From assembly GCF_000426725.1 (NCBI RefSeq), contig NZ_AUFX01000004.1:558001-622000 (forward strand): 64,000 bases of DNA. Direction: 5' to 3'. The position numbers and the translations under genes were made by a program. The stretch comes from Sporocytophaga myxococcoides DSM 11118 (lineage in GTDB: Bacteria; Bacteroidota; Bacteroidia; Cytophagales; Cytophagaceae). Position 1 is the first letter of the stretch, and every line of letters starts with the position of its first letter. The notes below the pieces were generated by a model. It was not told the origin of the DNA. It did not search any database and was given only the letters and a program-made list of their open reading frames with translations. Positions 1 to 64,000 of the stretch are shown here, piece after piece.

Positions 1-149
1 CATAGCAAAAAGATTTAGAAAAAAGTTAAACAACAATTAAAAACACTGGACAACTTCCAGAAAATTATAATGTTAACGATAAATTAAGTTTATTTATTTA
101 TCAGGAAATGAAAAATAATTTTCCACACTTTTGATTATAAAAAATTCTT

Positions 150-395
150 TTAAAAATTTGCGCCTGAGCTCGATTCCAACATACGCAGCCGCTCTTCCAG
201 AACCCTGATCCGATCCTGGAGTATTATCATTTCGGCTGAAAGTGAATCTGCCAAAATCATTAAATTTTCCCCATGATCCAAGTGGTCCATCTGTACATAA
301 ATCTTCCCTTCAATTTTTACAATCTCTACATCTTTCCTCGTAATAGCCTCCCCGTTATCACAAGTTTTAATATTAATTTCCATAGCTGTAACCAT
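150..395 (-). CDS. small hypothetical protein with C-terminal coiled coil
   Basis: An 81-residue protein that I do not recognise. The first half is mixed alpha/beta in character (KTCDNGEAITRKDVEIVKIE). The second half, about residues 45-75, is a leucine/isoleucine-rich heptad pattern (LADSLSAEMIILQDRIRVLE) predicted to form a coiled coil, so it probably oligomerises or binds a partner. No signal peptide or membrane segment is visible. An alternative ATG lies four codons in. It sits 16 bases downstream of, and on the same strand as, the XRE-type regulator at 412-837 and is probably co-transcribed with it. A role as regulator partner or accessory protein is inference only. Confidence 0.5.
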   Translation of the reverse strand: MVTAMEINIKTCDNGEAITRKDVEIVKIEGKIYVQMDHLDHGENLMILADSLSAEMIILQDRIRVLEERLRMLESSSGANF

Positions 396-411
396 TTTTT
401 ATAAAAATCTA

Positions 412-837
412 CTAGCCGCCCTTTTCCTTTTCTATTAATTTCTGATAAAAATCCAGTAATTCTTTAAGATCTTCGTTAGTAGAAACCGCCATTTCCAAGG
501 ACTTCTTATAAACATTGAGAGTAAGTTCCTGGTAACTGATCAGGGATTTCAGATTTTCGATTTCCATTTTCAGATACTCAGGTTTTTCTCTAATGTCAGA
601 AACCGCATTATCATTTTTATACATTTCCCCTTCCTCAAACAATAACCAATAAAGATTAAGATCCGGCACCTCTCGTACGACACTTATAAACTTGTCAACT
701 CCGTATTTCTTTCCCTTTATAATGTTATAAATTTGAGTCCCTGCCGTATCACTGGCTTTACCTAACTCATTAATTTTCATCCTTTTCGTATCTAGAAATT
801 GCTTTAAGCGTTTCCCTACGAGAGATAAATCAATCAT
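412..837 (-). CDS. phage-repressor-like helix-turn-helix protein with coiled-coil tail
   Basis: A 141-residue protein. Residues about 5-60 form a lambda-repressor-like helix-turn-helix: VGKRLKQFLDTKRMKINELG followed by a short recognition-helix region. It is followed by LYWLLFEEGEMY, which resembles the WLLTGxGxM motif common in Bacteroidota phage-repressor-type XRE proteins. Residues about 80-140 are a charged coiled coil (KMEIENLKSLISYQELTLNV), likely a dimerisation tail that replaces the LexA-like peptidase of true phage repressors. It probably binds DNA and autoregulates. It lies upstream of the 81-residue gene on the same strand. The family call is secure; targets are unknown. Confidence 0.75.
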   Translation of the reverse strand: MIDLSLVGKRLKQFLDTKRMKINELGKASDTAGTQIYNIIKGKKYGVDKFISVVREVPDLNLYWLLFEEGEMYKNDNAVSDIREKPEYLKMEIENLKSLISYQELTLNVYKKSLEMAVSTNEDLKELLDFYQKLIEKEKGG

Positions 838-1026
838 TTTTTACTGGCGGTTAAATTATGATTAAAATATTTATTTACAACATGTTAAATCTATAAAAAT
901 AAAAGATATGAATAAAGTTATATGCTAAAACTATTTTCTCCCTAAGAAAATATTAAAAAACTACAAAAAATATAATTTCAAATTGACTATCAAGGATTTA
1001 TACTAGAAAAATCTAAAAAATCTAAG

Positions 1027-1335
1027 CTAAACCTTCTTTTTCAATGCTTCAATCAAGTCTTTTTGAAGGTTCATGATTTCTTTATCCTTTTCTTCAATAA
1101 GTTTTTTACAAATATTAGGGGTTGCTGAAGAGCTGGAACCATACAAAAGAACTTCAACTACATCCATCCCATAAAAAGCTGCAAGTTTTTCAAGCTTGGA
1201 AAGTGTTATATCTGTTAACCCCCTTTCCAATTTTGAATAGGTAGAAAGTGAAATCTCCATTTCAAAAGCTAGAGCGTCCTGGCTTATTCCCTTTGAGATT
1301 CTGAGTGATTTTAAAATGTTACCAAGATCTTTCAT
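1027..1335 (-). CDS. XRE-family transcriptional regulator
   Basis: A 102-residue regulator when started at the ATG giving MKDLGNILKSLRISKGISQD; an in-frame start 12 codons upstream adds a hydrophobic stretch that does not fit the family. Residues about 4-60 are a canonical HTH_3 domain (SQDALAFEMEISLSTYSKLE, then RGLTDITLSKLEKLAAFYGM). A short coiled-coil tail (EEKDKEIMNLQKDLIEALKK) follows. It is divergent from the 64-residue gene at 1462; the region between holds a nested palindrome that is a plausible operator. Likely a small autoregulated DNA-binding protein; target genes cannot be told from sequence. Confidence 0.8.
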   Translation of the reverse strand: MKDLGNILKSLRISKGISQDALAFEMEISLSTYSKLERGLTDITLSKLEKLAAFYGMDVVEVLLYGSSSSATPNICKKLIEEKDKEIMNLQKDLIEALKKKV

Positions 1336-1372
1336 GATACAGGGTAAATCTAAAGGTAAAAATAACCACATG

Positions 1373-1413
1373 TAAAGTATATTTTAACAATACTTATGTA
1401 TTATTATACTTTA
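1373..1413. promoter_or_regulatory. nested inverted repeats, candidate operator
   Basis: A perfect 9-base inverted repeat, TAAAGTATA (1373-1381) and TATACTTTA (1405-1413), encloses a second perfect inverted repeat, AATAC (1389-1393) and GTATT (1398-1402). It lies between the divergent XRE regulator and the small gene at 1462, where an autoregulatory operator would be expected. AT-rich palindromes occur by chance in such DNA, so this is a candidate only. Confidence 0.45.
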
Positions 1414-1461
1414 AATGTGTAATATTATACCTATATTTAAACTTTTTAAACTCAAAATGCT

Positions 1462-1656
1462 ATGGAGACAAACAAAGAAACAAACTACATCTATGTAAGA
1501 AGGCTACATACAAAAATCTTATATCTTGAGGCCTGCACTTTTAGCCTGGAAAATGCTATTTTATTATATGAAATGAATCAAATAGATTTCGATGAACTTA
1601 AAGAGATAACGACTAGCCAATTTGAAAAAATAAAAAGGGAAATTGCTGATTTATAA
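1462..1656 (+). CDS. small hypothetical protein
   Basis: A 64-residue, mostly helical, charged protein (YIYVRRLHTKILYLEACTFS ... DFDELKEITTSQFEKIKREI) that I do not recognise. No signal peptide, membrane segment or metal motif is visible. It is divergent from the XRE regulator at 1027-1335 and shares its palindromic upstream region, so it may be that regulator's target. Coding status rests on context and the clean ATG start; it could be spurious. Confidence 0.4.
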   Translation: METNKETNYIYVRRLHTKILYLEACTFSLENAILLYEMNQIDFDELKEITTSQFEKIKREIADL

Positions 1657-1782
1657 AAGATAGCTTTCAAAAATCCTTATTTATTATGGTTCAAAAAGTA
1701 CTAAGTTAAACGCTAAGCAATTCGCAATTTTCCCTGAAATTTCTTATTTTTATATAGGTTCTTTTTTAACTGAGAATTAAAA

Positions 1783-2625
1783 ATGGGAGAGTTTTCAACC
1801 AACACAGCATTATTATTTAGTGTTGTTATAATGTTTCTCACGGTATATTTCTCTTATCGTGGATTTAAAGACAAGGTCTTTTTTGAAAAATACCTGTTCA
1901 GGGTAGATAATATTTTAGTTTCCAAGGACTACAAAAGATTACTTACTTCCGGTCTTCTTCATGGGAACTGGTTTCATCTCATTTTTAACATGTACGCTTT
2001 CTTTTCTTTTTCAGAAGCATTGGAAAGTCAAATGGGATCAGGGCAATACTTGATGATTTACTTTTTCAGTCTTGTAGGCGGAAGTTTGTTTGCGCTTTAT
2101 ATTCATAGAAATCATGGTGATTATAGCGCGATTGGTGCTTCTGGAGCAATTTGCGGATTAATCTTTGCCTCTGTTGCCCTATTTCCAGGAATCTCAATTG
2201 GTTTAATATTAATTCCTGCACAAATCCCTGGTTGGTTATTTGCTTTGATATTTGTTGCAATTTCCATTTATGGGATAAAATCCAATGCCGGAAATATTGG
2301 CCATGATGCACATCTCGGAGGTGCTCTAGCAGGTATGCTGGTGGCAATAGCAATGAACCCTGAAATAATTTTCTACAATTATATCCCAATTCTTTGCCTT
2401 CTTACTCCTACTATTATATTCCTATATTTTATCCTGGCTATGCCTGAAATCCTTTTGATTAATACTTCTTTTAGTTCAAGGAATAGCTATATGAGTAAGG
2501 ATGAAGAATATAATCTCAAGAAATTCAACAAACAGAAAGATATAGACAGGATACTTGACAAAATCAACGAAAAAGGCTTAGATAGTCTCACCAGCAGGGA
2601 AAAGGAATTACTTGATGAATTTTAA
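1783..2625 (+). CDS. rhomboid-family intramembrane serine protease
   Basis: A 280-residue polytopic membrane protein. Rhomboids cut transmembrane helices of substrate proteins inside the membrane using a Ser-His dyad. Visible motifs are HGNWFHLIFN (residues 60-69), the nucleophile motif GASGA with Ser120, and HDAHLGGALAG with the catalytic His177. About six hydrophobic helices span residues 8-220. A soluble C-terminal tail of about 40 residues (YNLKKFNKQKDIDRILDKIN) follows; such tails occur in Bacteroidota rhomboids. It is transcribed alone, in the same direction as the lipoprotein gene at 2742. Family and active site are clear; the substrate is unknown. Confidence 0.93.
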   Translation: MGEFSTNTALLFSVVIMFLTVYFSYRGFKDKVFFEKYLFRVDNILVSKDYKRLLTSGLLHGNWFHLIFNMYAFFSFSEALESQMGSGQYLMIYFFSLVGGSLFALYIHRNHGDYSAIGASGAICGLIFASVALFPGISIGLILIPAQIPGWLFALIFVAISIYGIKSNAGNIGHDAHLGGALAGMLVAIAMNPEIIFYNYIPILCLLTPTIIFLYFILAMPEILLINTSFSSRNSYMSKDEEYNLKKFNKQKDIDRILDKINEKGLDSLTSREKELLDEF

Positions 2626-2741
2626 ATCACACTTCCAATTGATCCATGCTTTTAACTTATTCCTTTATCCAATCTTCCCGAAACATCCAAATTGGTTCTT
2701 TTACCAAAAACAGGTATTTTTAAAGAATTAAACCATAATCC

Positions 2742-3545
2742 ATGAAAAAAAATATTTCATATTTATCCATTTCAGCAATGGCATTTTTACTATGCTTTGC
2801 GTCTTGTAAGAAGGATAAAGATTCTGCTGTTACACCTGCTAACCCTTGCAAAGTAGCAGAGGTCAAAGGAGCTAATGATCAGGTATTGTCAACAAGTGAA
2901 TATTCGTCTGATGGAAAAATCACTAAGGTAACTGACAATGCATCTGGTGAATATACTACATATGATTACGACAGCGCTTATGTCAGAACTTATACTAAAG
3001 GGATTGACGGAAAATTAAAAAGCACCTCTAAAATCGAAGTAAATAAGTACGGATTTGCAGCGAAAAGCTTTAACAAAACAATAGGGAATGATTCCATTAC
3101 TTATGACTCTGTTTATTACCAATATAATGGAGATGGATATCTTACCAGAGAAATCATTTATACTTATATCTATAACACTTCAGGAGAAGTTCTTTCCAAA
3201 GATGCCTATGTAACTACTTATGAAGTTAAAGGAGGAAATGTAGTACAAAGCACAAACTCTAAAGTGGGAGACGAAATGATGCTTCTTATTACGAAATACG
3301 AATATGATACAAGTGTAGAAAACAAATCTGGCATCTCTCTTACAGGATCCAATACAGATCCTATCCCAACAGGTAAAAGCACTAAAAATCCCATTAGCAA
3401 AGTTACCTATCCGTTTGGCTTAACCACTGATGAAATAAGCTACAGCTATGATGATAAAGGAAACGTAACAGAAGTTAAGACAAAACATAATACAGTTTCC
3501 GGATCTACTGAAACTACTTCTAAAGTCTCATATATCTGTCAATAA
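2742..3545 (+). CDS. lipoprotein with YD/RHS-like repeats
   Basis: A 267-residue predicted lipoprotein with an SPII signal ending FASC (Cys22), followed by KKDKDS. The mature part contains short beta-strand repeats built around tyrosine and aspartate: TTYDYDSAYVRTYTKGIDGK, ITYDSVYYQYNGDGYLTREI, TKYEYDTS and ISYSYDDKGNVTEV. These resemble single YD/RHS-type repeats, as seen in many uncharacterised Bacteroidota lipoproteins. It probably sits on the outer membrane, possibly facing outwards. A strong bidirectional terminator follows. Function is unknown; sugar-binding or structural roles are guesses. Confidence 0.75.
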   Translation: MKKNISYLSISAMAFLLCFASCKKDKDSAVTPANPCKVAEVKGANDQVLSTSEYSSDGKITKVTDNASGEYTTYDYDSAYVRTYTKGIDGKLKSTSKIEVNKYGFAAKSFNKTIGNDSITYDSVYYQYNGDGYLTREIIYTYIYNTSGEVLSKDAYVTTYEVKGGNVVQSTNSKVGDEMMLLITKYEYDTSVENKSGISLTGSNTDPIPTGKSTKNPISKVTYPFGLTTDEISYSYDDKGNVTEVKTKHNTVSGSTETTSKVSYICQ

Positions 3546-3563
3546 ATTCAACGATAATAATTA

Positions 3564-3604
3564 AAAAAGAAAAGGCTGTCTTATAAAGGACAGCCTTTTC
3601 TTTT
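3564..3604. terminator. bidirectional rho-independent terminator
   Basis: A hairpin with GGCTGTC (3574-3580) pairing with GACAGCC (3589-3595), extended by an A-rich left flank and a TTTTCTTTT right flank, between two convergent genes. It can terminate the lipoprotein gene on the plus strand and the large T9SS gene on the minus strand. Confidence 0.85.
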
Positions 3605-3623
3605 GTCATATTTTTAATAGAGT

Positions 3624-6600
3624 TTATCTTTTTATAAATCTCTTAGTTAATAATCCTTCAGCTGAGCTTAGTTTTAACAAATACTGTCCACCACTTAGAT
3701 TTTCAATATTAATTTCAATCACCTCCTGATTGGAATACTCGGTAAAAACAATTTGCCCCAGAACATCAACGATTTCCAGCCTTCTTGTTTCTGCAGCAGC
3801 ATTTTCCAAATGAACAGTGATCTGATTATCGGCAGGTACAGGAAATACTTGTACCTGGGCTGAAGAAAGCCTGGAATTTATTCCTGTAATCAGAATATCT
3901 GCAAGCACTGACATTTCTCCTTCACAGCCTTCAATTACAGTTTTAACACCATAAAAACCTGTCTTGGCAGCCCATAAACTACTGCTCACTTCACCATCAA
4001 TAGGTTGATTATTAAAATACCATTGGTTTCCTTCCTCATCACTCGAGGTTAACAATATTGTTCCGTCTTCAAAAGCTGCCTGGGTTATTTCAGGTTGGCC
4101 AGGTATTACACAAAATGAACGTATTACTGGTGTTGCAGGAGCAAATTCGTCATTCCCTTCCTGTTTGGCTTTAATTTTTGCCATTCCCGGACTAATGATC
4201 TGAACTTTATTTCCCTCTACTATAACATTAGAGGATACGGCTTCGAAAGTCACCGGCAATTGTGCATTTGAATTGGCTACTATTGTAAAATCATTACTAG
4301 TAATCGATTTGTCAGGTATAGGATCAAATGTGATGTATTGAATTTCCCTGTCTACATATACCTTAAAATCCTCCAGAGTATAGGCCCCTTCAGTATCTGT
4401 AGCTTTAATGAAAACATCTGCACTGCCGGAACCCAGACAGATTAAAGTTAAAATATTGCCATCAACAGACACATCAACAACACTTCTATCTGACGATGTT
4501 ACTTCAACCAATAGATCTCCAAATGGATCAACATCATCTGTTAAAACAGTATCCAGACTAATTCTGTAAACAGTTCCGAATTTTCCGGAGAGAGCTTCAA
4601 TAGCAGTAAAGCCAGGTTTCAGATTCGTTCTTTGAATTACAAAAAGTCCAAACGGGTTTGTCAAGCCATCACCAATTGTTATTGCCGACTTTGTTCCATC
4701 TGCTTTATATTGTAATAAACTTTGATTGCCTTGATTCACAACATAAAGCAATTCCTGCTTTTGCTGGAAATCTAATCCCGCCGGCCAATTAAGGTCTCCT
4801 GAACCAGAAACCAATTCTTTACTTCCATCAGTAAGGTTTAACTTATAAACTTCGTCAGCTCCTGAAGCAAGGCTGCCACCGTCTGCAACATAGATATTCT
4901 CCTGATCCTTCAATGCAATATCTAGTGGAAGTAAGACATCACTACCGCTGTTTATAGTTATAACAGAATTGTTGGGTGAAATTTTCAATATTGAACTTGG
5001 TGCTCCGAAAAACACACCTCCATTTCCTACAATCAAGTCTCCGTTTCTTAATTGCAATATTCCACTTGCAAATTGCAGATCGCCTCCTTGATAAACAGAC
5101 TCAACAAATCCGGTTGCGGTATCTATTCTGACCACCCCATTCATACCATCAGCCATAACCAAATTACCTTCTCTGTTCATAATCATGGCAGGGGCCAGGG
5201 GGTCAGAAGGTAGCATGCTGAAACGAGTTACTTCAACCAGCAGTGTTTGTAATCCAGTTTCAGGATTTATTTTAACCAGACCTGATTCTGCATCCAATAC
5301 AAATAAACTTGTTCCATTTTTATAATAAATGTTCCTTGCATCTTTAATGTATTCTCCTGAAGCTATAATGCTGTCTTGAGATGTAACAGGATCTATAATC
5401 CTTATTTTATCAACATCAGCTATCAGCAGATCTCCTTCGTCCAGAGAAGGCTTTATGTGGACATAATAAGCAGTCGCTGGCGACTCATTTCCTGCATCAT
5501 CAATCGCTTTGAAGAAAAATACATCTGTTCCAAACATGCTGCTAACAGGCTTATAGATAAAAGCTCCATCTTCTGTGATCTCCACCTTACCTTTCAGACC
5601 ATCTGCAACGAGGCTAAAAGTTATATCGCCATTTTCTGCATCAGAAGCTGAAAGATTACCAGATACATCAACATTTTCTTTGGTAGTAATATGCTCTGAT
5701 TTAGCATAGGGTGCAGAATTGATAAGATTCACAATAACACTGGCAACATTACTAAATCCGGAACCATCATTAGCCCTGAAAGTGAAAAGATCTGTTCCTG
5801 AAAAAGCAGAATTGGAAGAATACACAAAGCTACCATCTTCCTTTACACTGACTGAGCCATGCGTAGGCTGATCAACGATCTCGAAAGTCAAGCTGTTTTT
5901 CTCCGGATCACTAGCCTTCAACTGGCCCGAGTAACTTCCTTTATAAGAAGCATTGATGGTATCAGATTTGGCTACAGGCAAATCATTTACCGAAACAATC
6001 TCAATTTTAAAAGTAAATAGTGAAGAACCTATTTCTGGCGAAATCGCATTTTTTCCATCCTTAACACTGAAAGAAAATTCATCTTCAAAAAAGTCATCTC
6101 CGCCATTATGAACAAAACTTAAATTGCCATTTTCCAGATCTTTGAATGTAAATGAATCTGACTTCTTCAGAGTATCACCTTTGAGCACCAAATATCCGGT
6201 TTCATTTTTAACTGGATTGTCAAGTGTCAGAGTAGGGTCAAAAGAAAAAATTATGAATTCAGAAGAACTTTCATCATAGATATTTAAAAGCTCTGAGTTG
6301 ATGATTTCTTTGCCTCCTTCATTAACTGTGAGTCCAAGATTCGTTTCAACTGTTGGAGAAAGATTGTACCAATAGAAACCCTGCTTACCTATGAAATAAG
6401 CCGAAGTTGGGTCTGCAGGAATTGCTTTTGTTTCATAAAACTCCTGATATGGCATATAATCCGCATTCGAAGAGAATGAAGCTTCTACAAGAAGATTTGC
6501 TTCAAGCTTATCACTTTCAGAAGAAAATTTTATCAAACCACCAATTTGAGAGGGCAAACCCAAACTACCTGGACTCACCAGAGGAAACGCTGCACCACCA

Positions 6601-7385
6601 CTTTTAGAAGTTCTTAAAGTAGCTCTTGTATAAACTATAGGAGCAGTTCCATCAATGGCGTCTATGAGTACCGACTTTCCTTTCCAAACCAGAATACCGT
6701 TGTCCAAACTGCTTTCATCCGCTGAAAATTTCATTACCTCATCATCAGATACAGCGAACCCGTCATAAGTAAGGCTTAGTGATAGCCGACCATCTGAATC
6801 TACGACCGGCCCCCAGTAGGTCCCTGTCTTTCCGGAAATTTTTACATTTTCAATATTAACCGAAAGGCCTCCTGAATAACCTGCATCACCGAAAGATTGT
6901 AGGTCCGCAGTGCCGGGCCATTGATTCTGTGAGGTATAAAGTAAATTACCTGGCCCAGCCAGATTAAGAATAAAAGTTTCATTATCGAGATCGTTAGAAT
7001 TAATGAATATTCTGGCAGTACTCATATCTCCTGAAGATGGGAAATAAGAAATTGAAAACACTGAAGAATCTCCTGGTTTTATTATAGAAGCAGAAGGGTC
7101 CTCTGTGAGAAAGAAATCGATGACTTTATTCAATCTTACCAAAGGCTCTCCGGTTAATTGAAGATCAGAATCTCCCGCATTCTTGATTGTAAAACTCAGC
7201 GATGGGGTTATTTCGGCAGCAGCAGGAAAAGCAACTGTACTGTTGTGGATCTGTTTAACTGCGCCTTGCCAAACCTCTATTTTCTGAGCTTGAGCATTGC
7301 CGGAAAAGAAGAAAAACATAGTAGCTAAAAAAATTCCGGAAGAAACTTTTGAGAGCAATGAATTTAAAGGGTAGTTATAGTGCAT
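3624..7385 (-). CDS. large multidomain T9SS-secreted protein (anchor-D, cadherin-like, NHL-type propeller)
   Basis: A 1253-residue secreted protein. In order: Sec signal peptide (1-34, ending NAQAQ); a choice-of-anchor-D-like Ig domain at about 45-145 (SFTIKNAGDSDLQL); a unique segment; two tandem cadherin-like domains at about 465-650 (PVAKSDTINASYKGSYSGQL and PYAKSEHITTKENVDVSGNL, each with a GSVSVKEDGSFVY-type strand); a propeller-like region at about 650-960 whose repeats name positions along an ordered track (LYVVNQGNQSLLQYKADGTK); Ig-like repeats; and a type A T9SS sorting domain from about 1172 (VQVFPVPADNQITVHLENAA, ending KRFIKR). It is probably exported across the outer membrane and anchored or released as an adhesin or matrix protein. 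It is monocistronic between a terminator and a kinase gene. Binding target unknown. Confidence 0.88.
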   Translation of the reverse strand: MHYNYPLNSLLSKVSSGIFLATMFFFFSGNAQAQKIEVWQGAVKQIHNSTVAFPAAAEITPSLSFTIKNAGDSDLQLTGEPLVRLNKVIDFFLTEDPSASIIKPGDSSVFSISYFPSSGDMSTARIFINSNDLDNETFILNLAGPGNLLYTSQNQWPGTADLQSFGDAGYSGGLSVNIENVKISGKTGTYWGPVVDSDGRLSLSLTYDGFAVSDDEVMKFSADESSLDNGILVWKGKSVLIDAIDGTAPIVYTRATLRTSKSGGAAFPLVSPGSLGLPSQIGGLIKFSSESDKLEANLLVEASFSSNADYMPYQEFYETKAIPADPTSAYFIGKQGFYWYNLSPTVETNLGLTVNEGGKEIINSELLNIYDESSSEFIIFSFDPTLTLDNPVKNETGYLVLKGDTLKKSDSFTFKDLENGNLSFVHNGGDDFFEDEFSFSVKDGKNAISPEIGSSLFTFKIEIVSVNDLPVAKSDTINASYKGSYSGQLKASDPEKNSLTFEIVDQPTHGSVSVKEDGSFVYSSNSAFSGTDLFTFRANDGSGFSNVASVIVNLINSAPYAKSEHITTKENVDVSGNLSASDAENGDITFSLVADGLKGKVEITEDGAFIYKPVSSMFGTDVFFFKAIDDAGNESPATAYYVHIKPSLDEGDLLIADVDKIRIIDPVTSQDSIIASGEYIKDARNIYYKNGTSLFVLDAESGLVKINPETGLQTLLVEVTRFSMLPSDPLAPAMIMNREGNLVMADGMNGVVRIDTATGFVESVYQGGDLQFASGILQLRNGDLIVGNGGVFFGAPSSILKISPNNSVITINSGSDVLLPLDIALKDQENIYVADGGSLASGADEVYKLNLTDGSKELVSGSGDLNWPAGLDFQQKQELLYVVNQGNQSLLQYKADGTKSAITIGDGLTNPFGLFVIQRTNLKPGFTAIEALSGKFGTVYRISLDTVLTDDVDPFGDLLVEVTSSDRSVVDVSVDGNILTLICLGSGSADVFIKATDTEGAYTLEDFKVYVDREIQYITFDPIPDKSITSNDFTIVANSNAQLPVTFEAVSSNVIVEGNKVQIISPGMAKIKAKQEGNDEFAPATPVIRSFCVIPGQPEITQAAFEDGTILLTSSDEEGNQWYFNNQPIDGEVSSSLWAAKTGFYGVKTVIEGCEGEMSVLADILITGINSRLSSAQVQVFPVPADNQITVHLENAAAETRRLEIVDVLGQIVFTEYSNQEVIEINIENLSGGQYLLKLSSAEGLLTKRFIKR

Positions 7386-7625
7386 ACCTTTATGATTTAA
7401 CTTTACAAACTAATGTTCAATTGATTTTCTACAGAAATGCGTAAAATGCAGAGTCCTGAATTGTCTGTGAAATTTGTACTATCCTTACATTTTACGAGAC
7501 AAAACAGAGTATGGTTTTGATAAACAGGTTATAAGCGTATTTTCAACCTATTGATTAATTAGATTAATAAATTCTTACCTGCAAATTCATTTTTACAAAA
7601 AGGAATAAAATACCTTACGAACAGT

Positions 7626-9065
7626 CTAATTTAAGCGATTTTTCAAAATAACTTTAAATATTGTTCCAAATTTCCGAGAACTTTCGGCGATAATCTCTCC
7701 CTCGAGCTTCTCAACGATAAGTTTAAGTATATACAATCCAAGCCCGGTTCCTGATGCATCCGGATGGAATCTTTTAAAAGGTTTAAATAGGTCATCTCCA
7801 TAACTTTCCAGATCCATTCCAGAGCCATTATCACGCACCTCCACAACAACATTACTACCCTGTCTGTAGGTCCTGACTGATATTTCCAGCTGGTGATCTG
7901 GTTTTCTGAATTGGATTGCATTTGTAACCAGTTCATTCAGCAGATAATAAATTTTCTCCTGAACGGAATATATTTCCGGTGCATCCTTAAAGTCTTCAGA
8001 AATCTTCACATTATAGTCTCTAATCCGAGGTCTCAAATGATTTATGACCTTTTCAAACTCTTCCCTAAAATACACAAGATCTCTGGCTTGGTAGCTTTCT
8101 TGCTGAATATCTGCAATGTTATTCAGATCATAAATAATATTATCCAGTGCAAGGACCGACTGCTCGAGCTTTTTGAGATACTCTCTTATGTCAGTTGGGG
8201 ATCTTGTTATTTCAATCAGGTTTAGCAGACCAAGCACGCTTGCAACAGGACCTCGAATCTTATGAGAAAGTGTGTAGGAGTATTCTAATAATTCCTGATT
8301 GTATCTGAAAAGTTCTTCCGTAACCTTTGAAAGATCTTTATCCCTTTCGCTAATTAACTTTTCTAGAATAAAGTTTTTGCTTTCCAGATCCACTTTCTGA
8401 GCCTGTACGGTTTCTGTTTTTCTTTTTAATGAATGCACCAGAAGCAGATTCTTTTTTTCAAATGACTCTATATTTTTTTTGAAAAATCCAAAGCTCCCAA
8501 TCAGGAAGGAATAGTAAAGAAAGAATACAACATTGGCAAAATAATACTTGTCATCCTGAAAACCCATCTGATAATAATCGACTCCGAATAAATAATGAAG
8601 GGGGTCAAACAATACAAGTGTCAATAACCCAAAAACCATACTGCTGAGTAATGCAACCTTTTCTTCCAACTGATAAACAGCAAGAGGGATAATACACAGC
8701 AGTAGCAGAGCGGTTCGGGGAAGGAAAAAATAAGCATCATGAATCGGTACACCTGACTTTTTATCAACAATGGTCATAATAAGCATACCGGAACAATTCG
8801 CCGCTGTAAGCAAAAATTTAGATGTCCGTATGTATCCATATTTTGACAAGAAAAGTGTAACCACATTTAGCAAAACTATTGAGACGAAAATTGCCACAAC
8901 AATAGGGCTAGATTGATACATAAAATAATCAAGTATTATAAATATGCTTAAAAGTATGGCAATACATAAAGCAATATTATTGGCAATGATAATATTTCTG
9001 TTTTCCCAGGTCTTATAGCCAGGTGATGTTCCGTAAATACTTAACCTTTTAAAAAATTTAAACAT
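7626..9065 (-). CDS. six-TM sensor histidine kinase
   Basis: A 479-residue membrane kinase. Six hydrophobic helices lie at about residues 26-47, 54-73, 84-100, 117-131, 136-153 and 176-194, with almost no extracytoplasmic domain, so it probably senses a membrane or intramembrane signal. A coiled coil leads to the HisKA motif YSYTLSHKIRGP with phospho-acceptor His268. The HATPase_c domain shows the N box NELVTNAIQF (377-386), DNGSGM (412-417) and GTGLGL (439-444). No receiver domain is attached and no response regulator gene is adjacent, so it is an orphan kinase here. The catalytic motifs are complete. The signal is unknown. Confidence 0.92.
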   Translation of the reverse strand: MFKFFKRLSIYGTSPGYKTWENRNIIIANNIALCIAILLSIFIILDYFMYQSSPIVVAIFVSIVLLNVVTLFLSKYGYIRTSKFLLTAANCSGMLIMTIVDKKSGVPIHDAYFFLPRTALLLLCIIPLAVYQLEEKVALLSSMVFGLLTLVLFDPLHYLFGVDYYQMGFQDDKYYFANVVFFLYYSFLIGSFGFFKKNIESFEKKNLLLVHSLKRKTETVQAQKVDLESKNFILEKLISERDKDLSKVTEELFRYNQELLEYSYTLSHKIRGPVASVLGLLNLIEITRSPTDIREYLKKLEQSVLALDNIIYDLNNIADIQQESYQARDLVYFREEFEKVINHLRPRIRDYNVKISEDFKDAPEIYSVQEKIYYLLNELVTNAIQFRKPDHQLEISVRTYRQGSNVVVEVRDNGSGMDLESYGDDLFKPFKRFHPDASGTGLGLYILKLIVEKLEGEIIAESSRKFGTIFKVILKNRLN

Positions 9066-9131
9066 AGTTATTATCTAGTTGCCCTTTTTCCATATAAAAC
9101 TTATTTACAATTTATGGTCGTTCTTCAATTA

Positions 9132-11066
9132 CTATGGTTCAACTGTCTCATATTTTGCCTTCCATCCGGCAAAGTGGTTTATATTATCAGTGACAAACCA
9201 GACTAGCATTTTATTTCCAGAAGAAGCCACTTCAGGAGGCACCAATAAACCACTAAAAATCCCTATAATTCTTGCCTGAGTGCCATCACCATCAAATATA
9301 TAAACTTTATCTGTATGCGCTTCAGTATTAAATTCAGGAAAAGCTATTCTAATTCGTGAACCTTCTTTTACCGATATAAGCCATTTGCAATCCTGGCCAC
9401 CACAATAATTTTGGTCTCCACTTCCATCAGAAAATATTCCGGAAGGAAAATTTAAGATCCTTTCTGAGGTGCAATATAATTTTGAAGAATCTACTGTCAC
9501 AACGCTGTAATACAACACTAGCTCCTTATTTTCTTTAGCTGTTGGATATTCAAGCCTTACAGCACTTGCCGGAATGAACACAGAATCCGGAAAATCATTT
9601 ACATTAAATTTCTTAGTGTATCTGTTTGATGTATCAGAAATTATTATTTCACAACTTTTATTATAAATGTGAGAAGAAACTCTTTTAACAACGATACCCT
9701 TATACTTTCCCTCTGGCTTAATCTCATAGAAGCCTGAGTTTTTCTTATTATATCTGCCATTTATGTATCCTTTGGCATTTGAAAATAATTTCTTTTCTTC
9801 TTTAGAACATATTCTTTGTATAGCCTGAATTACATCGGCCTTTCCTGCACCTAATTTTCCAGCATATGTTTTGTTAATACCTTCAAGAGGAGTGGCATGC
9901 ATTTGAAGGTACATTAACAGCTCTTGATTTCTCAGATAAGGATAACAAGCCAGAAGGAAAGCTGCCTTTCCTGAAACTCGCGCAACAGATACGGATGTGC
10001 CGGAGATGACAGTATCTTTGTCGTCTCCATAAACGCTAGCTGCTAATTCATTTTCTCCAATATCTGCAAGATCAACAGTGCTTCCGTAATTAGAAACAGG
10101 AAGTTTAATATTGTCTCTGCTAAGTGCCGCAACTGAAACCACTGAAGGATAAGAAGCCGGGAACTGAGATAGCTCTGAATAAAAATTACCCGCTGAAGCA
10201 ACTATCAAAATACCTCTCTTTTGTGCCTCGTCCATCAGGTCCTGCTCATACTGAGAAAATGTACCTCCTCCCCATGAACAATTAATAATATCTGCACCAG
10301 CTTTAATCGCATATTCAACACCTTTGTAACAATCTTTAAGATAGGTGCCGGAAGCCTCATCAGACAGACATTTAACCGGGAGGATTTCAATTCTGCATTG
10401 AGGTTTAGACTGAATTGCAGAATCTGTCAAACTATTAAATGAAGTAATTATGGAGGCAATATGAGTACCGTGATAAAAATCTTTCAGCCGACTCAACGGC
10501 GGGTATACATTGTTATCATGATCTGAAACATCCCAACCATGGATGTCATCCACATAGCCATTTCCATCATCATCAATTTTGTTTCCTTTTATTTCTTTCT
10601 CATTAGTATAAATGAAAGACTTAATTGCATCATGAGTTAATCTGAACCCATCATCTACTACTGCAACCTTTATAACTTTTCTGTTTCCTGCTTTGAATGA
10701 TAAGTTTTTATTTGACTTCCGGGCATTTGGTTTGCGAATAGCTCCAAGGAAATTGTTGCCATTCAGCTCCGCACATTCGATAAGTTTATTAGAGTACAGA
10801 TCTTTGCCAATTCTAGTTGCAATATCTGCATGCCCTATTTCCGCAATAAGCCATTTATTTATTTCACTATTCTTTTCCGGAAAACTATGACAGGTTTTGA
10901 ACTCTACGTGGTATTGTTTACAAATTTTTTCAAACTCATTAGACCCACCTGTCAATAAAGACGCTTGGCATATCTTTACCTTAAGGTATTGTACTTCCGT
11001 GGCATGACAATAAAATCCTTTAAGGATAAGAATGAGTAAAATAATGTGTCTTTTGGAAATAGGCAT
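9132..11066 (-). CDS. S8 subtilisin-like protease with C-terminal CUB-like domain
   Basis: A 644-residue secreted serine protease when started at the ATG that begins the signal peptide MPISKRHIILLILILKGFYC; a TTG nine codons upstream is also open but would bury the signal. The catalytic triad is complete: Asp138 in VAVVDDG, His199 in YHGTHIAS and Ser358 in SGTSVS, with the oxyanion Asn294 in SAGN. After the peptidase domain (about 125-420) comes a beta-rich linker and, from about 540, a CUB-like domain (NFPSGIFSDGSGDQNYCGGQ, then DKVYIFDG). There is no T9SS sorting domain at the end, unlike the other subtilase in this window. It is the last of three same-strand genes with the collar protein and the small T9SS protein, so it may process or assemble them; that is inference. 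Confidence 0.9.
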   Translation of the reverse strand: MPISKRHIILLILILKGFYCHATEVQYLKVKICQASLLTGGSNEFEKICKQYHVEFKTCHSFPEKNSEINKWLIAEIGHADIATRIGKDLYSNKLIECAELNGNNFLGAIRKPNARKSNKNLSFKAGNRKVIKVAVVDDGFRLTHDAIKSFIYTNEKEIKGNKIDDDGNGYVDDIHGWDVSDHDNNVYPPLSRLKDFYHGTHIASIITSFNSLTDSAIQSKPQCRIEILPVKCLSDEASGTYLKDCYKGVEYAIKAGADIINCSWGGGTFSQYEQDLMDEAQKRGILIVASAGNFYSELSQFPASYPSVVSVAALSRDNIKLPVSNYGSTVDLADIGENELAASVYGDDKDTVISGTSVSVARVSGKAAFLLACYPYLRNQELLMYLQMHATPLEGINKTYAGKLGAGKADVIQAIQRICSKEEKKLFSNAKGYINGRYNKKNSGFYEIKPEGKYKGIVVKRVSSHIYNKSCEIIISDTSNRYTKKFNVNDFPDSVFIPASAVRLEYPTAKENKELVLYYSVVTVDSSKLYCTSERILNFPSGIFSDGSGDQNYCGGQDCKWLISVKEGSRIRIAFPEFNTEAHTDKVYIFDGDGTQARIIGIFSGLLVPPEVASSGNKMLVWFVTDNINHFAGWKAKYETVEP

Positions 11067-11082
11067 ATATACATTTAAATAC

Positions 11083-11115
11083 AAATGCGGCAACTGGTTA
11101 TCAATTGCCGCATTT
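11083..11115 (-). terminator. hairpin between collar gene and protease gene
   Basis: A perfect 11-base stem, AAATGCGGCAA (11083-11093) with TTGCCGCATTT (11105-11115), and an 11-base loop. It lies just after the collar gene and just before the protease start. The T-run after the stem is weak, so it may attenuate rather than fully terminate. Confidence 0.55.
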
Positions 11116-11161
11116 ATAGTAAATTCTAAATTAAACTTTAATCAAAAGAGTTTTAAAGCTA

Positions 11162-12037
11162 TTATCTTACAATAGTTTCGGAACCTCCTGTCTGTCCTTC
11201 TGTATAGGTGCTAAGTCCGGGACCAGTTCCCGCAGAAATAGGTACTCTGCCTCTCAGATCAGGTAAAGCGAAAGTTGTTCTTCCATCACCACCATAATTT
11301 GTCCCCAATAGAGAAAAGAGTGCCTGATTCTGATTAATCGGAAGTAATCTTCCGTCGCAAATAGCAAAACCTTTGGGAGCAAAATTTCCTGCGAACAACA
11401 TAATTTCTGCGACATAAGGCTGAGCACCATCACGAGAAGGGAAGATTCCCTGAAGAGCTATACAATAATTGATTACTGTATATGGCTGCATGTTATTGAG
11501 TGTTTTAGTTTCTGGTGCTTTTGAAACCCAGTTAACACCATCCCAGGTCATCAGATCTCCAGCTTGAGTACCAGCATTTAGGCCGATTACTTTATTAGAA
11601 AAATTTAAAGGAGATTTAGCTGAGATATTTGCGGTAGCAGCATTTGCGGCATACAAAGCATAAGGAACGCTAAGAAGCTGAGTCACTCCAAGAACTGCAA
11701 ATTCTTTTGAATCAACATTCATTTCTATTTTAAGAAATCTGTCACCATCTCCCCATCCTATTTTGGTAAATACACCAGACAAAACAGTTCCTTTGCCTAA
11801 AGCCAGGTTAAATAAGCCATTTGGAGAAGTTGTAACAGAGTGCTGTTCAGAATACTCAGCGCTTTCTCCTCCTGCATCTTTGGTAATAGATGCTCTGATA
11901 ACTATTGCCTTGCTAATTAAAGGCTGTCCATCTGCACTACGCGCAACTCCCTGATAGTTGATTGCTTCAGGCTGGGCAAAAGCAGCAAAGCATATGCAAA
12001 ACATCAACGAGAAAAGTAAAAAACATTTAGGTTTCAT
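11162..12037 (-). CDS. phage tail-collar (MdpB-like) domain protein, C-terminally short
   Basis: A 291-residue secreted protein started at the ATG giving MKPKCFLLFSLMFCICFAAF; an upstream ATG would overlap the preceding gene. After the signal comes an N-terminal module typical of Bacteroidota surface proteins (EAINYQGVARSADGQPLISK ... LLSVPYALYAANAA). The C-terminal part is a tail-collar domain: FAPKGFAICDGRLLPINQNQ, then SLLGTNYGGDGRTTFALPDL and RGRVPISAGTGPGL. Relatives usually continue after TGGSE with a section containing MPxHxH; here the protein stops at GGSETIVR with two tandem stop codons, so it looks truncated or is a short subtype. It lies 4 bases downstream of the small T9SS gene, clearly in one operon. 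Probable role: extracellular appendage or adhesin. Confidence 0.82.
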   Translation of the reverse strand: MKPKCFLLFSLMFCICFAAFAQPEAINYQGVARSADGQPLISKAIVIRASITKDAGGESAEYSEQHSVTTSPNGLFNLALGKGTVLSGVFTKIGWGDGDRFLKIEMNVDSKEFAVLGVTQLLSVPYALYAANAATANISAKSPLNFSNKVIGLNAGTQAGDLMTWDGVNWVSKAPETKTLNNMQPYTVINYCIALQGIFPSRDGAQPYVAEIMLFAGNFAPKGFAICDGRLLPINQNQALFSLLGTNYGGDGRTTFALPDLRGRVPISAGTGPGLSTYTEGQTGGSETIVR

Positions 12038-12041
12038 ATTG

Positions 12042-12500
12042 CTATTTAACGAGTTTAAAATAATCGATAGATTCATTATGATCTTTGTAGCATATCAAAT
12101 AAAGACCATCGCTCAGTTGACGAAGGTTTATAAATGTGGCATTAGATGTACTGCAAACCTTATTTCCTTTGATGTCAAATACCTCAATTGAGCTCAATTC
12201 TTTTGGAGACATAATGTACAGCTCCGAATTTAATCTGTCAAAAATGTACTTTGGCCCAACAGCATCCAATTTAACCGGATTAGAGCTAACCACTGCGAAC
12301 TCCGGCTGAAGGACACCTTCAGTTACAATGAAATTCCCTTTTCCAATTGTAGATACTGCAACCTCGCCTACAGAATACTCTAATGAGAAGCCTCCCCCTG
12401 TAATGATATTTCCAGCGGAGTTGATTACATACGGAGAAATTGATTGACCATATCCAATGTAAGATATCAATGAGAATACAAGTGCAGGTATAAATTTCAT
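12042..12500 (-). CDS. small T9SS type A sorting-domain protein
   Basis: A 152-residue secreted protein. The signal peptide (MKFIPALVFSLISYIGYGQ) is followed by SPYVINSAGNIITGGGFSLE and YSVGEVAVSTI, a module I recognise from small Bacteroidota proteins encoded next to collagen-like or tail-collar proteins. The last 75 residues form a T9SS type A-like domain (IEVFDIKGNKVCSTSNATFI ... LSDGLYLICYKDHNESIDYF, ending KLVK). It is first gene of the operon with the collar protein and has a good promoter upstream. It may be a surface-attached partner for the collar protein; this is inference from the conserved pairing. Confidence 0.83.
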   Translation of the reverse strand: MKFIPALVFSLISYIGYGQSISPYVINSAGNIITGGGFSLEYSVGEVAVSTIGKGNFIVTEGVLQPEFAVVSSNPVKLDAVGPKYIFDRLNSELYIMSPKELSSIEVFDIKGNKVCSTSNATFINLRQLSDGLYLICYKDHNESIDYFKLVK

Positions 12501-12856
12501 ATTACAAATAAATCTTTCCCTAGTGCAAACTAAATTTCAATTAACTGATAGAAAAGCTTTTAAGCTGCAGGGTCAGGAAAATACAGCTTATTGTTAAAAA
12601 GAATTAAGTAACTGACAATGATTCAAATATAAAACTTCAAAATTTAAAAAGCAAAATAAAGGGGGCCGTTGTAGTTGCAGAATCAACATATAACAGCGAC
12701 CAAGAACGAATATAGTTTGGGTATAATGAATGATTTAAGGCAAAAAAAGGGAGGTAATTTTTACAACAAAATTAAATACAATTATAATCCGCTCATTAAC
12801 TTCTATTCTCAACAGAATAACTAAATTGGCGATCATCTAAATTAAAGCATCAGCGA
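12501..12856. other. 356-base divergent intergenic region
   Basis: No open frame, RNA gene or repeat family is recognised. The region is AT-rich and holds the minus-strand promoter described separately for the 12500 operon. No clear TAnnTTTG box was found for the plus-strand FMN reductase gene. Confidence 0.6.
12624..12654 (-). promoter_or_regulatory. Bacteroidota-type promoter for the small T9SS/collar operon
   Basis: On the minus strand a -7 box TATATTTG (12624-12631) fits TAnnTTTG exactly, with TTG at 12652-12654 separated by 20 bases. This matches the spacing known for Bacteroidota sigma-70 promoters. The predicted start leaves a leader of roughly 115 bases before the ATG at 12500. Confidence 0.6.
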
Positions 12857-13402
12857 ATGAAAAACTTTTTGGCTATATCCGGAAGCTTAAAATCAACCTC
12901 AACAAACACCTCCATACTCAAGTTTATAATAAAGCTGGCAAGCCCAACTGCTAACATTGAATTGTATTCAGGATTAGACGATCTGCCTCATTTCAGTCCT
13001 GAAAGAGATTCAGAAAATGCTCCTGAGGCAGTGGAAAACCTTCGCAAAAAGATTAAATATGCAGACGGAGTTATTTTTTGTACTCCTGAATATGCATTCA
13101 ATCTTCCCGGAGTTCTTAAAAATGCGCTGGATTGGTGTGTCTCTTCAGGTGAATTCAATGAAAAACCAGTATTGGTTTTAAGTGCTTCACCGCTAAATAC
13201 CGGAGGTGAAAAAGCCCTGTCATCTCTTCAAATGACATTAACAGCATTGGGAACAAAGCAGGTCGCGGCATACAGCATTGCCAATGTAAATTCAAAATTA
13301 AACTCCAACAAGGAAATTATTGATTCAGAAACTATAGTCATCCTGGAAGGTTTATTATCAAAACTGGATGAATTTATTGAAAGTTATACCCCTGAATATT
13401 AA
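12857..13402 (+). CDS. NADPH-dependent FMN reductase family protein
   Basis: A 181-residue cytoplasmic flavodoxin-fold protein. The N-terminal FMN phosphate-binding loop is ISGSLKSTSTNTSIL, followed by the conserved LPHFSPERD region and the FMN-contacting CTPEYAFNLPGVLKNALDW, the signature of the FMN_red family (YieF/ChrR-like quinone and chromate reductases). Length is normal for the family. It reduces quinones, flavins or metal ions with NAD(P)H and is often linked to oxidative or electrophile stress. It is a single gene, convergent with the six-PAS kinase with only 2 bases between the stops and no terminator. Exact substrate unknown. Confidence 0.9.
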   Translation: MKNFLAISGSLKSTSTNTSILKFIIKLASPTANIELYSGLDDLPHFSPERDSENAPEAVENLRKKIKYADGVIFCTPEYAFNLPGVLKNALDWCVSSGEFNEKPVLVLSASPLNTGGEKALSSLQMTLTALGTKQVAAYSIANVNSKLNSNKEIIDSETIVILEGLLSKLDEFIESYTPEY

Positions 13403-13404
13403 AA

Positions 13405-16400
13405 TCATTTGAAGAAGATTTTGAAGGTTGTACCCTCTTCAAGCTTACTTTCAAGCTCTATTCTTCCTCCGGAATTGGTGACAATTCTTTTCACAATGTA
13501 TAGCCCAACACCGGAACCTTCAACATGATCGTGAAGGCGCTTAAACATGGAAAAAACCTTTTCTTTATTGGCATCAGAAATCCCAAGCCCGTTATCTTTT
13601 ACCGTTAATAGTATTCCACCATCCACTTGTTCCGTTTTAAGGTCAACAACAGGATTTCTTTCTGGATGCCGGTATTTCAGGGCATTACTAATGAGATTGT
13701 AAAAAATACTTCTCATGTTTTTTCCCGAAAATTTTATTGAAGAGACTGAAAAATCAAGGTTAAACCTTGCGTGAGTTGCACTTACAAGTTCATTTATAGA
13801 AGTTACTACATCTTCGAAAATATTTACAAATTCTACATGGCCTTCATCTTCTTCTGCGCTCTTCTGGGCCCTTGTTATTTCCGTAAGATCATGAATGGTC
13901 CTTTTGAATCTGAGAATAGACTTATCCATCATTTCAAAGAGCTGAGCAATCTCTTGCCCTTTACAGTATTTAGGATCAAGCGTATCATTGATAGTATACA
14001 ACAAGCCTTCAATATTTGAGATAGGAGCTTTAAGATCGTGAGAAGCTGTGTATATGAAATTATCAAGGTCCAGATTTATCTTTAATAATTCTTCGTTTTT
14101 TACCCGTAGATTTTCCTCTATAAGCTTACGTTCATTGATATCCGTAAATGTCCCAAACCATTTCTTTATTTCTCCATCGTCTTTCAGAGGCAAAGCTCTG
14201 GCGAGGTACCATTCATAGTTGCCATCATGATTTCTGAGTCTGCATTCTATTTCGAACATTTCCCCAGACTTAACGCATTCATTCAGCTTCGAAATACAAG
14301 GTCCCTTATCTTTATCGAATACCGCCTTAATCCAGCTCCACTTTTCATCCCTATCGAATTGCAAGCCTGTGTAATTATACCAGTTCTGATTAAAATACTC
14401 CACGTAGCCCTCAGTATTAGCTGCCCAGAATAACTGAGGCACAGTCTCTGCAAGAAACCTATACTGTTCTTCACTCGCCCTCATCTCCTTTTCTGCTACT
14501 TTTGCAGCTGTTACATCAATCTGAGTAGACCATACTCTGACCAGCTTTCCTTTTTCAATGATTCCAAGCACATTACTTGAATAATATCTAATACTTTCAT
14601 GTGGGCCCTTCCAGCGTGTCAAAAGGTTTTCAAGCTTATAACCAGAATCAACAAACTTTCTGAAGATCTTAATCACTCTCTCATCGTTTAGGTCAAACAG
14701 ATCCTTAATATTACTTCCGATAAGCTCTGAAGAGGATGCATAGCCATACATATGGGCCATCCTATCATTGCACTCTGCAACATAGCCGTAATCAAAAATT
14801 TTTTGCACTTGTTCCCTCCCAGGGATTGAAATATCAATATCGTTAATAACATGAAGTTCATATCTCCATATACCTTCCTGACTCTGTGCAACAAATGCTT
14901 TGTACTTTTCTTCACTTTCAACCAGCTCTGCGGTTCTTTCTTTTACTCTATTTTCAAGTTCGCTATTGATATTCCTGAGTTTACCTTGAGCTTTTTCAAG
15001 TTTCTCATATGCAGTTGTCAGTTCTTCATTTTTTACTTTCAATGCCTGTTCTGCTTGCTTCATATTTGTTACATCCAGAACTGTCCCCACAACTCTTCCA
15101 CTTTCACCATTAACATCTTTATAAATTTTTGCCCTGGAAATAAGATTTTTAAAGCCTTCATTGACATTAATTCTGAAGTCAACATCAATCAACTCATTAT
15201 TGAGAATAGCTACTTCTATCAGTTTAAATATTTTTTCAGCATCATCAGGTTGTATGACAGCACGAACATCCTCAAGAGTAACGGTACCATCATTTTCCTT
15301 TAATCCGAATATTTTAAAAAACTCCTGCGTCCCATGAATGATATTTGTTTTCATATTCCAGTCAAAGCTTCCAACATGGCCTATCTTTTGGGCCTCTACC
15401 AGCTGTGCTTCACTATATTTCAACGCATCTTCAGCTTCAACCCTGTCAGTGATATCCTGAGTCACGCCTAAAATCTGATACGGCACTCCATGCTCATCCC
15501 TGGCAAAAACAGTATCCTGACTAATGAACCAGCTCCACTTCCCTCTGGAATCCTTCATTCTATAAACAAGCTTTCTTATCTCACCTTCCTTAGCATCAAC
15601 AAAACCATTGAAGTGTTTGACGATTTTCGGCAGGTCGTCCGGATGCAGAAAAGTAGCCAGTAAATTGGAACCAAGTTCTTTCAACTCATCAGGAGAGTAC
15701 CCCAATACATCTGCCACAGTTCTATTTGCATAGACATTCCTTTGTTCACGTATATCATAGATATAAAGTATATTTGGGGTCGTTTCAGCAATTTTTTGAA
15801 TGAAGTTACTATTTTGCTTCAGCGTCTCTTCTGCACTCTTGAGGTCATTAATGTCTGAAGCTGTAAATAGAATCTGTGTAACTTCTCCCTTTTCATTCTT
15901 TTTAAATACTATAGATCTTGAATAGTACCACCGCCAGTTTCCCGCCTTATCCTTTATTCTAAATTCTAATATACTTTCTTCATTCTCTTTGAGAGAAGTA
16001 TACTTTTTATTTCTATTAATAACTGCATTAAGATCATCGGGATGAACTATTTGTCTAATAAGTCCATAACCATTTTTCTTTAAGTCCTCTTCCTCTACAG
16101 CCACATTTTCAAAAATATTCTCATTGTAATAAATAAGATCATTCTGAGGCACAGCTATAACAAGAATAATAATAGGGGCGACTTTTGTTATCTGTGATAC
16201 CAGTTCCTGACTTTGTCTTAGCAACCTTTCAACTTCCTTTATCTGGGTTATATCCTGCGTAATTCCTTTCAACGATTTTACTTTGCCATTTTCCTTTACC
16301 GGCACTCCATGCGTTCTGACAATTCTATGCTCTCCATCAGGCCTTGTGATTTCATACTCATGAGTATATGGAATTCCCAACTTAAGAGCGTTATGTATAT

Positions 16401-17109
16401 TCTTTAAAACTCTTTCTGAAGTTTCTTTTGTCATCAAAACACTAATATCATCTGTGGTCATTGTATGCTTATATGGCAACCCAAATATCCTGTATAGCTC
16501 CTCTGACCAAACAGTTATCCCGGTCTGGCCATCCATTTCCCAGTTGCCAAGCTCCGCCATTCGTTGTGATTCTTTAAGCCGCTTTTCATTAACCAGGAGC
16601 TTTAATTCCGTTTCCTTTAGTGATTTTATAATTCTGTCCGCTTCCTCTTTTTGAATATCAGTATATGCCTCAATTGCTTTTTTTTCTCTTACAGTATAAA
16701 AGTCAACTATTTCATTAATAATTTTTAAAGCTAGATCAAGGTCATTTGTATAAGTGGGAAGAAATTTCAAAAGGGCTTTTTTTCTAGCGCCATACTCAAT
16801 AGCAATATCTGTAGCATTTACTTGTAATCTGGAAAGTTCAAGAAGCTGATCCGACTTCCAATCGGAAATCCCTTTTTCTATGTCTTCATTTCCCTTACCG
16901 TCAATCATGTTTTTAAGGAAGACAACAAGGCGTGTTTCTATCACCTTCAGAAACTCTTCATCTGTCAAATGAGTCACCCATTTTAGTAATGGCTGTTCCA
17001 ACTCTCTCTTACTGATCAATTCCTGCTTGGCAAGATCGGTGAGATGGTTCTGAAATAAAAAATGAGCGTAATCTTTAAGATAATGAATTTCTACACCTGC
17101 CTTGTTCAT
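13405..17109 (-). CDS. cytoplasmic multi-PAS sensor histidine kinase (six PAS)
   Basis: A 1234-residue soluble kinase. The N-terminal helical domain (about 15-150, LLKWVTHLTDEEFLKVIETR ... LLKFLPTYTNDLDLALKIIN) resembles the RsbRD-type N-terminal domain found in stress-sensing proteins. Six PAS domains follow at about 185-293, 305-425, 435-560, 570-685, 735-870 and 878-997, several ending in PAC-type ITDITxxK or TDINERK strands; a coiled coil lies at 690-735. HisKA has YTASHDLKAP with His1024; HATPase_c has NLISNALKYR, DNGLGI and GSGVGLYIVKRI. No membrane segment is present, so it senses internal cues such as redox, oxygen or small ligands. No cysteine or His haem motif is obvious. No partner regulator is adjacent. 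Confidence 0.92.
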   Translation of the reverse strand: MNKAGVEIHYLKDYAHFLFQNHLTDLAKQELISKRELEQPLLKWVTHLTDEEFLKVIETRLVVFLKNMIDGKGNEDIEKGISDWKSDQLLELSRLQVNATDIAIEYGARKKALLKFLPTYTNDLDLALKIINEIVDFYTVREKKAIEAYTDIQKEEADRIIKSLKETELKLLVNEKRLKESQRMAELGNWEMDGQTGITVWSEELYRIFGLPYKHTMTTDDISVLMTKETSERVLKNIHNALKLGIPYTHEYEITRPDGEHRIVRTHGVPVKENGKVKSLKGITQDITQIKEVERLLRQSQELVSQITKVAPIIILVIAVPQNDLIYYNENIFENVAVEEEDLKKNGYGLIRQIVHPDDLNAVINRNKKYTSLKENEESILEFRIKDKAGNWRWYYSRSIVFKKNEKGEVTQILFTASDINDLKSAEETLKQNSNFIQKIAETTPNILYIYDIREQRNVYANRTVADVLGYSPDELKELGSNLLATFLHPDDLPKIVKHFNGFVDAKEGEIRKLVYRMKDSRGKWSWFISQDTVFARDEHGVPYQILGVTQDITDRVEAEDALKYSEAQLVEAQKIGHVGSFDWNMKTNIIHGTQEFFKIFGLKENDGTVTLEDVRAVIQPDDAEKIFKLIEVAILNNELIDVDFRINVNEGFKNLISRAKIYKDVNGESGRVVGTVLDVTNMKQAEQALKVKNEELTTAYEKLEKAQGKLRNINSELENRVKERTAELVESEEKYKAFVAQSQEGIWRYELHVINDIDISIPGREQVQKIFDYGYVAECNDRMAHMYGYASSSELIGSNIKDLFDLNDERVIKIFRKFVDSGYKLENLLTRWKGPHESIRYYSSNVLGIIEKGKLVRVWSTQIDVTAAKVAEKEMRASEEQYRFLAETVPQLFWAANTEGYVEYFNQNWYNYTGLQFDRDEKWSWIKAVFDKDKGPCISKLNECVKSGEMFEIECRLRNHDGNYEWYLARALPLKDDGEIKKWFGTFTDINERKLIEENLRVKNEELLKINLDLDNFIYTASHDLKAPISNIEGLLYTINDTLDPKYCKGQEIAQLFEMMDKSILRFKRTIHDLTEITRAQKSAEEDEGHVEFVNIFEDVVTSINELVSATHARFNLDFSVSSIKFSGKNMRSIFYNLISNALKYRHPERNPVVDLKTEQVDGGILLTVKDNGLGISDANKEKVFSMFKRLHDHVEGSGVGLYIVKRIVTNSGGRIELESKLEEGTTFKIFFK

Positions 17110-17283
17110 TAAATCAGTCCGGTTGAAAAGATTTATTCATTGAAAAACAGGTAATTTATGATTATGTTTAAAATAGATTAAACATCAAGCTAAGGGAAGA
17201 TCTGTATAAAAGGCAAGTTTAAATGTGTTCGAATTGTAGTATTTACTTTAACAAATCCATCATTCCTCACTTGGAGGATTGCC

Positions 17284-17955
17284 TTGAAATTTTCATTTTT
17301 ACTTCCAGATTTTATTCTTTTGATTAAAGCGACCACAACCAGAATAATTCAGGTAATATTTTCTGCGATAATATTATTTACCGTATGGATAATGTTCAAA
17401 ATTACCATACCCTATTTTTCTTTCCGCTACGACATTGGTTTTCTACTGACCAAACAAGCTATTTTACACATGGATATCTGGCGGTGGTCATTTTATACAC
17501 ATATCGCTTCAAGTATTTTTGTTTTGCTGTTTGGAGTATTCCAATTTATAAAACCACTGCTTGAATCATTTCCTAAACTCCATAAGCTATTGGGTAAAGC
17601 TTATGTATTCATCATATTATTTCTGAGTGCTCCCAGTGGCCTTGTAATGGCATTCTATGCTAATGGAGGCATATATGCAAAAACCTCCTTTATTATTATT
17701 TCTTTATTGTGGTGGTTGTTTACTTTTGTCGCCTTTCTCAAAATAAGGAATAGAAAAATAAAAGGGCATATTGACTTCATGATTAGAAGTTATGCCCTTA
17801 CATTATCTGCAATTACATTGCGTACTTATGTGTTAATTCTGCCTGCTTTTATTCATCTTCATGCAAAAGAAATGTATACACTTGTTGCATGGCTAAGCTG
17901 GGTCCCCAATCTTATTATTGCAGAAGTAATTATTTATTATAAAGTATTTAAATAG
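17284..17955 (+). CDS. DUF2306 membrane protein
   Basis: A 223-residue polytopic membrane protein with about six hydrophobic helices, matching the DUF2306 family: HIASSIFVLLFGVFQFIKPL, LHKLLGKAYVFIILFLSAPS and GHIDFMIRSYALTLSAITLR with its conserved HxxxxR pattern. The start is TTG at 17284, supported by GGAGG seven bases upstream, one of the few recognisable Shine-Dalgarno sequences in the window; no ATG fits until the second helix. Its 3' end overlaps the convergent lipoprotein gene by 8 bases. Family function unknown; several members lie next to redox or respiratory genes. Confidence 0.8.
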   Translation: MKFSFLLPDFILLIKATTTRIIQVIFSAIILFTVWIMFKITIPYFSFRYDIGFLLTKQAILHMDIWRWSFYTHIASSIFVLLFGVFQFIKPLLESFPKLHKLLGKAYVFIILFLSAPSGLVMAFYANGGIYAKTSFIIISLLWWLFTFVAFLKIRNRKIKGHIDFMIRSYALTLSAITLRTYVLILPAFIHLHAKEMYTLVAWLSWVPNLIIAEVIIYYKVFK

Positions 17956-19183
17956 CCGAATCTGCCGCAACAGGAACTTGCTCAGCAACAGGAATAAGAT
18001 TACTATCTCCTCCTACAGAATTTTCTATTTTACCATTTGGCCCAATCTTAAAATGGTTCTCTGAAATCATATCGGTTTTTATAACCTCGTTATCAAAATC
18101 TTGCTTATCATATGCTTTTCTCCAAGAGCGTTTATAATCCTTTATAGTGAACTTATCTTTTTCAAACTTAAGTGTCTTTAATATTTCACCAGATTGAACC
18201 GCTACAACTTTTGAATCAATGATACGTCTGTCTTTTCCATAAGTAGCAAGTCTGAAAGAGATATGTCTCATATCTTTAGGACAAGCAATTTCTGAGGTGT
18301 CGATAGAATATACTACTGCCCTTACAGAATCATTAATTCTAAATGTTTTAAGAAGATTGAAATCAAACCAGCTATCTGGCTGGTCGATTTTTTCTTTAAG
18401 AAACAATGAATAAAAAGATGATAAATGAACCCTTTCTTCAAAGTCACCATCTGAGCTGTAGGAAAATTTCCGGACTCCTTTCTCATCAATATCAAAGACA
18501 TCTATAGTGTCTTTAATACTTTCTATGAAATCCTTAAATACTTCTTCGCTATTCTGAAAAGCTTCTATCTCATCATCATTCATAAAGGCCAGCATCATAT
18601 CTTTGAACTCGTGTGAGTTTTGATCCAGACTGATCCTTGCTTCTTTAAGAAAACGATCTTTAATGTTATCTATATTAATACCATTTTCTCTTCCTTCATA
18701 GATAATATATTCATCCAGGTATTTTGTGTCTAAGTAACTTGAAATAAAATAAGAATAAAACACTTCCTCGTCAGGGGCTTCAAAAATGAAATCATTAATG
18801 AAGCCCGCAGGTGTTGACAGATATCTTTTCTGACTAATCATTCTCAGCACTTCAGAAGCTTCTTGATACTGCTCCCTCTCCAAAAGGTACATTCCCAATC
18901 TTCTATATGAATCAGCCGTCGGAAATAAGGAAATTGCCCTCATATAATAATGAATGGCTTTCTTTTCATTTACATCCCGCATGCTTTCTGCCTTTTCATA
19001 AAAGGAATTTGAGATCTCACTGTAATTATCCTTGTATTTATTAATATAACTGAAAACAGAATCTGCATTGAAAATTTCGCTGGCTCTTAGAGACGGAACT
19101 TCAATTGTTTCTGTTTCTACATCCTTACCACATGACATTAAAAAAACACTGAGTAAGGAAATTGTATAAATAAAATTTTTCAT
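17948..19183 (-). CDS. TPR-like lipoprotein, paralogue of upstream neighbour
   Basis: A 411-residue predicted lipoprotein with SPII signal ending FLMSC (Cys18). The N-terminal half has a TPR-like helical pattern (KKAIHYYMRAISLFPTADSY, then RRLGMYLLEREQYQEASEVL). The C-terminal third is beta-rich and shares a pattern with the upstream gene: a GKDRRIIDSKVVAVQSGEIL strand pair, FTIKDYKRSW and HFKIGPNGKIENS, corresponding to KEGEIISRKLISC, IVMKDFKRKW and KYKIAEDGKI there. The two genes are 5 bases apart, so they form an operon arising by duplication. Function unknown; probably envelope-bound. No enzymatic motif is visible. Confidence 0.75.
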   Translation of the reverse strand: MKNFIYTISLLSVFLMSCGKDVETETIEVPSLRASEIFNADSVFSYINKYKDNYSEISNSFYEKAESMRDVNEKKAIHYYMRAISLFPTADSYRRLGMYLLEREQYQEASEVLRMISQKRYLSTPAGFINDFIFEAPDEEVFYSYFISSYLDTKYLDEYIIYEGRENGINIDNIKDRFLKEARISLDQNSHEFKDMMLAFMNDDEIEAFQNSEEVFKDFIESIKDTIDVFDIDEKGVRKFSYSSDGDFEERVHLSSFYSLFLKEKIDQPDSWFDFNLLKTFRINDSVRAVVYSIDTSEIACPKDMRHISFRLATYGKDRRIIDSKVVAVQSGEILKTLKFEKDKFTIKDYKRSWRKAYDKQDFDNEVIKTDMISENHFKIGPNGKIENSVGGDSNLIPVAEQVPVAADSAI

Positions 19184-19188
19184 GATCG

Positions 19189-20388
19189 TTATTTGGCTTG
19201 GCTTGCAAGAATGGTTGAATCGTTATAATTGGCAGGTATCTCATCTACTACGATCTTGCCGTCTTCTGCTATCTTATATTTTGCTTCAGCAACAAGCTCA
19301 AAAGATTTAATTTTATTTTTATCAAATGATACTTCATCCACCGGGTATTGCCATTTCCTTTTGAAATCCTTCATTACGATCTTATTCCCTTCTACAGATG
19401 CCTCACGCACATTCTCTGTACTGCATTGACATGAAATGAGTTTGCGAGAGATAATCTCTCCCTCTTTATCGTATGTAGCTAAAACGGTATGGACAGGCTG
19501 CATGTCTTCTCCATAAAAGCTTTCGGATGTATAGATAAAAGCAGAATAGTTTTCATTTCCACCCATATTGGCAACATAATAAAAGTCATGAGAAACATCT
19601 CGACCAAATGATGCATTTTCCATTTCCGGAACAAACTGTACAAAATCATAACTTACAGATTCTTTATAATCTTTCATTTCAACTTCATTAGCTGAAATAA
19701 AAAATTTATCCGTTTCCGCAGGGAAAGCTTTTTTAAACAAATCAAAAGAAGAGGCCGCTGCTACAGTTGTGTTTGACAACCTCTGAATCATTTCTTTATA
19801 TTCATTTGTAGAGGTGATAGAACCGATAAGTGGATCTTTCTTTATTGAATTTGTATCCATTAAGCCCTTTTCAATGACTTCTCTCAGATGAAAAACCACA
19901 GACGATACATAAGAATCCTCTGATGTCTGGAAATTGGATTGAAGAACATTATAAACACAAGCAATCTTATAATTTATCTTTGCCTTTGGTTGGAAATTAA
20001 GATCTTCCGCAAGGCGAAAGGCTTTGATTGACTCTTCCAACATTTCTTTATCTGCTCGGAAATCCAACAATGCGTTTCCAAGTTCATAATAAGTTTTAGC
20101 ATCAGGCAATATCAGTATAGATGATTTGAATTGCTTTATAGCAGACGCTAACTCCTTTTTATTCTTATAAGAATCAACACCTTTTAAAAACAGGTCCCTG
20201 CTTTTGTCCTTCAATGAATCTAAACCCACTTCTTCAGCATCGAACAATACATCACGAACCACTGAGTAATCGTAAATTTCTGATTTTTTTAATGTAAGCG
20301 GTTTAATTTTAAGTTTATACTCTTTTTGTGGGGAGCATGATACCGCTAAAGCGAACAAACATGCTGCGGCAATATTTAACTTTTTCAT
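19189..20388 (-). CDS. TPR-like lipoprotein, first of a paralogous pair
   Basis: A 399-residue predicted lipoprotein with SPII signal MKKLNIAAACLFALAVSC (Cys18). Residues about 70-140 form a TPR-like region (KELASAIKQFKSSILILPDA, then LLDFRADKEMLEESIKAFRL). The C-terminal domain is beta-rich with the motif IVMKDFKRKWQYP and ends AEDGKIVVDEIPANYNDSTI. It is followed 5 bases later by its paralogue, so both are likely translated from one mRNA. Unlike the neighbour it has a CQC motif (ISCQCSTENV) in the repeated domain. I do not recognise the family; a sensor-like or assembly role in the envelope is speculation. Confidence 0.75.
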   Translation of the reverse strand: MKKLNIAAACLFALAVSCSPQKEYKLKIKPLTLKKSEIYDYSVVRDVLFDAEEVGLDSLKDKSRDLFLKGVDSYKNKKELASAIKQFKSSILILPDAKTYYELGNALLDFRADKEMLEESIKAFRLAEDLNFQPKAKINYKIACVYNVLQSNFQTSEDSYVSSVVFHLREVIEKGLMDTNSIKKDPLIGSITSTNEYKEMIQRLSNTTVAAASSFDLFKKAFPAETDKFFISANEVEMKDYKESVSYDFVQFVPEMENASFGRDVSHDFYYVANMGGNENYSAFIYTSESFYGEDMQPVHTVLATYDKEGEIISRKLISCQCSTENVREASVEGNKIVMKDFKRKWQYPVDEVSFDKNKIKSFELVAEAKYKIAEDGKIVVDEIPANYNDSTILASQAK

Positions 20389-20607
20389 TTATTTCTGTTA
20401 AAAAATATATAGATAAATATACAAAACTTTTTGCTCAAAAATGAATCAATCTAACTGCTGCCGCCCTCCAACATCTTACCAAACAATTGTAATTCAACAT
20501 TTTCATTTCCACAATGGAAAAACTTGTTAATAACTCAGACATTTTCAATGAAATCCCTTTTCAAATTTTTAGTATCTTTAAAATCCTGAAATTTTAATCT
20601 AGCAAAG

Positions 20608-23016
20608 TTGAAAGTCTGCATAGCCGAAAAACCAAGTGTTGCAAGAGAAATTGCCGATCTTCTGGGAGCTAAAAACAGAAAAGACGGTTATTTTGAAGGT
20701 AATGGCTACCAGGTAACCTGGACCATTGGTCACCTTTGCACGCTAAAAGAGCCCCAAGACTATGATGCTCAGTTAAAATGGTGGAACATCCAACATCTTC
20801 CCATCCTTCCTCCTAAGTTCGGCATTAAGGGCATTAACAACCCCGGAATTGAGAAACAGCTCAAAACCATAACAAAACTGGTTAATGAAGCTACTGAAGT
20901 CATTAATTGCGGTGACGCCGGCCAAGAGGGAGAACTTATCCAGAGATGGGTACTTACAAAAGCCAACTGTACCAAGCCAGTTAAAAGACTCTGGATTTCA
21001 TCCCTTACGGAAGAGGCTATGAAAGAAGGGTTCAGGAATCTGAAAGACAGTAAAGAATATGATCTGCTTTATGCAGCAGGTAGCTCAAGGGCTATCGGAG
21101 ACTGGCTACTGGGCATTAATGCCACAAGACTTTATACACTGAAATACGCTCAGGGCAAACAATTGCTCTCTATTGGAAGGGTTCAGACGCCAACATTGGC
21201 GCTGATTGTCAACAGATACCTGGAAATAGAAAATTTTAAACCTCAGACTTACTGGGAGTTAAAAACTATATACCGAGATGTTGTTTTCTCCGCAAAAAAC
21301 GGAAAGTTTAATGTAAAAGAAGACGCAGAGCAGATCCTGCAGGACATACAGAATGAGCTCTTTACCATCATTTCCTTTACCAGGAAAAAAGGTAAGGAAA
21401 GTGCTCCCAAACTTTTTGACCTTACATCTCTTCAGGTAGAATGCAATAAGAAATTCGGCTATTCTGCGGATCTTACGCTTAACACCGTTCAGAACCTTTA
21501 CGAGAAAAAGCTTGTCACCTATCCAAGGGTGGATACAATGTACCTACCTGATGATATTTATCCGAAAATTAAAGGGATACTTTCATCTATGAGTGGGTAC
21601 GCGGCACTTACTCAGCCTTTGCTGGGAAGTGCTATCAAAAAGTCAAAGAACGTGTTTGATGACAAAAAGGTAACGGACCACCACGCTATTATTCCTACCA
21701 ACATAAAAGCAGGAAGTCTTGGAGGGTATGAAGGAAATGTCTATGACCTGATTGCAAGACGTTTCATCGCTGCTTTTTATCCTGACTGTCAGGTTTCCAA
21801 AACAGAAGTTATCGGTAAGGTTAAGGACACTGAGTTCAAAGCTACAGGAAAACAGATTCTTGAGGAAGGTTGGAGAGCAGTATACAAGGAAGAGAAAAAA
21901 GAAGAAGATACAGAGCAGGATGACGATCAGATACTGCCAGAATTTAAAGAAGGCGAGTCTGGCCCTCATAAACCTACGCTTGCAGAAAAGCAAACCAAGC
22001 CTCCAAAGCATTATACTGAAGCTACATTGCTAAGAGCAATGGAAACAGCAGGTAAACAGATTGCTGATGAAGAGCTCAGAGAAGCAATGAAGGAAAATGG
22101 TATTGGAAGGCCTTCTACAAGAGCCAATATCATTGAGACTTTATTCAAGAGAAACTATATTAAGAAAGAAAAGAAGAATCTTATTCCGACTATTACTGGT
22201 GTTCAGCTCATACAAACTATTGATTATGAATTGCTCAAATCTGCTGAACTGACAGGAAAGTGGGAAAAGAAACTTCGTGATATAGAAAAGGGTACTTTTG
22301 ACGCGCGTGTATTTCTGAGTGAAATGAAGCACATGGTAATGCAGATAGTTCACCATGTGAAAAACTCTAATGCAAGAAAAATTGCAATAGAGGTAAAGTC
22401 AGCAGAACCAGAGCAAAAGAAAAAATCTGAAGATAAAGAGCCAAAACCCAAAAGTAAAAAAGCAGAGGCAGGTCAGGATGCAGATGTAAAATTGAGTTGT
22501 CCTAAATGCAAAAAGGGACAGATGATGAAAGGTAAAAAAGCGTTTGGTTGTTCTGAATACAAAAACGGCTGCAGCTTTCTTGTTCCATTCGAACTATTTG
22601 GCAAGACACTTTCTGATAAGCAACTCCAGTCACTTATCAAATCCGGTAAGACCCCCAATATCAAAGGCCTCAAAAAAGAAAGCGGAGAAGAAACGGAAGG
22701 GATTATAAAACTAGATGATCAGTTAAATCCTGTTATTGAGGAAAAACAGGCAGAAGCACTCATTTGTCCGAAATGCAAAAAAGGTGCTATCCTTGAAGGC
22801 AAAGCTGCATATGGGTGCGCAGAATGGAAATCAGGATGTAACTTCAGGATTCCACTCTTATTTATGCAGAAAGAGATCAATAAAAATCACCTGAAGGCTC
22901 TTATTTCCGGGAAAGAAACGTCTGTCATTAAAGGTTTGACAGATGAATCCGGAGCAAAAACAAACGCAAAACTTAAACTTGGAAGCTCTTTCTCAATTGA
23001 AATAAGCCATTCGTAA
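20608..23016 (+). CDS. topB: DNA topoisomerase III
   Basis: An 802-residue type IA topoisomerase that passes one DNA strand through a transient break in another, resolving recombination and replication intermediates. The Toprim domain starts at the N-terminus (MKVCIAEKPSVAREIADLLG) with the acidic metal motif GDAGQEGEL (102-110). SIGRVQTPTLALI (188-200) and the catalytic Tyr305 in VTYPRVD are present, then the core motif GIGRPSTRANIIE. A basic, glutamate-rich linker leads to two C-terminal cysteine-rich repeats, each CPKC...GC...GC (from about 631 and 720), typical topoisomerase C-terminal repeats that bind single-stranded DNA. The start codon is TTG, chosen because it gives the family's normal N-terminus. 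Bacteroidota often carry several such enzymes, including on mobile elements, but no mobility genes are adjacent. Confidence 0.95.
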   Translation: MKVCIAEKPSVAREIADLLGAKNRKDGYFEGNGYQVTWTIGHLCTLKEPQDYDAQLKWWNIQHLPILPPKFGIKGINNPGIEKQLKTITKLVNEATEVINCGDAGQEGELIQRWVLTKANCTKPVKRLWISSLTEEAMKEGFRNLKDSKEYDLLYAAGSSRAIGDWLLGINATRLYTLKYAQGKQLLSIGRVQTPTLALIVNRYLEIENFKPQTYWELKTIYRDVVFSAKNGKFNVKEDAEQILQDIQNELFTIISFTRKKGKESAPKLFDLTSLQVECNKKFGYSADLTLNTVQNLYEKKLVTYPRVDTMYLPDDIYPKIKGILSSMSGYAALTQPLLGSAIKKSKNVFDDKKVTDHHAIIPTNIKAGSLGGYEGNVYDLIARRFIAAFYPDCQVSKTEVIGKVKDTEFKATGKQILEEGWRAVYKEEKKEEDTEQDDDQILPEFKEGESGPHKPTLAEKQTKPPKHYTEATLLRAMETAGKQIADEELREAMKENGIGRPSTRANIIETLFKRNYIKKEKKNLIPTITGVQLIQTIDYELLKSAELTGKWEKKLRDIEKGTFDARVFLSEMKHMVMQIVHHVKNSNARKIAIEVKSAEPEQKKKSEDKEPKPKSKKAEAGQDADVKLSCPKCKKGQMMKGKKAFGCSEYKNGCSFLVPFELFGKTLSDKQLQSLIKSGKTPNIKGLKKESGEETEGIIKLDDQLNPVIEEKQAEALICPKCKKGAILEGKAAYGCAEWKSGCNFRIPLLFMQKEINKNHLKALISGKETSVIKGLTDESGAKTNAKLKLGSSFSIEISHS

Positions 23017-23226
23017 AGTTCCAGGATCTTTTAAACTTCTAATTCATATTTTTCAATCAAACAAATTTGCTCCAAATAGCGACTTTGATTTTTAATGAAG
23101 TTGCCCTAAAAACGGAAAACAATTTTTAAACAGGTCTTCTAAAAGAAGTGAATCTGATAGAATCTTCAGACGCTGCAATCACTGAATGAAGAGTTTTTGT
23201 TTTTACTTAATTTTTAACTGATTTAT

Positions 23227-24131
23227 ATGAAAAAGTAGCTATTAAACTTTGCACAAATTGAGAATGGTGGTTTTGAAAACTGGGAGACCAATTCTAACGG
23301 ATATGAAGTACCGACAGCCTGGTCTAGTAATGGCATTTCCGTTACGTCAATTGGTCTTCCTGATAATCGGGCCACTTTGATAAAAGACCTAACATCATAT
23401 TCAGGTTCATATGCTGTCACTTTAAAAAATTTTACAGAAGAAACGCAAGTTGGGGACTTTATCCAAAGAAATGGTAGCTCTGGGAATCTTTTTTTTTATG
23501 AAAATTTGATGAAAAAGAATTCAAACTGCCCGGAATAACAATAAATGAGACGCCTGCAGCTATTACAGGTTATTACAAATTTTCACAAGGCACCCCTCAA
23601 GATTCTGAGATTGCTGACACAGCAAGGTTTGAAGTTGTTTTATCGAAATGGAATCCTAAAACGGAAGTATTTGATATACTTGTTCAACGCACATTAACGA
23701 TACTTAAAACCAAACCAGAATTTACTAAATTTACTATCAACCTTGATTATTCAGGCGAGATAATCCCCGAAAGCCTCTCAATTTTCATTTCAACAGCCAG
23801 AGCCTATATTGTTTCAAATGAAACCTCACTAACCATAGATGAACTTTTTTACACAACTGTAACAAGTTTAAGGGCTCCGATTTCCAATTTATTTTCTGGA
23901 AAAGCATATCCTAATCCGGCAACAACTGAAATTAACTTTAAAGGCCTTCCGGAAGAGTCTCGTTCAATAATAGTAAAAGACCTTTCAGGAAGAGTTGTAA
24001 AGACGCTTAACTTAACATCTGTTAATGCCAATTTAGGAACCTCAGATCTTAATTCAGGAATGTATTTATATACTGTCCTGGGCGGCGAAGAAAACGTCCT
24101 TAATATTGGCAAGTTTGATATAAAAAAATAA
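23227..24131 (+). pseudogene. broken T9SS type A cargo protein gene
   Basis: The region reads as one secreted protein with two lesions. It starts ATG AAA AAG then TAG (23236-23238), and what follows (LLNFAQIENGGFENWETNSN) looks like the last few residues of a signal peptide joined straight to the mature N-terminus, so most of the signal sequence appears deleted. The frame then runs to about 23503, where one base is missing: restoring one base in AAAATTT gives YENFDEKEFKLPGITINETP and an open frame to the stop at 24129. The second half ends with a clear T9SS type A domain (GKAYPNPATTEINFKGLPEE, then LSGRVVKTL). The protein resembles the Bacteroidota family beginning NGGFENW, often carbohydrate-related surface proteins. 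Two independent lesions favour a true pseudogene over sequencing error. Confidence 0.8.
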
Positions 24132-24226
24132 GCCGGTTAATTTCTTTCTATTCTTCGGCTTACTGAGAATCTTTTGATTCATGCAAGTCGGAGAATAGAA
24201 ATATTATTTAAAAGTTCAAGCGATTC

Positions 24227-24742
24227 TTATAAATCGTAAACAATTCCTCCTCTTACAACAGGCATTTTATTAGGTGCGCTTTTATCCTGCAAAACATCAT
24301 AAAGAACAGAAGCCTGGAACCTAGCCTTATCACTTATTCTGTATTCATAACCTGCACCTACAGGCAGACCTGCAGTCCATACTCTGTTGACGTTTCTAGA
24401 GCCATCTGCATTGGCAGAAGATGTCTGAGTATTAAGTGTCTGAAACTCTCCATGTAAAAATGCATTTTCAAGAAAATAGTATTGGGCAAATATTCTCCCA
24501 CCTCCTGAAAGGATTGTTTCTGTTGAGTTTAAAGGTTTTTTATATGAAAAAATCGGGGAAAGCCCCAAGTTAAGTTTGAGATCTTCTATTTTATAACCTA
24601 TGATTGGTGCTACATCAAGATATACACCATTATCATAACTCACACTTACATTTCCTCCTGTATTGAACTGTGCTGATGCATTTTTACTCAGAAACAAAGT
24701 TGCTGTCAAAGCAGCCATGAGGACAAATTTGTTAAATTTCAT
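24227..24742 (-). CDS. outer-membrane beta-barrel protein
   Basis: A 171-residue secreted protein with signal peptide MKFNKFVLMAALTATLFLSK cleaved after NASA. The mature part is alternating hydrophobic beta-strands: NVSVSYDNGVYLDVAPIIGY, LKLNLGLSPIFSYKK, GGRIFAQYYFLENAFLHGEF, GAGYEYRISDKARFQASVLY, and a last strand VVRGGIVYDL. This fits a small outer-membrane barrel of about eight strands (OmpA/opacity-like fold). No peptidoglycan-binding domain is attached. It is monocistronic. Its role, structural or porin-like, is not deducible. Confidence 0.8.
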   Translation of the reverse strand: MKFNKFVLMAALTATLFLSKNASAQFNTGGNVSVSYDNGVYLDVAPIIGYKIEDLKLNLGLSPIFSYKKPLNSTETILSGGGRIFAQYYFLENAFLHGEFQTLNTQTSSANADGSRNVNRVWTAGLPVGAGYEYRISDKARFQASVLYDVLQDKSAPNKMPVVRGGIVYDL

Positions 24743-24828
24743 TCAAGTGTTTTTATCAAGTTTACAACATTTGAATATTTTTTCCAAAAGTCCGGATTAT
24801 AGTGCTTATTGATTATATCATATAAAAA

Positions 24829-24852
24829 GAAAAGGGCCTTACGGCCCTTTAA
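24829..24852 (-). terminator. rho-independent terminator
   Basis: AAAGGGCC (24831-24838) pairs with GGCCCTTT (24843-24850) around a TTAC loop. On the minus strand it lies just after the stop of the gene at 24868 and is followed by a T-rich tract (TCTTTTTATA), so it ends that transcript. Confidence 0.85.
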
Positions 24853-24867
24853 AATTTTTTACCATTT

Positions 24868-26469
24868 TTACTTTGCGAGATCGACTCTAATAAGTACGTC
24901 CTGCTTCTTTTTCTTATATACCTCAACAACAAAACTATTATCATCTATAGGTAGAATGCGGCTTGTCTGAAATTGATATACTGGCAGTCCCAATACATCT
25001 CTTGTGCTTGTTATCGATACTTTGTCAACATTTCCACTTCCATCAGAAACTTTATACGCTGTCAGGAAACCCTCTGCACCATCATTGTAAACTGCAGGAA
25101 ATCTATCCGGAGTCAGTTCAAGATTTCTTTCATTATCAAGAAAAAGGAAATAATGAGACCCATCAGCAGACATATGCTTATATGACATGCTTCCCCTTCC
25201 TGCCGTACCTGTTTGTCTTTTCGGAAGCTTTCTCATCCATTCCAACTGTCCGGATCCATTTATTTTTGTTACAAGCAGATCATTGTAGTGATAGGTATAA
25301 TAGGTACGCATGGTACCATTGGAATAATAATAAGTATGTGTCTGAATGTAATGTTGCTCACCGATTAAAAGGATTCCGCCATTATCATCAACAAATAACT
25401 CCCTTAATTCAAGTTCTTCAAATTCAGCCTTGTCTTTCTCTTCTTTTTTCTCGTTTCTTCTCTGAGCCCTTTCGCTGACGTACATATTTAATACTTCCAA
25501 TGGAATTTCATAGTTTCTTGAATCTATTAAGTCTCCTTCTTTAGTAAGCTTGAAAGTAAAGATACCATCGACAGCATTCCGGTTATCTACATTGTTATAA
25601 AAGCCCGCACAGATCATATAAGAATCTGATACTTCAAAGAGATTTACTTTATTGATAAATTTATTTCCCAGTGTTACAGGAGTAATTACAATTTTATTAG
25701 CCCTTCCGGACATTCTTAACAGTTCAATATGATAATTTGCATTATTCTCATTTCTCTTTTTATCATCTGTAGTTTCATCATTATAAACTGTCGTGAGTAT
25801 ATAAGCATTACCCTGGCTATCTACTGAATAGTCAAGATTATTCATTTTCTTTTCAGTATAAGGCATAGTAACTTCTTCATTCCAGACAGGCTCGAGATTT
25901 TTGCCAAATACATGCATTCCAATTATATCATAACTTTTATTGTCATTTTTGATCTGCGGTTTCAGCCTATAGTGAATAAGCATTCTGTCATCGTTTCTTG
26001 AAAACTGAAAATCAAACTTATTTACAACGCTGAAATTGTACCAACCTTTCGAAATTAAATCTCCCGAGACTTTTCCGTGAACCTGAACCAATATATTCTC
26101 TCCAGGTTTCAGAGTTCCTTTATCAAAATCTATTTCTCTGTAGCAGAGTTGTTCCATCTCTGCCTGCCTGTCCCAGAGAGAATAAAAGATAAAATATCTG
26201 TCATTGTACTCGATTACATGTTCAAGATTGAAGCCTTCAGGCAAATCTCTGGCTACACTTATTTTCTCAAAAGCAAGCTTTTCGGAATTAAGCTTTTGAA
26301 TAATAACCTCTCTTTTTTTAATCTTAACAGTGAGTATCTCAGGCCCTTTGTTAAAATAATATTTGTATTGAGCATCAATTACGCCATAAGGCTGACCTAC
26401 GGTAATCTTAACCTGCGCTTGTGCTATAAAAGACAGGATAAGAAAAAAAAGAATGAATCTGAATTGCAT
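24868..26469 (-). CDS. secreted hypothetical protein, beta-propeller-like
   Basis: A 533-residue exported protein with signal peptide MQFRFILFFLILSFIAQAQ. The body consists of repeating four-strand blocks, for example LEHVIEYNDRYFIFYSLWDR, LDYSVDSQGNAYILTTVYND, FEVSDSYMICAGFYNNVDNR and DDNGGILLIGEQHY, a pattern expected of a beta-propeller. A charged insert sits at about 325-350 (QRRNEKKEEKDKAEFEELEL). There is no T9SS domain, so it probably stays in the periplasm. I recognise it only as a conserved Bacteroidota hypothetical; no catalytic motif is visible. It has its own terminator and is transcribed alone. Confidence 0.72.
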   Translation of the reverse strand: MQFRFILFFLILSFIAQAQVKITVGQPYGVIDAQYKYYFNKGPEILTVKIKKREVIIQKLNSEKLAFEKISVARDLPEGFNLEHVIEYNDRYFIFYSLWDRQAEMEQLCYREIDFDKGTLKPGENILVQVHGKVSGDLISKGWYNFSVVNKFDFQFSRNDDRMLIHYRLKPQIKNDNKSYDIIGMHVFGKNLEPVWNEEVTMPYTEKKMNNLDYSVDSQGNAYILTTVYNDETTDDKKRNENNANYHIELLRMSGRANKIVITPVTLGNKFINKVNLFEVSDSYMICAGFYNNVDNRNAVDGIFTFKLTKEGDLIDSRNYEIPLEVLNMYVSERAQRRNEKKEEKDKAEFEELELRELFVDDNGGILLIGEQHYIQTHTYYYSNGTMRTYYTYHYNDLLVTKINGSGQLEWMRKLPKRQTGTAGRGSMSYKHMSADGSHYFLFLDNERNLELTPDRFPAVYNDGAEGFLTAYKVSDGSGNVDKVSITSTRDVLGLPVYQFQTSRILPIDDNSFVVEVYKKKKQDVLIRVDLAK

Positions 26470-26646
26470 AGATTGAAAATCAATAATTATCTGTGAATGG
26501 ATGAATAGAAATTGTGCCGAATGTGACTAATAATAAACGCATCAGGATTAAAATCATATGTAAAGGTAAAGCAGAAAAATTACCTTTAATTATTGATTTA
26601 AAAAATTCATAAAATAATGGCTCTTAAAAAAGCGGGTAAATACTTG

Positions 26647-28005
26647 TTACTCAAATTTTTTCAGGCTGAAGCTAAAAACACTTCCTTTGCCAATTATACT
26701 TTTAATCTCCAGGCGTCCTCCGTTTTTCTCAATAAAATCTTTACAAATAAGTAAGCCAAGACCTGTTCCTTCTTCCTTTGCAGTTCCTTTTGTAGAGGTT
26801 CGTGTTTCAATTCTTAGAATCTGATCTATCATTTCTCTGGACATTCCCACGCCTGTATCTTTTACACTTAACAAAACTTCTTTAGAGAAACTTTCAGAAG
26901 TAAGACTGATCACCCCACCTTCTCTTGTAAATTTAATTGAATTAGAAATCAGATTTCGGAAAATCGTCTCCAACATGTTCTTATCAGCAAACGCAATAGT
27001 GCCTTTTTCAATTTTATTATTAAGTATAATATTCTTTCGTTGCGCAGTATGTTCCATAATTTCGCATATGTTATTTGCAACTGATGAGATGTCGCAGTAT
27101 TCTTTGTTTATAACAACTTTGTTCATCTGAGAAAGGGACCACTCCAGTAAGTTGGCTAATAGCTCACTCGCTCGGGAAGAGGCCAGGCTTAGCATATCTA
27201 TTACTTCATCAGCTTCTTTCCACGACTTCTTATCTTTGGCTTCTGATAAAATCTGTGTAAGCCCTTTGATTGAATTAAGCGGAGAACGGAGGTCGTGACT
27301 GATAATTGAAAAAAATTTATTCTTATTTTCATTTAGCACTGTAAGATTTCTTTCAATCTTTCTTCTCCTTTGTATGTCCTTATTAATAGCAAAAATGCCG
27401 ATAAAGCCCATCAATATGGAAATTACTCCTGCAACAATAATAATCCTGTCAGTGTCCTTTAAATTCTTGTAAGCGGTATTTTTTCTGGAATTTAGAATAA
27501 CCTTTTCTTCATCCTTCATTTTCTTTTTTATAAACCTGATTGCCACAAACTTCTCATTGACGTTTTTCAGCAGTGTTTTGTGCAAGTCCAATTGTTCTGC
27601 TGATTGCTTATAGTTAATTATATTCTCCAGAAGTCGCTCTTTATCTTCCACCAAATCGCTAAATTCGTCAAACCTCCTTCTTTGCAGACCAATATCGGGA
27701 ATAAGCAGATCCAGCTCCTCCAGTTCCTTTTCCACGAAGTCGCTGTTTTGTCGAAATTTTAATATGATAGTTGAATCTCCTTGAAAAAGGAATCCTTTCA
27801 CATCATTTTCAGTTTCCCGGCATTTTATTTCAATAGCATCCAGATGTCCGATCACTTCATAAGTATGCTCAACTAAAGAAAAGTTATTCGTCAGATTTTT
27901 TGATGACCTGTAATACATTACAAGAATTACAATAATTAATCCTATTGAGAGTGCAAAACCCGTAAAAAGTCTGGGAGAATATTCTGATTTAAATGGAGAA
28001 ACCAT
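26647..28005 (-). CDS. CHASE3-domain sensor histidine kinase
   Basis: A 452-residue membrane kinase. The first helix is at about residues 12-31; the extracytoplasmic part (40-182) is an all-helical CHASE3 domain (LDAIEIKCRETENDVKGFLF, then GLQRRRFDEFSDLVEDKERL); the second helix is at 187-207. HisKA has FFSIISHDLRSPLNSIKGL with His237, and HATPase_c has NLISNSIKFTREGG, DTGVGM and GTGLGLLICKDF. The ligand of CHASE3 domains is generally unknown. It has no HAMP domain or receiver domain and no adjacent regulator, so it is an orphan kinase. All catalytic boxes are intact. Confidence 0.92.
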   Translation of the reverse strand: MVSPFKSEYSPRLFTGFALSIGLIIVILVMYYRSSKNLTNNFSLVEHTYEVIGHLDAIEIKCRETENDVKGFLFQGDSTIILKFRQNSDFVEKELEELDLLIPDIGLQRRRFDEFSDLVEDKERLLENIINYKQSAEQLDLHKTLLKNVNEKFVAIRFIKKKMKDEEKVILNSRKNTAYKNLKDTDRIIIVAGVISILMGFIGIFAINKDIQRRRKIERNLTVLNENKNKFFSIISHDLRSPLNSIKGLTQILSEAKDKKSWKEADEVIDMLSLASSRASELLANLLEWSLSQMNKVVINKEYCDISSVANNICEIMEHTAQRKNIILNNKIEKGTIAFADKNMLETIFRNLISNSIKFTREGGVISLTSESFSKEVLLSVKDTGVGMSREMIDQILRIETRTSTKGTAKEEGTGLGLLICKDFIEKNGGRLEIKSIIGKGSVFSFSLKKFE

Positions 28006-28179
28006 CTTCTAATTAATTTCCACTATCCAACTAATAATTCACAATTAAAACTAAAGTTCAAACAAAAAAATATAGCATTTAATCTTTACAAGCACAACAT
28101 CATCTTTGATTCGTACAACAAAACATTTTTTTAAACATATTGTTAATCTGTGAGTTAAGGACAAAAATTATTGTCAGCC

Positions 28180-28617
28180 ATGAAACACCGCACTATCATT
28201 TGTCTATTTAGCTTCACATTTTTAGCAACTATTGCTTGTAAAAAAAACAAAGAAGATGAAGCAAGTCCATCTACCACCTATGTATTCAACAGAGATGTTG
28301 TAGGCATCTATGAAGGTCAAACCCATGACCAGATTACCGATGCAGGACATAACTATGTCTACGCAGATTCTACCTATAATGACAAAATTGAAGTCTCTCT
28401 TATCAACCAGGATAGTCTTAAATTCATCTGCAGGGATCATCAATACAGATTCAAGCTGGATACAATCGACTTTTATATGAAGTGGCTCGGGAATAACACA
28501 GTCATTTCATTTAAATTTTTAGAGAATAAAGAATTGCGTTATTCCTTTGAAACGAAAAGCTGGATAGGAGATTCATTACATAGTCAGACAACCGCTTTTA
28601 AAGGATACAAAAAATAA
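28180..28617 (+). CDS. small lipoprotein
   Basis: A 145-residue predicted lipoprotein started at the ATG that gives MKHRTIICLFSFTFLATIAC (Cys20); a TTG three codons upstream is less likely. The mature protein starts KKNKEDEAS, a charged stretch of the kind linked to surface export in some Bacteroidota, then has beta-strands including VGIYEGQTHDQITDAGHNYV and ISFKFLENKELRYSFETKSW. The overall pattern resembles small lipocalin-like or immunity-type folds, but I do not recognise a family. It is monocistronic, followed by a terminator. Confidence 0.7.
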   Translation: MKHRTIICLFSFTFLATIACKKNKEDEASPSTTYVFNRDVVGIYEGQTHDQITDAGHNYVYADSTYNDKIEVSLINQDSLKFICRDHQYRFKLDTIDFYMKWLGNNTVISFKFLENKELRYSFETKSWIGDSLHSQTTAFKGYKK

Positions 28618-28642
28618 TAACCCATTTTGGTAAAAATATAAA

Positions 28643-28673
28643 GCCCTTTGCTCCGGTTGCAAAAGGGTTTTTT
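28643..28673 (+). terminator. rho-independent terminator
   Basis: CCCTTTGC (28645-28652) pairs with GCAAAAGGG (28659-28667, one bulged A), followed by a run of six T. It ends the small lipoprotein transcript. Confidence 0.8.
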
Positions 28674-28693
28674 CGTTCTGAACTTCTCTTGCT

Positions 28694-28701
28694 TACCTTT
28701 G
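28694..28701 (+). promoter_or_regulatory. candidate -7 box for the ABC exporter gene
   Basis: TACCTTTG fits TAnnTTTG exactly and lies about 40 bases before the ATG at 28742. No clean TTG is found at the expected -33 position, so the call is tentative. Confidence 0.4.
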
Positions 28702-28741
28702 CTTGACTTTAAAAGAATATCAATAAGCACAGAAGTATATA

Positions 28742-30571
28742 ATGTTGAGAAAACCATCACAAGGGAAAAACAACCCTACCCTTACAGAGCGGTATGGAGC
28801 ACTGAAAAACCTTCTCCCTTTTTTTAAGATAATCTGGAAGGCAAGTCCTTTAATGGCTGTGTCAAATGGAGTTCTGAGAATCGTTAAAGGTATCATCCCG
28901 CTTCTGATGCTTTTAATAGCTCGTAAGATAATCGATGAGATTGTTATGATTTCAGGACATCAGGCGGAAGTCACCTCGAGGCTTTGGATTCTTGTAGGAA
29001 GTGAATTTGCATTGGCTATCCTCTCCGATTTACTTTCAAGAGCCATTGCGCTGCTGGACAGCCTTCTTGGTGACCTGGTTGCTAACAGTACTTCTCTCAA
29101 ACTAATGGACCATGCCGCTCAGCTGGATATGAATCACTTTGAGGATTCAGAATTTTATGATAAGCTGGAGCGTGCAAGGAGACAAACTCTTGGTCGTACT
29201 GTGCTGATGTCTCAAGTGCTAAGTCAGATGCAGGATGCCATATCCTTAGCTGGTCTTTCTGCAGGTCTTATTCTTTTTAATCCCTGGCTTATACTTTTAT
29301 TGCTAATCGCTGTCATTCCAGCATTTCTTGGGGAAGCACATTTTAATGAAAAGACTTACTCTCTGGTACACGGACAAACGCCTGAAAGGCGTGAATTGGA
29401 TTATATCCGCTATATCGGAGCAAGCGATGAAACAGCTAAAGAAGTTAAAATCTTCAACTTATCAGACTTCCTGAAATCGAGGTTTGCTGAACTTTCTTCA
29501 AAATTCTATAAGGCCAATAAAGCTTTGGCTTCTAAAAGAGCAATGTGGGGAGGCGCATTGGCAGCCATAGGCAGTGCAGGATATTATGGGGCTTATGTAT
29601 TTATCATCATCAGAACAGTAAATGGCAGCCTCTCTTTGGGAGACCTTACATTCCTCGCAGGTTCCTTCAATCAGTTGAGAACATTGCTTCAATCAATGCT
29701 TACAAGATTTTCAACAATTGCAGAAGGCTCCCTATACCTAAAAGACCTTTTTGATTTCTTTGAATTAAAACCGGAAATCATAAGCCCAGCAACTCCAAGG
29801 CCTTTTCCAAATCCAATACAGCAAGGCTTTCTCTTTGAAAATGTTGGATTTAAATATAAACATGCGGAAAAATGGGCTATCAGAAATTTAAACTTTACAT
29901 TAAACGCAGGTGAAAAACTCGCATTGGTAGGTGAAAACGGGGCTGGTAAAACAACACTTGTAAAGCTCCTTGCCAGATTGTACGATCCTACAGAAGGAAG
30001 GATTTTACTTGACGGTCATGATATAAAAGAATATGACGTTTTGGAATTGCGTTCAGGGATAGGGGTTATATTTCAGGATTTTGTGAGGTTTCAGATGACT
30101 GCAGGGAATAATATTGCTGTGGGCAGAATAGAACAAAAAGAAAATGTATCCAGAATTGAACACGCGGCCTCTAAAAGCCTTGCTGATTCTGTTATTATCA
30201 AACTGCCTAAAGGCTATGAACAAATTATTGGACGTCGGTTTGCAGAAGGCGTAGATCTTTCTGGTGGAGAATGGCAGAAAATTGCACTTGGAAGAGCCTA
30301 TATGAGAGACGCCCAGGTACTTATACTTGATGAACCAACGGCTGCTCTGGATGCAAGAGCTGAACATGAAGTTTTTGTGAGATTTTCCGAATTGACCAAA
30401 GGCAAAACTGCAGTATTGATAAGCCATCGATTCTCTACTGTCCGCATGGCAGACAGAATCCTGGTGATAGAAAATGGCCAACTTCTGGAAATCGGATCTC
30501 ATGAAGAGTTGCTCAAAAAAGAAGGTCGATATGCCGAACTCTTTAATTTGCAGGCTCGGGGATATTTGTAG
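28742..30571 (+). CDS. ABC exporter, fused permease and ATPase
   Basis: A 609-residue half-transporter. Residues about 30-330 form the membrane domain with helices such as IIPLLMLLIARKII, LILFNPWLILLLLIAVIPAF and AALAAIGSAGYYGAYVFIII-like segments. The ATPase domain has Walker A GENGAGKT (397-404), the signature LSGGEWQKIALGRA (from about 506), Walker B VLILDEPTAALD (about 527-538) and the H-loop ISHRFSTVR. It would act as a homodimer, exporting lipid, peptide or drug. The neighbour downstream is a flavoprotein with an 80-base spacer, so they may be co-transcribed. No peptidase C39 domain is present. Substrate unknown. Confidence 0.93.
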   Translation: MLRKPSQGKNNPTLTERYGALKNLLPFFKIIWKASPLMAVSNGVLRIVKGIIPLLMLLIARKIIDEIVMISGHQAEVTSRLWILVGSEFALAILSDLLSRAIALLDSLLGDLVANSTSLKLMDHAAQLDMNHFEDSEFYDKLERARRQTLGRTVLMSQVLSQMQDAISLAGLSAGLILFNPWLILLLLIAVIPAFLGEAHFNEKTYSLVHGQTPERRELDYIRYIGASDETAKEVKIFNLSDFLKSRFAELSSKFYKANKALASKRAMWGGALAAIGSAGYYGAYVFIIIRTVNGSLSLGDLTFLAGSFNQLRTLLQSMLTRFSTIAEGSLYLKDLFDFFELKPEIISPATPRPFPNPIQQGFLFENVGFKYKHAEKWAIRNLNFTLNAGEKLALVGENGAGKTTLVKLLARLYDPTEGRILLDGHDIKEYDVLELRSGIGVIFQDFVRFQMTAGNNIAVGRIEQKENVSRIEHAASKSLADSVIIKLPKGYEQIIGRRFAEGVDLSGGEWQKIALGRAYMRDAQVLILDEPTAALDARAEHEVFVRFSELTKGKTAVLISHRFSTVRMADRILVIENGQLLEIGSHEELLKKEGRYAELFNLQARGYL

Positions 30572-30610
30572 TAAAGTTGAAAGTTTAAAGCTTAAAGTTC
30601 AAAGTATATA
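30572..30610 (+). repeat. AAAGTTGAAAGT-type intergenic repeat, copy 1
   Basis: Directly after the ABC exporter stop lies a low-complexity array of AAAGTT-type heptamers (AAAGTTGAAAGTTTAAAGC, then TTAAAGTTCAAAGTATA). The same units recur in the intergenic DNA after 31580 and 31696, and a looser relative after 63830. It seems to be an interspersed noncoding repeat of this genome; function unknown. Confidence 0.6.
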
Positions 30611-30674
30611 TTTACTAACGCTTAAAGCATATCTGAACAGAGCACACTTAATTTAAAACGTGAAAGATAAAATT

Positions 30675-31580
30675 ATGTCGATAGATTATTATGATTGCAT
30701 TATAGTGGGGGGAAGCTACTCTGGCCTTTCTGCAGCTATGGCATTGGGAAGGTCTTTAAGAAAAGTACTTGTAATAGATGATGGCAAACCATGTAATGCT
30801 ACAACACCACATTCCCAAAATTTCATCACGCATGATGGTAAAAAACCTGCTGAGATAACTGCAATTGCAAAGCATCAGGTTGAGCAATATAAATCCGTAA
30901 GCTTTTATAAAGGCTTTGCCATAAAAGGTAGAAAACTGGATGAAGGATTTGAAATAGAAACAAAAGCCGGGGACAAATTCGGAAGTAAAAAACTGATTTT
31001 TGCGACAGGCATCAGAGACATAATGCCTGAGATTTCAGGATTTTCAGAATGTTGGGGCATATCGGTCATACATTGCCCATATTGTCATGGATTTGAATAT
31101 CGAGAAAGCAAGACAGCAATCATGGCAAATGGTGACCTCGCTTTTCATTTCACTCCATTGATTTACAATCTTACAAAAGATCTGGTTTTGATAACCGGCG
31201 GAAAGTCCACTCTAACAATTGAACAAACAGAAAAAATAAAACAACATAATATTCCAATTATTGAGAAAGAGATAGTTCAGGTTATCCATAAGAAAGGCTA
31301 TCTGGAAGAGGCAATCTTTAAAGACGGTTCTAAAATTCCTCTGGAAGCATTGTATGCCAGGCCGCTTTTTGAGCAGCATTCCGGTATACCTGTTTCCCTT
31401 GGATGCGAAATTACTGAGCAAGGCTATATTAAGATTGATAATATGCAAAAGACGACAGTTCCAGGAGTCTTTGCTTGTGGAGACAACAGCAGCTTTATGC
31501 GTTCCGTTGCTAATGCAGTTTCTTCCGGAAACATGGCTGGTGCTGCTACAAATAAGGAACTGTCTGAAATGGAATTTTAA
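30675..31580 (+). CDS. thioredoxin-reductase-like FAD/NAD(P)-dependent oxidoreductase
   Basis: A 301-residue flavoprotein started at the ATG giving MSIDYYDCIIVGGSYSGLSA; a GTG five codons upstream is open but does not fit. The FAD-binding motif GGSYSG (12-17) is near the N-terminus, ATGIRD (110-115) marks the second FAD contact, and GVFACGDNSS closes the fold. The redox centre is HCPYCHGFEYR (Cys134, Cys137), different from the CATC of true thioredoxin reductases but typical of a related low-Mr subfamily that may act on small disulfides or lack a thioredoxin partner. Length is normal. It follows the ABC exporter and is flanked by AAAGTTG repeats on both sides. Confidence 0.9.
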   Translation: MSIDYYDCIIVGGSYSGLSAAMALGRSLRKVLVIDDGKPCNATTPHSQNFITHDGKKPAEITAIAKHQVEQYKSVSFYKGFAIKGRKLDEGFEIETKAGDKFGSKKLIFATGIRDIMPEISGFSECWGISVIHCPYCHGFEYRESKTAIMANGDLAFHFTPLIYNLTKDLVLITGGKSTLTIEQTEKIKQHNIPIIEKEIVQVIHKKGYLEEAIFKDGSKIPLEALYARPLFEQHSGIPVSLGCEITEQGYIKIDNMQKTTVPGVFACGDNSSFMRSVANAVSSGNMAGAATNKELSEMEF

Positions 31581-31726
31581 AAAGTTGAAAGTATAAGTAT
31601 AAAGTTGAAAGTATAGTTAGAAAATGAAAAATAGTAAAAACCAATCAGGGGAAGTATTCAGATAATGATAAAGTATAGAAAATTATCGCAACTCCAACTT
31701 TGAACTTTATACTTTTAACTTCAACA
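31581..31726. repeat. AAAGTTG repeats arranged as an inverted pair
   Basis: AAAGTTGAAAGTATA occurs perfectly at 31581-31595 and 31601-31615 (period 20). About 80 bases on, 31696-31725 carries the opposite orientation (AACTTTGAACTTTATACTTT...), whose reverse complement contains AAAAGTATAAAGTTCAAAG. The two arms could form a long imperfect hairpin. No open frame lies between. The layout resembles a small non-autonomous palindromic element, but no target-site duplication was established. Confidence 0.6.
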
Positions 31727-31727
31727 A

Positions 31728-31757
31728 TAAAAAAGGCCCTCCTGGAGGGCCTTCTTA
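31728..31757. terminator. bidirectional terminator
   Basis: AAGGCCCT (31733-31740) pairs with AGGGCCTT (31746-31753), flanked on the minus strand by TTTTTTATT. It mainly serves the TerB-like gene at 31809 but can also stop transcription from the flavoprotein side. Confidence 0.82.
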
Positions 31758-31808
31758 TAAACACTTAGTGTATTACGAAAATATAAGGTGCTAAATGAAT
31801 CTAAAGGA

Positions 31809-32252
31809 TTAAAAGACCAGAAAGTCTGCGCATTCTGCTTTTAACTCTTCTTTTGTTTTTGGCAATTCTCCCTGGATACCTGTAGCAAGTTTTCTTACTA
31901 GTACACCTACAATCGCTTTTCTGAAACCTAGTTTTTCCGCAATCTCTATACATGCAGAAATTTCATTTTCATTATCGCTTCCTTCTACTATTGCCATTTC
32001 AACCAAATCATATACTCTGTCAAATCTATCAGAATCTGTTTTAGGAACTTTGAATTTGATAGCCTTATCTGATTTAATTATTGTTTTTAATTTATCATTA
32101 CTTAATCCGTTTCTCTTTCCGATTTCGAAAATAAGTCTCTTTTCTGCCATCGAAAAATTACCGTCTGATTTAGCAATTGCCACAAGGTTGTTTATGTGAC
32201 TTTTAACTCCCTTAGTCTTTTTGCTCTCAAAAATATCCAGTGTGAGTTCCAT
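31809..32252 (-). CDS. TerB-like protein
   Basis: A 147-residue cytoplasmic, all-helical protein matching the TerB fold: NLVAIAKSDGNFSMAEKRLI, FEIGKRNGLSNDKLKTIIKS and YDLVEMAIVEGSDNENEISA. The two acidic motifs (AKSDGNFSMAE and EGSDNENE) correspond to the metal-binding sites of TerB/DjlA-type domains. Tellurite-resistance genes terA, terC, terD or terZ are absent nearby, so a role in tellurite resistance itself is doubtful; stand-alone TerB proteins are common in Bacteroidota with unknown roles. It has its own promoter (32277-32308) and terminator. Confidence 0.82.
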   Translation of the reverse strand: MELTLDIFESKKTKGVKSHINNLVAIAKSDGNFSMAEKRLIFEIGKRNGLSNDKLKTIIKSDKAIKFKVPKTDSDRFDRVYDLVEMAIVEGSDNENEISACIEIAEKLGFRKAIVGVLVRKLATGIQGELPKTKEELKAECADFLVF

Positions 32253-32276
32253 ATTTTTTACAATTTTTATCTAAGA

Positions 32277-32308
32277 CAAATGTAACAGCTTAGTAATGAA
32301 AAATGCAA
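32277..32308 (-). promoter_or_regulatory. Bacteroidota-type promoter for the TerB-like gene
   Basis: On the minus strand, TACATTTG (32277-32284) fits TAnnTTTG exactly and TTG (32306-32308) lies 21 bases upstream. The predicted transcript starts about 20 bases before the ATG at 32252. One of the best-matching promoters in the window. Confidence 0.65.
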
Positions 32309-32546
32309 AAACAAACTCAAAAAAATAAGACAAAATCTAGAAAATCGGCCTATATTCTTTCAATCTTAACACTTATATTGAGAAAAGTACAATTTTATAT
32401 GTTTAACCAATAATTAGAAAAATACAAATTTGAAAAAGGAATTTGATAATTAAAAAAATAATAAAATCTATTACTGAATAAATACAATTGTATATTATTT
32501 CAGCAAAATAATTCATCTTTCAATCGTTAATTATTGATTCAATAAA

Positions 32547-32942
32547 ATGACAATGAACTACCTTGCTATAATTGTTGCGGCCTTAAGCGCCTTTATGATC
32601 GGAGGGTTGTGGTATTCCCCGCTTCTGTTTTTAAAAATATGGAATAAAGCTTCTGCCAAAAATCCTGAAACAGGAGAAGGTCGTCACCCAATAAAAGTTT
32701 TCGGATTCAGCTTTCTTTTTTCATTGATTGCAGCCATAGCACTCTCCTATCTGCTAGGCCCTCAACCAATACTTGCCGAAGCAATCAAAACATCTCTCCT
32801 TGTTGGAACTTGTTGTATCGCAACCAGCTTCGGAATTAACTATCAGTTTTCAAACAAAAGTATGCTTCTATGGCTGATCGATGCAGGCTATCATTGCGTG
32901 CAGTTTCTGACTATGGGTTTGATTTTCGGATTATGGCATTAA
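32547..32942 (+). CDS. DUF1761 membrane protein, copy 1
   Basis: A 131-residue protein with four hydrophobic helices and the DUF1761 hallmarks GGLWYSPLLFLKIWNKAS near the start and the closing helix DAGYHCVQFLTMGLIFGLWH. It may start at either of two ATGs two codons apart. A paralogue lies at 39751-40161 (GAVWYSPGLFEAAWF ... DIGYHLAGFTLMGLILGGWH). Function unknown. It is transcribed alone from a very AT-rich leader and ends at a strong bidirectional terminator. Confidence 0.85.
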   Translation: MTMNYLAIIVAALSAFMIGGLWYSPLLFLKIWNKASAKNPETGEGRHPIKVFGFSFLFSLIAAIALSYLLGPQPILAEAIKTSLLVGTCCIATSFGINYQFSNKSMLLWLIDAGYHCVQFLTMGLIFGLWH

Positions 32943-32966
32943 TCAAAACAGGTGAACTGCTAATTC

Positions 32967-33007
32967 ATAAAAAAGGCCGGTCATAAATTATGGACCGGCC
33001 AATTTTC
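32967..33007. terminator. bidirectional terminator
   Basis: GGCCGGTC (32975-32982) pairs perfectly with GACCGGCC (32993-33000) around a 10-base loop, with A-rich left and T-rich right flanks. It separates the convergent DUF1761 and LamG genes. Confidence 0.88.
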
Positions 33008-33031
33008 CCAAACTAAAAAAACAAAAAAAAA

Positions 33032-34711
33032 TTACTTTAAAAATGTCGCCAGGCGGGAAGTATAAGAGTCATTGATTTTAATGATATACAAACCATTTTC
33101 AAGATTACTGATATCAATTCCTTCAGCTCCTTCACGTTTTCCGGTTGCAACGATACTTCCGGTAGAATTAATGATTTCATATGTGAATGGATCAGACATG
33201 TTTATGTTAACATAGTTTTCTGCAGGATTTGGATACAACACCAGCTTGTTACTTTCACTTGTTTGTAACCCTGCTATCACCGGAGGCGCACAGGAATTAA
33301 TGTCCCATAGCGGATCGGTAAATTCAACATTTTCATTTGAGCCCAGAACGGCCATATTATTATTAATTGAATAATCTTTACAGAATTGACCCTGACCTTC
33401 ATTAAGTTTCCAGTAAGCAGCAAGCCCTGTTTCATTGCCGGTTAGTTCTGTATTACGATATTTTTTAAGATCTGCAGAAGTCCTGGAAACATTCCAGATC
33501 CTCAGCTCTCTGATAAATCCTTCAAAACCGTGCTGATAACTATTTGCAGCATCATTGCCAATTACAACATTTACATTACTTTGGATATCTCCTTTATTAT
33601 ACATTTTCAAACTCTGAACAACGTAGTCATCAACATAAAAAAACAAGCTATCTCCTTGTCTTTTTAATGCAATGAAGTGACACTTATTATCCCGTATTTC
33701 AGGATTTGAAGCTGTTTCATAATTTGCACCTTCAATCTGGGCTAAAAGCCTTCCGTAAGATGTTAAACTCAGGAAAAATCCATTATTAATATTGGTTCTT
33801 GTAGAAACAATCATAGAATATCCAGTCGCTTTTTCATTGGTATTTACTGTCGCTTCTATTGTAAAATTTCCTGTTCCAAAATCCAGTTTATCATTCGCAG
33901 GTGCGATAGCTCTTGTTTTGTCGGTTTTTACAAACCTCAATCCATTGCCGGTTTCCAGCTCTTCCTCCTCATTAATTGAACAACCATCCGCAGAAAAAGT
34001 AGGGTCAAAATTTGCATCAGCAGATGAACTACCCAGATATGACGCGTGATCAGATTCAGACAAATCTTTTACTGACTGACCGGAAGTTTCATTTAATCTC
34101 CAGTATCCTACCAGACTTTCAGAACTTCTTTCTGTCTGGTCCAGTTGACGGTCCTTTCTATCCAGAAAGTATTTTCCGCTTAATGCTGTATTCCACACTC
34201 TCACCTCTTTAATTACACCATCAAACCCGTGTCTAAATGAATCCCCCTCATCATTGCCAATAAATGTAGAAGCTATATGAGTAACATTGTGCGTAGCATA
34301 TAACTTAGCTTTATCTAACAAAATCCCGTCTACAAAAATAAAAACACTGTCCGCCGTTTTTCTCAATCCGATATGATGACATTGATTGTCTTTTAAATTC
34401 CTTGTTCCGCCAAAATAATTGGCTCCATCTAATTGTACCGTTGGAGAGCCAATATTATCAAGACTTAGAAAAAATCCATCTGAATTTGAGGTCCCTCTCT
34501 TTGACAAGATCATGTAATAACCGCCTCCAGGAACTGCTTTTACTAAGGCTTCAATTGAAAATGCTCCTGTACCAAAATTCATTTTTCCTGCTTCTTCAAT
34601 TTTTATTCTTGATTCAGCTGTCCTTGAAAAGCTGATGCTTTGAGCATTTGATATCTGAATCATAAAGACCATGCAAAAGGCTGTTGCCAAACGAGTATAA
34701 AATTTTTTCAT
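33032..34711 (-). CDS. double LamG-domain protein with T9SS sorting domain
   Basis: A 559-residue secreted protein. After signal peptide (1-23, ending SNAQ) come two homologous LamG/concanavalin A-like jelly-roll domains at about 25-235 and 255-465. The repeated blocks are clear: MNFGTGAFSIEALVKA versus LDFGTGNFTIEATVNT, HGFDGVIKEVRVWNTALSG versus HGFEGFIRELRIWNVSRTS, and LVGYWRLNETSGQSVKD versus LAAYWKLNEGQGQFCKD. The C-terminal T9SS type A domain (LVLYPNPAENYVNINMSD, then ENGLYIIKIND) directs export to the cell surface. Probable role: glycan binding or adhesion. No catalytic domain is attached. Confidence 0.9.
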   Translation of the reverse strand: MKKFYTRLATAFCMVFMIQISNAQSISFSRTAESRIKIEEAGKMNFGTGAFSIEALVKAVPGGGYYMILSKRGTSNSDGFFLSLDNIGSPTVQLDGANYFGGTRNLKDNQCHHIGLRKTADSVFIFVDGILLDKAKLYATHNVTHIASTFIGNDEGDSFRHGFDGVIKEVRVWNTALSGKYFLDRKDRQLDQTERSSESLVGYWRLNETSGQSVKDLSESDHASYLGSSSADANFDPTFSADGCSINEEEELETGNGLRFVKTDKTRAIAPANDKLDFGTGNFTIEATVNTNEKATGYSMIVSTRTNINNGFFLSLTSYGRLLAQIEGANYETASNPEIRDNKCHFIALKRQGDSLFFYVDDYVVQSLKMYNKGDIQSNVNVVIGNDAANSYQHGFEGFIRELRIWNVSRTSADLKKYRNTELTGNETGLAAYWKLNEGQGQFCKDYSINNNMAVLGSNENVEFTDPLWDINSCAPPVIAGLQTSESNKLVLYPNPAENYVNINMSDPFTYEIINSTGSIVATGKREGAEGIDISNLENGLYIIKINDSYTSRLATFLK

Positions 34712-34802
34712 CCTTAATGTGTTAGTTTTAGAAAATACGGCGGCTATTTCTCCGCACTTTATAGTAGGGCGCAGGGAGGAAAAAATGTTACAGATTCCAT
34801 TT

Positions 34803-34846
34803 AAAAAAAAGCTGAAAGAGAAATGTTATGATTTCTCTTTCAGCTT
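34803..34846 (-). terminator. strong terminator of the DoxX gene
   Basis: A perfect 16-base stem, 34809-34824 with 34831-34846 (AAGCTGAAAGAGAAAT and its complement), loop GTTATG, followed on the minus strand by eight T. It ends the DoxX transcript. Confidence 0.9.
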
Positions 34847-34883
34847 ATTAAATTTTTCTATCGGCTATCTAGCGCCTGGCAAT

Positions 34884-35249
34884 TTATTGATTATCCTTTG
34901 AATTCAGCTTAATCCCTGCCCAATAAGAAAGTGCTGTTACACCAAGAGCGATAAGTGGAGCAACAAATGGTGTCTGGGTTGCCACATGGACCCACACCGC
35001 ACCAATAAGCACAAAACTAGTACCTGCATAAGCCCAGTCTTTAGCACGATTCCACACCGGCACAACAAATGCAATTGCTGCAAGCAATTTTGCAGTTCCC
35101 AATATCATAATGAAAGATTCCGGGAAACCGATCTTTTTGAAATTTTCCATTAGCTCAGCATTTTTAGTTAAATACATAAAACTGCTGAATGCAAACATTA
35201 ATGCTAATAACACAGATGTCACCCTATAAATGATCTTCTCTTTTTTCAT
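34884..35249 (-). CDS. DoxX-family membrane protein
   Basis: A 121-residue protein with four hydrophobic helices fitting the DoxX/DoxD-like family: VLLALMFAFSSFMYLTKNAE, then FPESFIMILGTAKLLAAIAF with the conserved GxxKLLA, AYAGTSFVLIGAVWVHVATQ and a last helix LIALGVTALSYWAGI. Such proteins are associated with quinone or thiol redox balance. It is divergent from an HxlR-type repressor gene, the usual arrangement for electrophile- or quinone-responsive DoxX genes, so the repressor probably controls it. TAnnTTTG-type promoter and terminator are both visible. Confidence 0.88.
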   Translation of the reverse strand: MKKEKIIYRVTSVLLALMFAFSSFMYLTKNAELMENFKKIGFPESFIMILGTAKLLAAIAFVVPVWNRAKDWAYAGTSFVLIGAVWVHVATQTPFVAPLIALGVTALSYWAGIKLNSKDNQ

Positions 35250-35274
35250 CGCAATTATTTTTTATGATTGAACT

Positions 35275-35282
35275 CAAATCTA
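35275..35282 (-). promoter_or_regulatory. -7 box for the DoxX gene
   Basis: On the minus strand TAGATTTG fits TAnnTTTG exactly, 26 bases before the ATG at 35249. No good TTG was found at the expected -33 distance, which would suit a regulated promoter. Confidence 0.5.
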
Positions 35283-35295
35283 CTTCATATTGCTA

Positions 35296-35333
35296 TATAT
35301 TTGTAATCAGTTACCGATTGTATACCGGTTACA
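35296..35333 (+). promoter_or_regulatory. HxlR promoter and candidate operator
   Basis: TATATTTG (35296-35303) is a perfect -7 box for the HxlR-type gene. It overlaps an imperfect inverted repeat, TGTAATCAG (35302-35310) and CCGGTTACA (35325-35333), seven of nine positions matching, spacer 14. A dimeric winged-helix repressor bound there would cover the predicted start site of its own gene and lie just upstream of the DoxX promoter. Confidence 0.5.
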
Positions 35334-35346
35334 AAAAGTATATCGC

Positions 35347-35694
35347 ATGGAAATAATCCACACAAAAGAATCCTGCGCAGGGAGCAGAAGAGCAATTCAG
35401 GACACCCTTGAAGTAATCAATGGCAAATGGAAGTTGTTGATTTTGGTGACTTTACTTGAAAAACCATTAAGATTTAAGGAATTGGTCCGAGAGATTGGGG
35501 TAACACCGAGAATGCTTTCAAAAGAGCTCCACGATATGGAAATGAATAAGCTGATCAGTAGAACTGTTTATCAAACCAAACCCATAGCGGTAGAATATGC
35601 TATTACGGAGCATGGCAAAACCTTAAACAGGGTTTTGGAAGAAATGAAAAGCTGGGGAGAGTTTCACAGGAAGAAGATAATGAAAGAGGAGTAA
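35347..35694 (+). CDS. HxlR-family winged-helix transcriptional regulator
   Basis: A 115-residue regulator started at the ATG giving MEIIHTKESCAGSRRAIQDT; a TTG 19 codons upstream would run through the operator. The HxlR signature is clear: LEVINGKWKLLILVTLLEKP, LRFKELVREIGVTPRMLSKE and LHDMEMNKLISRTVYQTKPI. A single cysteine near the N-terminus (Cys10) sits where redox-sensing members such as YodB and QorR carry their sensor cysteine. It is divergent from DoxX and likely represses it and itself, released by thiol-reactive compounds; the sensing mechanism is inference. Confidence 0.9.
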   Translation: MEIIHTKESCAGSRRAIQDTLEVINGKWKLLILVTLLEKPLRFKELVREIGVTPRMLSKELHDMEMNKLISRTVYQTKPIAVEYAITEHGKTLNRVLEEMKSWGEFHRKKIMKEE

Positions 35695-35783
35695 GGGAAA
35701 TCAGCAACAGTTCGAGCAAGAGCAACACACTATATTCCGAATGCTTCTAGCCCTTGCTCAATTTGGACTATTGATCTCACTGC

Positions 35784-36448
35784 TTACCTCTCCTTTATCC
35801 AAACCTCCCTTTCTTCAAAGGAACTAGATTTTATTAATTCTTTTAATTCTTTTTTGGTTGGCTTCATTTGATAGCTGATAACTTTACCACTGTCATTCTT
35901 CATTATCGCTTTTTCTTCAACCGGCAGCAGCTGAAATAGACTGTCATCGGGCATAATCATACTTATGGATAATCTGTTTTTCTCCAAATCCAGCCTTTTA
36001 ACCTTCCAGCTCGCCTCTCCACATTGATAATTCAAAAAATATGAGCCTTTTAAGGAACGACAAAGCTGGGTGGGGGATACATTAAAGATCGTGTCCCTTA
36101 CAAGGTGATTAGCAGAAACACTGTCACCTGAAATCTTCAGAACTTTGAAGTTTAGATTTTCCAGATAGTTTTTAATATCCTCATCATTGTTACGATCCCC
36201 GTAAATGTGCTGTCTAAATCATTCCTATCAAAGAGAATATTGTAAGGAGTAATCTTAATGATTTTGTTTTCAAGAATTAATAGTTGAGCTCCGTCCTCAC
36301 CATTGTAGATACCTCTGTATTTTCTATTAAATCCGCTTAGGTTTTTGGTTTCTCCAGGCTGAGGTTCTAAAAATTCAACCGCAACTTCCTCTTTCTTTTC
36401 GCTACAACCTAATACTATCAAAGCCAGGAATAAAAAAATCTTTTTCAT
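35784..36448 (-). pseudogene. lipoprotein gene with single-base frameshift
   Basis: Two same-strand pieces form one protein. The first encodes an SPII signal (MKKIFLFLALIVLGC, Cys15) and mature sequence to DLDSTFTG; at the C4 run 36197-36200 (G4 on the coding strand) one base is missing. Restoring it gives DRNNDEDIKNYLENLNFKVL and an uninterrupted frame through YQCGEASWKVKRLDLEKNRL to the stop at 35784, about 221 residues in total. The protein is an unrecognised Bacteroidota lipoprotein. The rest of the frame is intact, so this is either a recent mutation or a homopolymer sequencing error; the natural gene may be functional. Confidence 0.82.
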
Positions 36449-36513
36449 ATAATAAGAATAAAAGTTCGGACTAATAACGACTAGTCAACGGTTGTTTATT
36501 TCAAACCTATTAA

Positions 36514-36822
36514 TTATTTATTTTTCACCGGAACAGCATCATAACAAGTATTTCCGGCTACCTTCTTAATGTTGACATCCACAGGATCATATGTTTTTAC
36601 TTTCACCAGATTGACATCTATTGATGACGAAGCCGATTTAATATTTACATCAATCGTCCCATCAGCATTTGTCTTTACTAAACGGTAATTAGGATCATAA
36701 ACCACATTTTCAGAATTTGCTGCGTGGGCATTTGGGATAATATCTATTTGCTTAACAACGATAATCATCAGGCAAACAGCAATAATGGTCAGGATAGTTT
36801 TTGTGTAAAGGTCGGTTTTCAT
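36514..36822 (-). CDS. small hypothetical protein with N-terminal membrane segment
   Basis: A 102-residue protein with one N-terminal hydrophobic helix (KTILTIIAVCLMIIVVKQID), either an uncleaved anchor or a signal ending at AHA. The rest is a short beta-rich region with repeated VDVNIK-type strands (GTIDVNIKSASSSIDVNLVK, then YDPVDVNIKKV) and one cysteine near the end. I recognise this pattern from small Bacteroidota proteins of unknown role. It starts 8 bases downstream of the KilA-N gene on the same strand, so both may be co-transcribed, though no functional link is evident. Confidence 0.65.
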   Translation of the reverse strand: MKTDLYTKTILTIIAVCLMIIVVKQIDIIPNAHAANSENVVYDPNYRLVKTNADGTIDVNIKSASSSIDVNLVKVKTYDPVDVNIKKVAGNTCYDAVPVKNK

Positions 36823-36830
36823 AGGGTAAA

Positions 36831-37654
36831 TTATTTCAATGTTTTAATTGTTGAATTTGCCAGTAAAGACTTCATTTGATTTACTGCAATTTTATTAAGT
36901 TCAATTAGTCGTTGACTTTGTGATACTGCCTGACTTATTAAAAGTGCATTAATACTTTCCAAATTTGACAGAATAACCAATTGTTTTATAGTAGCATAAT
37001 CTCTGATATTTCCATCACTATTTGGATTTTCATGTCGCCATTCTTGAGCCGTCTTTCCAAATAAGGCCATATTTAAAACGTCGGCCTCACTTGCAAAAGT
37101 TAATTGAACGTCAGATTTACTCAACAAATTTGGAATGATGTTTTCTTTAATTGCATCTGTGTGGATTCTATAATTAACCTTTGAAAGGGTTCTCTGCAAA
37201 TTCCATCCTGACTGAAATCTATTATTTTCCTCTTCCTTCAGCCTCTGGAACTCTTTAATTATATATAATTTAAACTCTATTGAAATCCAGGACGCAAATT
37301 CAAATGCTATATCTTTATGAGCAAAGGTTCCTCCGAATCGGCCTGATTAGATGCAATACCAATTGCATTAGTTGATTCTATCCATTTTTTGGGACTCATA
37401 GTGAAACTATTAAGTCCAGCCTGATTTTTAAACCCGTCGAATTCGACGGATTTAAAATTTGGATTATGCAGTTGCTCCCAAAAACCTAACAATTCAAGAG
37501 TATTTCTATTTCTTAACCAATTTTTTATAATATCATCTGTGTTGGAAAAGTCTTTGTATCTGGCAATATCCGTTAAAGATATGTAATCCTGGTCATTATA
37601 ATTATGAATTATTATATCAATTCCCTGAACTTCTAATTTTGATTTCTTCATCAT
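36831..37654 (-). pseudogene. KilA-N domain protein gene with single-base frameshift
   Basis: Two same-strand pieces join into one KilA-N domain protein of about 274 residues. The first carries DIIIHNYNDQDYISLTDIAR, IIKNWLRNRNTLELLGFWEQ and GLNSFTMSPKKWIESTNAIG. At about 37331-37335 (GATTCGGAGG on the coding strand) one base is missing; restoring a G gives SGGTFAHKDIAFEFASWISI and continues without a stop through QRTLSKVNYRIHTDAIKENI to MKSLLANSTIKTLK. KilA-N is a DNA-binding domain of phage and mobile-element proteins, common as chromosomal stand-alone genes in Bacteroidota. The start used is the ATG of MMKKSK; a GTG lies two codons upstream. Real lesion or sequencing error cannot be decided here. 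Confidence 0.85.
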
Positions 37655-37718
37655 AGCCACTTGATTTAATATACTGTTGAAAAATTCTGATTTAGGTTTT
37701 AATTAAAAAATATAATTA

Positions 37719-37726
37719 CAAACATA
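37719..37726 (-). promoter_or_regulatory. candidate -7 box for the KilA-N gene
   Basis: TATGTTTG on the minus strand fits TAnnTTTG exactly, 65 bases before the start codon. No TTG at the expected -33 distance was seen. Confidence 0.4.
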
Positions 37727-37771
37727 AAATTTTGAACCCAACTTAAAAAAGATGCTATCGAAAATACCCCT

Positions 37772-38806
37772 TCAATTCCACTTATAAATCTTCCTTGCTA
37801 TCCAATAAAAAGCTACTCCCTCAAGCAGCAATATCAGTGATGGTAATGCAATCTCTTTTATTCCTGCACCTTCCACAAAAATGCTCCTGAACGCATCCGC
37901 CAGCATGGTTAGTGGCAATACTTTTATTATCGGAATCAACCATTCGGGAAAGTTCTGATAGCTGAAAAATATTCCGGATAAGATCATCATTGGTAAGGTT
38001 ACAGCGTTGATAAGTCCATTTGCAACCTCAGTGTTAGCCGTCTTGCTCGAAACCAGAATAGCTAGTCCGGAGAAGGAAATAACACCACATAAAAAAACTA
38101 TGATCAGAGCCAATATGCTCCCAGTGATCTGTACCTTAAAGAAAATAGCTGCAAACAGAAATAGAATAACCGCTTCTGCAATTGTAATGAAAATCCTTGC
38201 ACTGAATTGTGCAAGAAAGAAATATGATTTTTTCATTGGCGTTGCAATCATTCTTCTCAATAACTTTTTGATTCTATAATTGATCAAAGTCCAGCTAATA
38301 CCCCAGACACAAGAGTTAAGAATTCCAAGAGCTATAAGTCCAGGAATCAAGAAATCAATGTAGCGGACACCTTGAGAAGTAAGTGGTTGCACCACTATTT
38401 TCTTTGTTACTTTATTACCCCTGCGAAATTCTCTCTCCAATACCAGGTATGTGTTTTGAGCTTCAGTATTTGTAGGGTCCAGGAAAAATGTTATCCTATC
38501 TGAAGAAGGAAGAAAATATAATTGAATTTCTCCTCTTTTTATACCAAGCTCTGCTTGCCTTTTTGTTCCATAAATAAATGTGAAACGCGAAGGCATCCCG
38601 ATATCTGCACCAAGTACCTTTTCAAAGGATGCACTATCTGTGCTTCCGAGGATCATTACCTTCCGTTTTATTTCTTTGTTACTAAATGCAATACCAAGCA
38701 CACCTGCCATGATAATTGGAAAACCTATTGCCCAGAAAAGGATAGCTGGCTCTCTGTAAAAAGAGCGGAACTGCAAAAATACAAGCTGTAAAAATGAATT
38801 ATTCAT
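37772..38806 (-). CDS. ABC-2 type transporter permease
   Basis: A 344-residue membrane protein: one N-terminal helix (FYREPAILFWAIGFPIIMAG), a periplasmic domain of about 120 residues, then five helices ending FRSIFVEGAGIKEIALPSLI and LLLEGVAFYWIARKIYKW. The motif SGIFFSYQNFPEWLIPIIKV followed by LPLTMLADAFR is the conserved ABC-2 signature. It pairs with the ATPase encoded immediately upstream, with an 8-base overlap, to form an exporter. It is the last gene of a four-gene operon (40762 to 37772). Substrate unknown; drug, lipid or polysaccharide export is possible. Confidence 0.9.
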   Translation of the reverse strand: MNNSFLQLVFLQFRSFYREPAILFWAIGFPIIMAGVLGIAFSNKEIKRKVMILGSTDSASFEKVLGADIGMPSRFTFIYGTKRQAELGIKRGEIQLYFLPSSDRITFFLDPTNTEAQNTYLVLEREFRRGNKVTKKIVVQPLTSQGVRYIDFLIPGLIALGILNSCVWGISWTLINYRIKKLLRRMIATPMKKSYFFLAQFSARIFITIAEAVILFLFAAIFFKVQITGSILALIIVFLCGVISFSGLAILVSSKTANTEVANGLINAVTLPMMILSGIFFSYQNFPEWLIPIIKVLPLTMLADAFRSIFVEGAGIKEIALPSLILLLEGVAFYWIARKIYKWN

Positions 38807-39731
38807 TAAGCGCCTTTCCGGTTAATGATATAAAAAGATCTTCAAGTGTAACCTTTCTGCTTTCAAGTTCAAGTAACTTGAGATTTTCTCTGGCGATCAG
38901 AGCAAGAAAGTGGGGCAATGTATTGGTAATATCGCTTACAACCAGCTTACCTTTTGTCCCTCTTTTTTCCCAGAATACTTTTCTGACAGAGGGCAATGAT
39001 TTTAAGCTTTCCTTAAAAGGTCTGTTTACAGTAAACTGAATGATTTCTCCATCGCCATAACTTTTAATCAGTTGCGGCAATGTTCCTTCTGCCAGGAAAC
39101 TTCCTTTATTCATGATAATGATTCTGTCGCAAAGATATTCAGCTTCCTCCATGTAATGAGTAGTGAGAATCATTGCCGTTTTAGAAGTTTGTTTCAGCTT
39201 TTCGAGCAAATTCCATATTTCCCGTCTCGCATTTGGGTCCAGGCCAGTAGTCGGTTCATCCAGAAGAAGCACCCTGGGATTATTCAATAATGCGATTCCT
39301 AAAGCCAACTTTTGTCTTTGCCCGCCAGAAAGATGATTGACATATGTTTTTCTTTTTGATTCTAATCCGACTATATCAAGGATCTCCTGCGAGCGGGACT
39401 GAGGAAGTCCGTAAAAACTTGAAAAGAGATTTAAGGTCTCTTCAACAGAATTCCGGTCTATAAAATGGGTTTCCTGCAATGAAATACCCATTACCCGGTG
39501 AAGCTTTTCTGCATTTCCATTCCAGGACTTACCCTGAATAAGGATTTCACCGCTATCCTGCTTTTGAATACCCTCGATCATTTCTATCAAGGTTGTTTTG
39601 CCCGCACCATTAGGTCCAAGTAAAGCAAGGTATTCTCCTGCGTTGACCTTAAAGGAAACGTCATTCACGGCGACCAGACTTTTAAAAGTCTTTTTCACCT
39701 TATTTACCTCTATTAATACTTCTTTATCCAA
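38799..39731 (-). CDS. ABC transporter ATP-binding protein
   Basis: A 310-residue ATPase of the CcmA/NatA (drug-export) type. Walker A GPNGAGKTT (39-47), Q-loop GISLQETHF, signature LSGGQRQKLALGIALL (about 139-154), Walker B VLLLDEPTTGLDP and H-loop LTTHYMEEAEYL are all present. The C-terminal part (about 230-310) carries the regulatory ending LLELESRKVTLEDLFISLTG. The start codon appears to be TTG, because the frame upstream is closed by a stop and no ATG is near. It overlaps the permease gene by 8 bases and powers that exporter. Confidence 0.93.
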   Translation of the reverse strand: MDKEVLIEVNKVKKTFKSLVAVNDVSFKVNAGEYLALLGPNGAGKTTLIEMIEGIQKQDSGEILIQGKSWNGNAEKLHRVMGISLQETHFIDRNSVEETLNLFSSFYGLPQSRSQEILDIVGLESKRKTYVNHLSGGQRQKLALGIALLNNPRVLLLDEPTTGLDPNARREIWNLLEKLKQTSKTAMILTTHYMEEAEYLCDRIIIMNKGSFLAEGTLPQLIKSYGDGEIIQFTVNRPFKESLKSLPSVRKVFWEKRGTKGKLVVSDITNTLPHFLALIARENLKLLELESRKVTLEDLFISLTGKALNE

Positions 39732-39750
39732 TAGAAAAACTTAGTAGAAA

Positions 39751-40161
39751 TTAATGCCATCCCCCTAAAATAAGGCCCATTAAAGTAAAGCCTGCCAGGT
39801 GATAGCCTATATCTATTAAAAATAATTGTCTTGATTTCCCTTCATAAAGGTATGTGGTACCCATTGCTGTTCCCACCAGACCTGCTCCGGCTATAATACC
39901 GAGGAAAATTCCTTTTCCCGGAGTGTTGGTTGCGCTCAATTCAACAATATAGTCCAGAAAGATTGCAGCAAACAATAGCAACACAAAAGTGCCAGCCGTC
40001 ATTCGTGTATACTTTTTCTCACTTTCTTTGGGAATCCTTACGTTTTTGAACCAGGCTGCTTCAAAAAGCCCTGGTGAATACCAGACTGCACCAAGAATAA
40101 AATACATACCGGCGGCGGTGATAATCGCCCAATAGTTCATCTGAGAAAAAGCTGTTTCCAT
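39751..40161 (-). CDS. DUF1761 membrane protein, copy 2
   Basis: A 136-residue protein with four hydrophobic helices: IITAAGMYFILGAVWYSPGL, GTFVLLLFAAIFLDYIVELS, GIFLGIIAGAGLVGTAMGTT and the closing DIGYHLAGFTLMGLILGGWH. The WYSP motif and GYHxxGF closing helix define DUF1761. It is a paralogue of the protein at 32547, but here it sits inside an operon, 10 bases downstream of the lipoprotein gene and 19 bases upstream of the ABC ATPase, suggesting a link to the exporter. Confidence 0.85.
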   Translation of the reverse strand: METAFSQMNYWAIITAAGMYFILGAVWYSPGLFEAAWFKNVRIPKESEKKYTRMTAGTFVLLLFAAIFLDYIVELSATNTPGKGIFLGIIAGAGLVGTAMGTTYLYEGKSRQLFLIDIGYHLAGFTLMGLILGGWH

Positions 40162-40171
40162 TTTGTCTGCT

Positions 40172-40762
40172 TTAGCAATCTTCGCAAGTAATTACCAGCT
40201 CGGCAATTGAGGACTGCATTAAGGCATTGCGGTTAAAAGATTTTCCAAAAATTTTTTTCAAATCTTTTTCCCTAGGCCTGGCTGCCACACCTTCCCTTGC
40301 AAAATAGATTAACTTATTTTCCCGCAAAATGATTAGAGAATCTGAAATCTCGGAAAATGGCTGACCCACATGGTAGCCATTTTTTGATTTAATATCCGGA
40401 CTATTGGTTCTTAAAAGATTAATAATTCCCACACTGCCAGAAGTTTCGGCAATAATCCAATGACTGTCAGTAAGAGATATTTTAAGCGCAGGGGATTGAT
40501 CCCAAAGCAAATAATTTTCTGAAAGAGCATAAAAAGAATGAACGCTGTCCAGCTTACTCCCTAGTATTATCTTACCTATACCAGCACTGGTAATCATAGA
40601 ATCAGTAAGAGGAAGATCAGGAGTGCCGGAAGGTTTTTTCCAGGGAGTTTTAACAATTATGGAATCTCCGGCTGGTTTTTCAAGCTTTGTCTCCTGTACA
40701 GAGTTCTGGCAGGAGAATGTAATAACAGAAAGAAGAGCGCAAACAACAACGCTTTTGTTCAT
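40172..40762 (-). CDS. lipoprotein, first gene of the ABC exporter operon
   Basis: A 196-residue predicted lipoprotein with SPII signal MNKSVVVCALLSVITFSC (Cys18). The mature part contains IGKIILGSKLDSVHSFYALS and KNGYHVGQPFSEISDSLIIL, two blocks of the form G...G....I.D that look like repeated sensor or binding subdomains, and ends with a CEDC pair (ELVITCEDC), possibly a metal- or thiol-active site. I do not recognise the family. Being the first gene of the operon with DUF1761 and ABC-2 exporter genes, it may be an envelope component of that system; this is inference. Confidence 0.68.
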   Translation of the reverse strand: MNKSVVVCALLSVITFSCQNSVQETKLEKPAGDSIIVKTPWKKPSGTPDLPLTDSMITSAGIGKIILGSKLDSVHSFYALSENYLLWDQSPALKISLTDSHWIIAETSGSVGIINLLRTNSPDIKSKNGYHVGQPFSEISDSLIILRENKLIYFAREGVAARPREKDLKKIFGKSFNRNALMQSSIAELVITCEDC

Positions 40763-41058
40763 ATTCTAAAATTTAAATTAAAGGGAAAATAATTTCCCGA
40801 GTTAAAATTAATGAAGCCTAAAGGATATTTAAGAAATAATCAGAATAAAATAACACAAAACAGGGTACTGGATAAAATCATTTCACCAATAACCTCTTAG
40901 AGCTTTATTTTTACAGATATAATTCCTCCCTGCCTTCTTTGTTGAAAAAATTCGGGAACAAATTTTATTGAAGAAGTCTACAAAATAGCGAGCAGCCTTT
41001 TTATTATCTGCTGGCATTTTAGTGATCAATCCTATTAGACCATTTTTAATTTTTTAAG

Positions 41059-41676
41059 ATGAAAAAAAACAAATTATTAGCAATTCTTTTCTCAGCATTC
41101 ATTGCGTTTGGATCCTGCAATCAAAAAGAACAAGTTCCCGGACCACAAGGACCTCCAGGAAAAGATGCCATTAATCCCTTTATTAAAAAAGAGGGTTTTG
41201 TAAAAGGCAAAATGTACGTCACAGATGAGCAAGGAGCAGATTCTCTGGTCGGTGATTTTAACTATGAATACACAACAGAGCCTTTTGTTCAATCTAAATA
41301 TATAAAAGGCGAAAACGGAAGCTTCAATATTGTAAGAAGCGACAGTTCAATGATCAGGAACAATTTTAATCTGACAAGCTATAAATCACCTATTCTAGGC
41401 CCTTCTGAAATTGCTATAGTAAACTTTTCCTATGAAAAAGATCTTGGAAATGGAAAGTACCTGACATTTGGCAAAAACATCGGTGTATTTGGCACTCCAG
41501 AAATTAAATTCTCAAACTATACCTTCAATGAAAATAACGGCAGAATGAAATTTGATTTCATTATCCTTTATCCTGCTTTCATATCCAGCAATGGCAGAGA
41601 ATCAAAAGTAGTGGGCTCTGCTGATGTAGTTCTTATCGAGGCTGTCTCTTTAAGAAAAGGAGAGCTAAGCAATTAA
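41059..41676 (+). CDS. collagen-stub lipoprotein 1 of 4
   Basis: A 205-residue predicted lipoprotein (SPII signal ending FGSC, Cys20). Directly after the lipidated cysteine is a short collagen-like stub, PGPQGPPGKD, then a beta-rich domain of about 160 residues: GFVKGKMYVTDEQGADSLVG, FNYEY, KDLGNGKYLTFG, FNENNGRMKFDF and a final VVGSADVVLIEAVSLRKGEL. The same block order recurs in the next three genes, so they arose by tandem duplication. The stub has only two or three Gly-X-Y triplets, too short for a stable triple helix by itself. Function unknown; a surface structural or adhesive role is inference. Confidence 0.8.
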   Translation: MKKNKLLAILFSAFIAFGSCNQKEQVPGPQGPPGKDAINPFIKKEGFVKGKMYVTDEQGADSLVGDFNYEYTTEPFVQSKYIKGENGSFNIVRSDSSMIRNNFNLTSYKSPILGPSEIAIVNFSYEKDLGNGKYLTFGKNIGVFGTPEIKFSNYTFNENNGRMKFDFIILYPAFISSNGRESKVVGSADVVLIEAVSLRKGELSN

Positions 41677-41774
41677 GATAAATGTATGTGTAAAGATGTA
41701 CGCTGATCTGTTGAAAGACCTACATATAATACATATAAAACTTTTTACTCAATCAAAATTTTTAATCAAATACA

Positions 41775-42428
41775 ATGAAAAAATATCAATTGTTTACAAT
41801 ACTATTTGCCTTAGCAATATCCATTTATTCGTGCGGAAAGAAAGATCCTATACCAGGTCCACAGGGGCCAGCAGGAAAAGATCTTAATATAAATTCCAAT
41901 TTAAAAGATGGTTATGTCAAGGGTAAATTATATTCTACTGGTAAGGACGGCAAAGACACTTTGCTTGGTGAATTTAATTATCAATATCTACTAAGCACTG
42001 ATGCTTCTTCATATAAAAGGGGAAATAGCCCATACATCTCCATTACAAGACAAGATAGCGCAGAAGTTGGCAGTAACTTCTATTTGTATAGTAACATAGA
42101 CATTACTGCAGATACCATAAAACCTGAACAGACTTTTATAAACTTTGCTTATGTAAAGGATCTGGGAAATGGGAAATATTTAAAATTCGGAGAAGCTTTA
42201 CGTTTCTTACCCATAGGAAGAACATCTGTAGGAACTCCATGGCAAGAATCTACTTTCTCTATAAGCAACTATAGCTTTAATCACTCAAACGGTAAGCTCA
42301 GTTTTGATTTTGAAATATTCTATGTTGCCGATGAAACGCTCTCCCGCAAGAAGGCCAAAGTAATTGGTTCTCTGGACGTCAACCTTAAAGAGATCATTTT
42401 TTTGAGAACAGGCAACTTAAACAATTAA
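41775..42428 (+). CDS. collagen-stub lipoprotein 2 of 4
   Basis: A 217-residue paralogue of the preceding gene. SPII signal ends IYSC (Cys20), followed by GKKDPIPGPQGPAGKD. The conserved blocks are DGYVKGKLYSTGKDGKDTLL, GEFNYQY, KDLGNGKYLKFGEA, FNHSNGKLSFDFEI and KVIGSLDVNLKEIIFLRTGN. It differs by an insert of about 12 residues (RTSVGTPWQEST) before the fourth block. It lies about 100 bases after copy 1 and 24 bases before copy 3, so copies 2 and 3 are probably translated from one mRNA. Confidence 0.8.
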   Translation: MKKYQLFTILFALAISIYSCGKKDPIPGPQGPAGKDLNINSNLKDGYVKGKLYSTGKDGKDTLLGEFNYQYLLSTDASSYKRGNSPYISITRQDSAEVGSNFYLYSNIDITADTIKPEQTFINFAYVKDLGNGKYLKFGEALRFLPIGRTSVGTPWQESTFSISNYSFNHSNGKLSFDFEIFYVADETLSRKKAKVIGSLDVNLKEIIFLRTGNLNN

Positions 42429-42452
42429 TCTATTTTTAAAACTTCAATTCAA

Positions 42453-43064
42453 ATGAAAAAAACTCAATTATATATTCTTGCATTAGTTTCAATAATTACC
42501 TTTTCAAGTTGTAAGAAAGACATAGAACCTGGACCCGCTGGCCCTGCCGGGACTGATGGTAAACCTCTTGATGAGTATTTCAAAAAAAACGGATTTGTAA
42601 AAATGGATATATATACAAAATCTACCACTGATACAGATTCATTAATTCTTTCAACAGAATACAAATATACTGAAGACAGAACGGACGCTCGTTATTCTGA
42701 AGGGGAAAAACCTGAATATACCATTTTGAGAATAAACCCCAGGAATCTAACCTTTGTATCAATTTACTCCGGAAAATCTCCCACTGAACCCCTGGAAAAT
42801 CAAAACATTCACTTTAACTTCAGCTTGAATGATACTTTGGGAAATGGTAAATTACTCTCTTTTTCAACAGGTTTTACAACCGCAGGAAAAGATCTGGAAA
42901 TAACAGATTATGCTTTTGATAAAGCTACAGGAAAGATCAAGTTCAAATTTAAAGGTACTTATGATAATATGGATCCCAATAGGATGGACCTGATTGTAAA
43001 GGGATCAACCGAGATATTACTTAATGAAGAAATTTATCTCAGAAAAGGATCTGTTATTGATTAA
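42453..43064 (+). CDS. collagen-stub lipoprotein 3 of 4
   Basis: A 203-residue paralogue, the most divergent. SPII signal ends FSSC (Cys20), followed by KKDIEPGPAGPAGTDGK, the longest stub with four triplets. Matching blocks are NGFVKMDIYTKSTTDTDSLI, TEYKY, DTLGNGKLLSFSTG, FDKATGKIKFKFKG and IVKGSTEILLNEEIYLRKGS. A perfect 22-base hairpin terminator follows, so the transcript of copies 1-3 probably ends here. Confidence 0.8.
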   Translation: MKKTQLYILALVSIITFSSCKKDIEPGPAGPAGTDGKPLDEYFKKNGFVKMDIYTKSTTDTDSLILSTEYKYTEDRTDARYSEGEKPEYTILRINPRNLTFVSIYSGKSPTEPLENQNIHFNFSLNDTLGNGKLLSFSTGFTTAGKDLEITDYAFDKATGKIKFKFKGTYDNMDPNRMDLIVKGSTEILLNEEIYLRKGSVID

Positions 43065-43082
43065 GGAACTTTATCCATTTTC

Positions 43083-43129
43083 ATAGCATAAAAAAAGCTT
43101 CTGCATAGCAGAAGCTTTTTTTATGCTAT
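43083..43129. terminator. 22-base-pair perfect hairpin terminator
   Basis: Bases 43083-43104 pair without mismatch with 43108-43129 around a three-base loop (ATA), with A7 and T7 tracts inside the stem, so it can act in both directions. It separates lipoprotein copies 1-3 from copy 4. Confidence 0.9.
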
Positions 43130-43225
43130 AATCTATTTATCGAATAAAACATCAGATTTCTATGATTTCTGTAACCTTATGCCTCAAAATCAGGTACAAT
43201 TCAAGGTTTTTAAAAAATGTATACG

Positions 43226-43867
43226 ATGAAAAAAATCAATTACCTATCAGTAGTTTTTGCAACACTTTTGATTATTAGTTCTGCCTGCAGCAAAAAAGAT
43301 CCTGTTCCTGGTCCTGCCGGCCAAGATGCCTTGAGAAAAGAAGGGAGTATCTCTGGTAAAATTTATAAGCTTAACTCTGCCGGAACCGGCGATACTCTTT
43401 TGGGAACATTCACCTATGAACATTTTGAATCCCTTGATGATGCATCTTATACTCTGAACTCTGAGTCTAAAGGAATAAACCTAGTAAGACGTGGCGCAAA
43501 GGAGTCAAATGACTACTTCGAACTCTTTTCAAATTACATTACCACTCTTGAAGAGAAACCAGACTCGACAAGGCTAACTATCAATTTTTCCTATAACAAA
43601 GCCCTGGGCAATGGAAAATATCTGAAGTTCATGACTTTCGATAACAATTTTTTTAGAAATGATATTTACTTTGGATACTCTTCTTCTACTCTTTCTATAA
43701 GTAATTATTCATTTAATAAATCTACCGGTAGATTAAAGTTTGACTATGAAATGAACATAGCTTCTTATGAAAACTCCACCTATAGTCCTGCCAAAGTAAT
43801 TGGTTCTGTAAACGTTACATTATTGGAAGCGGATTATGCAGATAATGGTCCTGTTATGGTTGACTAA
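43226..43867 (+). CDS. collagen-stub lipoprotein 4 of 4
   Basis: A 213-residue paralogue; an ATG three codons upstream is also possible. SPII signal ends SSAC (Cys21), followed by SKKDPVPGPAGQD, the shortest stub. Conserved blocks are GSISGKIYKLNSAGTGDTLL, GTFTYEH, KALGNGKYLKFMTF, FNKSTGRLKFDYEM and KVIGSVNVTLLEADYADNGP. The last two dozen residues diverge from the other copies. It is separated from copies 1-3 by a strong terminator and has its own terminator, so it is a separate transcription unit that may be expressed under other conditions. Confidence 0.8.
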   Translation: MKKINYLSVVFATLLIISSACSKKDPVPGPAGQDALRKEGSISGKIYKLNSAGTGDTLLGTFTYEHFESLDDASYTLNSESKGINLVRRGAKESNDYFELFSNYITTLEEKPDSTRLTINFSYNKALGNGKYLKFMTFDNNFFRNDIYFGYSSSTLSISNYSFNKSTGRLKFDYEMNIASYENSTYSPAKVIGSVNVTLLEADYADNGPVMVD

Positions 43868-43888
43868 ATCATTCTAATTTAATCTTAT

Positions 43889-43919
43889 AAAAAAGAAGGC
43901 TAATGGCCTTCTTTTTTGT
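43889..43919 (+). terminator. terminator after lipoprotein copy 4
   Basis: GAAGGC (43895-43900) pairs with GCCTTC (43906-43911), extended by AAAA/TTTT, followed by TTTTTTG. Confidence 0.82.
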
Positions 43920-44013
43920 TATAAGCGGAACTAAAAGCCTGCTTTCTTAAGCATACTTTTTTGATATTATCAATTAATACCCCATCTTTAAAATTCACAT
44001 TTTCAAAGACATC

Positions 44014-44634
44014 ATGCTGATGAACCAACTTAACGACAAAGAAAGAGAACTGATAAAGCTCACCAATCATTTCAGAAAAAAGGCTGAACTTATGATTGAA
44101 GAAGGCACTCTGTCTGATGAGTTTAAAAGCGTTGTAGAAGCTTGTGAACGCTTGTCAGGAATTATCTTCGAACATGCGGAAACCAGAAAAAGTGTATTGG
44201 AAAAAAGAGAAATTCTTAAAAACATCGTTAAGGATAACGCCGCCTGTCCACAATGCTCTAGCAACGAACATCTCAAGTATGTCTCTCTTGATGTGAATGA
44301 AAAAGGGTGGAAATTTAATAAGTATAAGTGCAGAAGATGTAATATTTCCTTCGTCTGGAACCGACCTAATAATCCGTGGGACATGTTATTATTCATTGAC
44401 CAGCTGAAGGCAGATTTCATGCTTAAAGTAATGAACAATGAAGTAGAAGAAGATGAAAAAATGCTTTCACTAGAAATGATCAAACAATTGGATGAAAGCC
44501 TGGCTACACTAAAACCTGTCATCGATCAATCAGATCTTGAGGCAAGCGAAATGGAACGCAAAGACGAACAAGTCTCCACAATGATTGCGGAATTTACCAA
44601 ATACCTGCAGATACAAAAGATATTAATATCGTAA
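44014..44634 (+). CDS. zinc-ribbon protein of unknown function
   Basis: A 206-residue cytoplasmic protein. An N-terminal helical region (ERELIKLTNHFRKKAELMIE) is followed by a four-cysteine zinc ribbon: CPQC (78, 81) and CRRC (106, 109), separated by a beta-hairpin (LKYVSLDVNEKGWKFNKYKC). After IPNNPWDMLLFIDQ-like residues the C-terminal part is helical and acidic (NNEVEEDEKMLSLEMIKQLD). I do not recognise the family; the ribbon suggests nucleic-acid or protein contact. Its stop abuts the stop of the Gre-family gene on the other strand. Confidence 0.72.
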   Translation: MLMNQLNDKERELIKLTNHFRKKAELMIEEGTLSDEFKSVVEACERLSGIIFEHAETRKSVLEKREILKNIVKDNAACPQCSSNEHLKYVSLDVNEKGWKFNKYKCRRCNISFVWNRPNNPWDMLLFIDQLKADFMLKVMNNEVEEDEKMLSLEMIKQLDESLATLKPVIDQSDLEASEMERKDEQVSTMIAEFTKYLQIQKILIS

Positions 44635-45045
44635 TTAAAGATTAAAGTGGCCTGCGGCTTCTGGCTGATAAATTATTTCTTCTATTAATATTTTCGTTGC
44701 TCCACCGGGAACAATCCACTCAACTTCATCACCAACCCTGTATCCAAGTAAGGCAGTTGCTACCGGTGAAAAGATAGATATTTTATTTTCCTTCAAATTT
44801 GCTTCGTCAGGATAAACAATTTTAAATTGAAGCACTTTTCCGGAATTACTGAACGAGATTCTGACCACTGAGTTCATTGTAACCACATCCACCGGTACTT
44901 TCTCAGGATCTACAATTTTCGCAGCATTTAACTCTCCGTTAAGCTTTTCAAGCTCTTCAGGACTAATTGCTCTTGATTGCTTTAAATCAATTATGCTCTT
45001 CTTTATACGCGCATAATCAAGTCTGTTCATTACCAAATTTCCCAT
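44635..45045 (-). CDS. GreA/GreB-family (Rnk-like) elongation factor domain protein
   Basis: A 136-residue protein; an ATG five codons in (MNRLDYARIKKSI) is an alternative start. The C-terminal domain is the FKBP-like Gre domain: VVRISFSNSGKVLQFKIVYP, KISIFSPVATALLGYRVGDE and VEWIVPGGATKILIEEIIYQ. The N-terminal part is a short coiled coil (KSIIDLKQSRAISPEELEKL), much shorter than in GreA and without its acidic tip, like Rnk and other Gre-domain proteins of Bacteroidota. It probably binds RNA polymerase near the secondary channel and modulates transcription. Confidence 0.88.
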   Translation of the reverse strand: MGNLVMNRLDYARIKKSIIDLKQSRAISPEELEKLNGELNAAKIVDPEKVPVDVVTMNSVVRISFSNSGKVLQFKIVYPDEANLKENKISIFSPVATALLGYRVGDEVEWIVPGGATKILIEEIIYQPEAAGHFNL

Positions 45046-45204
45046 AATCCATGATTATAATTTACAAGATTTACTTCTCCTATAAATTATACAAATGTCA
45101 ATGGATTGTAGTTCGCAGTAGCCCTGCTAAAGGAAGGTTACAACTCCCTCTTAGCTCATTTATGAAATAACTTCTGTGTAATACTTTTCCGAAAAGGTTT
45201 CCTT

Positions 45205-45813
45205 TTAATAATTAAAATCTTTTATAATCAACTTTGAACCTTGCTGGCTTATAAGCCTGATCATTTGATTCCGGACATCTATTTCCCATCTCCAGCCATT
45301 TTCAATTTCAGTAAGTTTCTTTAGGTTGTTTCCATATTTATCACAAACCCAAATAGTTTCAACACCTGACACTTCAGCAACCAGAATAATGCTGTTTGAA
45401 AGAGGTCTGGATGGAATGTACCTGTTATTAGAATGACGAAAAAGACCCTTATCTTCATATCTGTCAAGTGAATACTCATTGTTAAATTCAATGCTACCGT
45501 ATTCAGGAAAATACTTTGATTCAAAATAAAAACCTGATATTGTTCTTTTTACAGTGTCTTTAAAAATGTAATTCATTTGTTGTTTACTGATGTCATATAC
45601 AACAACGTCTCTTGTTATTTCCTTTTTTCTGACCTTGTTTTTGTTCTCGATGATCTTGAGTGTGTCCTCTACTCCTATGTATTGCAGATTTAGATTAGTT
45701 TCATATGTATTGATATCCAATTTAGAGTAATAATCATCATCTCCTCCGCTATCAATACTGAATAGGGTTTTAGCCAACAGGCAAATCATAAGAATCGAAT
45801 ATTTCATTATCAT
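45205..45813 (-). CDS. secreted hypothetical protein
   Basis: A 202-residue protein that I do not recognise, with an N-terminal hydrophobic signal (MIMKYSILMICLLAKTLFS; a second ATG lies two codons in). The mature part has a charged early region (SGGDDDYYSKLDINTYETNL) and a C-terminal half of beta strands resembling a single WD or six-bladed propeller-type blade repeat (VAEVSGVETIWVCDKYGNNL, then ENGWRWEIDVRNQMIRLIS). Exported, probably periplasmic. Same strand as, and 62 bases after, the helical protein gene at 45876, so possibly one operon. No function assignable. Confidence 0.6.
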   Translation of the reverse strand: MIMKYSILMICLLAKTLFSIDSGGDDDYYSKLDINTYETNLNLQYIGVEDTLKIIENKNKVRKKEITRDVVVYDISKQQMNYIFKDTVKRTISGFYFESKYFPEYGSIEFNNEYSLDRYEDKGLFRHSNNRYIPSRPLSNSIILVAEVSGVETIWVCDKYGNNLKKLTEIENGWRWEIDVRNQMIRLISQQGSKLIIKDFNY

Positions 45814-45875
45814 AACTTTTTAAAAATGGTTAATTAAAAATTTATTATAGTATTAACAAGAAACAGAATATAACA

Positions 45876-46523
45876 TCAAAGTCTCTTTTTTATTTTATTC
45901 ATGACCGTTTTATCCAGACCTGAATATTCCTCAAGCACCAGCGAAGGCATGCTCTTTATCAATGTTATTGTACTGGCATCTCCCACTTTCCTCACAGCAC
46001 AATAAGCAACGACAATATCTTCTTCACAGGCTTTTTTCTCTTTGCAAAAATTTAAAAAATGATGAATAAGACTCCGCAATAGAGCTTCATCTTGCGGTTT
46101 ATAATTAATTTCATCATCAAATGAAATCATGAGATTAAGGGCTGCAAGACATTTTAAAGCTACCTTATAATCCTGAATATCTGAGAGGACACAACTTTCA
46201 AGAACTTTAATAATCCCGATAAATGCATCATAAGTTTTCAACTCCTCCAAAACAGAAATTGCAAAGCCTGAATACTCCATGCCATCTTTTGCCAGATAAA
46301 CCATTCTGGAAATGCCATATTCAAAATAGGTTGCCACAATGAAAATCCACTTGTCAAAGGGAACTTCATCGGATCTCTTTTCTCCTTCACAAAGTATTAA
46401 ATTTAACTCCTTTAAAATGTGGAGAGTTTCTTTATTTCCTGTTTTAACCAATTGAAGTATGTCTTCTACTTCAATGTCATTATTTCGTGCTTTTTGAATT
46501 ATAGGCGTGTTGTTTTTTTTCAT
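45876..46523 (-). CDS. helical-repeat hypothetical protein
   Basis: A 215-residue cytoplasmic protein built from alpha-helical pairs (FDKWIFIVATYFEYGISRMV, FAISVLEELKTYDAFIGIIK, DYKVALKCLAALNLMISFDD, then LIHHFLNFCKEKKACEEDIV), a HEAT/ARM-like pattern expected of a protein-binding scaffold. There is no catalytic motif, signal peptide or membrane segment. I do not recognise the family. It is followed by the secreted gene at 45205. Confidence 0.6.
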   Translation of the reverse strand: MKKNNTPIIQKARNNDIEVEDILQLVKTGNKETLHILKELNLILCEGEKRSDEVPFDKWIFIVATYFEYGISRMVYLAKDGMEYSGFAISVLEELKTYDAFIGIIKVLESCVLSDIQDYKVALKCLAALNLMISFDDEINYKPQDEALLRSLIHHFLNFCKEKKACEEDIVVAYCAVRKVGDASTITLIKSMPSLVLEEYSGLDKTVMNKIKKRL

Positions 46524-46774
46524 ATCAGAAATAGTACTACCTATTCAGCTATTAAAGAAAAAATTAGTCTTAAAATATGTTCGTGAACCAAAATACTAGT
46601 ATACAATTTATTAGGCACAATGCGACCAATGCTATTAATCTTCAGGCTAAAAATTACTTTCAATTTTTCTAAAATTTATAATAAATTAAAGAAAATATAG
46701 CCTTAAGCGCAGGTAACCTTCCTGTCTAAATAAAGGTATTTTCAAATCATCCTTCTTAATTATCCCAGTGTTCT

Positions 46775-48646
46775 ATGAAAAAAAAACTACTCTCACTGGC
46801 CCTACTTGCCAATATTTACTTTGCTCAGGGACAAAACTTTATCAAAAGAAATGGAACGGAACTTGTTCTCTCTGAAAGCAGCGAAAAAATCATGCTAAGA
46901 GGACTTGCATTCGGAAACCGTGTATGGAGTAATGACCCTGTTCCCTCTGAACATCATACAGAAGCAGACATTGAGCGTGTTTCTAAAATCGGAATGAACT
47001 GCATTCGCTTTTATATGAATTATCAAACATTTGAAAGTGATGCGGCTCCATATACGTACAAAGATGCTGGCTGGAACTGGATAGACCAGAACATAGCCTG
47101 GGCTAAAAAACATAATTTATACCTGATTCTCAACATCCATGTACCACAGGGAGGCTTCCAGTCTCAGTGTAAAGGCGACGCCCTCTGGACTAATCAGGAC
47201 AATCAGGACAGACTAGTGGCATTATGGAAAGCAATTGCTGAAAGGTACAAAAATGAACCTCAGATTGCCGGATATGATTTGCTGAATGAGCCGACACCTA
47301 GCGGCACAATACAAAACTGGGACAATCTTGCAACTCGCATAACTGCTGCAATCAGAGACGTTGACAATAACCACCTTATCATTCTCGCAAATGCCATAGC
47401 TCTGGGCTGTAATTATTCTTTCAATGATGGAAAAAATAATTTTCCATTAACAGAAGATGAGAATGTGATGTACACACTTCATTCTTATGACCCATATGAG
47501 TACACTCATCAGAATCAATCCTGGGCTGGAACTGGAGAAGGGGGGAAATATCCTGATCCGGAAGTTCTTATCCCTCCATCTGATTTGGAATGGGGAATCG
47601 GTCAGTATAACAATAAAAAATTACCGAATGGAAATTCTGATTGGACCTATTTCAAAGGGCAGCCTTTTAAAATAACTAATGAAAACTATATACTCGGAAG
47701 ACCTGTACTTTACGGACAAATTCTTAACTCCGGTAAAGCATACTTCGATGATATAACTCTAAATGAAGTAGATGCCAATGGCAATGTAATAAGAGAAATT
47801 CTTAAAAGTGATTTTGATGATAAGACAAAATTCTCCTTCTGGATTCCTGAAAATGCAACAGGTTCTTCAGCTATATCCAATACAGGTCATACCGACTCTT
47901 ATTCAATAAGCGTCACAGGCACCAATAATTACTCAACCACCACTTTATATACCCTTCAATTCAAACCTGAGCTAAATAAATATTATGCTATCAGCGGATG
48001 GATGAAAGGAGAAGGAATTCCTGCAGGCTCGACAACAGCTATTTCCATGGAGTTTTATACTTCCAAATCAGGGGCTCCCGTATTGATTCGAGATTACGAA
48101 TATGTGAAAACGAATATCCTTCAGCTATCAAGTAAATTAAGAGAATGGGGCTACCCTGTTTACTATGGGGAATTTGGAGCAGTGAGAGAATGCTTTGGAG
48201 AAAAAGGTGGTCAGATTTGGGTAAGCGATGTATTGCATGTGCTGGATAGTCTTGGCTTCCACTTTACTTATCATGATTACAGAGAAGATGCTTTTGGCTT
48301 GTATAAAGGTGATAATGGTATTGTTGATGAAAGTACTGTCAATCAGCCTTTGTATGATGCCTTTACTACTTATTTTGAGGAAAAAGCAACATCGATAACA
48401 CCGATAACAGAGTCTTCAATTGCCCAGCTTTATCCTAACCCAAGCAAAGAGAATTTTAATCTGACTTTTAAAGTTCCTGTTTCGGGAAACCTGCAATTGT
48501 ATGATGAAACAGGTAGAAACATTTTATCTAAAAATATTATTGGTGAAACCTTTATCTCATTCGGAGAATCTTTACCTAACGGATTTTACCTCGGCCGTTT
48601 GGTAATCAATGATCAGCCTCTGGCTTTCAAAATTTCGAAACAATAA
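46775..48646 (+). CDS. secreted GH5 endoglucanase with an inserted beta domain and T9SS sorting domain
   Basis: A 623-residue secreted cellulase. Signal peptide 1-20 (ending AQGQ). The GH5 barrel shows the conserved LRGLAFGN, IGMNCIRFYMNY, the acid/base Glu172 in YDLLNEPTPS, LHSYDPYEYTHQ with the active-site His/Tyr (236, 238) and the nucleophile Glu466 in YYGEFGA. Between barrel strands, about residues 265-445, is a roughly 180-residue insertion with jelly-roll-like strands (VLYGQILNSGKAYFDDITLN ... YAISGWMKGEGIPAGSTTAI), resembling a carbohydrate-binding module. The C-terminus (about 545-623, QLYPNPSKENFNLTF) is a T9SS type A domain. It would cleave beta-1,4-glucan outside the cell. A shared terminator follows. 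Confidence 0.93.
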   Translation: MKKKLLSLALLANIYFAQGQNFIKRNGTELVLSESSEKIMLRGLAFGNRVWSNDPVPSEHHTEADIERVSKIGMNCIRFYMNYQTFESDAAPYTYKDAGWNWIDQNIAWAKKHNLYLILNIHVPQGGFQSQCKGDALWTNQDNQDRLVALWKAIAERYKNEPQIAGYDLLNEPTPSGTIQNWDNLATRITAAIRDVDNNHLIILANAIALGCNYSFNDGKNNFPLTEDENVMYTLHSYDPYEYTHQNQSWAGTGEGGKYPDPEVLIPPSDLEWGIGQYNNKKLPNGNSDWTYFKGQPFKITNENYILGRPVLYGQILNSGKAYFDDITLNEVDANGNVIREILKSDFDDKTKFSFWIPENATGSSAISNTGHTDSYSISVTGTNNYSTTTLYTLQFKPELNKYYAISGWMKGEGIPAGSTTAISMEFYTSKSGAPVLIRDYEYVKTNILQLSSKLREWGYPVYYGEFGAVRECFGEKGGQIWVSDVLHVLDSLGFHFTYHDYREDAFGLYKGDNGIVDESTVNQPLYDAFTTYFEEKATSITPITESSIAQLYPNPSKENFNLTFKVPVSGNLQLYDETGRNILSKNIIGETFISFGESLPNGFYLGRLVINDQPLAFKISKQ

Positions 48647-48666
48647 TAATTTTAAGCAGAAATAAT

Positions 48667-48705
48667 AAAACAGCCAGTCAAAAATCTTTGACTGGCTGTT
48701 TTTAT
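48667..48705. terminator. bidirectional terminator
   Basis: A 16-base stem, 48667-48682 with 48687-48702 (AAAACAGCCAGTCAAA and complement) around a four-base loop, with A/T flanks on both sides. It separates the convergent cellulase and subtilase genes. Confidence 0.9.
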
Positions 48706-48723
48706 TAGGACCTATATTGAACC

Positions 48724-51700
48724 TTATCTTGCAACAGTGAATTTCCTGACCTCTTTGAAGCTGTTTGTTTTAATGACGAACATGTAGAAGCCACTTGGAA
48801 TATTTGAGATATCCAGCTCAATAGGATAGTCCGTATCATTTACAATAAACTCCTCGCTAAGCAACTGGGCGCCATTCATATCGAGAATTTCCAGTTGAAC
48901 CTCTCCGGCCTCTGAGCCAGGGGCCCAGATATTTAATTTGTATTCAGCAGGGTTAGGATACACTACAATATTTTTTGCATCTAAAGGCAGATCAAATGAT
49001 GCAATTTTACTATCTGTTTCGGCAGGTGTCAATCTTGCAGAAGGTATAATCTGTTTGGGCTGGCTGGGGCTGGACCAGGAAAGCGATATCACAGCAGAAC
49101 CTACATTCTCAAAGTACTCCAGCACAACATCATACTTCTCACCTGCAAGCAGATTGATGACTCCACTATTTTCAGTTGCCGGATGATCTGTAAAGTTATT
49201 GATGATCTGTACTCCGTTCACCGATAAACGCACGCCGTCATTAGAGGTAGTATAAAATCTGTATTGCTCAGAATAAACTGCCTCTACCTGCCCCGTCCAT
49301 CTGATAGAAAATTTATCTACCCCAATATTTGGAGCAGGACTATTTGTACCAAAATTAAAATTAACAACAGAATCTATTCTTGAATATCCATTCTGATCAA
49401 AATTCAAATCCCTGAAATAGGTACCTAACAGACCATGTTGTGTTGTTTGCTCCTGAGGCTTTCCAAACGGTGAAAGCCGGCTGCCTGGAATAGGTCGTTC
49501 CAATGTGGCATCAGGCAATTGCCAACCTACGGCAAGGTTATCATTACTTGCGCCTTGCTTGTGAAGTGCTTCTATATAATATGTTTTCCCTCCGACAAGC
49601 GCTATGGATGCTGATCTTTGAGAAGGATATTTTGTCCATTCTCTCACACCTGTATATCCGGTAACACTTGCAATTCTTACTTTGTTACTAGGCGTATCGT
49701 CTGTGCTTAGCCAAAGTTCACTATTGTCGTTGCTTGAAATCCAGAAAATATAATTTCCGGATAAAGGAGCGCAGATAGTCCCACGAATCCTTTGTCCATA
49801 GTTAATACCAAAATTTGTTGGCGCTTCAAAAAGCGTTAATGAGCTTGACTGGTTAGGAGAAGTGTTTACTGGAATATTTGAAACAACACTTCCTGGAATG
49901 GAGGTCCAAACCTCTCGGGTAATCGTACCCGAAGCGTTACACAAGCCCTGTACTTCGACTGCAGATTTGTTAATTGCATAAGCTCTTTCACTTATGATGC
50001 CCGAAGCTGTTTTTGCCCTCACACTCATCCAAACTTCATTTTCAGTGCCTAGTGGTCTGTTCTGGAACACATATGATGTTGCGGTTGTTGTAGCTTCAAA
50101 TTCAATAACCTTATCCTGCGGTTCCAACAAATAAACATCATAAGAACTTGCTCCCGGAACGGGATTCCATTCAAACTTAATTGAACCGGTTGATGGATTA
50201 GACGCTACGAGGTTTGAAGGAACGCTCAGTACAGAAAAATTTCGTATGCTCTGACTGGAAAATGAGCCACTCCTCACACGCACTAGCATTGCTGCTGGAC
50301 CAGAAGGTACAAACCAATCCGCATAATGCTGATTTGAGGGTATATCGGATGCGATGTTAATCCATGAGCTTCCATTGTTCGTTGAATATTCTGCCGTATA
50401 GTTTCCAGTACCAAAAGCATCCCATCGGATTTGTGTATATTCATTCGGAATGAGAGATTCATTTCCATAAGGAAATGTCAGTGCTATAAAAGGTCTTACA
50501 AATTCGTAAGCAACAACGTATCTCTGAGGCCCGAAGGGTATTGCTGTTCCTTTAATATTAACAGTATAACTTCCCGCATCGGGATTGTCAACTGTTACCT
50601 GTTCTATATTGTTAATATTATCCACACCTCTTACAGCTATACTCTCCGGATTTGCAGAAGAGAGAACCCATGGCAGGTAAGTGTTAGGAGACTTTGTAAT
50701 CTGAATGTCAAGATTATTCACAAGATTCACTGAGCTGAACTCTGCACCTTCTTTATCTTTCCAGTACAATAATACCCTTAACTGACCGGTGCCACTTGGA
50801 ACATTAATTGTATGTGTCAGATTCTGCCCCTGGCTTATGGTGTTTTCAAAATATAAATTTGCTTCCAGTGCTTCGACAGCTCTTTTGGAATTTATTCTTC
50901 CAAAGCCATAAGAATAATCCGGTCCGGCGTTTCCAAGATCATCCGCAGTATTACAAACCAGCGCTTTGATAATATCTGCATTGGGCCTAACACCTTTCAG
51001 TTGATTATACCTTTCATATAACAGGGTAACGCTACCTGTCACACCAGGACAAGCCATGCTTGTTCCGGAAAAGTAAGTATAGCTATTCCCAGGTAATGTT
51101 GAGTATACGCTTTCTCCAAGTCCAACTATCTCTGGTTTCAGTCTTCCATCATTGACAGGACCTTTTCCAGAAAACCCGGAAATAACATCATGTTCATTTA
51201 CCGAACCCACAGACAAAACATTTTTTGCTGTAGCCCAGCCGGAGCTTACAGTATAAAATCCAGCTGCACCACCATTATGAGTAGCCACTACATGTAGCAA
51301 ACCCGGACTTACCACATTATCTTGTGTCTTATCTGTATAATTACTTGAGTTATCATAAACTCCCCAATAAGAAAGATAACCATAGGAGTTATTTGTTACA
51401 GTCATTCCATAAGTATTGTAATAGGAAGGTCCATTATTGATTAAGCCTGGGAAACTTTGCGCAACCAGGTTGGCATTAAAAGCAGCCCCCCTGGCTCTTG
51501 GATCAATATTTCCAGATCCTCCTGTGGTGCCTGCTACGTGTGTAGCATGATTATTAATAGCCGGAGGAGAAAGATTGGTGATCCTCACAGGTTTAAGATC
51601 CTGGTGTATCCCTATTGCACCTTCATCATCGATACCCACGGTGAGTCCATTTCCTGATAAACCTCTTTGCCCCGCAAAATCAGATTGCAGCACATTGTTT

Positions 51701-52353
51701 CTATGCTGATTTACTGAAATAAAATTGCTATGCTCAGGCTTAGGAGGTGCAGGCATGATATATGATATCTGTGGAACAGATCCCAGAGCCTGAATTCTTC
51801 CTGATGAAATTCTAATTATCAAACTATTCTGGAATGGAGAACTTTTTATAATTACAGCGCCCAGATTAGCTAATGAATGCTTTAAACGTATTGTATCTGC
51901 GTCCTGGAAATAAGTTACTTCTAAGTCTGTAAACGTCCTTTTTTCCTTTTTAACTTCTCCATTCAGCTTTTCATCTATTTTATGTTCCGGTAAAATTTTT
52001 TCAATGCTTCTTATTTTAAATTTTTTTATTTCATCATCTGTAAGAGCTCTTTGAAATGAGGCCCAATACGCATAATTGGGAACGTACTTCAGAAGAGTTG
52101 TACCTGCGCTTTTTAATTGAGCCTGGGTCGTTTCATTTGGCAATTCAAAGAACTGTATAAGTATGTATTCCTGATGTTCACTTCTTAGATTCTTTATTTT
52201 TTGAGAAAGGTTATTGCCCTCTTCGGGGCAATATTGACCGGACTTGTAAACTATACAATATTTATTTTCAGTCTGGGAAAATGCATCAACAAAAACGGAT
52301 TGAATAAATATCATGAACAAAGTCATGACCGATAACCGGTAAGAAATTATCAT
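48724..52353 (-). CDS. S8 subtilisin-like protease with Fn3 and tandem PA14 domains, T9SS-secreted
   Basis: A 1209-residue secreted protease. Signal peptide 1-26. An N-terminal inhibitor-like prodomain (about 30-210) contains LIQFFELPNETTQAQLKSAG. The peptidase shows Asp243 in VGIDDEG, His269 in NNHATHVAGT and Ser432 in SGTSMACPG; the second His-box residue is Ala rather than the usual Gly (HATH instead of HGTH). Then come Ig-like strands (NEYTQIRWDAFGTGNYTAEY), an Fn3 domain (VPSNLVASNPSTGSIKFEWN), a PA14-like domain (RIRGTICAPLSGNYIFWISS) and a true PA14 domain (HGLLGTYFRDLNFDQNGYSR, then YRFYTTSNDGVRLSVNGVQI). PA14 usually binds carbohydrate. A T9SS type A domain (IVVYPNPAEYKLNIWAPG) ends it. 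Confidence 0.92.
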   Translation of the reverse strand: MIISYRLSVMTLFMIFIQSVFVDAFSQTENKYCIVYKSGQYCPEEGNNLSQKIKNLRSEHQEYILIQFFELPNETTQAQLKSAGTTLLKYVPNYAYWASFQRALTDDEIKKFKIRSIEKILPEHKIDEKLNGEVKKEKRTFTDLEVTYFQDADTIRLKHSLANLGAVIIKSSPFQNSLIIRISSGRIQALGSVPQISYIMPAPPKPEHSNFISVNQHRNNVLQSDFAGQRGLSGNGLTVGIDDEGAIGIHQDLKPVRITNLSPPAINNHATHVAGTTGGSGNIDPRARGAAFNANLVAQSFPGLINNGPSYYNTYGMTVTNNSYGYLSYWGVYDNSSNYTDKTQDNVVSPGLLHVVATHNGGAAGFYTVSSGWATAKNVLSVGSVNEHDVISGFSGKGPVNDGRLKPEIVGLGESVYSTLPGNSYTYFSGTSMACPGVTGSVTLLYERYNQLKGVRPNADIIKALVCNTADDLGNAGPDYSYGFGRINSKRAVEALEANLYFENTISQGQNLTHTINVPSGTGQLRVLLYWKDKEGAEFSSVNLVNNLDIQITKSPNTYLPWVLSSANPESIAVRGVDNINNIEQVTVDNPDAGSYTVNIKGTAIPFGPQRYVVAYEFVRPFIALTFPYGNESLIPNEYTQIRWDAFGTGNYTAEYSTNNGSSWINIASDIPSNQHYADWFVPSGPAAMLVRVRSGSFSSQSIRNFSVLSVPSNLVASNPSTGSIKFEWNPVPGASSYDVYLLEPQDKVIEFEATTTATSYVFQNRPLGTENEVWMSVRAKTASGIISERAYAINKSAVEVQGLCNASGTITREVWTSIPGSVVSNIPVNTSPNQSSSLTLFEAPTNFGINYGQRIRGTICAPLSGNYIFWISSNDNSELWLSTDDTPSNKVRIASVTGYTGVREWTKYPSQRSASIALVGGKTYYIEALHKQGASNDNLAVGWQLPDATLERPIPGSRLSPFGKPQEQTTQHGLLGTYFRDLNFDQNGYSRIDSVVNFNFGTNSPAPNIGVDKFSIRWTGQVEAVYSEQYRFYTTSNDGVRLSVNGVQIINNFTDHPATENSGVINLLAGEKYDVVLEYFENVGSAVISLSWSSPSQPKQIIPSARLTPAETDSKIASFDLPLDAKNIVVYPNPAEYKLNIWAPGSEAGEVQLEILDMNGAQLLSEEFIVNDTDYPIELDISNIPSGFYMFVIKTNSFKEVRKFTVAR

Positions 52354-52526
52354 AGCTAGTGTTGTTGGATAAAAAATTAACGTACCAACTCAATTGATTG
52401 TTATACAGGCAAAAATTAATGATAAAAAGAAGCACAAATTCACTACTATATTCCCTTTATTGAATAGTTAAATATTGTATTTTATCAGATAAAAATTTTT
52501 CTGGCGAAAAAGATTTAAGTCTTCTT

Positions 52527-54137
52527 TTATTGAACAGACTTTGGCTTATTGAAAAAAATCTTAAACTCAGTTCCTTTATCAATTGCGCTTTCCACGGATA
52601 TGTATCCGTTGTATCTCTCAACTGCTTTTTTTACAATGAACAAGCCAATGCCACTGCCTTCTACATGGCTATAGACCCTTTTAAAAATTGAAAACAACTT
52701 TTGCTGTTGATCTTCAGGAATCCCCAGGCCGTTATCCGAAACCTTTATAACATAGTGTTCATCCGTTTCATACATCTTTACCAGCACTTCCGGCGTTCGT
52801 TTTGGTGAACGGTATTTTATTGCATTTGACATCAGGTTATAGATTATACTTCTAAAGTCCGATTTGGTGAGTTTTAACTCATCACACCTCTGAATGTCTG
52901 TAATAATATTTGCTGCAGCCTCTTCAATAAGTTCTTTAATACTGAATTTAATTTCTTCAATGACGTCCTTACAATCAAAGTCATCCGGCTCTTCCAATCT
53001 TTCTTTTTGCACCTGTATTACTTTTAACAGATCCTGCACGGTCTCTTTTAACTGGGTTACAGAATGACCAAGCATGCTCAATACAGTCTCCACCTGGTCA
53101 GAACCATCTGCAATTTCTTCCTTTAATGTCTTTATCAACCCTTCCAGATTTGCGATTGGCAGTTTGAGATCATGCGAAGCAGTATAGACAAAGTTGTCAA
53201 GCTCTTTGTTTTTTTCTACCAGCATCTCGTTATAAATTCTCAAATGCTCTTCTGCATAAGCCCTGCGATCAACTTCATACTTTAGCTCCTTATTTGTTTT
53301 TAAAATTTCTGCTGTTCTGTCTTGTACCTTCTTTTCAAGTTCCGCATTGGCAGAAGCAAGTTTGTCTTCTGACTCCTTTCTTGCTGTTACATTTCTTCCT
53401 ACCGCATACCACTTACCTTTGTTGAGCGTGAAAGACCAGCTTATCCAGCAATATCCTTCGGTTTTATTTATGTGTTGTTGTTCATAATTCTGTATGACCT
53501 GCCTGGCATCTTTAGGGTTTTTAAATAAATTCATTAACTCCTCATCAATTATAGTATTCTGATGGTGGTCTGAATTAAGATCTTCAAGACTTCTACCGGT
53601 AAATCTTTCAACAGCAGGATTAATATGGATAAAGGTTTCCTTCTGCGGTTCATAGATATACATCAGGTCAGAGGTAAGATTAACCAGTAAGCCCAAATGT
53701 TCCAGTTCATCGTTTTTATATTCGAGTTCTTTTTGCTGAATATAAATCTGTAGGAATGAAACAACCTTAGCTCTTGTTATCTGCGGATCCAGCGGTTTAA
53801 AGAGATAGTCAATTGCGCCAAACTCATATCCTTTTACGACATATGAAGTTTCATAATTAATAGCAGTGACAAAAATTACCGGAATGTTTCTGGTCTTACT
53901 GCTTTCTTTAAGAATTTTAGCGACCTCATAGCCATCCATGCCCGGCATCTGCACATCCAGCATGATGAGGGCAAGCTCCTCTTTGAGGGCGATCTTTAAT
54001 GCGTCAGTTCCGGATTCTGCCTTAAAAAATTTAAGGTTAAGACGTTCATCCTCCAGCACCTTTTCAAGGCTGAACAGATTTTCCGGGTGGTCGTCCACTA
54101 AAAGAATATTCAGTTCTTGATTTGAATTTATTGCCAT
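52527..54137 (-). CDS. response-regulator-PAS-histidine kinase fusion
   Basis: A 536-residue cytoplasmic protein. The N-terminal receiver (about 8-130) has ILLVDD, phospho-acceptor Asp61 in MLDVQMPGMDG, and the conserved VTA and KPLDP motifs. A PAS domain (about 145-255, VNLTSDLMYIYEPQKETFIH) and coiled coil follow, then HisKA YTASHDLKLPIANL with His322, and HATPase_c with NLMSNAIKYR, DNGLGI and GSGIGLFIVKKAV. Receiver before kinase suggests it takes phosphate from another kinase, likely the hybrid kinase of the same operon, to control its own output. Its start overlaps the CheB stop by 10 bases; it is the last gene of the four-gene operon. Confidence 0.92.
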   Translation of the reverse strand: MAINSNQELNILLVDDHPENLFSLEKVLEDERLNLKFFKAESGTDALKIALKEELALIMLDVQMPGMDGYEVAKILKESSKTRNIPVIFVTAINYETSYVVKGYEFGAIDYLFKPLDPQITRAKVVSFLQIYIQQKELEYKNDELEHLGLLVNLTSDLMYIYEPQKETFIHINPAVERFTGRSLEDLNSDHHQNTIIDEELMNLFKNPKDARQVIQNYEQQHINKTEGYCWISWSFTLNKGKWYAVGRNVTARKESEDKLASANAELEKKVQDRTAEILKTNKELKYEVDRRAYAEEHLRIYNEMLVEKNKELDNFVYTASHDLKLPIANLEGLIKTLKEEIADGSDQVETVLSMLGHSVTQLKETVQDLLKVIQVQKERLEEPDDFDCKDVIEEIKFSIKELIEEAAANIITDIQRCDELKLTKSDFRSIIYNLMSNAIKYRSPKRTPEVLVKMYETDEHYVIKVSDNGLGIPEDQQQKLFSIFKRVYSHVEGSGIGLFIVKKAVERYNGYISVESAIDKGTEFKIFFNKPKSVQ

Positions 54138-54709
54138 ATAAATTCTTTCCCTGATGAAATTAATTCAGTGATAGAATGAACACTCCCAAGGAAATCAGGC
54201 TTTATCAATCTAAGCGCGGCCGAAGGCATAATTCCTGAAGCGGCGGTAGAAGGGTCCTGTACAATAGTAAAACCACCTTTTCCTGCAATAGTTTTCATTC
54301 CGTCTCCTCCATCTTTATTTGCTCCTGTCAGGAGAACCCCTGCCAGAAACTTCCCATAAACCTCAGCTGCACTTTCAAACAGGACATCTATTGAAGGCCT
54401 GAAATAATTTACAGGTGCGGAAACATCTAATGAGAAGATTTTATTTTTCTCAATAAGAAGATGATAATTAGACGGAGCCAGATAAACATGATTCAGCCTA
54501 ATTTCCTCCTTATCATAAGGCTCAGAAAATGGTATTTTAGAATACTTCTTCAAAATACCTTCAAGTGAATTAACAACATTTTTCGGCCTATGCAGAGCTA
54601 TAATCATAGTTGGTTTAAAATCAGAAGGAAGCTCAGATAGTATTTTTATCACCGCATCTATTCCTCCCCAGGAACCTCCTATTACTATTGCTTCTATCTT
54701 TTCAAGCAT
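54128..54709 (-). CDS. CheB-type methylesterase domain protein without receiver
   Basis: A 193-residue protein started at the ATG five bases after the CheR stop (MLEKIEAIVIGGSWGGIDAV); a TTG three codons upstream is an alternative. It consists only of the CheB catalytic domain: nucleophile Ser13 in IGGSWGG, His40 in ALHRPKN, and Asp133 in LTGANKDGGDG. It hydrolyses glutamyl methyl esters or deamidates glutamines in chemoreceptors; here no receiver domain is fused, so control must come otherwise. No chemoreceptor, CheA or CheW gene is in the window, so its substrate is unknown and it may serve a non-chemotactic sensory module. Confidence 0.92.
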   Translation of the reverse strand: MLEKIEAIVIGGSWGGIDAVIKILSELPSDFKPTMIIALHRPKNVVNSLEGILKKYSKIPFSEPYDKEEIRLNHVYLAPSNYHLLIEKNKIFSLDVSAPVNYFRPSIDVLFESAAEVYGKFLAGVLLTGANKDGGDGMKTIAGKGGFTIVQDPSTAASGIMPSAALRLIKPDFLGSVHSITELISSGKEFIWQ

Positions 54710-54714
54710 ACCAA

Positions 54715-55551
54715 TCAATTTATCCTTCTGTATATTTTCTGCGACCTGTCAACTTCTTCAAAGTGATCTCTGAACATTGAAAAAGAAAGTGTTTCTTTAT
54801 TCCCCAATGCAAGAAATCCGAACACAGGCAGACTTTTAAGAAACAACTCAACAACCTTCTCCTGAAGCTGTCTGTTGAAATAAATAAGTACATTGCGGCA
54901 TACAATGAGATTGAATTCATTGAAAGATTCGTCTACAGCAAGATTGTGTGCGGAAAACATTACATTTTTCTTTAACCTGCTGCTAAATATCGCATTGTCG
55001 TACATTGCTGTATAATATTCTGAAAATGATCGCTTACCTCCTGCGTGAATATAGTTTCCGGTATATTCCTTCATCATGTCTATAGGATAAATGCCATCTA
55101 TCGCCTTGTCGAGAACACGCTGACTAATATCCGTTGCGTAGATTCTTGATTTTGTGTAAAGACCTTCTTCCTCAAGAAGAATAGCAAGAGAATATAACTC
55201 TTCCCCTGAAGAACACCCGGCATCCCAGATTTTTATAAAAGGATAAGTATTTAACAGAGGGAACACCTTTTTTCTAAGGCTTGCAAAAAATAATGGATCA
55301 CGAAACATTTCCGTTACATTGACAGTGATCTCATCCAAAAAATATTTAAAAAAAGCGTCGTCTTCCAGCAAACGATCTCTAAGTATATTTACTGACCTCA
55401 ATTCAGTAGTATCTAAAAACTTATTAACTCTGCGTTTTATTGACGCTTCTGCATAGCCTGTAAAATCATATCCGTATCTTCGTCGAATTGACAAGAACAG
55501 ATGTTCTATTTGATCATCCTCTAATACTATCTTATCTTTTCCGTCTTTCAT
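54715..55551 (-). CDS. CheR-type protein methyltransferase
   Basis: A 278-residue protein started at the ATG giving MKDGKDKIVLEDDQIEHLFL; an upstream TTG-type start would overlap the hybrid kinase further. The N-terminal helical domain (YGYDFTGYAEASIKRRVNKF) precedes the SAM-binding domain: KIWDAGCSSGEELYSLAILL, YATDISQRVLDKAIDGIYPI, and VCRNVLIYFNRQLQEKVVEL. It transfers methyl groups from SAM to glutamates of receptor proteins, opposing CheB encoded next. It overlaps the hybrid kinase stop by 20 bases. The C-terminus lacks TPR repeats. Probable partner: the hybrid kinase or an unlinked receptor. Confidence 0.93.
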   Translation of the reverse strand: MKDGKDKIVLEDDQIEHLFLSIRRRYGYDFTGYAEASIKRRVNKFLDTTELRSVNILRDRLLEDDAFFKYFLDEITVNVTEMFRDPLFFASLRKKVFPLLNTYPFIKIWDAGCSSGEELYSLAILLEEEGLYTKSRIYATDISQRVLDKAIDGIYPIDMMKEYTGNYIHAGGKRSFSEYYTAMYDNAIFSSRLKKNVMFSAHNLAVDESFNEFNLIVCRNVLIYFNRQLQEKVVELFLKSLPVFGFLALGNKETLSFSMFRDHFEEVDRSQKIYRRIN

Positions 55552-58500
55552 ACAACCACACTCGCATAAGAGATAACAATCTTTCAACATCCATTGGTTT
55601 GCTCACATAATCAGACGCTCCTGCCTTTATGCATTTTTCCTTATCTCCCTTCATGGCTTTGGCGGTGAGTGCTATAATTGGAATGTCCTTATATTCCTCT
55701 ATTTCTCTGATTCGCCTCATAGCTTCGTATCCATCCATTTCAGGCATCATGATATCCATAAGAACCAAATCAATGTCTTTATGTTCAGTCAATTGGTGAA
55801 GTGCGTCCTTGCCATCACCTGCTGAAATAACTTTAACCCCTTCAGACTCCAGAACATTATACAATGCATATACATTTCTAATATCATCATCAGCGATCAA
55901 GACTTTTTTGTTCTTCAATGCATCATCAGAATTAACAAATTTTCCCTTTAATGCATTTTCTTTTGATCTGAAACTTTTCACATGATATAAAAAAAGATTA
56001 ACCTCATCGGCAAGCCTGTCTCCTGATTGAGGCGTCTTGATAATGATTGACTCTGTGAACTTTTTTATCTTCCTTTCATCTTCTTCTGAAAAGTTTTCTT
56101 CAGCATAAATAATAACAGGAGTGTTATAATTTTTTTCATCCTTTCTTACCATTTGTAATATTTGGAAATCATTATCCGAAAGATGAAATTCGAGAACTAT
56201 ACAATCGAATTTTTTTGATTGAATTAATCCATATGATTCCTCCAGACCCTTGGAACGCACTATTTTCACTCGATCATCATTCACAACTCTTGTAACCTTT
56301 TCTTCCAACTCATTTGCTGCTTCGACAATCAGAATTTGCTTTAATTCTTTGTTATTATGCCTTTCTATCTCAAAAAATGTCTTTTCCAGACCCTCTTTAC
56401 CAACAGGCTTTTGCTCAAACCATACATTTGAAAAATTTTTAATATGAGCCTCATCTTTCTCCCCGGAAAGGATATGGACAGGGACGTCTTTCAGTATTTC
56501 ATCTTTTCGGATCTTTTCAAGCACTTCCCATCCACTTATGTCTGGCAAACCAATGTCCAGTATTACAGCTCCGGGATTTTCCGTGAATGCTTTCTCTATA
56601 GCATCTTGACCGGTATGCGAGACAATGGTTCTGTATCCTTTTGATTGAGCAATTTCTGATATGACTTTAGAAAAATTGACATCATCTTCAACGATCAGCA
56701 AAACAGATTCATTTCGATGAACCTGATCGTTTTTGCGTTGCTCCTGGTTCGAGTCGTGGTTTTCTGAAACTTTTGAAACAGGTGGGTTTGACAGCCCATG
56801 CTCTTCCGACAACTCAGGCAAATAAAGTATGAAAGTGCTTCCTTTATCTTTTTTACTTTTAAGCTGAATTTCCCCGCCTAGTAATGTTGCCAGTTCTTTA
56901 CTAATAGAAAGGCCCAAACCAGTACCTCCAAATTTTCTGGTTGTAGAGGAGTCCTCCTGCTGGAATGCATCAAAAATTAGTTTTTGCTTTTTATCAGAAA
57001 TACCTATACCACTATCAATCACCGAAAAGGCTATTACCTTTTTTGAAGATTTTAAGCTATCACTTTGAAACAATGCCTGATCATCTGCATAATAAACAGA
57101 TACAGAAACTTTCCCTCCGGAAGGCGTAAACTTGAATGCATTGGAAAGAAGGTTTTTTAAAATTTGCTGCACTCTGAATTTATCTGTATAAATTTTCTCA
57201 GGAAGATCGGGGCTTATGGTAGTTGTAAATTCAATGCTTCTTTCTTTTGCGATATGTATGAACTGGTCTTTCATAAGCAAATCATCCAAAGAGGTATTGA
57301 GTATTTCTGTGTTAATCTTTCCGGATTCAATTTTTGAAAGATCCAGTACATCATTAATAAGCTTTAAAAGATCTGAACCGGAATGATTTATAATTTTAAC
57401 ATACTCCTTGTGCTTATCGGTAATGCCATCTTTGCTGTCTAATAGTAGCTTTGAAAGAATCAATATACTATTTAAGGGCGTTCTTAGTTCATGAGACATA
57501 TTTGCCAGGAACTCCGATTTATATCGGGATGTAACCTCAAGCTGGAGCAGGTTATTTTCAATTGATTTTCTAGCTTCCTCCAACTGGTGATTCTTTACTC
57601 TCAACTCTTCATACTGCTCTTCTAACTGACTTGCCTTTTCTTCGAGCTCAACATTTTTTTCCTGCAACTCTTCCTGACTGGATTTTAGCTCTTCCTCAGA
57701 GGCCTGCAGCTTATTTTTCTGTAAAAGCAATTCCTCATAAACTTCCTTCAGTGTTTCTTGCTGAGCAGATAATATTTCTGCCTGACTTTGTGAATCGGAA
57801 AGTAATTCGTTTGTGCGCTCTACTGCTCTCAGACCCAAAAGCACCATAGAAATCTTTCCGCATTCGGCCATAAAGAAATCGATGTTTTCCCTTGATATCA
57901 CTTCAATAGACGCAAGTTCAATAACACCGATTTTAAACTCTTCAAACACCAGTGGCACCCAGACAATGTTGGATGGTATTCCATATATTAGCCCTGAATA
58001 AATCTTGAAATAAGATTCGGGTATCTCTTTTAACTTTACGACCCTTTCATACTTCAACGCCAGACCTGGCCTGGAATCTTCAAAAGAAAATTCTTTATCG
58101 TTTACTTTTTCGATATCTATACCCCAAGCGGCCTTTACATTGAGCACTTCTGAATCAGACAAAAGGTATATAAGACCAACTTGTATATCTAATTTTTCCG
58201 AAATAAAGTCTATTATTTTTTTGAGCAATAAATCAATGCTTCTCTCCCCTCGCATCAGGTCATTAAGCTCTCTGTCAAAGTCGAGCTCCCAGGTTCTCCT
58301 TTTTTCCCTTATAGAAAAATTACGAAGGTTATTGTTCATTTTTTTTAATGAGTTACCAAGGAGGTCGTGTTCACTCTTTACCTCAATGTTAACATCATAA
58401 TTTCCCTTCCCGATTTCCGAAGCAACATTGGCTTGTCGCTTCATTGTTTCACTCATCAATGTAAAAGATTTGGCAAGGGCTCCGATCTCATCATTGGATT

Positions 58501-59557
58501 TTATCTTGAGCACAACATTGGTATCACCATTAGAAATCTGCTCTGAAGCATCTTTTAATTTTATAACAGACATGGAAATGTTTCTTATAAAATAAATCGC
58601 AAGAAATACAGAAATTAACACCAATAGGGAGACAGACCCTGTAAAAACCATCATTTTCCTGCGTCCATCTCTAAGAAGGTCATCCATCTCCTTTTTAAGG
58701 ACGTTTATATCATACATGGCCACACTATTCAGTTCACCCATACAAATGGTTGTTTTTTCCAACCATGCTTCAGGAGTCTGGACAGCATTTTCAAGCGATG
58801 CACTTTCGTATATCAGAGCAATTGTACTCAGAACTTCTTTAAAGGCTTTGCCCTTAATAACTTGAGAATAATAATTATAAACATCAGTGGATGATTCCGT
58901 TAAAAAGTCCTGAATATCTCTTTCATAAGAAGCTTTTCGAATACAGAAAGCTCCGTAGTCTTTAATTGAAAAATTTTCTGTGGTGATTCCCCTCATCACA
59001 AGGGTCCGCAATTGACCTAAAGATTCTTTTGCATTGAGAAGGTAAAGGAATGTATAAACCTCGCTCTGAAGCGCCGGTTCTTTGATTACAAAAGCAGTAT
59101 GTTCGATATCGTCAAGCAAATGATTTATAATATCACTAAACAGGATATTGCCGGATAGAGAATCTATTTTGAGCTGGTCTACTTCGTTTCTATACTCTCC
59201 GATCCGCTGAGTCAGATAAAAACCATGTGAAATCTCTTCATCAGATTCATTTAGGAAACGTTTAAAAATAATGATTTCTTTATCCGTTCCCTTTCTTGCA
59301 ATTATAAGTTCCCTTTCAAATTGCTTTCCTTTATTACCCACGAATGCCTGACTAAGTATCCTTTCATTCTGAATGGCATTTATAAGGTTGGATGTAAGCT
59401 CTGTCTTTTTGATCTTATCAAAAATAGATACCAGTCTTTTTTGATCATTTAGTTGGTTTACAAGGTTGATTGTACTGAAGTAAAGAAGAGGGAAGAGCAG
59501 TACTCCTATCAGCAAAAGGAGCTTATTTCTTATACTCAAGCTTTTTAGTATATTCAT
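55532..59557 (-). CDS. hybrid histidine kinase: NIT-like, HAMP, GAF, HisKA, HATPase, three receivers
   Basis: A 1341-residue membrane kinase. TM1 about 12-32; a helical extracytoplasmic NIT-like domain (about 35-300, LINAIQNERILSQAFVG is the nitrate/nitrite-sensor NERG-type segment); TM2 about 302-325; HAMP (about 325-380); GAF (about 430-575); coiled coil (575-680). HisKA has ANMSHELRTPLNS with His689; HATPase_c has NLLSNAFKFTPSGG and GGTGLGLSISKEL. Three C-terminal receivers: Asp1001 in VILDIGLPDISG; a degenerate one around 1074-1195 with VLEFHLSD, Glu1123 replacing the phospho-acceptor; and Asp1268 in LMDIMMPEMDG. First gene of the operon with CheR, CheB and the RR-PAS-kinase; probably the phosphate source of the module. 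Ligand not proven. Confidence 0.92.
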   Translation of the reverse strand: MNILKSLSIRNKLLLLIGVLLFPLLYFSTINLVNQLNDQKRLVSIFDKIKKTELTSNLINAIQNERILSQAFVGNKGKQFERELIIARKGTDKEIIIFKRFLNESDEEISHGFYLTQRIGEYRNEVDQLKIDSLSGNILFSDIINHLLDDIEHTAFVIKEPALQSEVYTFLYLLNAKESLGQLRTLVMRGITTENFSIKDYGAFCIRKASYERDIQDFLTESSTDVYNYYSQVIKGKAFKEVLSTIALIYESASLENAVQTPEAWLEKTTICMGELNSVAMYDINVLKKEMDDLLRDGRRKMMVFTGSVSLLVLISVFLAIYFIRNISMSVIKLKDASEQISNGDTNVVLKIKSNDEIGALAKSFTLMSETMKRQANVASEIGKGNYDVNIEVKSEHDLLGNSLKKMNNNLRNFSIREKRRTWELDFDRELNDLMRGERSIDLLLKKIIDFISEKLDIQVGLIYLLSDSEVLNVKAAWGIDIEKVNDKEFSFEDSRPGLALKYERVVKLKEIPESYFKIYSGLIYGIPSNIVWVPLVFEEFKIGVIELASIEVISRENIDFFMAECGKISMVLLGLRAVERTNELLSDSQSQAEILSAQQETLKEVYEELLLQKNKLQASEEELKSSQEELQEKNVELEEKASQLEEQYEELRVKNHQLEEARKSIENNLLQLEVTSRYKSEFLANMSHELRTPLNSILILSKLLLDSKDGITDKHKEYVKIINHSGSDLLKLINDVLDLSKIESGKINTEILNTSLDDLLMKDQFIHIAKERSIEFTTTISPDLPEKIYTDKFRVQQILKNLLSNAFKFTPSGGKVSVSVYYADDQALFQSDSLKSSKKVIAFSVIDSGIGISDKKQKLIFDAFQQEDSSTTRKFGGTGLGLSISKELATLLGGEIQLKSKKDKGSTFILYLPELSEEHGLSNPPVSKVSENHDSNQEQRKNDQVHRNESVLLIVEDDVNFSKVISEIAQSKGYRTIVSHTGQDAIEKAFTENPGAVILDIGLPDISGWEVLEKIRKDEILKDVPVHILSGEKDEAHIKNFSNVWFEQKPVGKEGLEKTFFEIERHNNKELKQILIVEAANELEEKVTRVVNDDRVKIVRSKGLEESYGLIQSKKFDCIVLEFHLSDNDFQILQMVRKDEKNYNTPVIIYAEENFSEEDERKIKKFTESIIIKTPQSGDRLADEVNLFLYHVKSFRSKENALKGKFVNSDDALKNKKVLIADDDIRNVYALYNVLESEGVKVISAGDGKDALHQLTEHKDIDLVLMDIMMPEMDGYEAMRRIREIEEYKDIPIIALTAKAMKGDKEKCIKAGASDYVSKPMDVERLLSLMRVWLYERRKR

Positions 59558-59729
59558 AAAAAAATTCCCTGATTATTGCTAACCCGGGAAATTCATTCTT
59601 GTTTGATAAATAAAACAGCTCCATGGAAATTTAGTAAGACTTAAAAAAGACCTCCTTCTAAAGCCTGCCACGAAAGCCATCAACTAATCAAAAATTATAA
59701 GAAATACATATTATCATTTCAACGATTCA

Positions 59730-59757
59730 GTAGAGACGCCATGCATGGCATCTCTAC
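59730..59757. repeat. 28-base palindromic repeat (GTAGAGA family)
   Basis: GTAGAGACGCCATG followed directly by CATGGCATCTCTAC: two 14-base arms with one mismatch and no loop. Palindromes with the same GTAGAGACGC...GC(G/A)TCTCTAC ends are widely scattered between genes in Bacteroidota and cyanobacteria, which is why I consider it a REP/MITE-like element. No transposase or RAYT gene is in the window. Confidence 0.65.
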
Positions 59758-59772
59758 ATGCTACTTTGCTTT

Positions 59773-60255
59773 TTAATAATTGATGTTTGCTTCTTGTTTC
59801 ATTTTCTCGGCAGCTTTAGCTTTTGCCATTTCCATAGGCTTCACACCAACTCCCTCCCTATAAACAAGTTTACTTCCCAATACTGCCTGATAAATAACTG
59901 AAACTCCTCCAATAGTAAGAAATACGACCCATGAAGAGTATTCTACCGTTTTCATCACTCTCTTTCTTAATACCAGCCATGAAGTAAGAAGAAGAAACAA
60001 GACAGTAATAATGTAAGAGTTTTTCTTATGTACGGCCATTAGCTCGTCTACAGGTAATGAACCTATGATTCTCTCTTCATCACTATAACCACTTAAAATT
60101 GCAAGAAAAAGGAAGAATAAAGAAACTACACATTGCCATAAAACAATCTCTTTAAATAAACCTCTTCTGTAAAATATACCAACCAACCCCATAAAGCTCG
60201 CTGTAATGAGCAATGCCAGTGGGAAATGAACTACAAATGGATGAACATGTTCCAT
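59773..60255 (-). CDS. DUF2231 membrane protein
   Basis: A 160-residue membrane protein with four hydrophobic helices and the DUF2231 signature MEHVHPFVVHFPLALLITAS at the very N-terminus, followed by GILSGYSDEERI-like loop with LAILSGYSDEER and a histidine after the third segment (ELMAVHKKNSYIITVLFLLL). The two histidines in HPFVVHFP and His75 are candidate metal or haem ligands known from the family. The tail is alanine/lysine-rich (KPMEMAKAKAAEKMKQ). Such proteins often lie in respiratory gene groups, but none is near here. Transcribed 19 bases after the MltF-like gene start region on the same strand, so they may share an mRNA. Confidence 0.8.
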   Translation of the reverse strand: MEHVHPFVVHFPLALLITASFMGLVGIFYRRGLFKEIVLWQCVVSLFFLFLAILSGYSDEERIIGSLPVDELMAVHKKNSYIITVLFLLLTSWLVLRKRVMKTVEYSSWVVFLTIGGVSVIYQAVLGSKLVYREGVGVKPMEMAKAKAAEKMKQEANINY

Positions 60256-60274
60256 ACTTTATAAAAATCACACT

Positions 60275-61768
60275 TTAAATAATCTCGTCTGGAATTAATT
60301 GTTTGTAATATTGAAACTTGCTAATAATATTGCTCACATAATTAAATGTCTCAGAACCTCTGCAGTATCCGAACTTGACAACAGGATCTGAGTAGTACTC
60401 TACCTGGGCTTTTTGCAGCAAGAAGTACGCTACGTTATCATCCCAAACCAAAGGATCCTTTTCATATTTTATTGCCAGGCGCTGGGCGTCTGCAACATGT
60501 GCCTGACCGGCATTATAAGAAGCCAGAACAAACTTTAACCGCTCATCCTTATCAGGTACTTTTTCTTTCCAGTACTTATCCAGCCATTTAAGATATTTGA
60601 TACCGGCTTTCATATTTTCATATGGATCTTCTGGATTTTCCAAACCGAAGAGCGCTGCTGTAGAAGGCATCAACTGCATCAGTCCGCAAGCTCCTGCCCA
60701 GGACTTTGCGAGTGGATTAAATTTGGACTCATGATACACAAGAGCTGCCAATAGCCTCCAGTCCCATCCGATTTCCTTTGCAGATTTTTTTATAAGGCAA
60801 TCGTATTGTGATAAATTTTTTCCCTTGCTTCTACCGCATTGGACATGGCCATACTGCCCTGATCGGAAATATTTGTTGTATGTCTTCGTAAAAGTTTTTC
60901 CTTCTACATACTTAGTCATCCAACCATTAATTTCCATTAACAAATCTGGAGCGTTTTCTCCTACTGCCCAGGAAATTTTCTGAGGATAACTTATAGCCAG
61001 TTGAATATCAAGATTCGGGTAGTAAGCTCTAGCAAGGAGAGCAATATTTTCCTCCGCAACCGTATAATCAATTTTTCCCATTGCAACCTGCAATAACAAA
61101 TCTTCCTCTTCGACAAGTTTAGTTCTTTCTTGAATATGAATGTCTTCGCCAATTTCTTCTTCAAGATGTTCCAATCTCGTTCTAAAAGGAGATCCTTTAG
61201 GGACGTGAATAGTTTTACCAGCCAGATCTGAAGGCGCCTTCAGGATAGAAGACGAACTTCTCTGCACAATCACTTGCCGCATGTGATTATAGGGAATGGT
61301 ATAACTAACATCATCTTCCCTCTCCCTGCTAGGCACCAAATGATATGCAATAAGGTCAGCTTCTCCTCTTTTAAGCATATCATACATAGACTCCACACTT
61401 TCAGCAACTACAATTTCAAGTTTTATGTTAAGATGTTTTGCTAAAGCATGTAACATTTCATATTCGAATCCGCCAGGAGTACCGTTTTTATTTATATGGT
61501 AGCTAGTTCTGCCCAGCCCTGTTATAGCTTTCAGAACACCCCTTTGACGAATTTTATGAAGGTCAGTAGATGAATGGGAAGTATTGTTATTGACAAACTT
61601 TATAAGATGTTGAAATTGCTTTTCCGAACGATCTTCTTTCACTACTCCTATGTTTCCCTCACACGTTTCTTCTGACTCCCGCACTGCAAAACTGCAGGAA
61701 AGACACATAACCGAAATAATAAAATATAAAAAGACAAAGTCTTTTTGTTGTTGTAGGATTCTTCTCAT
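60275..61768 (-). CDS. mltF: MltF-like membrane-bound lytic murein transglycosylase
   Basis: A 497-residue lipoprotein (signal ending LSC, Cys24 or Cys26). The N-terminal part (about 75-310) is a solute-binding-type (SBP_bac_3) regulatory domain: GVLKAITGLGRTSYHINKNG, EADLIAYHLVPSRER and DLAGKTIHVPKGSPF. The C-terminal SLT domain carries the catalytic Glu347 in ALVYHESKFNP, then GACGLMQLMPSTAALFG and AGIKYLKWLDKYW, and ASYNAGQAHVADAQ. It cleaves peptidoglycan glycan strands to 1,6-anhydromuropeptides at the outer membrane, in cell-wall turnover. Domain order and length match MltF. Confidence 0.92.
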   Translation of the reverse strand: MRRILQQQKDFVFLYFIISVMCLSCSFAVRESEETCEGNIGVVKEDRSEKQFQHLIKFVNNNTSHSSTDLHKIRQRGVLKAITGLGRTSYHINKNGTPGGFEYEMLHALAKHLNIKLEIVVAESVESMYDMLKRGEADLIAYHLVPSREREDDVSYTIPYNHMRQVIVQRSSSSILKAPSDLAGKTIHVPKGSPFRTRLEHLEEEIGEDIHIQERTKLVEEEDLLLQVAMGKIDYTVAEENIALLARAYYPNLDIQLAISYPQKISWAVGENAPDLLMEINGWMTKYVEGKTFTKTYNKYFRSGQYGHVQCGRSKGKNLSQYDCLIKKSAKEIGWDWRLLAALVYHESKFNPLAKSWAGACGLMQLMPSTAALFGLENPEDPYENMKAGIKYLKWLDKYWKEKVPDKDERLKFVLASYNAGQAHVADAQRLAIKYEKDPLVWDDNVAYFLLQKAQVEYYSDPVVKFGYCRGSETFNYVSNIISKFQYYKQLIPDEII

Positions 61769-62004
61769 AAGTAAAGGCTTTTAGATTCAAACTCTGAGAG
61801 AAGCTGTACTTGAAGAACTATAAAGAATTAAAAATTGTTAACCATGGCTAACATGACCTCTGAAATACAGGAGCTTATAAGTGCTTTTTTAACTGAAAAA
61901 ATTCTGGTGTAAACTTTTGAAGAAAAATTATAATTAAACCACTGCCCTTACAGTGCTTCAATTTAGGGATTCTTCAGAGCAATGTGTAATATACTCATTA
62001 GAGA

Positions 62005-62121
62005 TCCCACCCTAAATCCCTCTCCTTCAGGAAAGGGATTTGATGTAATCTAAGATAGAAATACATATTTTATTTTCGTAGACTGTTCCCTTCTCCTTCA
62101 GGAGGGTTGGGGATGAGGGCA
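62005..62121. repeat. pair of TCTCCTTCAGGA hairpin repeats, inverted-repeat element
   Basis: In the 375-base gap between the MltF-like and AI-2E genes. The left copy (62005-62041) forms a hairpin, AAATCCCTCTCC TTCA GGAAAGGGATTT, preceded by CCCACCCT. The right copy (62087-62121) holds CCCTTCTCCTTCAGGAGGG and ends TTGGGGATGAGGGC; read in reverse it starts GCCCTCATCCCCAACCC, similar to the left end. Both share the 12-base core TCTCCTTCAGGA. The unit looks like a small non-autonomous element with inverted ends. The rest of the gap shows nothing else. Confidence 0.62.
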
Positions 62122-62143
62122 TTTGGGATATCCCAACTAAATA

Positions 62144-63250
62144 CTAATCCTTTTTTTTAAACGGCCATACTCTTTTATAAAAAGGCTCTTTGTCTTCTTC
62201 CTTGTCAGATGGAGGTTCCCCAAGGATAAAACCGTAAGGCTTCAGTGGATCAATTGCATCAAAGATTACCTTAAGAATAGCTGTGAACGGGACAAAGAGT
62301 ATCATTCCCAAAGGGCCCCAAATTGCGCCACCTATCAATAGTGCAAGTATGGAAGCAAATGGATTCAGACTGACTTTACCTCCGACTATATTCGGTGTAA
62401 TAAAGTTTGACTCTAGTAATTGAACTATCCATAAAGCAGCACCTGCTCCAATACACTGAATCAATGAACCTCCCTTGAGTGCGGTGTATACTATAGGAAG
62501 AGTGGATCCTAAAAAAACTCCGATATATGGAATAATATTCAGCATGCCGGCAAATAGCCCGAAGAATATTGCATACTCAACTCCGACTATATAGAGGCCG
62601 ATCACGTTGAGAATTGAAATTATTGAAATAACAATAAGTAATCCTGAAAGATATGACTGGGCTACCATTTCAATTTTCTCAATCGTCTTTATTACATCTT
62701 TATGGCTTTCTTCCTTAAATAACAGAAGTAAAAAATCCTTGAAAAACGATCGGTAATAAAGCATGAAAAATATAAATACAGGAACAAGACCAACTGCAGT
62801 GAATATGCCAGTAGTAACAGAAAGAGTCGTTGAAAATATTGCCGTACTTTGATGAAGTAAATTTATCAGCTCTTCTTTTAGATAAATTATGGTCTGCCCT
62901 CTTTTTACACCCAGATACTTTTCAAAGAAAGGATTCCCTTGCTCTACAAGTTTGGTAAGTCTTTGAGTAATATCAGGAAGGGATTCCATTAAATCTACCA
63001 ATTGAGAATATACGAAGATGCCAACCAGGCCCAGGACAGTAATAATCAGGACAAGACCTATAAGAATTGCAGGAGTAGAAGACATTCTTCGCTCAAGTCT
63101 TCGGACCAGAGGAAGCAACAAAAGAGAAATAAGTCCGGCAAGAGCCAGTAATATTAAAATATTCTGTGCCTCTATAAAAACATAGACCAATAGGATAAGT
63201 CCCAGAAGAATAGTCGTAAGCTTGAAATATATAGGAAAACGAACTTCCAT
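62144..63250 (-). CDS. AI-2E-family transporter
   Basis: A 368-residue membrane protein of the AI-2E family (PerM/YdiK/TqsA type). Two long helices begin the protein (LTTILLGLILLVYVFIEAQN), a soluble helical segment lies at about 90-150, and the conserved core follows: YLSGLLIVISIISILNVIGL, GLFAGMLNIIPYIGVFLGST, LLESNFITPNIVGGKVSLNP and AIWGPLGMILFVPFTAILKV. The signature PxIxGxxxxLxP is intact. Members export small molecules or ions such as Na+/Li+ in some cases; the name does not prove autoinducer transport. Charged tail EPPSDKEEDKEPFYKR. No luxS gene is nearby. Confidence 0.9.
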   Translation of the reverse strand: MEVRFPIYFKLTTILLGLILLVYVFIEAQNILILLALAGLISLLLLPLVRRLERRMSSTPAILIGLVLIITVLGLVGIFVYSQLVDLMESLPDITQRLTKLVEQGNPFFEKYLGVKRGQTIIYLKEELINLLHQSTAIFSTTLSVTTGIFTAVGLVPVFIFFMLYYRSFFKDFLLLLFKEESHKDVIKTIEKIEMVAQSYLSGLLIVISIISILNVIGLYIVGVEYAIFFGLFAGMLNIIPYIGVFLGSTLPIVYTALKGGSLIQCIGAGAALWIVQLLESNFITPNIVGGKVSLNPFASILALLIGGAIWGPLGMILFVPFTAILKVIFDAIDPLKPYGFILGEPPSDKEEDKEPFYKRVWPFKKKD

Positions 63251-63364
63251 CGGAAATAGAAAAGTTTATAGTAAAACACCATAAAGCATTCTTGCTTAGA
63301 AAAGTTTTAGTTGTATCTCCACGGCATGTTACAACGATGGCTTTTCCCGTTTAAAAAGCTTTAT

Positions 63365-63372
63365 TACATTTG
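63365..63372 (+). promoter_or_regulatory. candidate -7 box for the lipocalin-like gene
   Basis: TACATTTG fits TAnnTTTG exactly, 77 bases before the ATG. The leader can form an imperfect AAAAATTTCTGT / ACAGAATTTTT hairpin (63376-63407). No clear TTG at -33. Confidence 0.45.
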
Positions 63373-63448
63373 CATAAAAATTTCTGTAGATTTATAACAG
63401 AATTTTTATTGATCTGCAAATTAACATCTTATTGACTAAAAAATCATC

Positions 63449-63829
63449 ATGAAAACCACGCTTTTAAAAAGATTCGCAGCTCTGATCGTTCTTACCTTAC
63501 TTGTAACGGCTTGTGCTAAAGAAAAAAAGGAAATGATTGCCAAAGACTGGAAGGCAACTGAACTGGTGCTTGGAGGAACAACAGTTTCACCGGATGCAAT
63601 TGGAGGTGTTTATTATTCATTTACCAGCGATGGCAAATTTGAATATACTGAAGCTGGACAAACTCAGGATGGAACATGGGAGGTAAATGACAATACAATT
63701 ACTTTACACTATAACGAAGGTGGCAAAACTGTTGAAAAACAAATCAAAGACATCAGTGAAGAAAAGCTCTCTTTTGAAGGTGAAGAGCATGGTATGCTGA
63801 GAGCTGTGACGCTTGTTCCTAAAAAGTAA
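63449..63829 (+). CDS. lipocalin-like lipoprotein
   Basis: A 126-residue predicted lipoprotein with signal ending LVTAC (Cys22). The mature domain matches the small lipocalin-like (DUF4923/DUF5004-type) fold common in Bacteroidota: KDWKATELVLGGTTVSPDAI, YYSFTSDGKFEYTEAGQTQD, GTWEVNDNTITLHYNEGGKT and EEKLSFEGEEHGMLRAVTLV. The repeated pattern of strand plus GxW and F..DG is typical. Such proteins bind small hydrophobic ligands or act as structural envelope proteins; the ligand is unknown. Single gene with its own terminator. Confidence 0.8.
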   Translation: MKTTLLKRFAALIVLTLLVTACAKEKKEMIAKDWKATELVLGGTTVSPDAIGGVYYSFTSDGKFEYTEAGQTQDGTWEVNDNTITLHYNEGGKTVEKQIKDISEEKLSFEGEEHGMLRAVTLVPKK

Positions 63830-63830
63830 T

Positions 63831-63880
63831 AAGTTATAAGTATTAAGTTATAAGCTAAAAGCTGAAAGCACAAAGTTAAA
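63831..63880 (+). repeat. AAGTTATAAG tandem repeat
   Basis: AAGTTATAAG occurs at 63831-63840 and 63845-63854 (period 14), followed by AAGCTAAAAGCTGAAAGCAC. It resembles the AAAGTTG repeats at 30572 and 31581 in composition and position after a stop codon. Confidence 0.45.
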
Positions 63881-63917
63881 AAGGCTGACCAATTTGATTT
63901 GGACAGCCTTTTTTATT
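63876..63917 (+). terminator. terminator after the lipocalin-like gene
   Basis: AAAAAGGCTG (63878-63887) pairs with CAGCCTTTTT (63904-63913), with an inner CCAA/TTGG helix, followed by a T tract. The remaining 80 bases to the window end show no gene. Confidence 0.82.
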
Positions 63918-64000
63918 AGATTAAAAAAAACGTACAATGGTGATTTATCTTTATTTTATATGCTCCTGGTTTTTCTGCATTTAATTAAATAAAACGGATA

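Follow-up and report, generated by a model that had tools for sequence, protein, structure and literature searches.

The collagen-like region of the Legionella protein Lcl is a long repeat, as compared with the two to four Gly-X-Y triplets in each of the four tandem lipoproteins described here. In Lcl (PMC11162425), an extracellular head is carried on a Gly-X-Y region placed between membrane and head, and Lcl relatives are reported from Bacteroidota. Of the known systems, surface heads on collagen stalks, such as Lcl, come closest to the four lipoproteins in their probable way of working, and this order of parts is shared. They differ in the head, which in Lcl is DUF1566 and in the four proteins is neither DUF1566 nor another named head, and in the anchor, predicted to be an N-terminal lipid here versus the amphipathic helix proposed for Lcl. 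DUF1566 was unlisted at E values up to 1 for these four proteins and for ten distant members of their family. Pfam Collagen (PF01391) resembles the present proteins in its in-register Gly-X-Y triplets, and two of the ten distant members passed its cut-off of 27.2 bits within the linker (L096_5716 and L099_936, with scores of 32.4 and 29.5 bits); for the four proteins themselves, in contrast, the Pfam scan gave no entry to this family with an E value of 1 or less. Because they have no DUF1566, no Pfam Collagen match and a different anchor, we do not regard them as members of the Lcl group.

The window, by which we mean the whole 64-kb stretch of DNA analysed, comes from the genome of a soil bacterium, 6.34 Mb in 21 contigs. 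The initial annotation of this DNA described four tandem lipoproteins, each with a collagen-like stub behind the anchor, and the ORF list indeed contained four consecutive plus-strand ORFs at 41059-43867, with lipoboxes and stubs where it had placed them. The features considered below are as follows.

40853-43165, unstranded: approximate extent of the copy 1-3 block from blastn break points; present in the window genome and G002, absent from G001 and G003
41059-41676, plus strand: copy 1 lipoprotein, 205 aa, from the ORF list and alignment; stub PGPQGPPGKD, 3 triplets
41775-42428, plus strand: copy 2 lipoprotein, 217 aa, from the ORF list and own-genome search; stub PGPQGPAGKD, 3 triplets
42453-43064, plus strand: copy 3 lipoprotein, 203 aa, from the ORF list; stub PGPAGPAGTDGK, 4 triplets in register
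43083-43129, unstranded: perfect inverted repeat of 22 bp around a 3-base loop, seven T lying in its 3' arm, inside the 152-bp gap before copy 4
43217-43867, plus strand: copy 4 lipoprotein, 216 aa, from the ORF list; stub PGPAGQD, 2 triplets
43889-43917, plus strand: terminator-like inverted repeat of 12 bp downstream of copy 4, its 3' arm containing six T

Each copy has the same layout, with a lipoprotein signal and its Cys followed by a charged stretch, 2-4 Gly-X-Y triplets and a domain of about 165 residues (the head). Copy 4 has a second in-frame ATG at 43226, three codons downstream, which is a possible start. The intergenic gaps are 98, 24 and 152 bp between copies 1/2, 2/3 and 3/4. When copy 2 was used as query against its own genome, copy 1 was matched at E 5.6e-43, copy 4 at E 9.8e-34 and copy 3 at E 6.3e-16; copy 3 was thus the weakest match, and it also had the longest branch of the four in the tree. 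The whole-genome search gave no fifth copy in the 6.34 Mb, the best further match to copy 2 being at E 0.32. LGNGK was invariant across the four-copy alignment, and the FN..xG..xF and V.GS...L.E blocks largely held, in agreement with the annotated claim of a shared domain with conserved blocks. Judged by these comparisons, the four ORFs are homologous far above chance. Searches of phages with copy 2, of plasmids with copy 4 and of viral contigs with the four-copy profile returned no match, and there is thus no sign of a mobile origin. None of the adjacent genes in the window suggests a function.

Our preferred reading, to which we assign a probability of about 0.55, is that these are outer-membrane lipoproteins bearing a binding head on a Gly-X-Y spacer, with copies 1-3 forming an accessory block and copy 4 the core. 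The lipidated Cys, behind which a short charged stretch follows, would anchor each protein in the outer membrane. The short spacer would stay extended as a polyproline-II-like rod and would keep the head off the membrane; comparison among relatives shows it to be conserved, with varied length and chemistry. The head, with roughly eight predicted beta strands in its approximately 165 residues, would be the working part, most likely binding a surface ligand, a glycan or a partner protein. From their spacing and the hairpins, copies 1-3 would form one expression unit and copy 4 would stand apart. Copy 4 would be the conserved core gene and copies 1-3 a fast-diverging accessory block, the rapid divergence of which would be expected of surface binding proteins diversifying by tandem duplication.

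We infer that the four proteins are lipidated. Their lipoboxes read GSC, YSC, SSC and SAC in copies 1-4, each N-terminus has a Lys-containing start and a hydrophobic core, and all four copies pass a regular expression for the SPII lipoprotein pattern (Lys n-region, hydrophobic core, lipobox Cys). The published export signal of Bacteroidota surface lipoproteins is C-X-K-(D/E)2-X, and the motif sought near the Cys was C-X-K-(D/E)2 or Q-A-(D/E)2 (both from PMC5080379). Residues +2 to +6 after the Cys, inspected by eye, are NQKEQ, GKKDP, KKDIE and SKKDP, i.e., basic and then acidic, and bear no more than a loose likeness to this signal. The window proteins resemble the surface lipoproteins of that source in having a lipobox Cys followed by polar or basic and then acidic residues; they differ in that none of the four copies has, at these positions, the two neighbouring acidic residues of the minimal K-(D/E)2 signal, and three of the four have a single acidic residue there by eye. 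Comparably charged starts were found on other lipoproteins of the same genome. Since the residues run from basic to acidic but lack the adjacent pair, surface exposure is plausible, and an outward-facing position in the outer membrane is the most likely one for the four lipoproteins.

We examined how far the stub is peculiar to these proteins. Among 31 ORFs that passed the lipoprotein pattern in 464 kb (the window plus 400 kb, a sample of about 7% of the genome, with a few of the 31 probably false positives), only copies 1-4 carried a stub. The linker was then tabulated for 55 family members, the window four included, and at least two in-register triplets, ranging from 2 to 15, were found in 47 of them. 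The eight exceptions comprise the acidic, probably helical linkers of a six-gene array in G109, one Thr/Asn-rich linker and a short one of neither kind. Five rows of this table (L097, L091_7773, L042_4201 and two of L093) begin at an earlier Cys, such that their lengths are off and the count of members with at least two triplets is unaffected; a 56th member, L099, which has a long collagen-like linker, was missed by the Cys pattern used for the table. Compared across these members, the linker is a replaceable, length-variable spacer, with the window copies near the short end. This bears on a reading that we consider highly unlikely, in which PGPxG is a sorting or modification handle, recognised by a factor for export, processing or modification, and extends the lipoprotein export signal: the element does lie directly behind the charged post-Cys residues and is strongly conserved, but it is absent from 27 of the 31 ORFs that passed the lipoprotein pattern in this genome sample and from 8 of the 55 family members. 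The initial annotation had offered a spacer, a decayed repeat or a cross-linking handle as explanations of the stub, and the spacer fits best of the three, because a non-collagen linker occupies the same place in two members and in one six-gene array; no observation favoured a cross-linking handle. Compared across relatives, as the annotation had suggested, the family often lies in tandem arrays, and the 55 members have 2-15 triplets or other linkers.

The same annotation called the stubs vestigial, and the comparison of species spoke against this term. Triplet counts are 5-15 outside the taxonomic family (except G529, with 2) and 2-5 inside it (except G008, with 11), so that a collagen stalk may have shortened in this lineage and left a stub that is now a functionless remnant. 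Between the window genome (G000) and G002, however, the stubs of copies 1-3 were identical at 29 of 32 residues and their heads at 283 of 498 (Fisher P 5.6e-5), and all register glycines were kept in the window copies and their orthologues. As this test covers one species pair and 32 stub residues, the stub conservation is to be read as significant, not large. For copy 4 of the same pair, 7 of 7 stub and 161 of 179 head residues were identical. These sequence comparisons speak for a stub retained under selection and make decay quite improbable. In relatives the place is taken by collagen-like spacers of greater length or by spacers of another kind, so the stub resembles an adjustable stem rather than a leftover. 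Against our preferred reading stands that copy 4, which is the best conserved of the four, has the shortest stub.

A stable collagen triple helix generally needs more than two to four triplets, and this weighs against a miniature trimer, in which the heads would trimerise and the few triplets would start a true triple helix stabilised by lipid anchors and heads; so does the fact that the linkers of two members look neither collagen-like nor helical. We consider such a trimer unlikely, notwithstanding that the linkers of two distant members pass Pfam Collagen and that the acidic linker of the G109 array has the heptad-like spacing expected of a trimer stem, a spacing that is suggestive only, since its score was equalled or exceeded by 69 of 2000 column shuffles. 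In Legionella Lcl, the head is trimeric and is borne by a collagen stalk (PMC11162425). A broader version seems to us distinctly doubtful: the family would consist of lipid-anchored trimeric beta heads on exchangeable stems (2-15 triplets, a helical bundle or an unstructured segment), those of Sporocytophaga being very short and selected, and the tandem heads on one cell would differ in height and specificity. If the stub is a tunable stem, as our preferred reading of a spacer has it, the family would offer a natural series for finding the fewest useful Gly-X-Y triplets and for judging whether a helical stem can stand in for a collagen-like one and vice versa.

The head, a domain whose family the initial annotation did not recognise, was not assigned to a catalogued family. 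Scans of the four proteins against Pfam, NCBIfam, PHROGs and PADLOC gave nothing above cut-off, Rfam gave no match at gathering score, and a PDB sequence search with two profiles returned none at E 10; the profile search that had been proposed for the shared domain thus gave no match to a studied family, and the homology among the four domains was strong. In a Pfam scan of 23 family members the best E value was 0.011 and no Pfam family appeared in more than two members. Sub-threshold matches to Lipocalin_4 were seen for copy 3 alone of the four (E 0.24) and for one of the 23 members (E 3.7). The structure prediction that had likewise been proposed yielded eight strands along the chain from a poor model: the nine-sequence AlphaFold run on the copy 4 domain gave a mean pLDDT of 48.2 and a pTM of 0.53, with the clearest definition in the first two strands and the final three (blocks averaging a pLDDT of about 55-70), and the run on copy 1 with the four full-length copies gave a pLDDT of 44.5. 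Foldseek searches of PDB and viral models with this low-confidence model found no match at E 0.001 or below, and query TM-scores were 0.11-0.38 among the 50 matches listed. At the head of the PDB ranking stood photosystem II chain O (PsbO), a barrel, and Ycf58, which is fatty-acid-binding-like; lipocalins ranked further down, and all of these had E values above 0.001. The head is similar to the eight-stranded barrels of lipocalins and fatty-acid-binding proteins in length and in its eight predicted strands; it differs from them in having neither a fold match at E 0.001 or below nor a sequence family match, and the model is of low confidence. A barrel or sandwich fold is hence offered as a lead only. 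Our best guess is that the head is a binding or adhesive domain, because the proteins are predicted to be lipid-anchored, probably face outward, match no enzyme family, are tandemly duplicated and diverge rapidly. The proteins that capture cello-oligosaccharides in this cellulose-degrading, gliding genus are reported as unknown (PMC6247017).

The family extends beyond Sporocytophaga. Of 39 nearby genomes, counting that of the window, 16 were matched by the four-copy full-length profile, with several matches covering signal and stub only; two lipoproteins among the latter (L046 and L047) have a longer stub, and their bodies differ from those of the window copies. With a domain-only profile of 23 rows (A2), the taxonomic family had matches in at least 11 of 19 genomes, a search in which 23 of the 26 places listed were rows of the profile itself, and the order in at least 19 of 291 genomes, own genome included in both. 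With a 45-row profile (A3), matches were found in at least 10 of 395 genomes of the class and at least 5 of 395 of the phylum. Candidate members in G497, G600, G609 and G830 were rejected as weak matches (E 4e-5 to 5e-4) within much larger proteins, in open frames of 655-769 aa as read in G497, G600 and G609. After exclusions, at least 7 of 395 and at least 3 of 395 were left, own genome included in both, with G908 counted on its E value of 4.4e-22. In these searches the first 9-11 candidates of each genome were scored, and the counts are therefore minima. These computations show, at the level of sequence profiles, a Bacteroidota family that often occurs in tandem arrays and has few members beyond the order. 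No paper describing the head family was found in open-access literature searched by title and abstract; a head family with stems that run, by sequence, from long collagen-like regions to a two-triplet stub is thus not described in the literature searched. This head recurs across part of Bacteroidota, often in tandem, though it is uncatalogued in the versions of Pfam and NCBIfam scanned.

In a tree of 45 domains, five long branches of which were placed unsurely, the Sporocytophaga copies formed one clade (100/97), within which copy 4 (99/99) was separate from copies 1-3 (96/92). Copies from elsewhere clustered mostly by genome or genus, e.g., in G109 (100/100) and G017 (100/99); those of G252 and G285 intermixed within the genus, as did the second-locus copies of G010 and G014. 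The single Sporocytophaga clade together with the grouping by genome or genus elsewhere indicates that tandem expansion recurred. In G004, G010, G014 and G017 the array is convergent with a DUF4421 gene and has a lysine-decarboxylase-like gene close by (identified by scan in G010; the other three look alike by eye). The second loci of G010 (one copy) and G014 (two copies) are near a CHU_C T9SS-domain protein, with PorP/SprF in G010. The sole DUF4421 gene found in the window's genome is on another contig, and its 19-kb stretch had no ORF match at E 1e-10 to the stretches of G004, G010 and G014; these neighbours carry no weight in our reading.

Within the genus, copy 4 was present in all four genomes examined, with 85-91% identity in G001, G002 and G003. 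All four copies occur in G002, in unchanged order; in G001 and G003 copy 4 is the only one, their blastn homology to the window stopping at 40852 and restarting at 43162-43170, about 35 bases past the hairpin. The annotated view that copy 4 stands apart agrees with this absence of copies 1-3 from two genomes. Between G000 and G002, protein identity was 54% for copy 1, 62-63% for copy 2 and 54-63% over copies 1-3 (dN 0.25-0.36, dS 1.35-1.80, dN/dS 0.14-0.26), as against 91% for copy 4 (dS 0.56) and 88-98% for eight flanking genes (dS 0.37-0.78). The dN/dS values gave no overall sign of positive selection on copies 1-3. Four-fold sites at identical residues differed at 55 of 93 positions in copies 1-3 versus 347 of 886 in the flanks (P 2.4e-4) and 16 of 51 in copy 4; in single flanking genes the difference reached up to 0.49, compared with 0.55-0.64 for copies 1-3. 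A fair reading of these sequence data is that the block diverged more deeply than copy 4 and the flanks, e.g., through allele exchange; the extra divergence of copies 1-3 could come from weak constraint or allelic replacement. If the split between copy 4 and copies 1-3 predates the species split, the simplest account would be that G001 and G003 lost the block, which may instead have been gained by transfer. A block of fast-evolving copies, present or absent beside a constant copy 4, would be a tractable case of surface diversification.

The perfect 22-bp hairpin that the initial annotation placed before copy 4 was found at 43083-43129 and is a probable intrinsic terminator, by its sequence, of the copy 1-3 unit. 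Searches for promoter patterns (sigma-70, and a Bacteroidetes consensus) showed no enrichment and gave no support for the reading of two units, and there was no exact plus-strand match to the Bacteroidetes pattern before the four genes. Terminator-like sites were in excess in the stretch (9 versus 3.6 in shuffles). G002 carries an 11-bp version of the hairpin; by eye, both bases of the pair next to the loop differ there, and their pairing is preserved.

Comparison with stretches from three Sporocytophaga relatives (genomes G001, G002 and G003) revealed a second variable block close to the lipoprotein array. The gene at window 46775-48646, which we take to be GH5-like with a probable T9SS tail, was present in the window genome and in G002; in G001 and G003 the 44635 gene directly adjoined the 48724 gene and the GH5-like gene was absent between them. 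For two smaller ORFs, at window 45205-46523, none of the three compared stretches gave a match at 1e-8. The block and two other window features are:

45115-48724; second variable block, from presence/absence across G001, G002 and G003
48727-52353, minus strand; secreted protein of 1209 residues; subtilase domain, PA14, T9SS sorting tail
36831-37660, minus strand; possibly split gene, two ORFs, from counterpart comparison with G003

The lipoprotein array was convergent with a DUF4421 gene in four other genomes (stretches L039, L040, L041 and L042), and a lysine-decarboxylase-like gene lay near it in all four (the domain scan of this gene covered L040 only). This common neighbourhood was not found at the window array locus. 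The six-member array of genome G109 (L093:6682-11992) had an acidic linker, probably helical, in place of the Gly-X-Y triplets. Family members in L096, L099 and L100 were about 334-352 residues long with a split or stretched head match, reading as if some 100 residues had been inserted mid-domain.

The collagen-like stub also occurred on other lipoproteins within the genus. Two further Sporocytophaga lipoproteins (L046:6360-6974 and L047:6424-7035) carried an eight-triplet stub, counted by eye, on a body apparently unrelated to the array head.

The gene at 36831-37660, presumably KilA-N-like, may be broken into its two ORFs; the G003 counterpart of the downstream piece sits inside a single 274-aa ORF (L038_13766).
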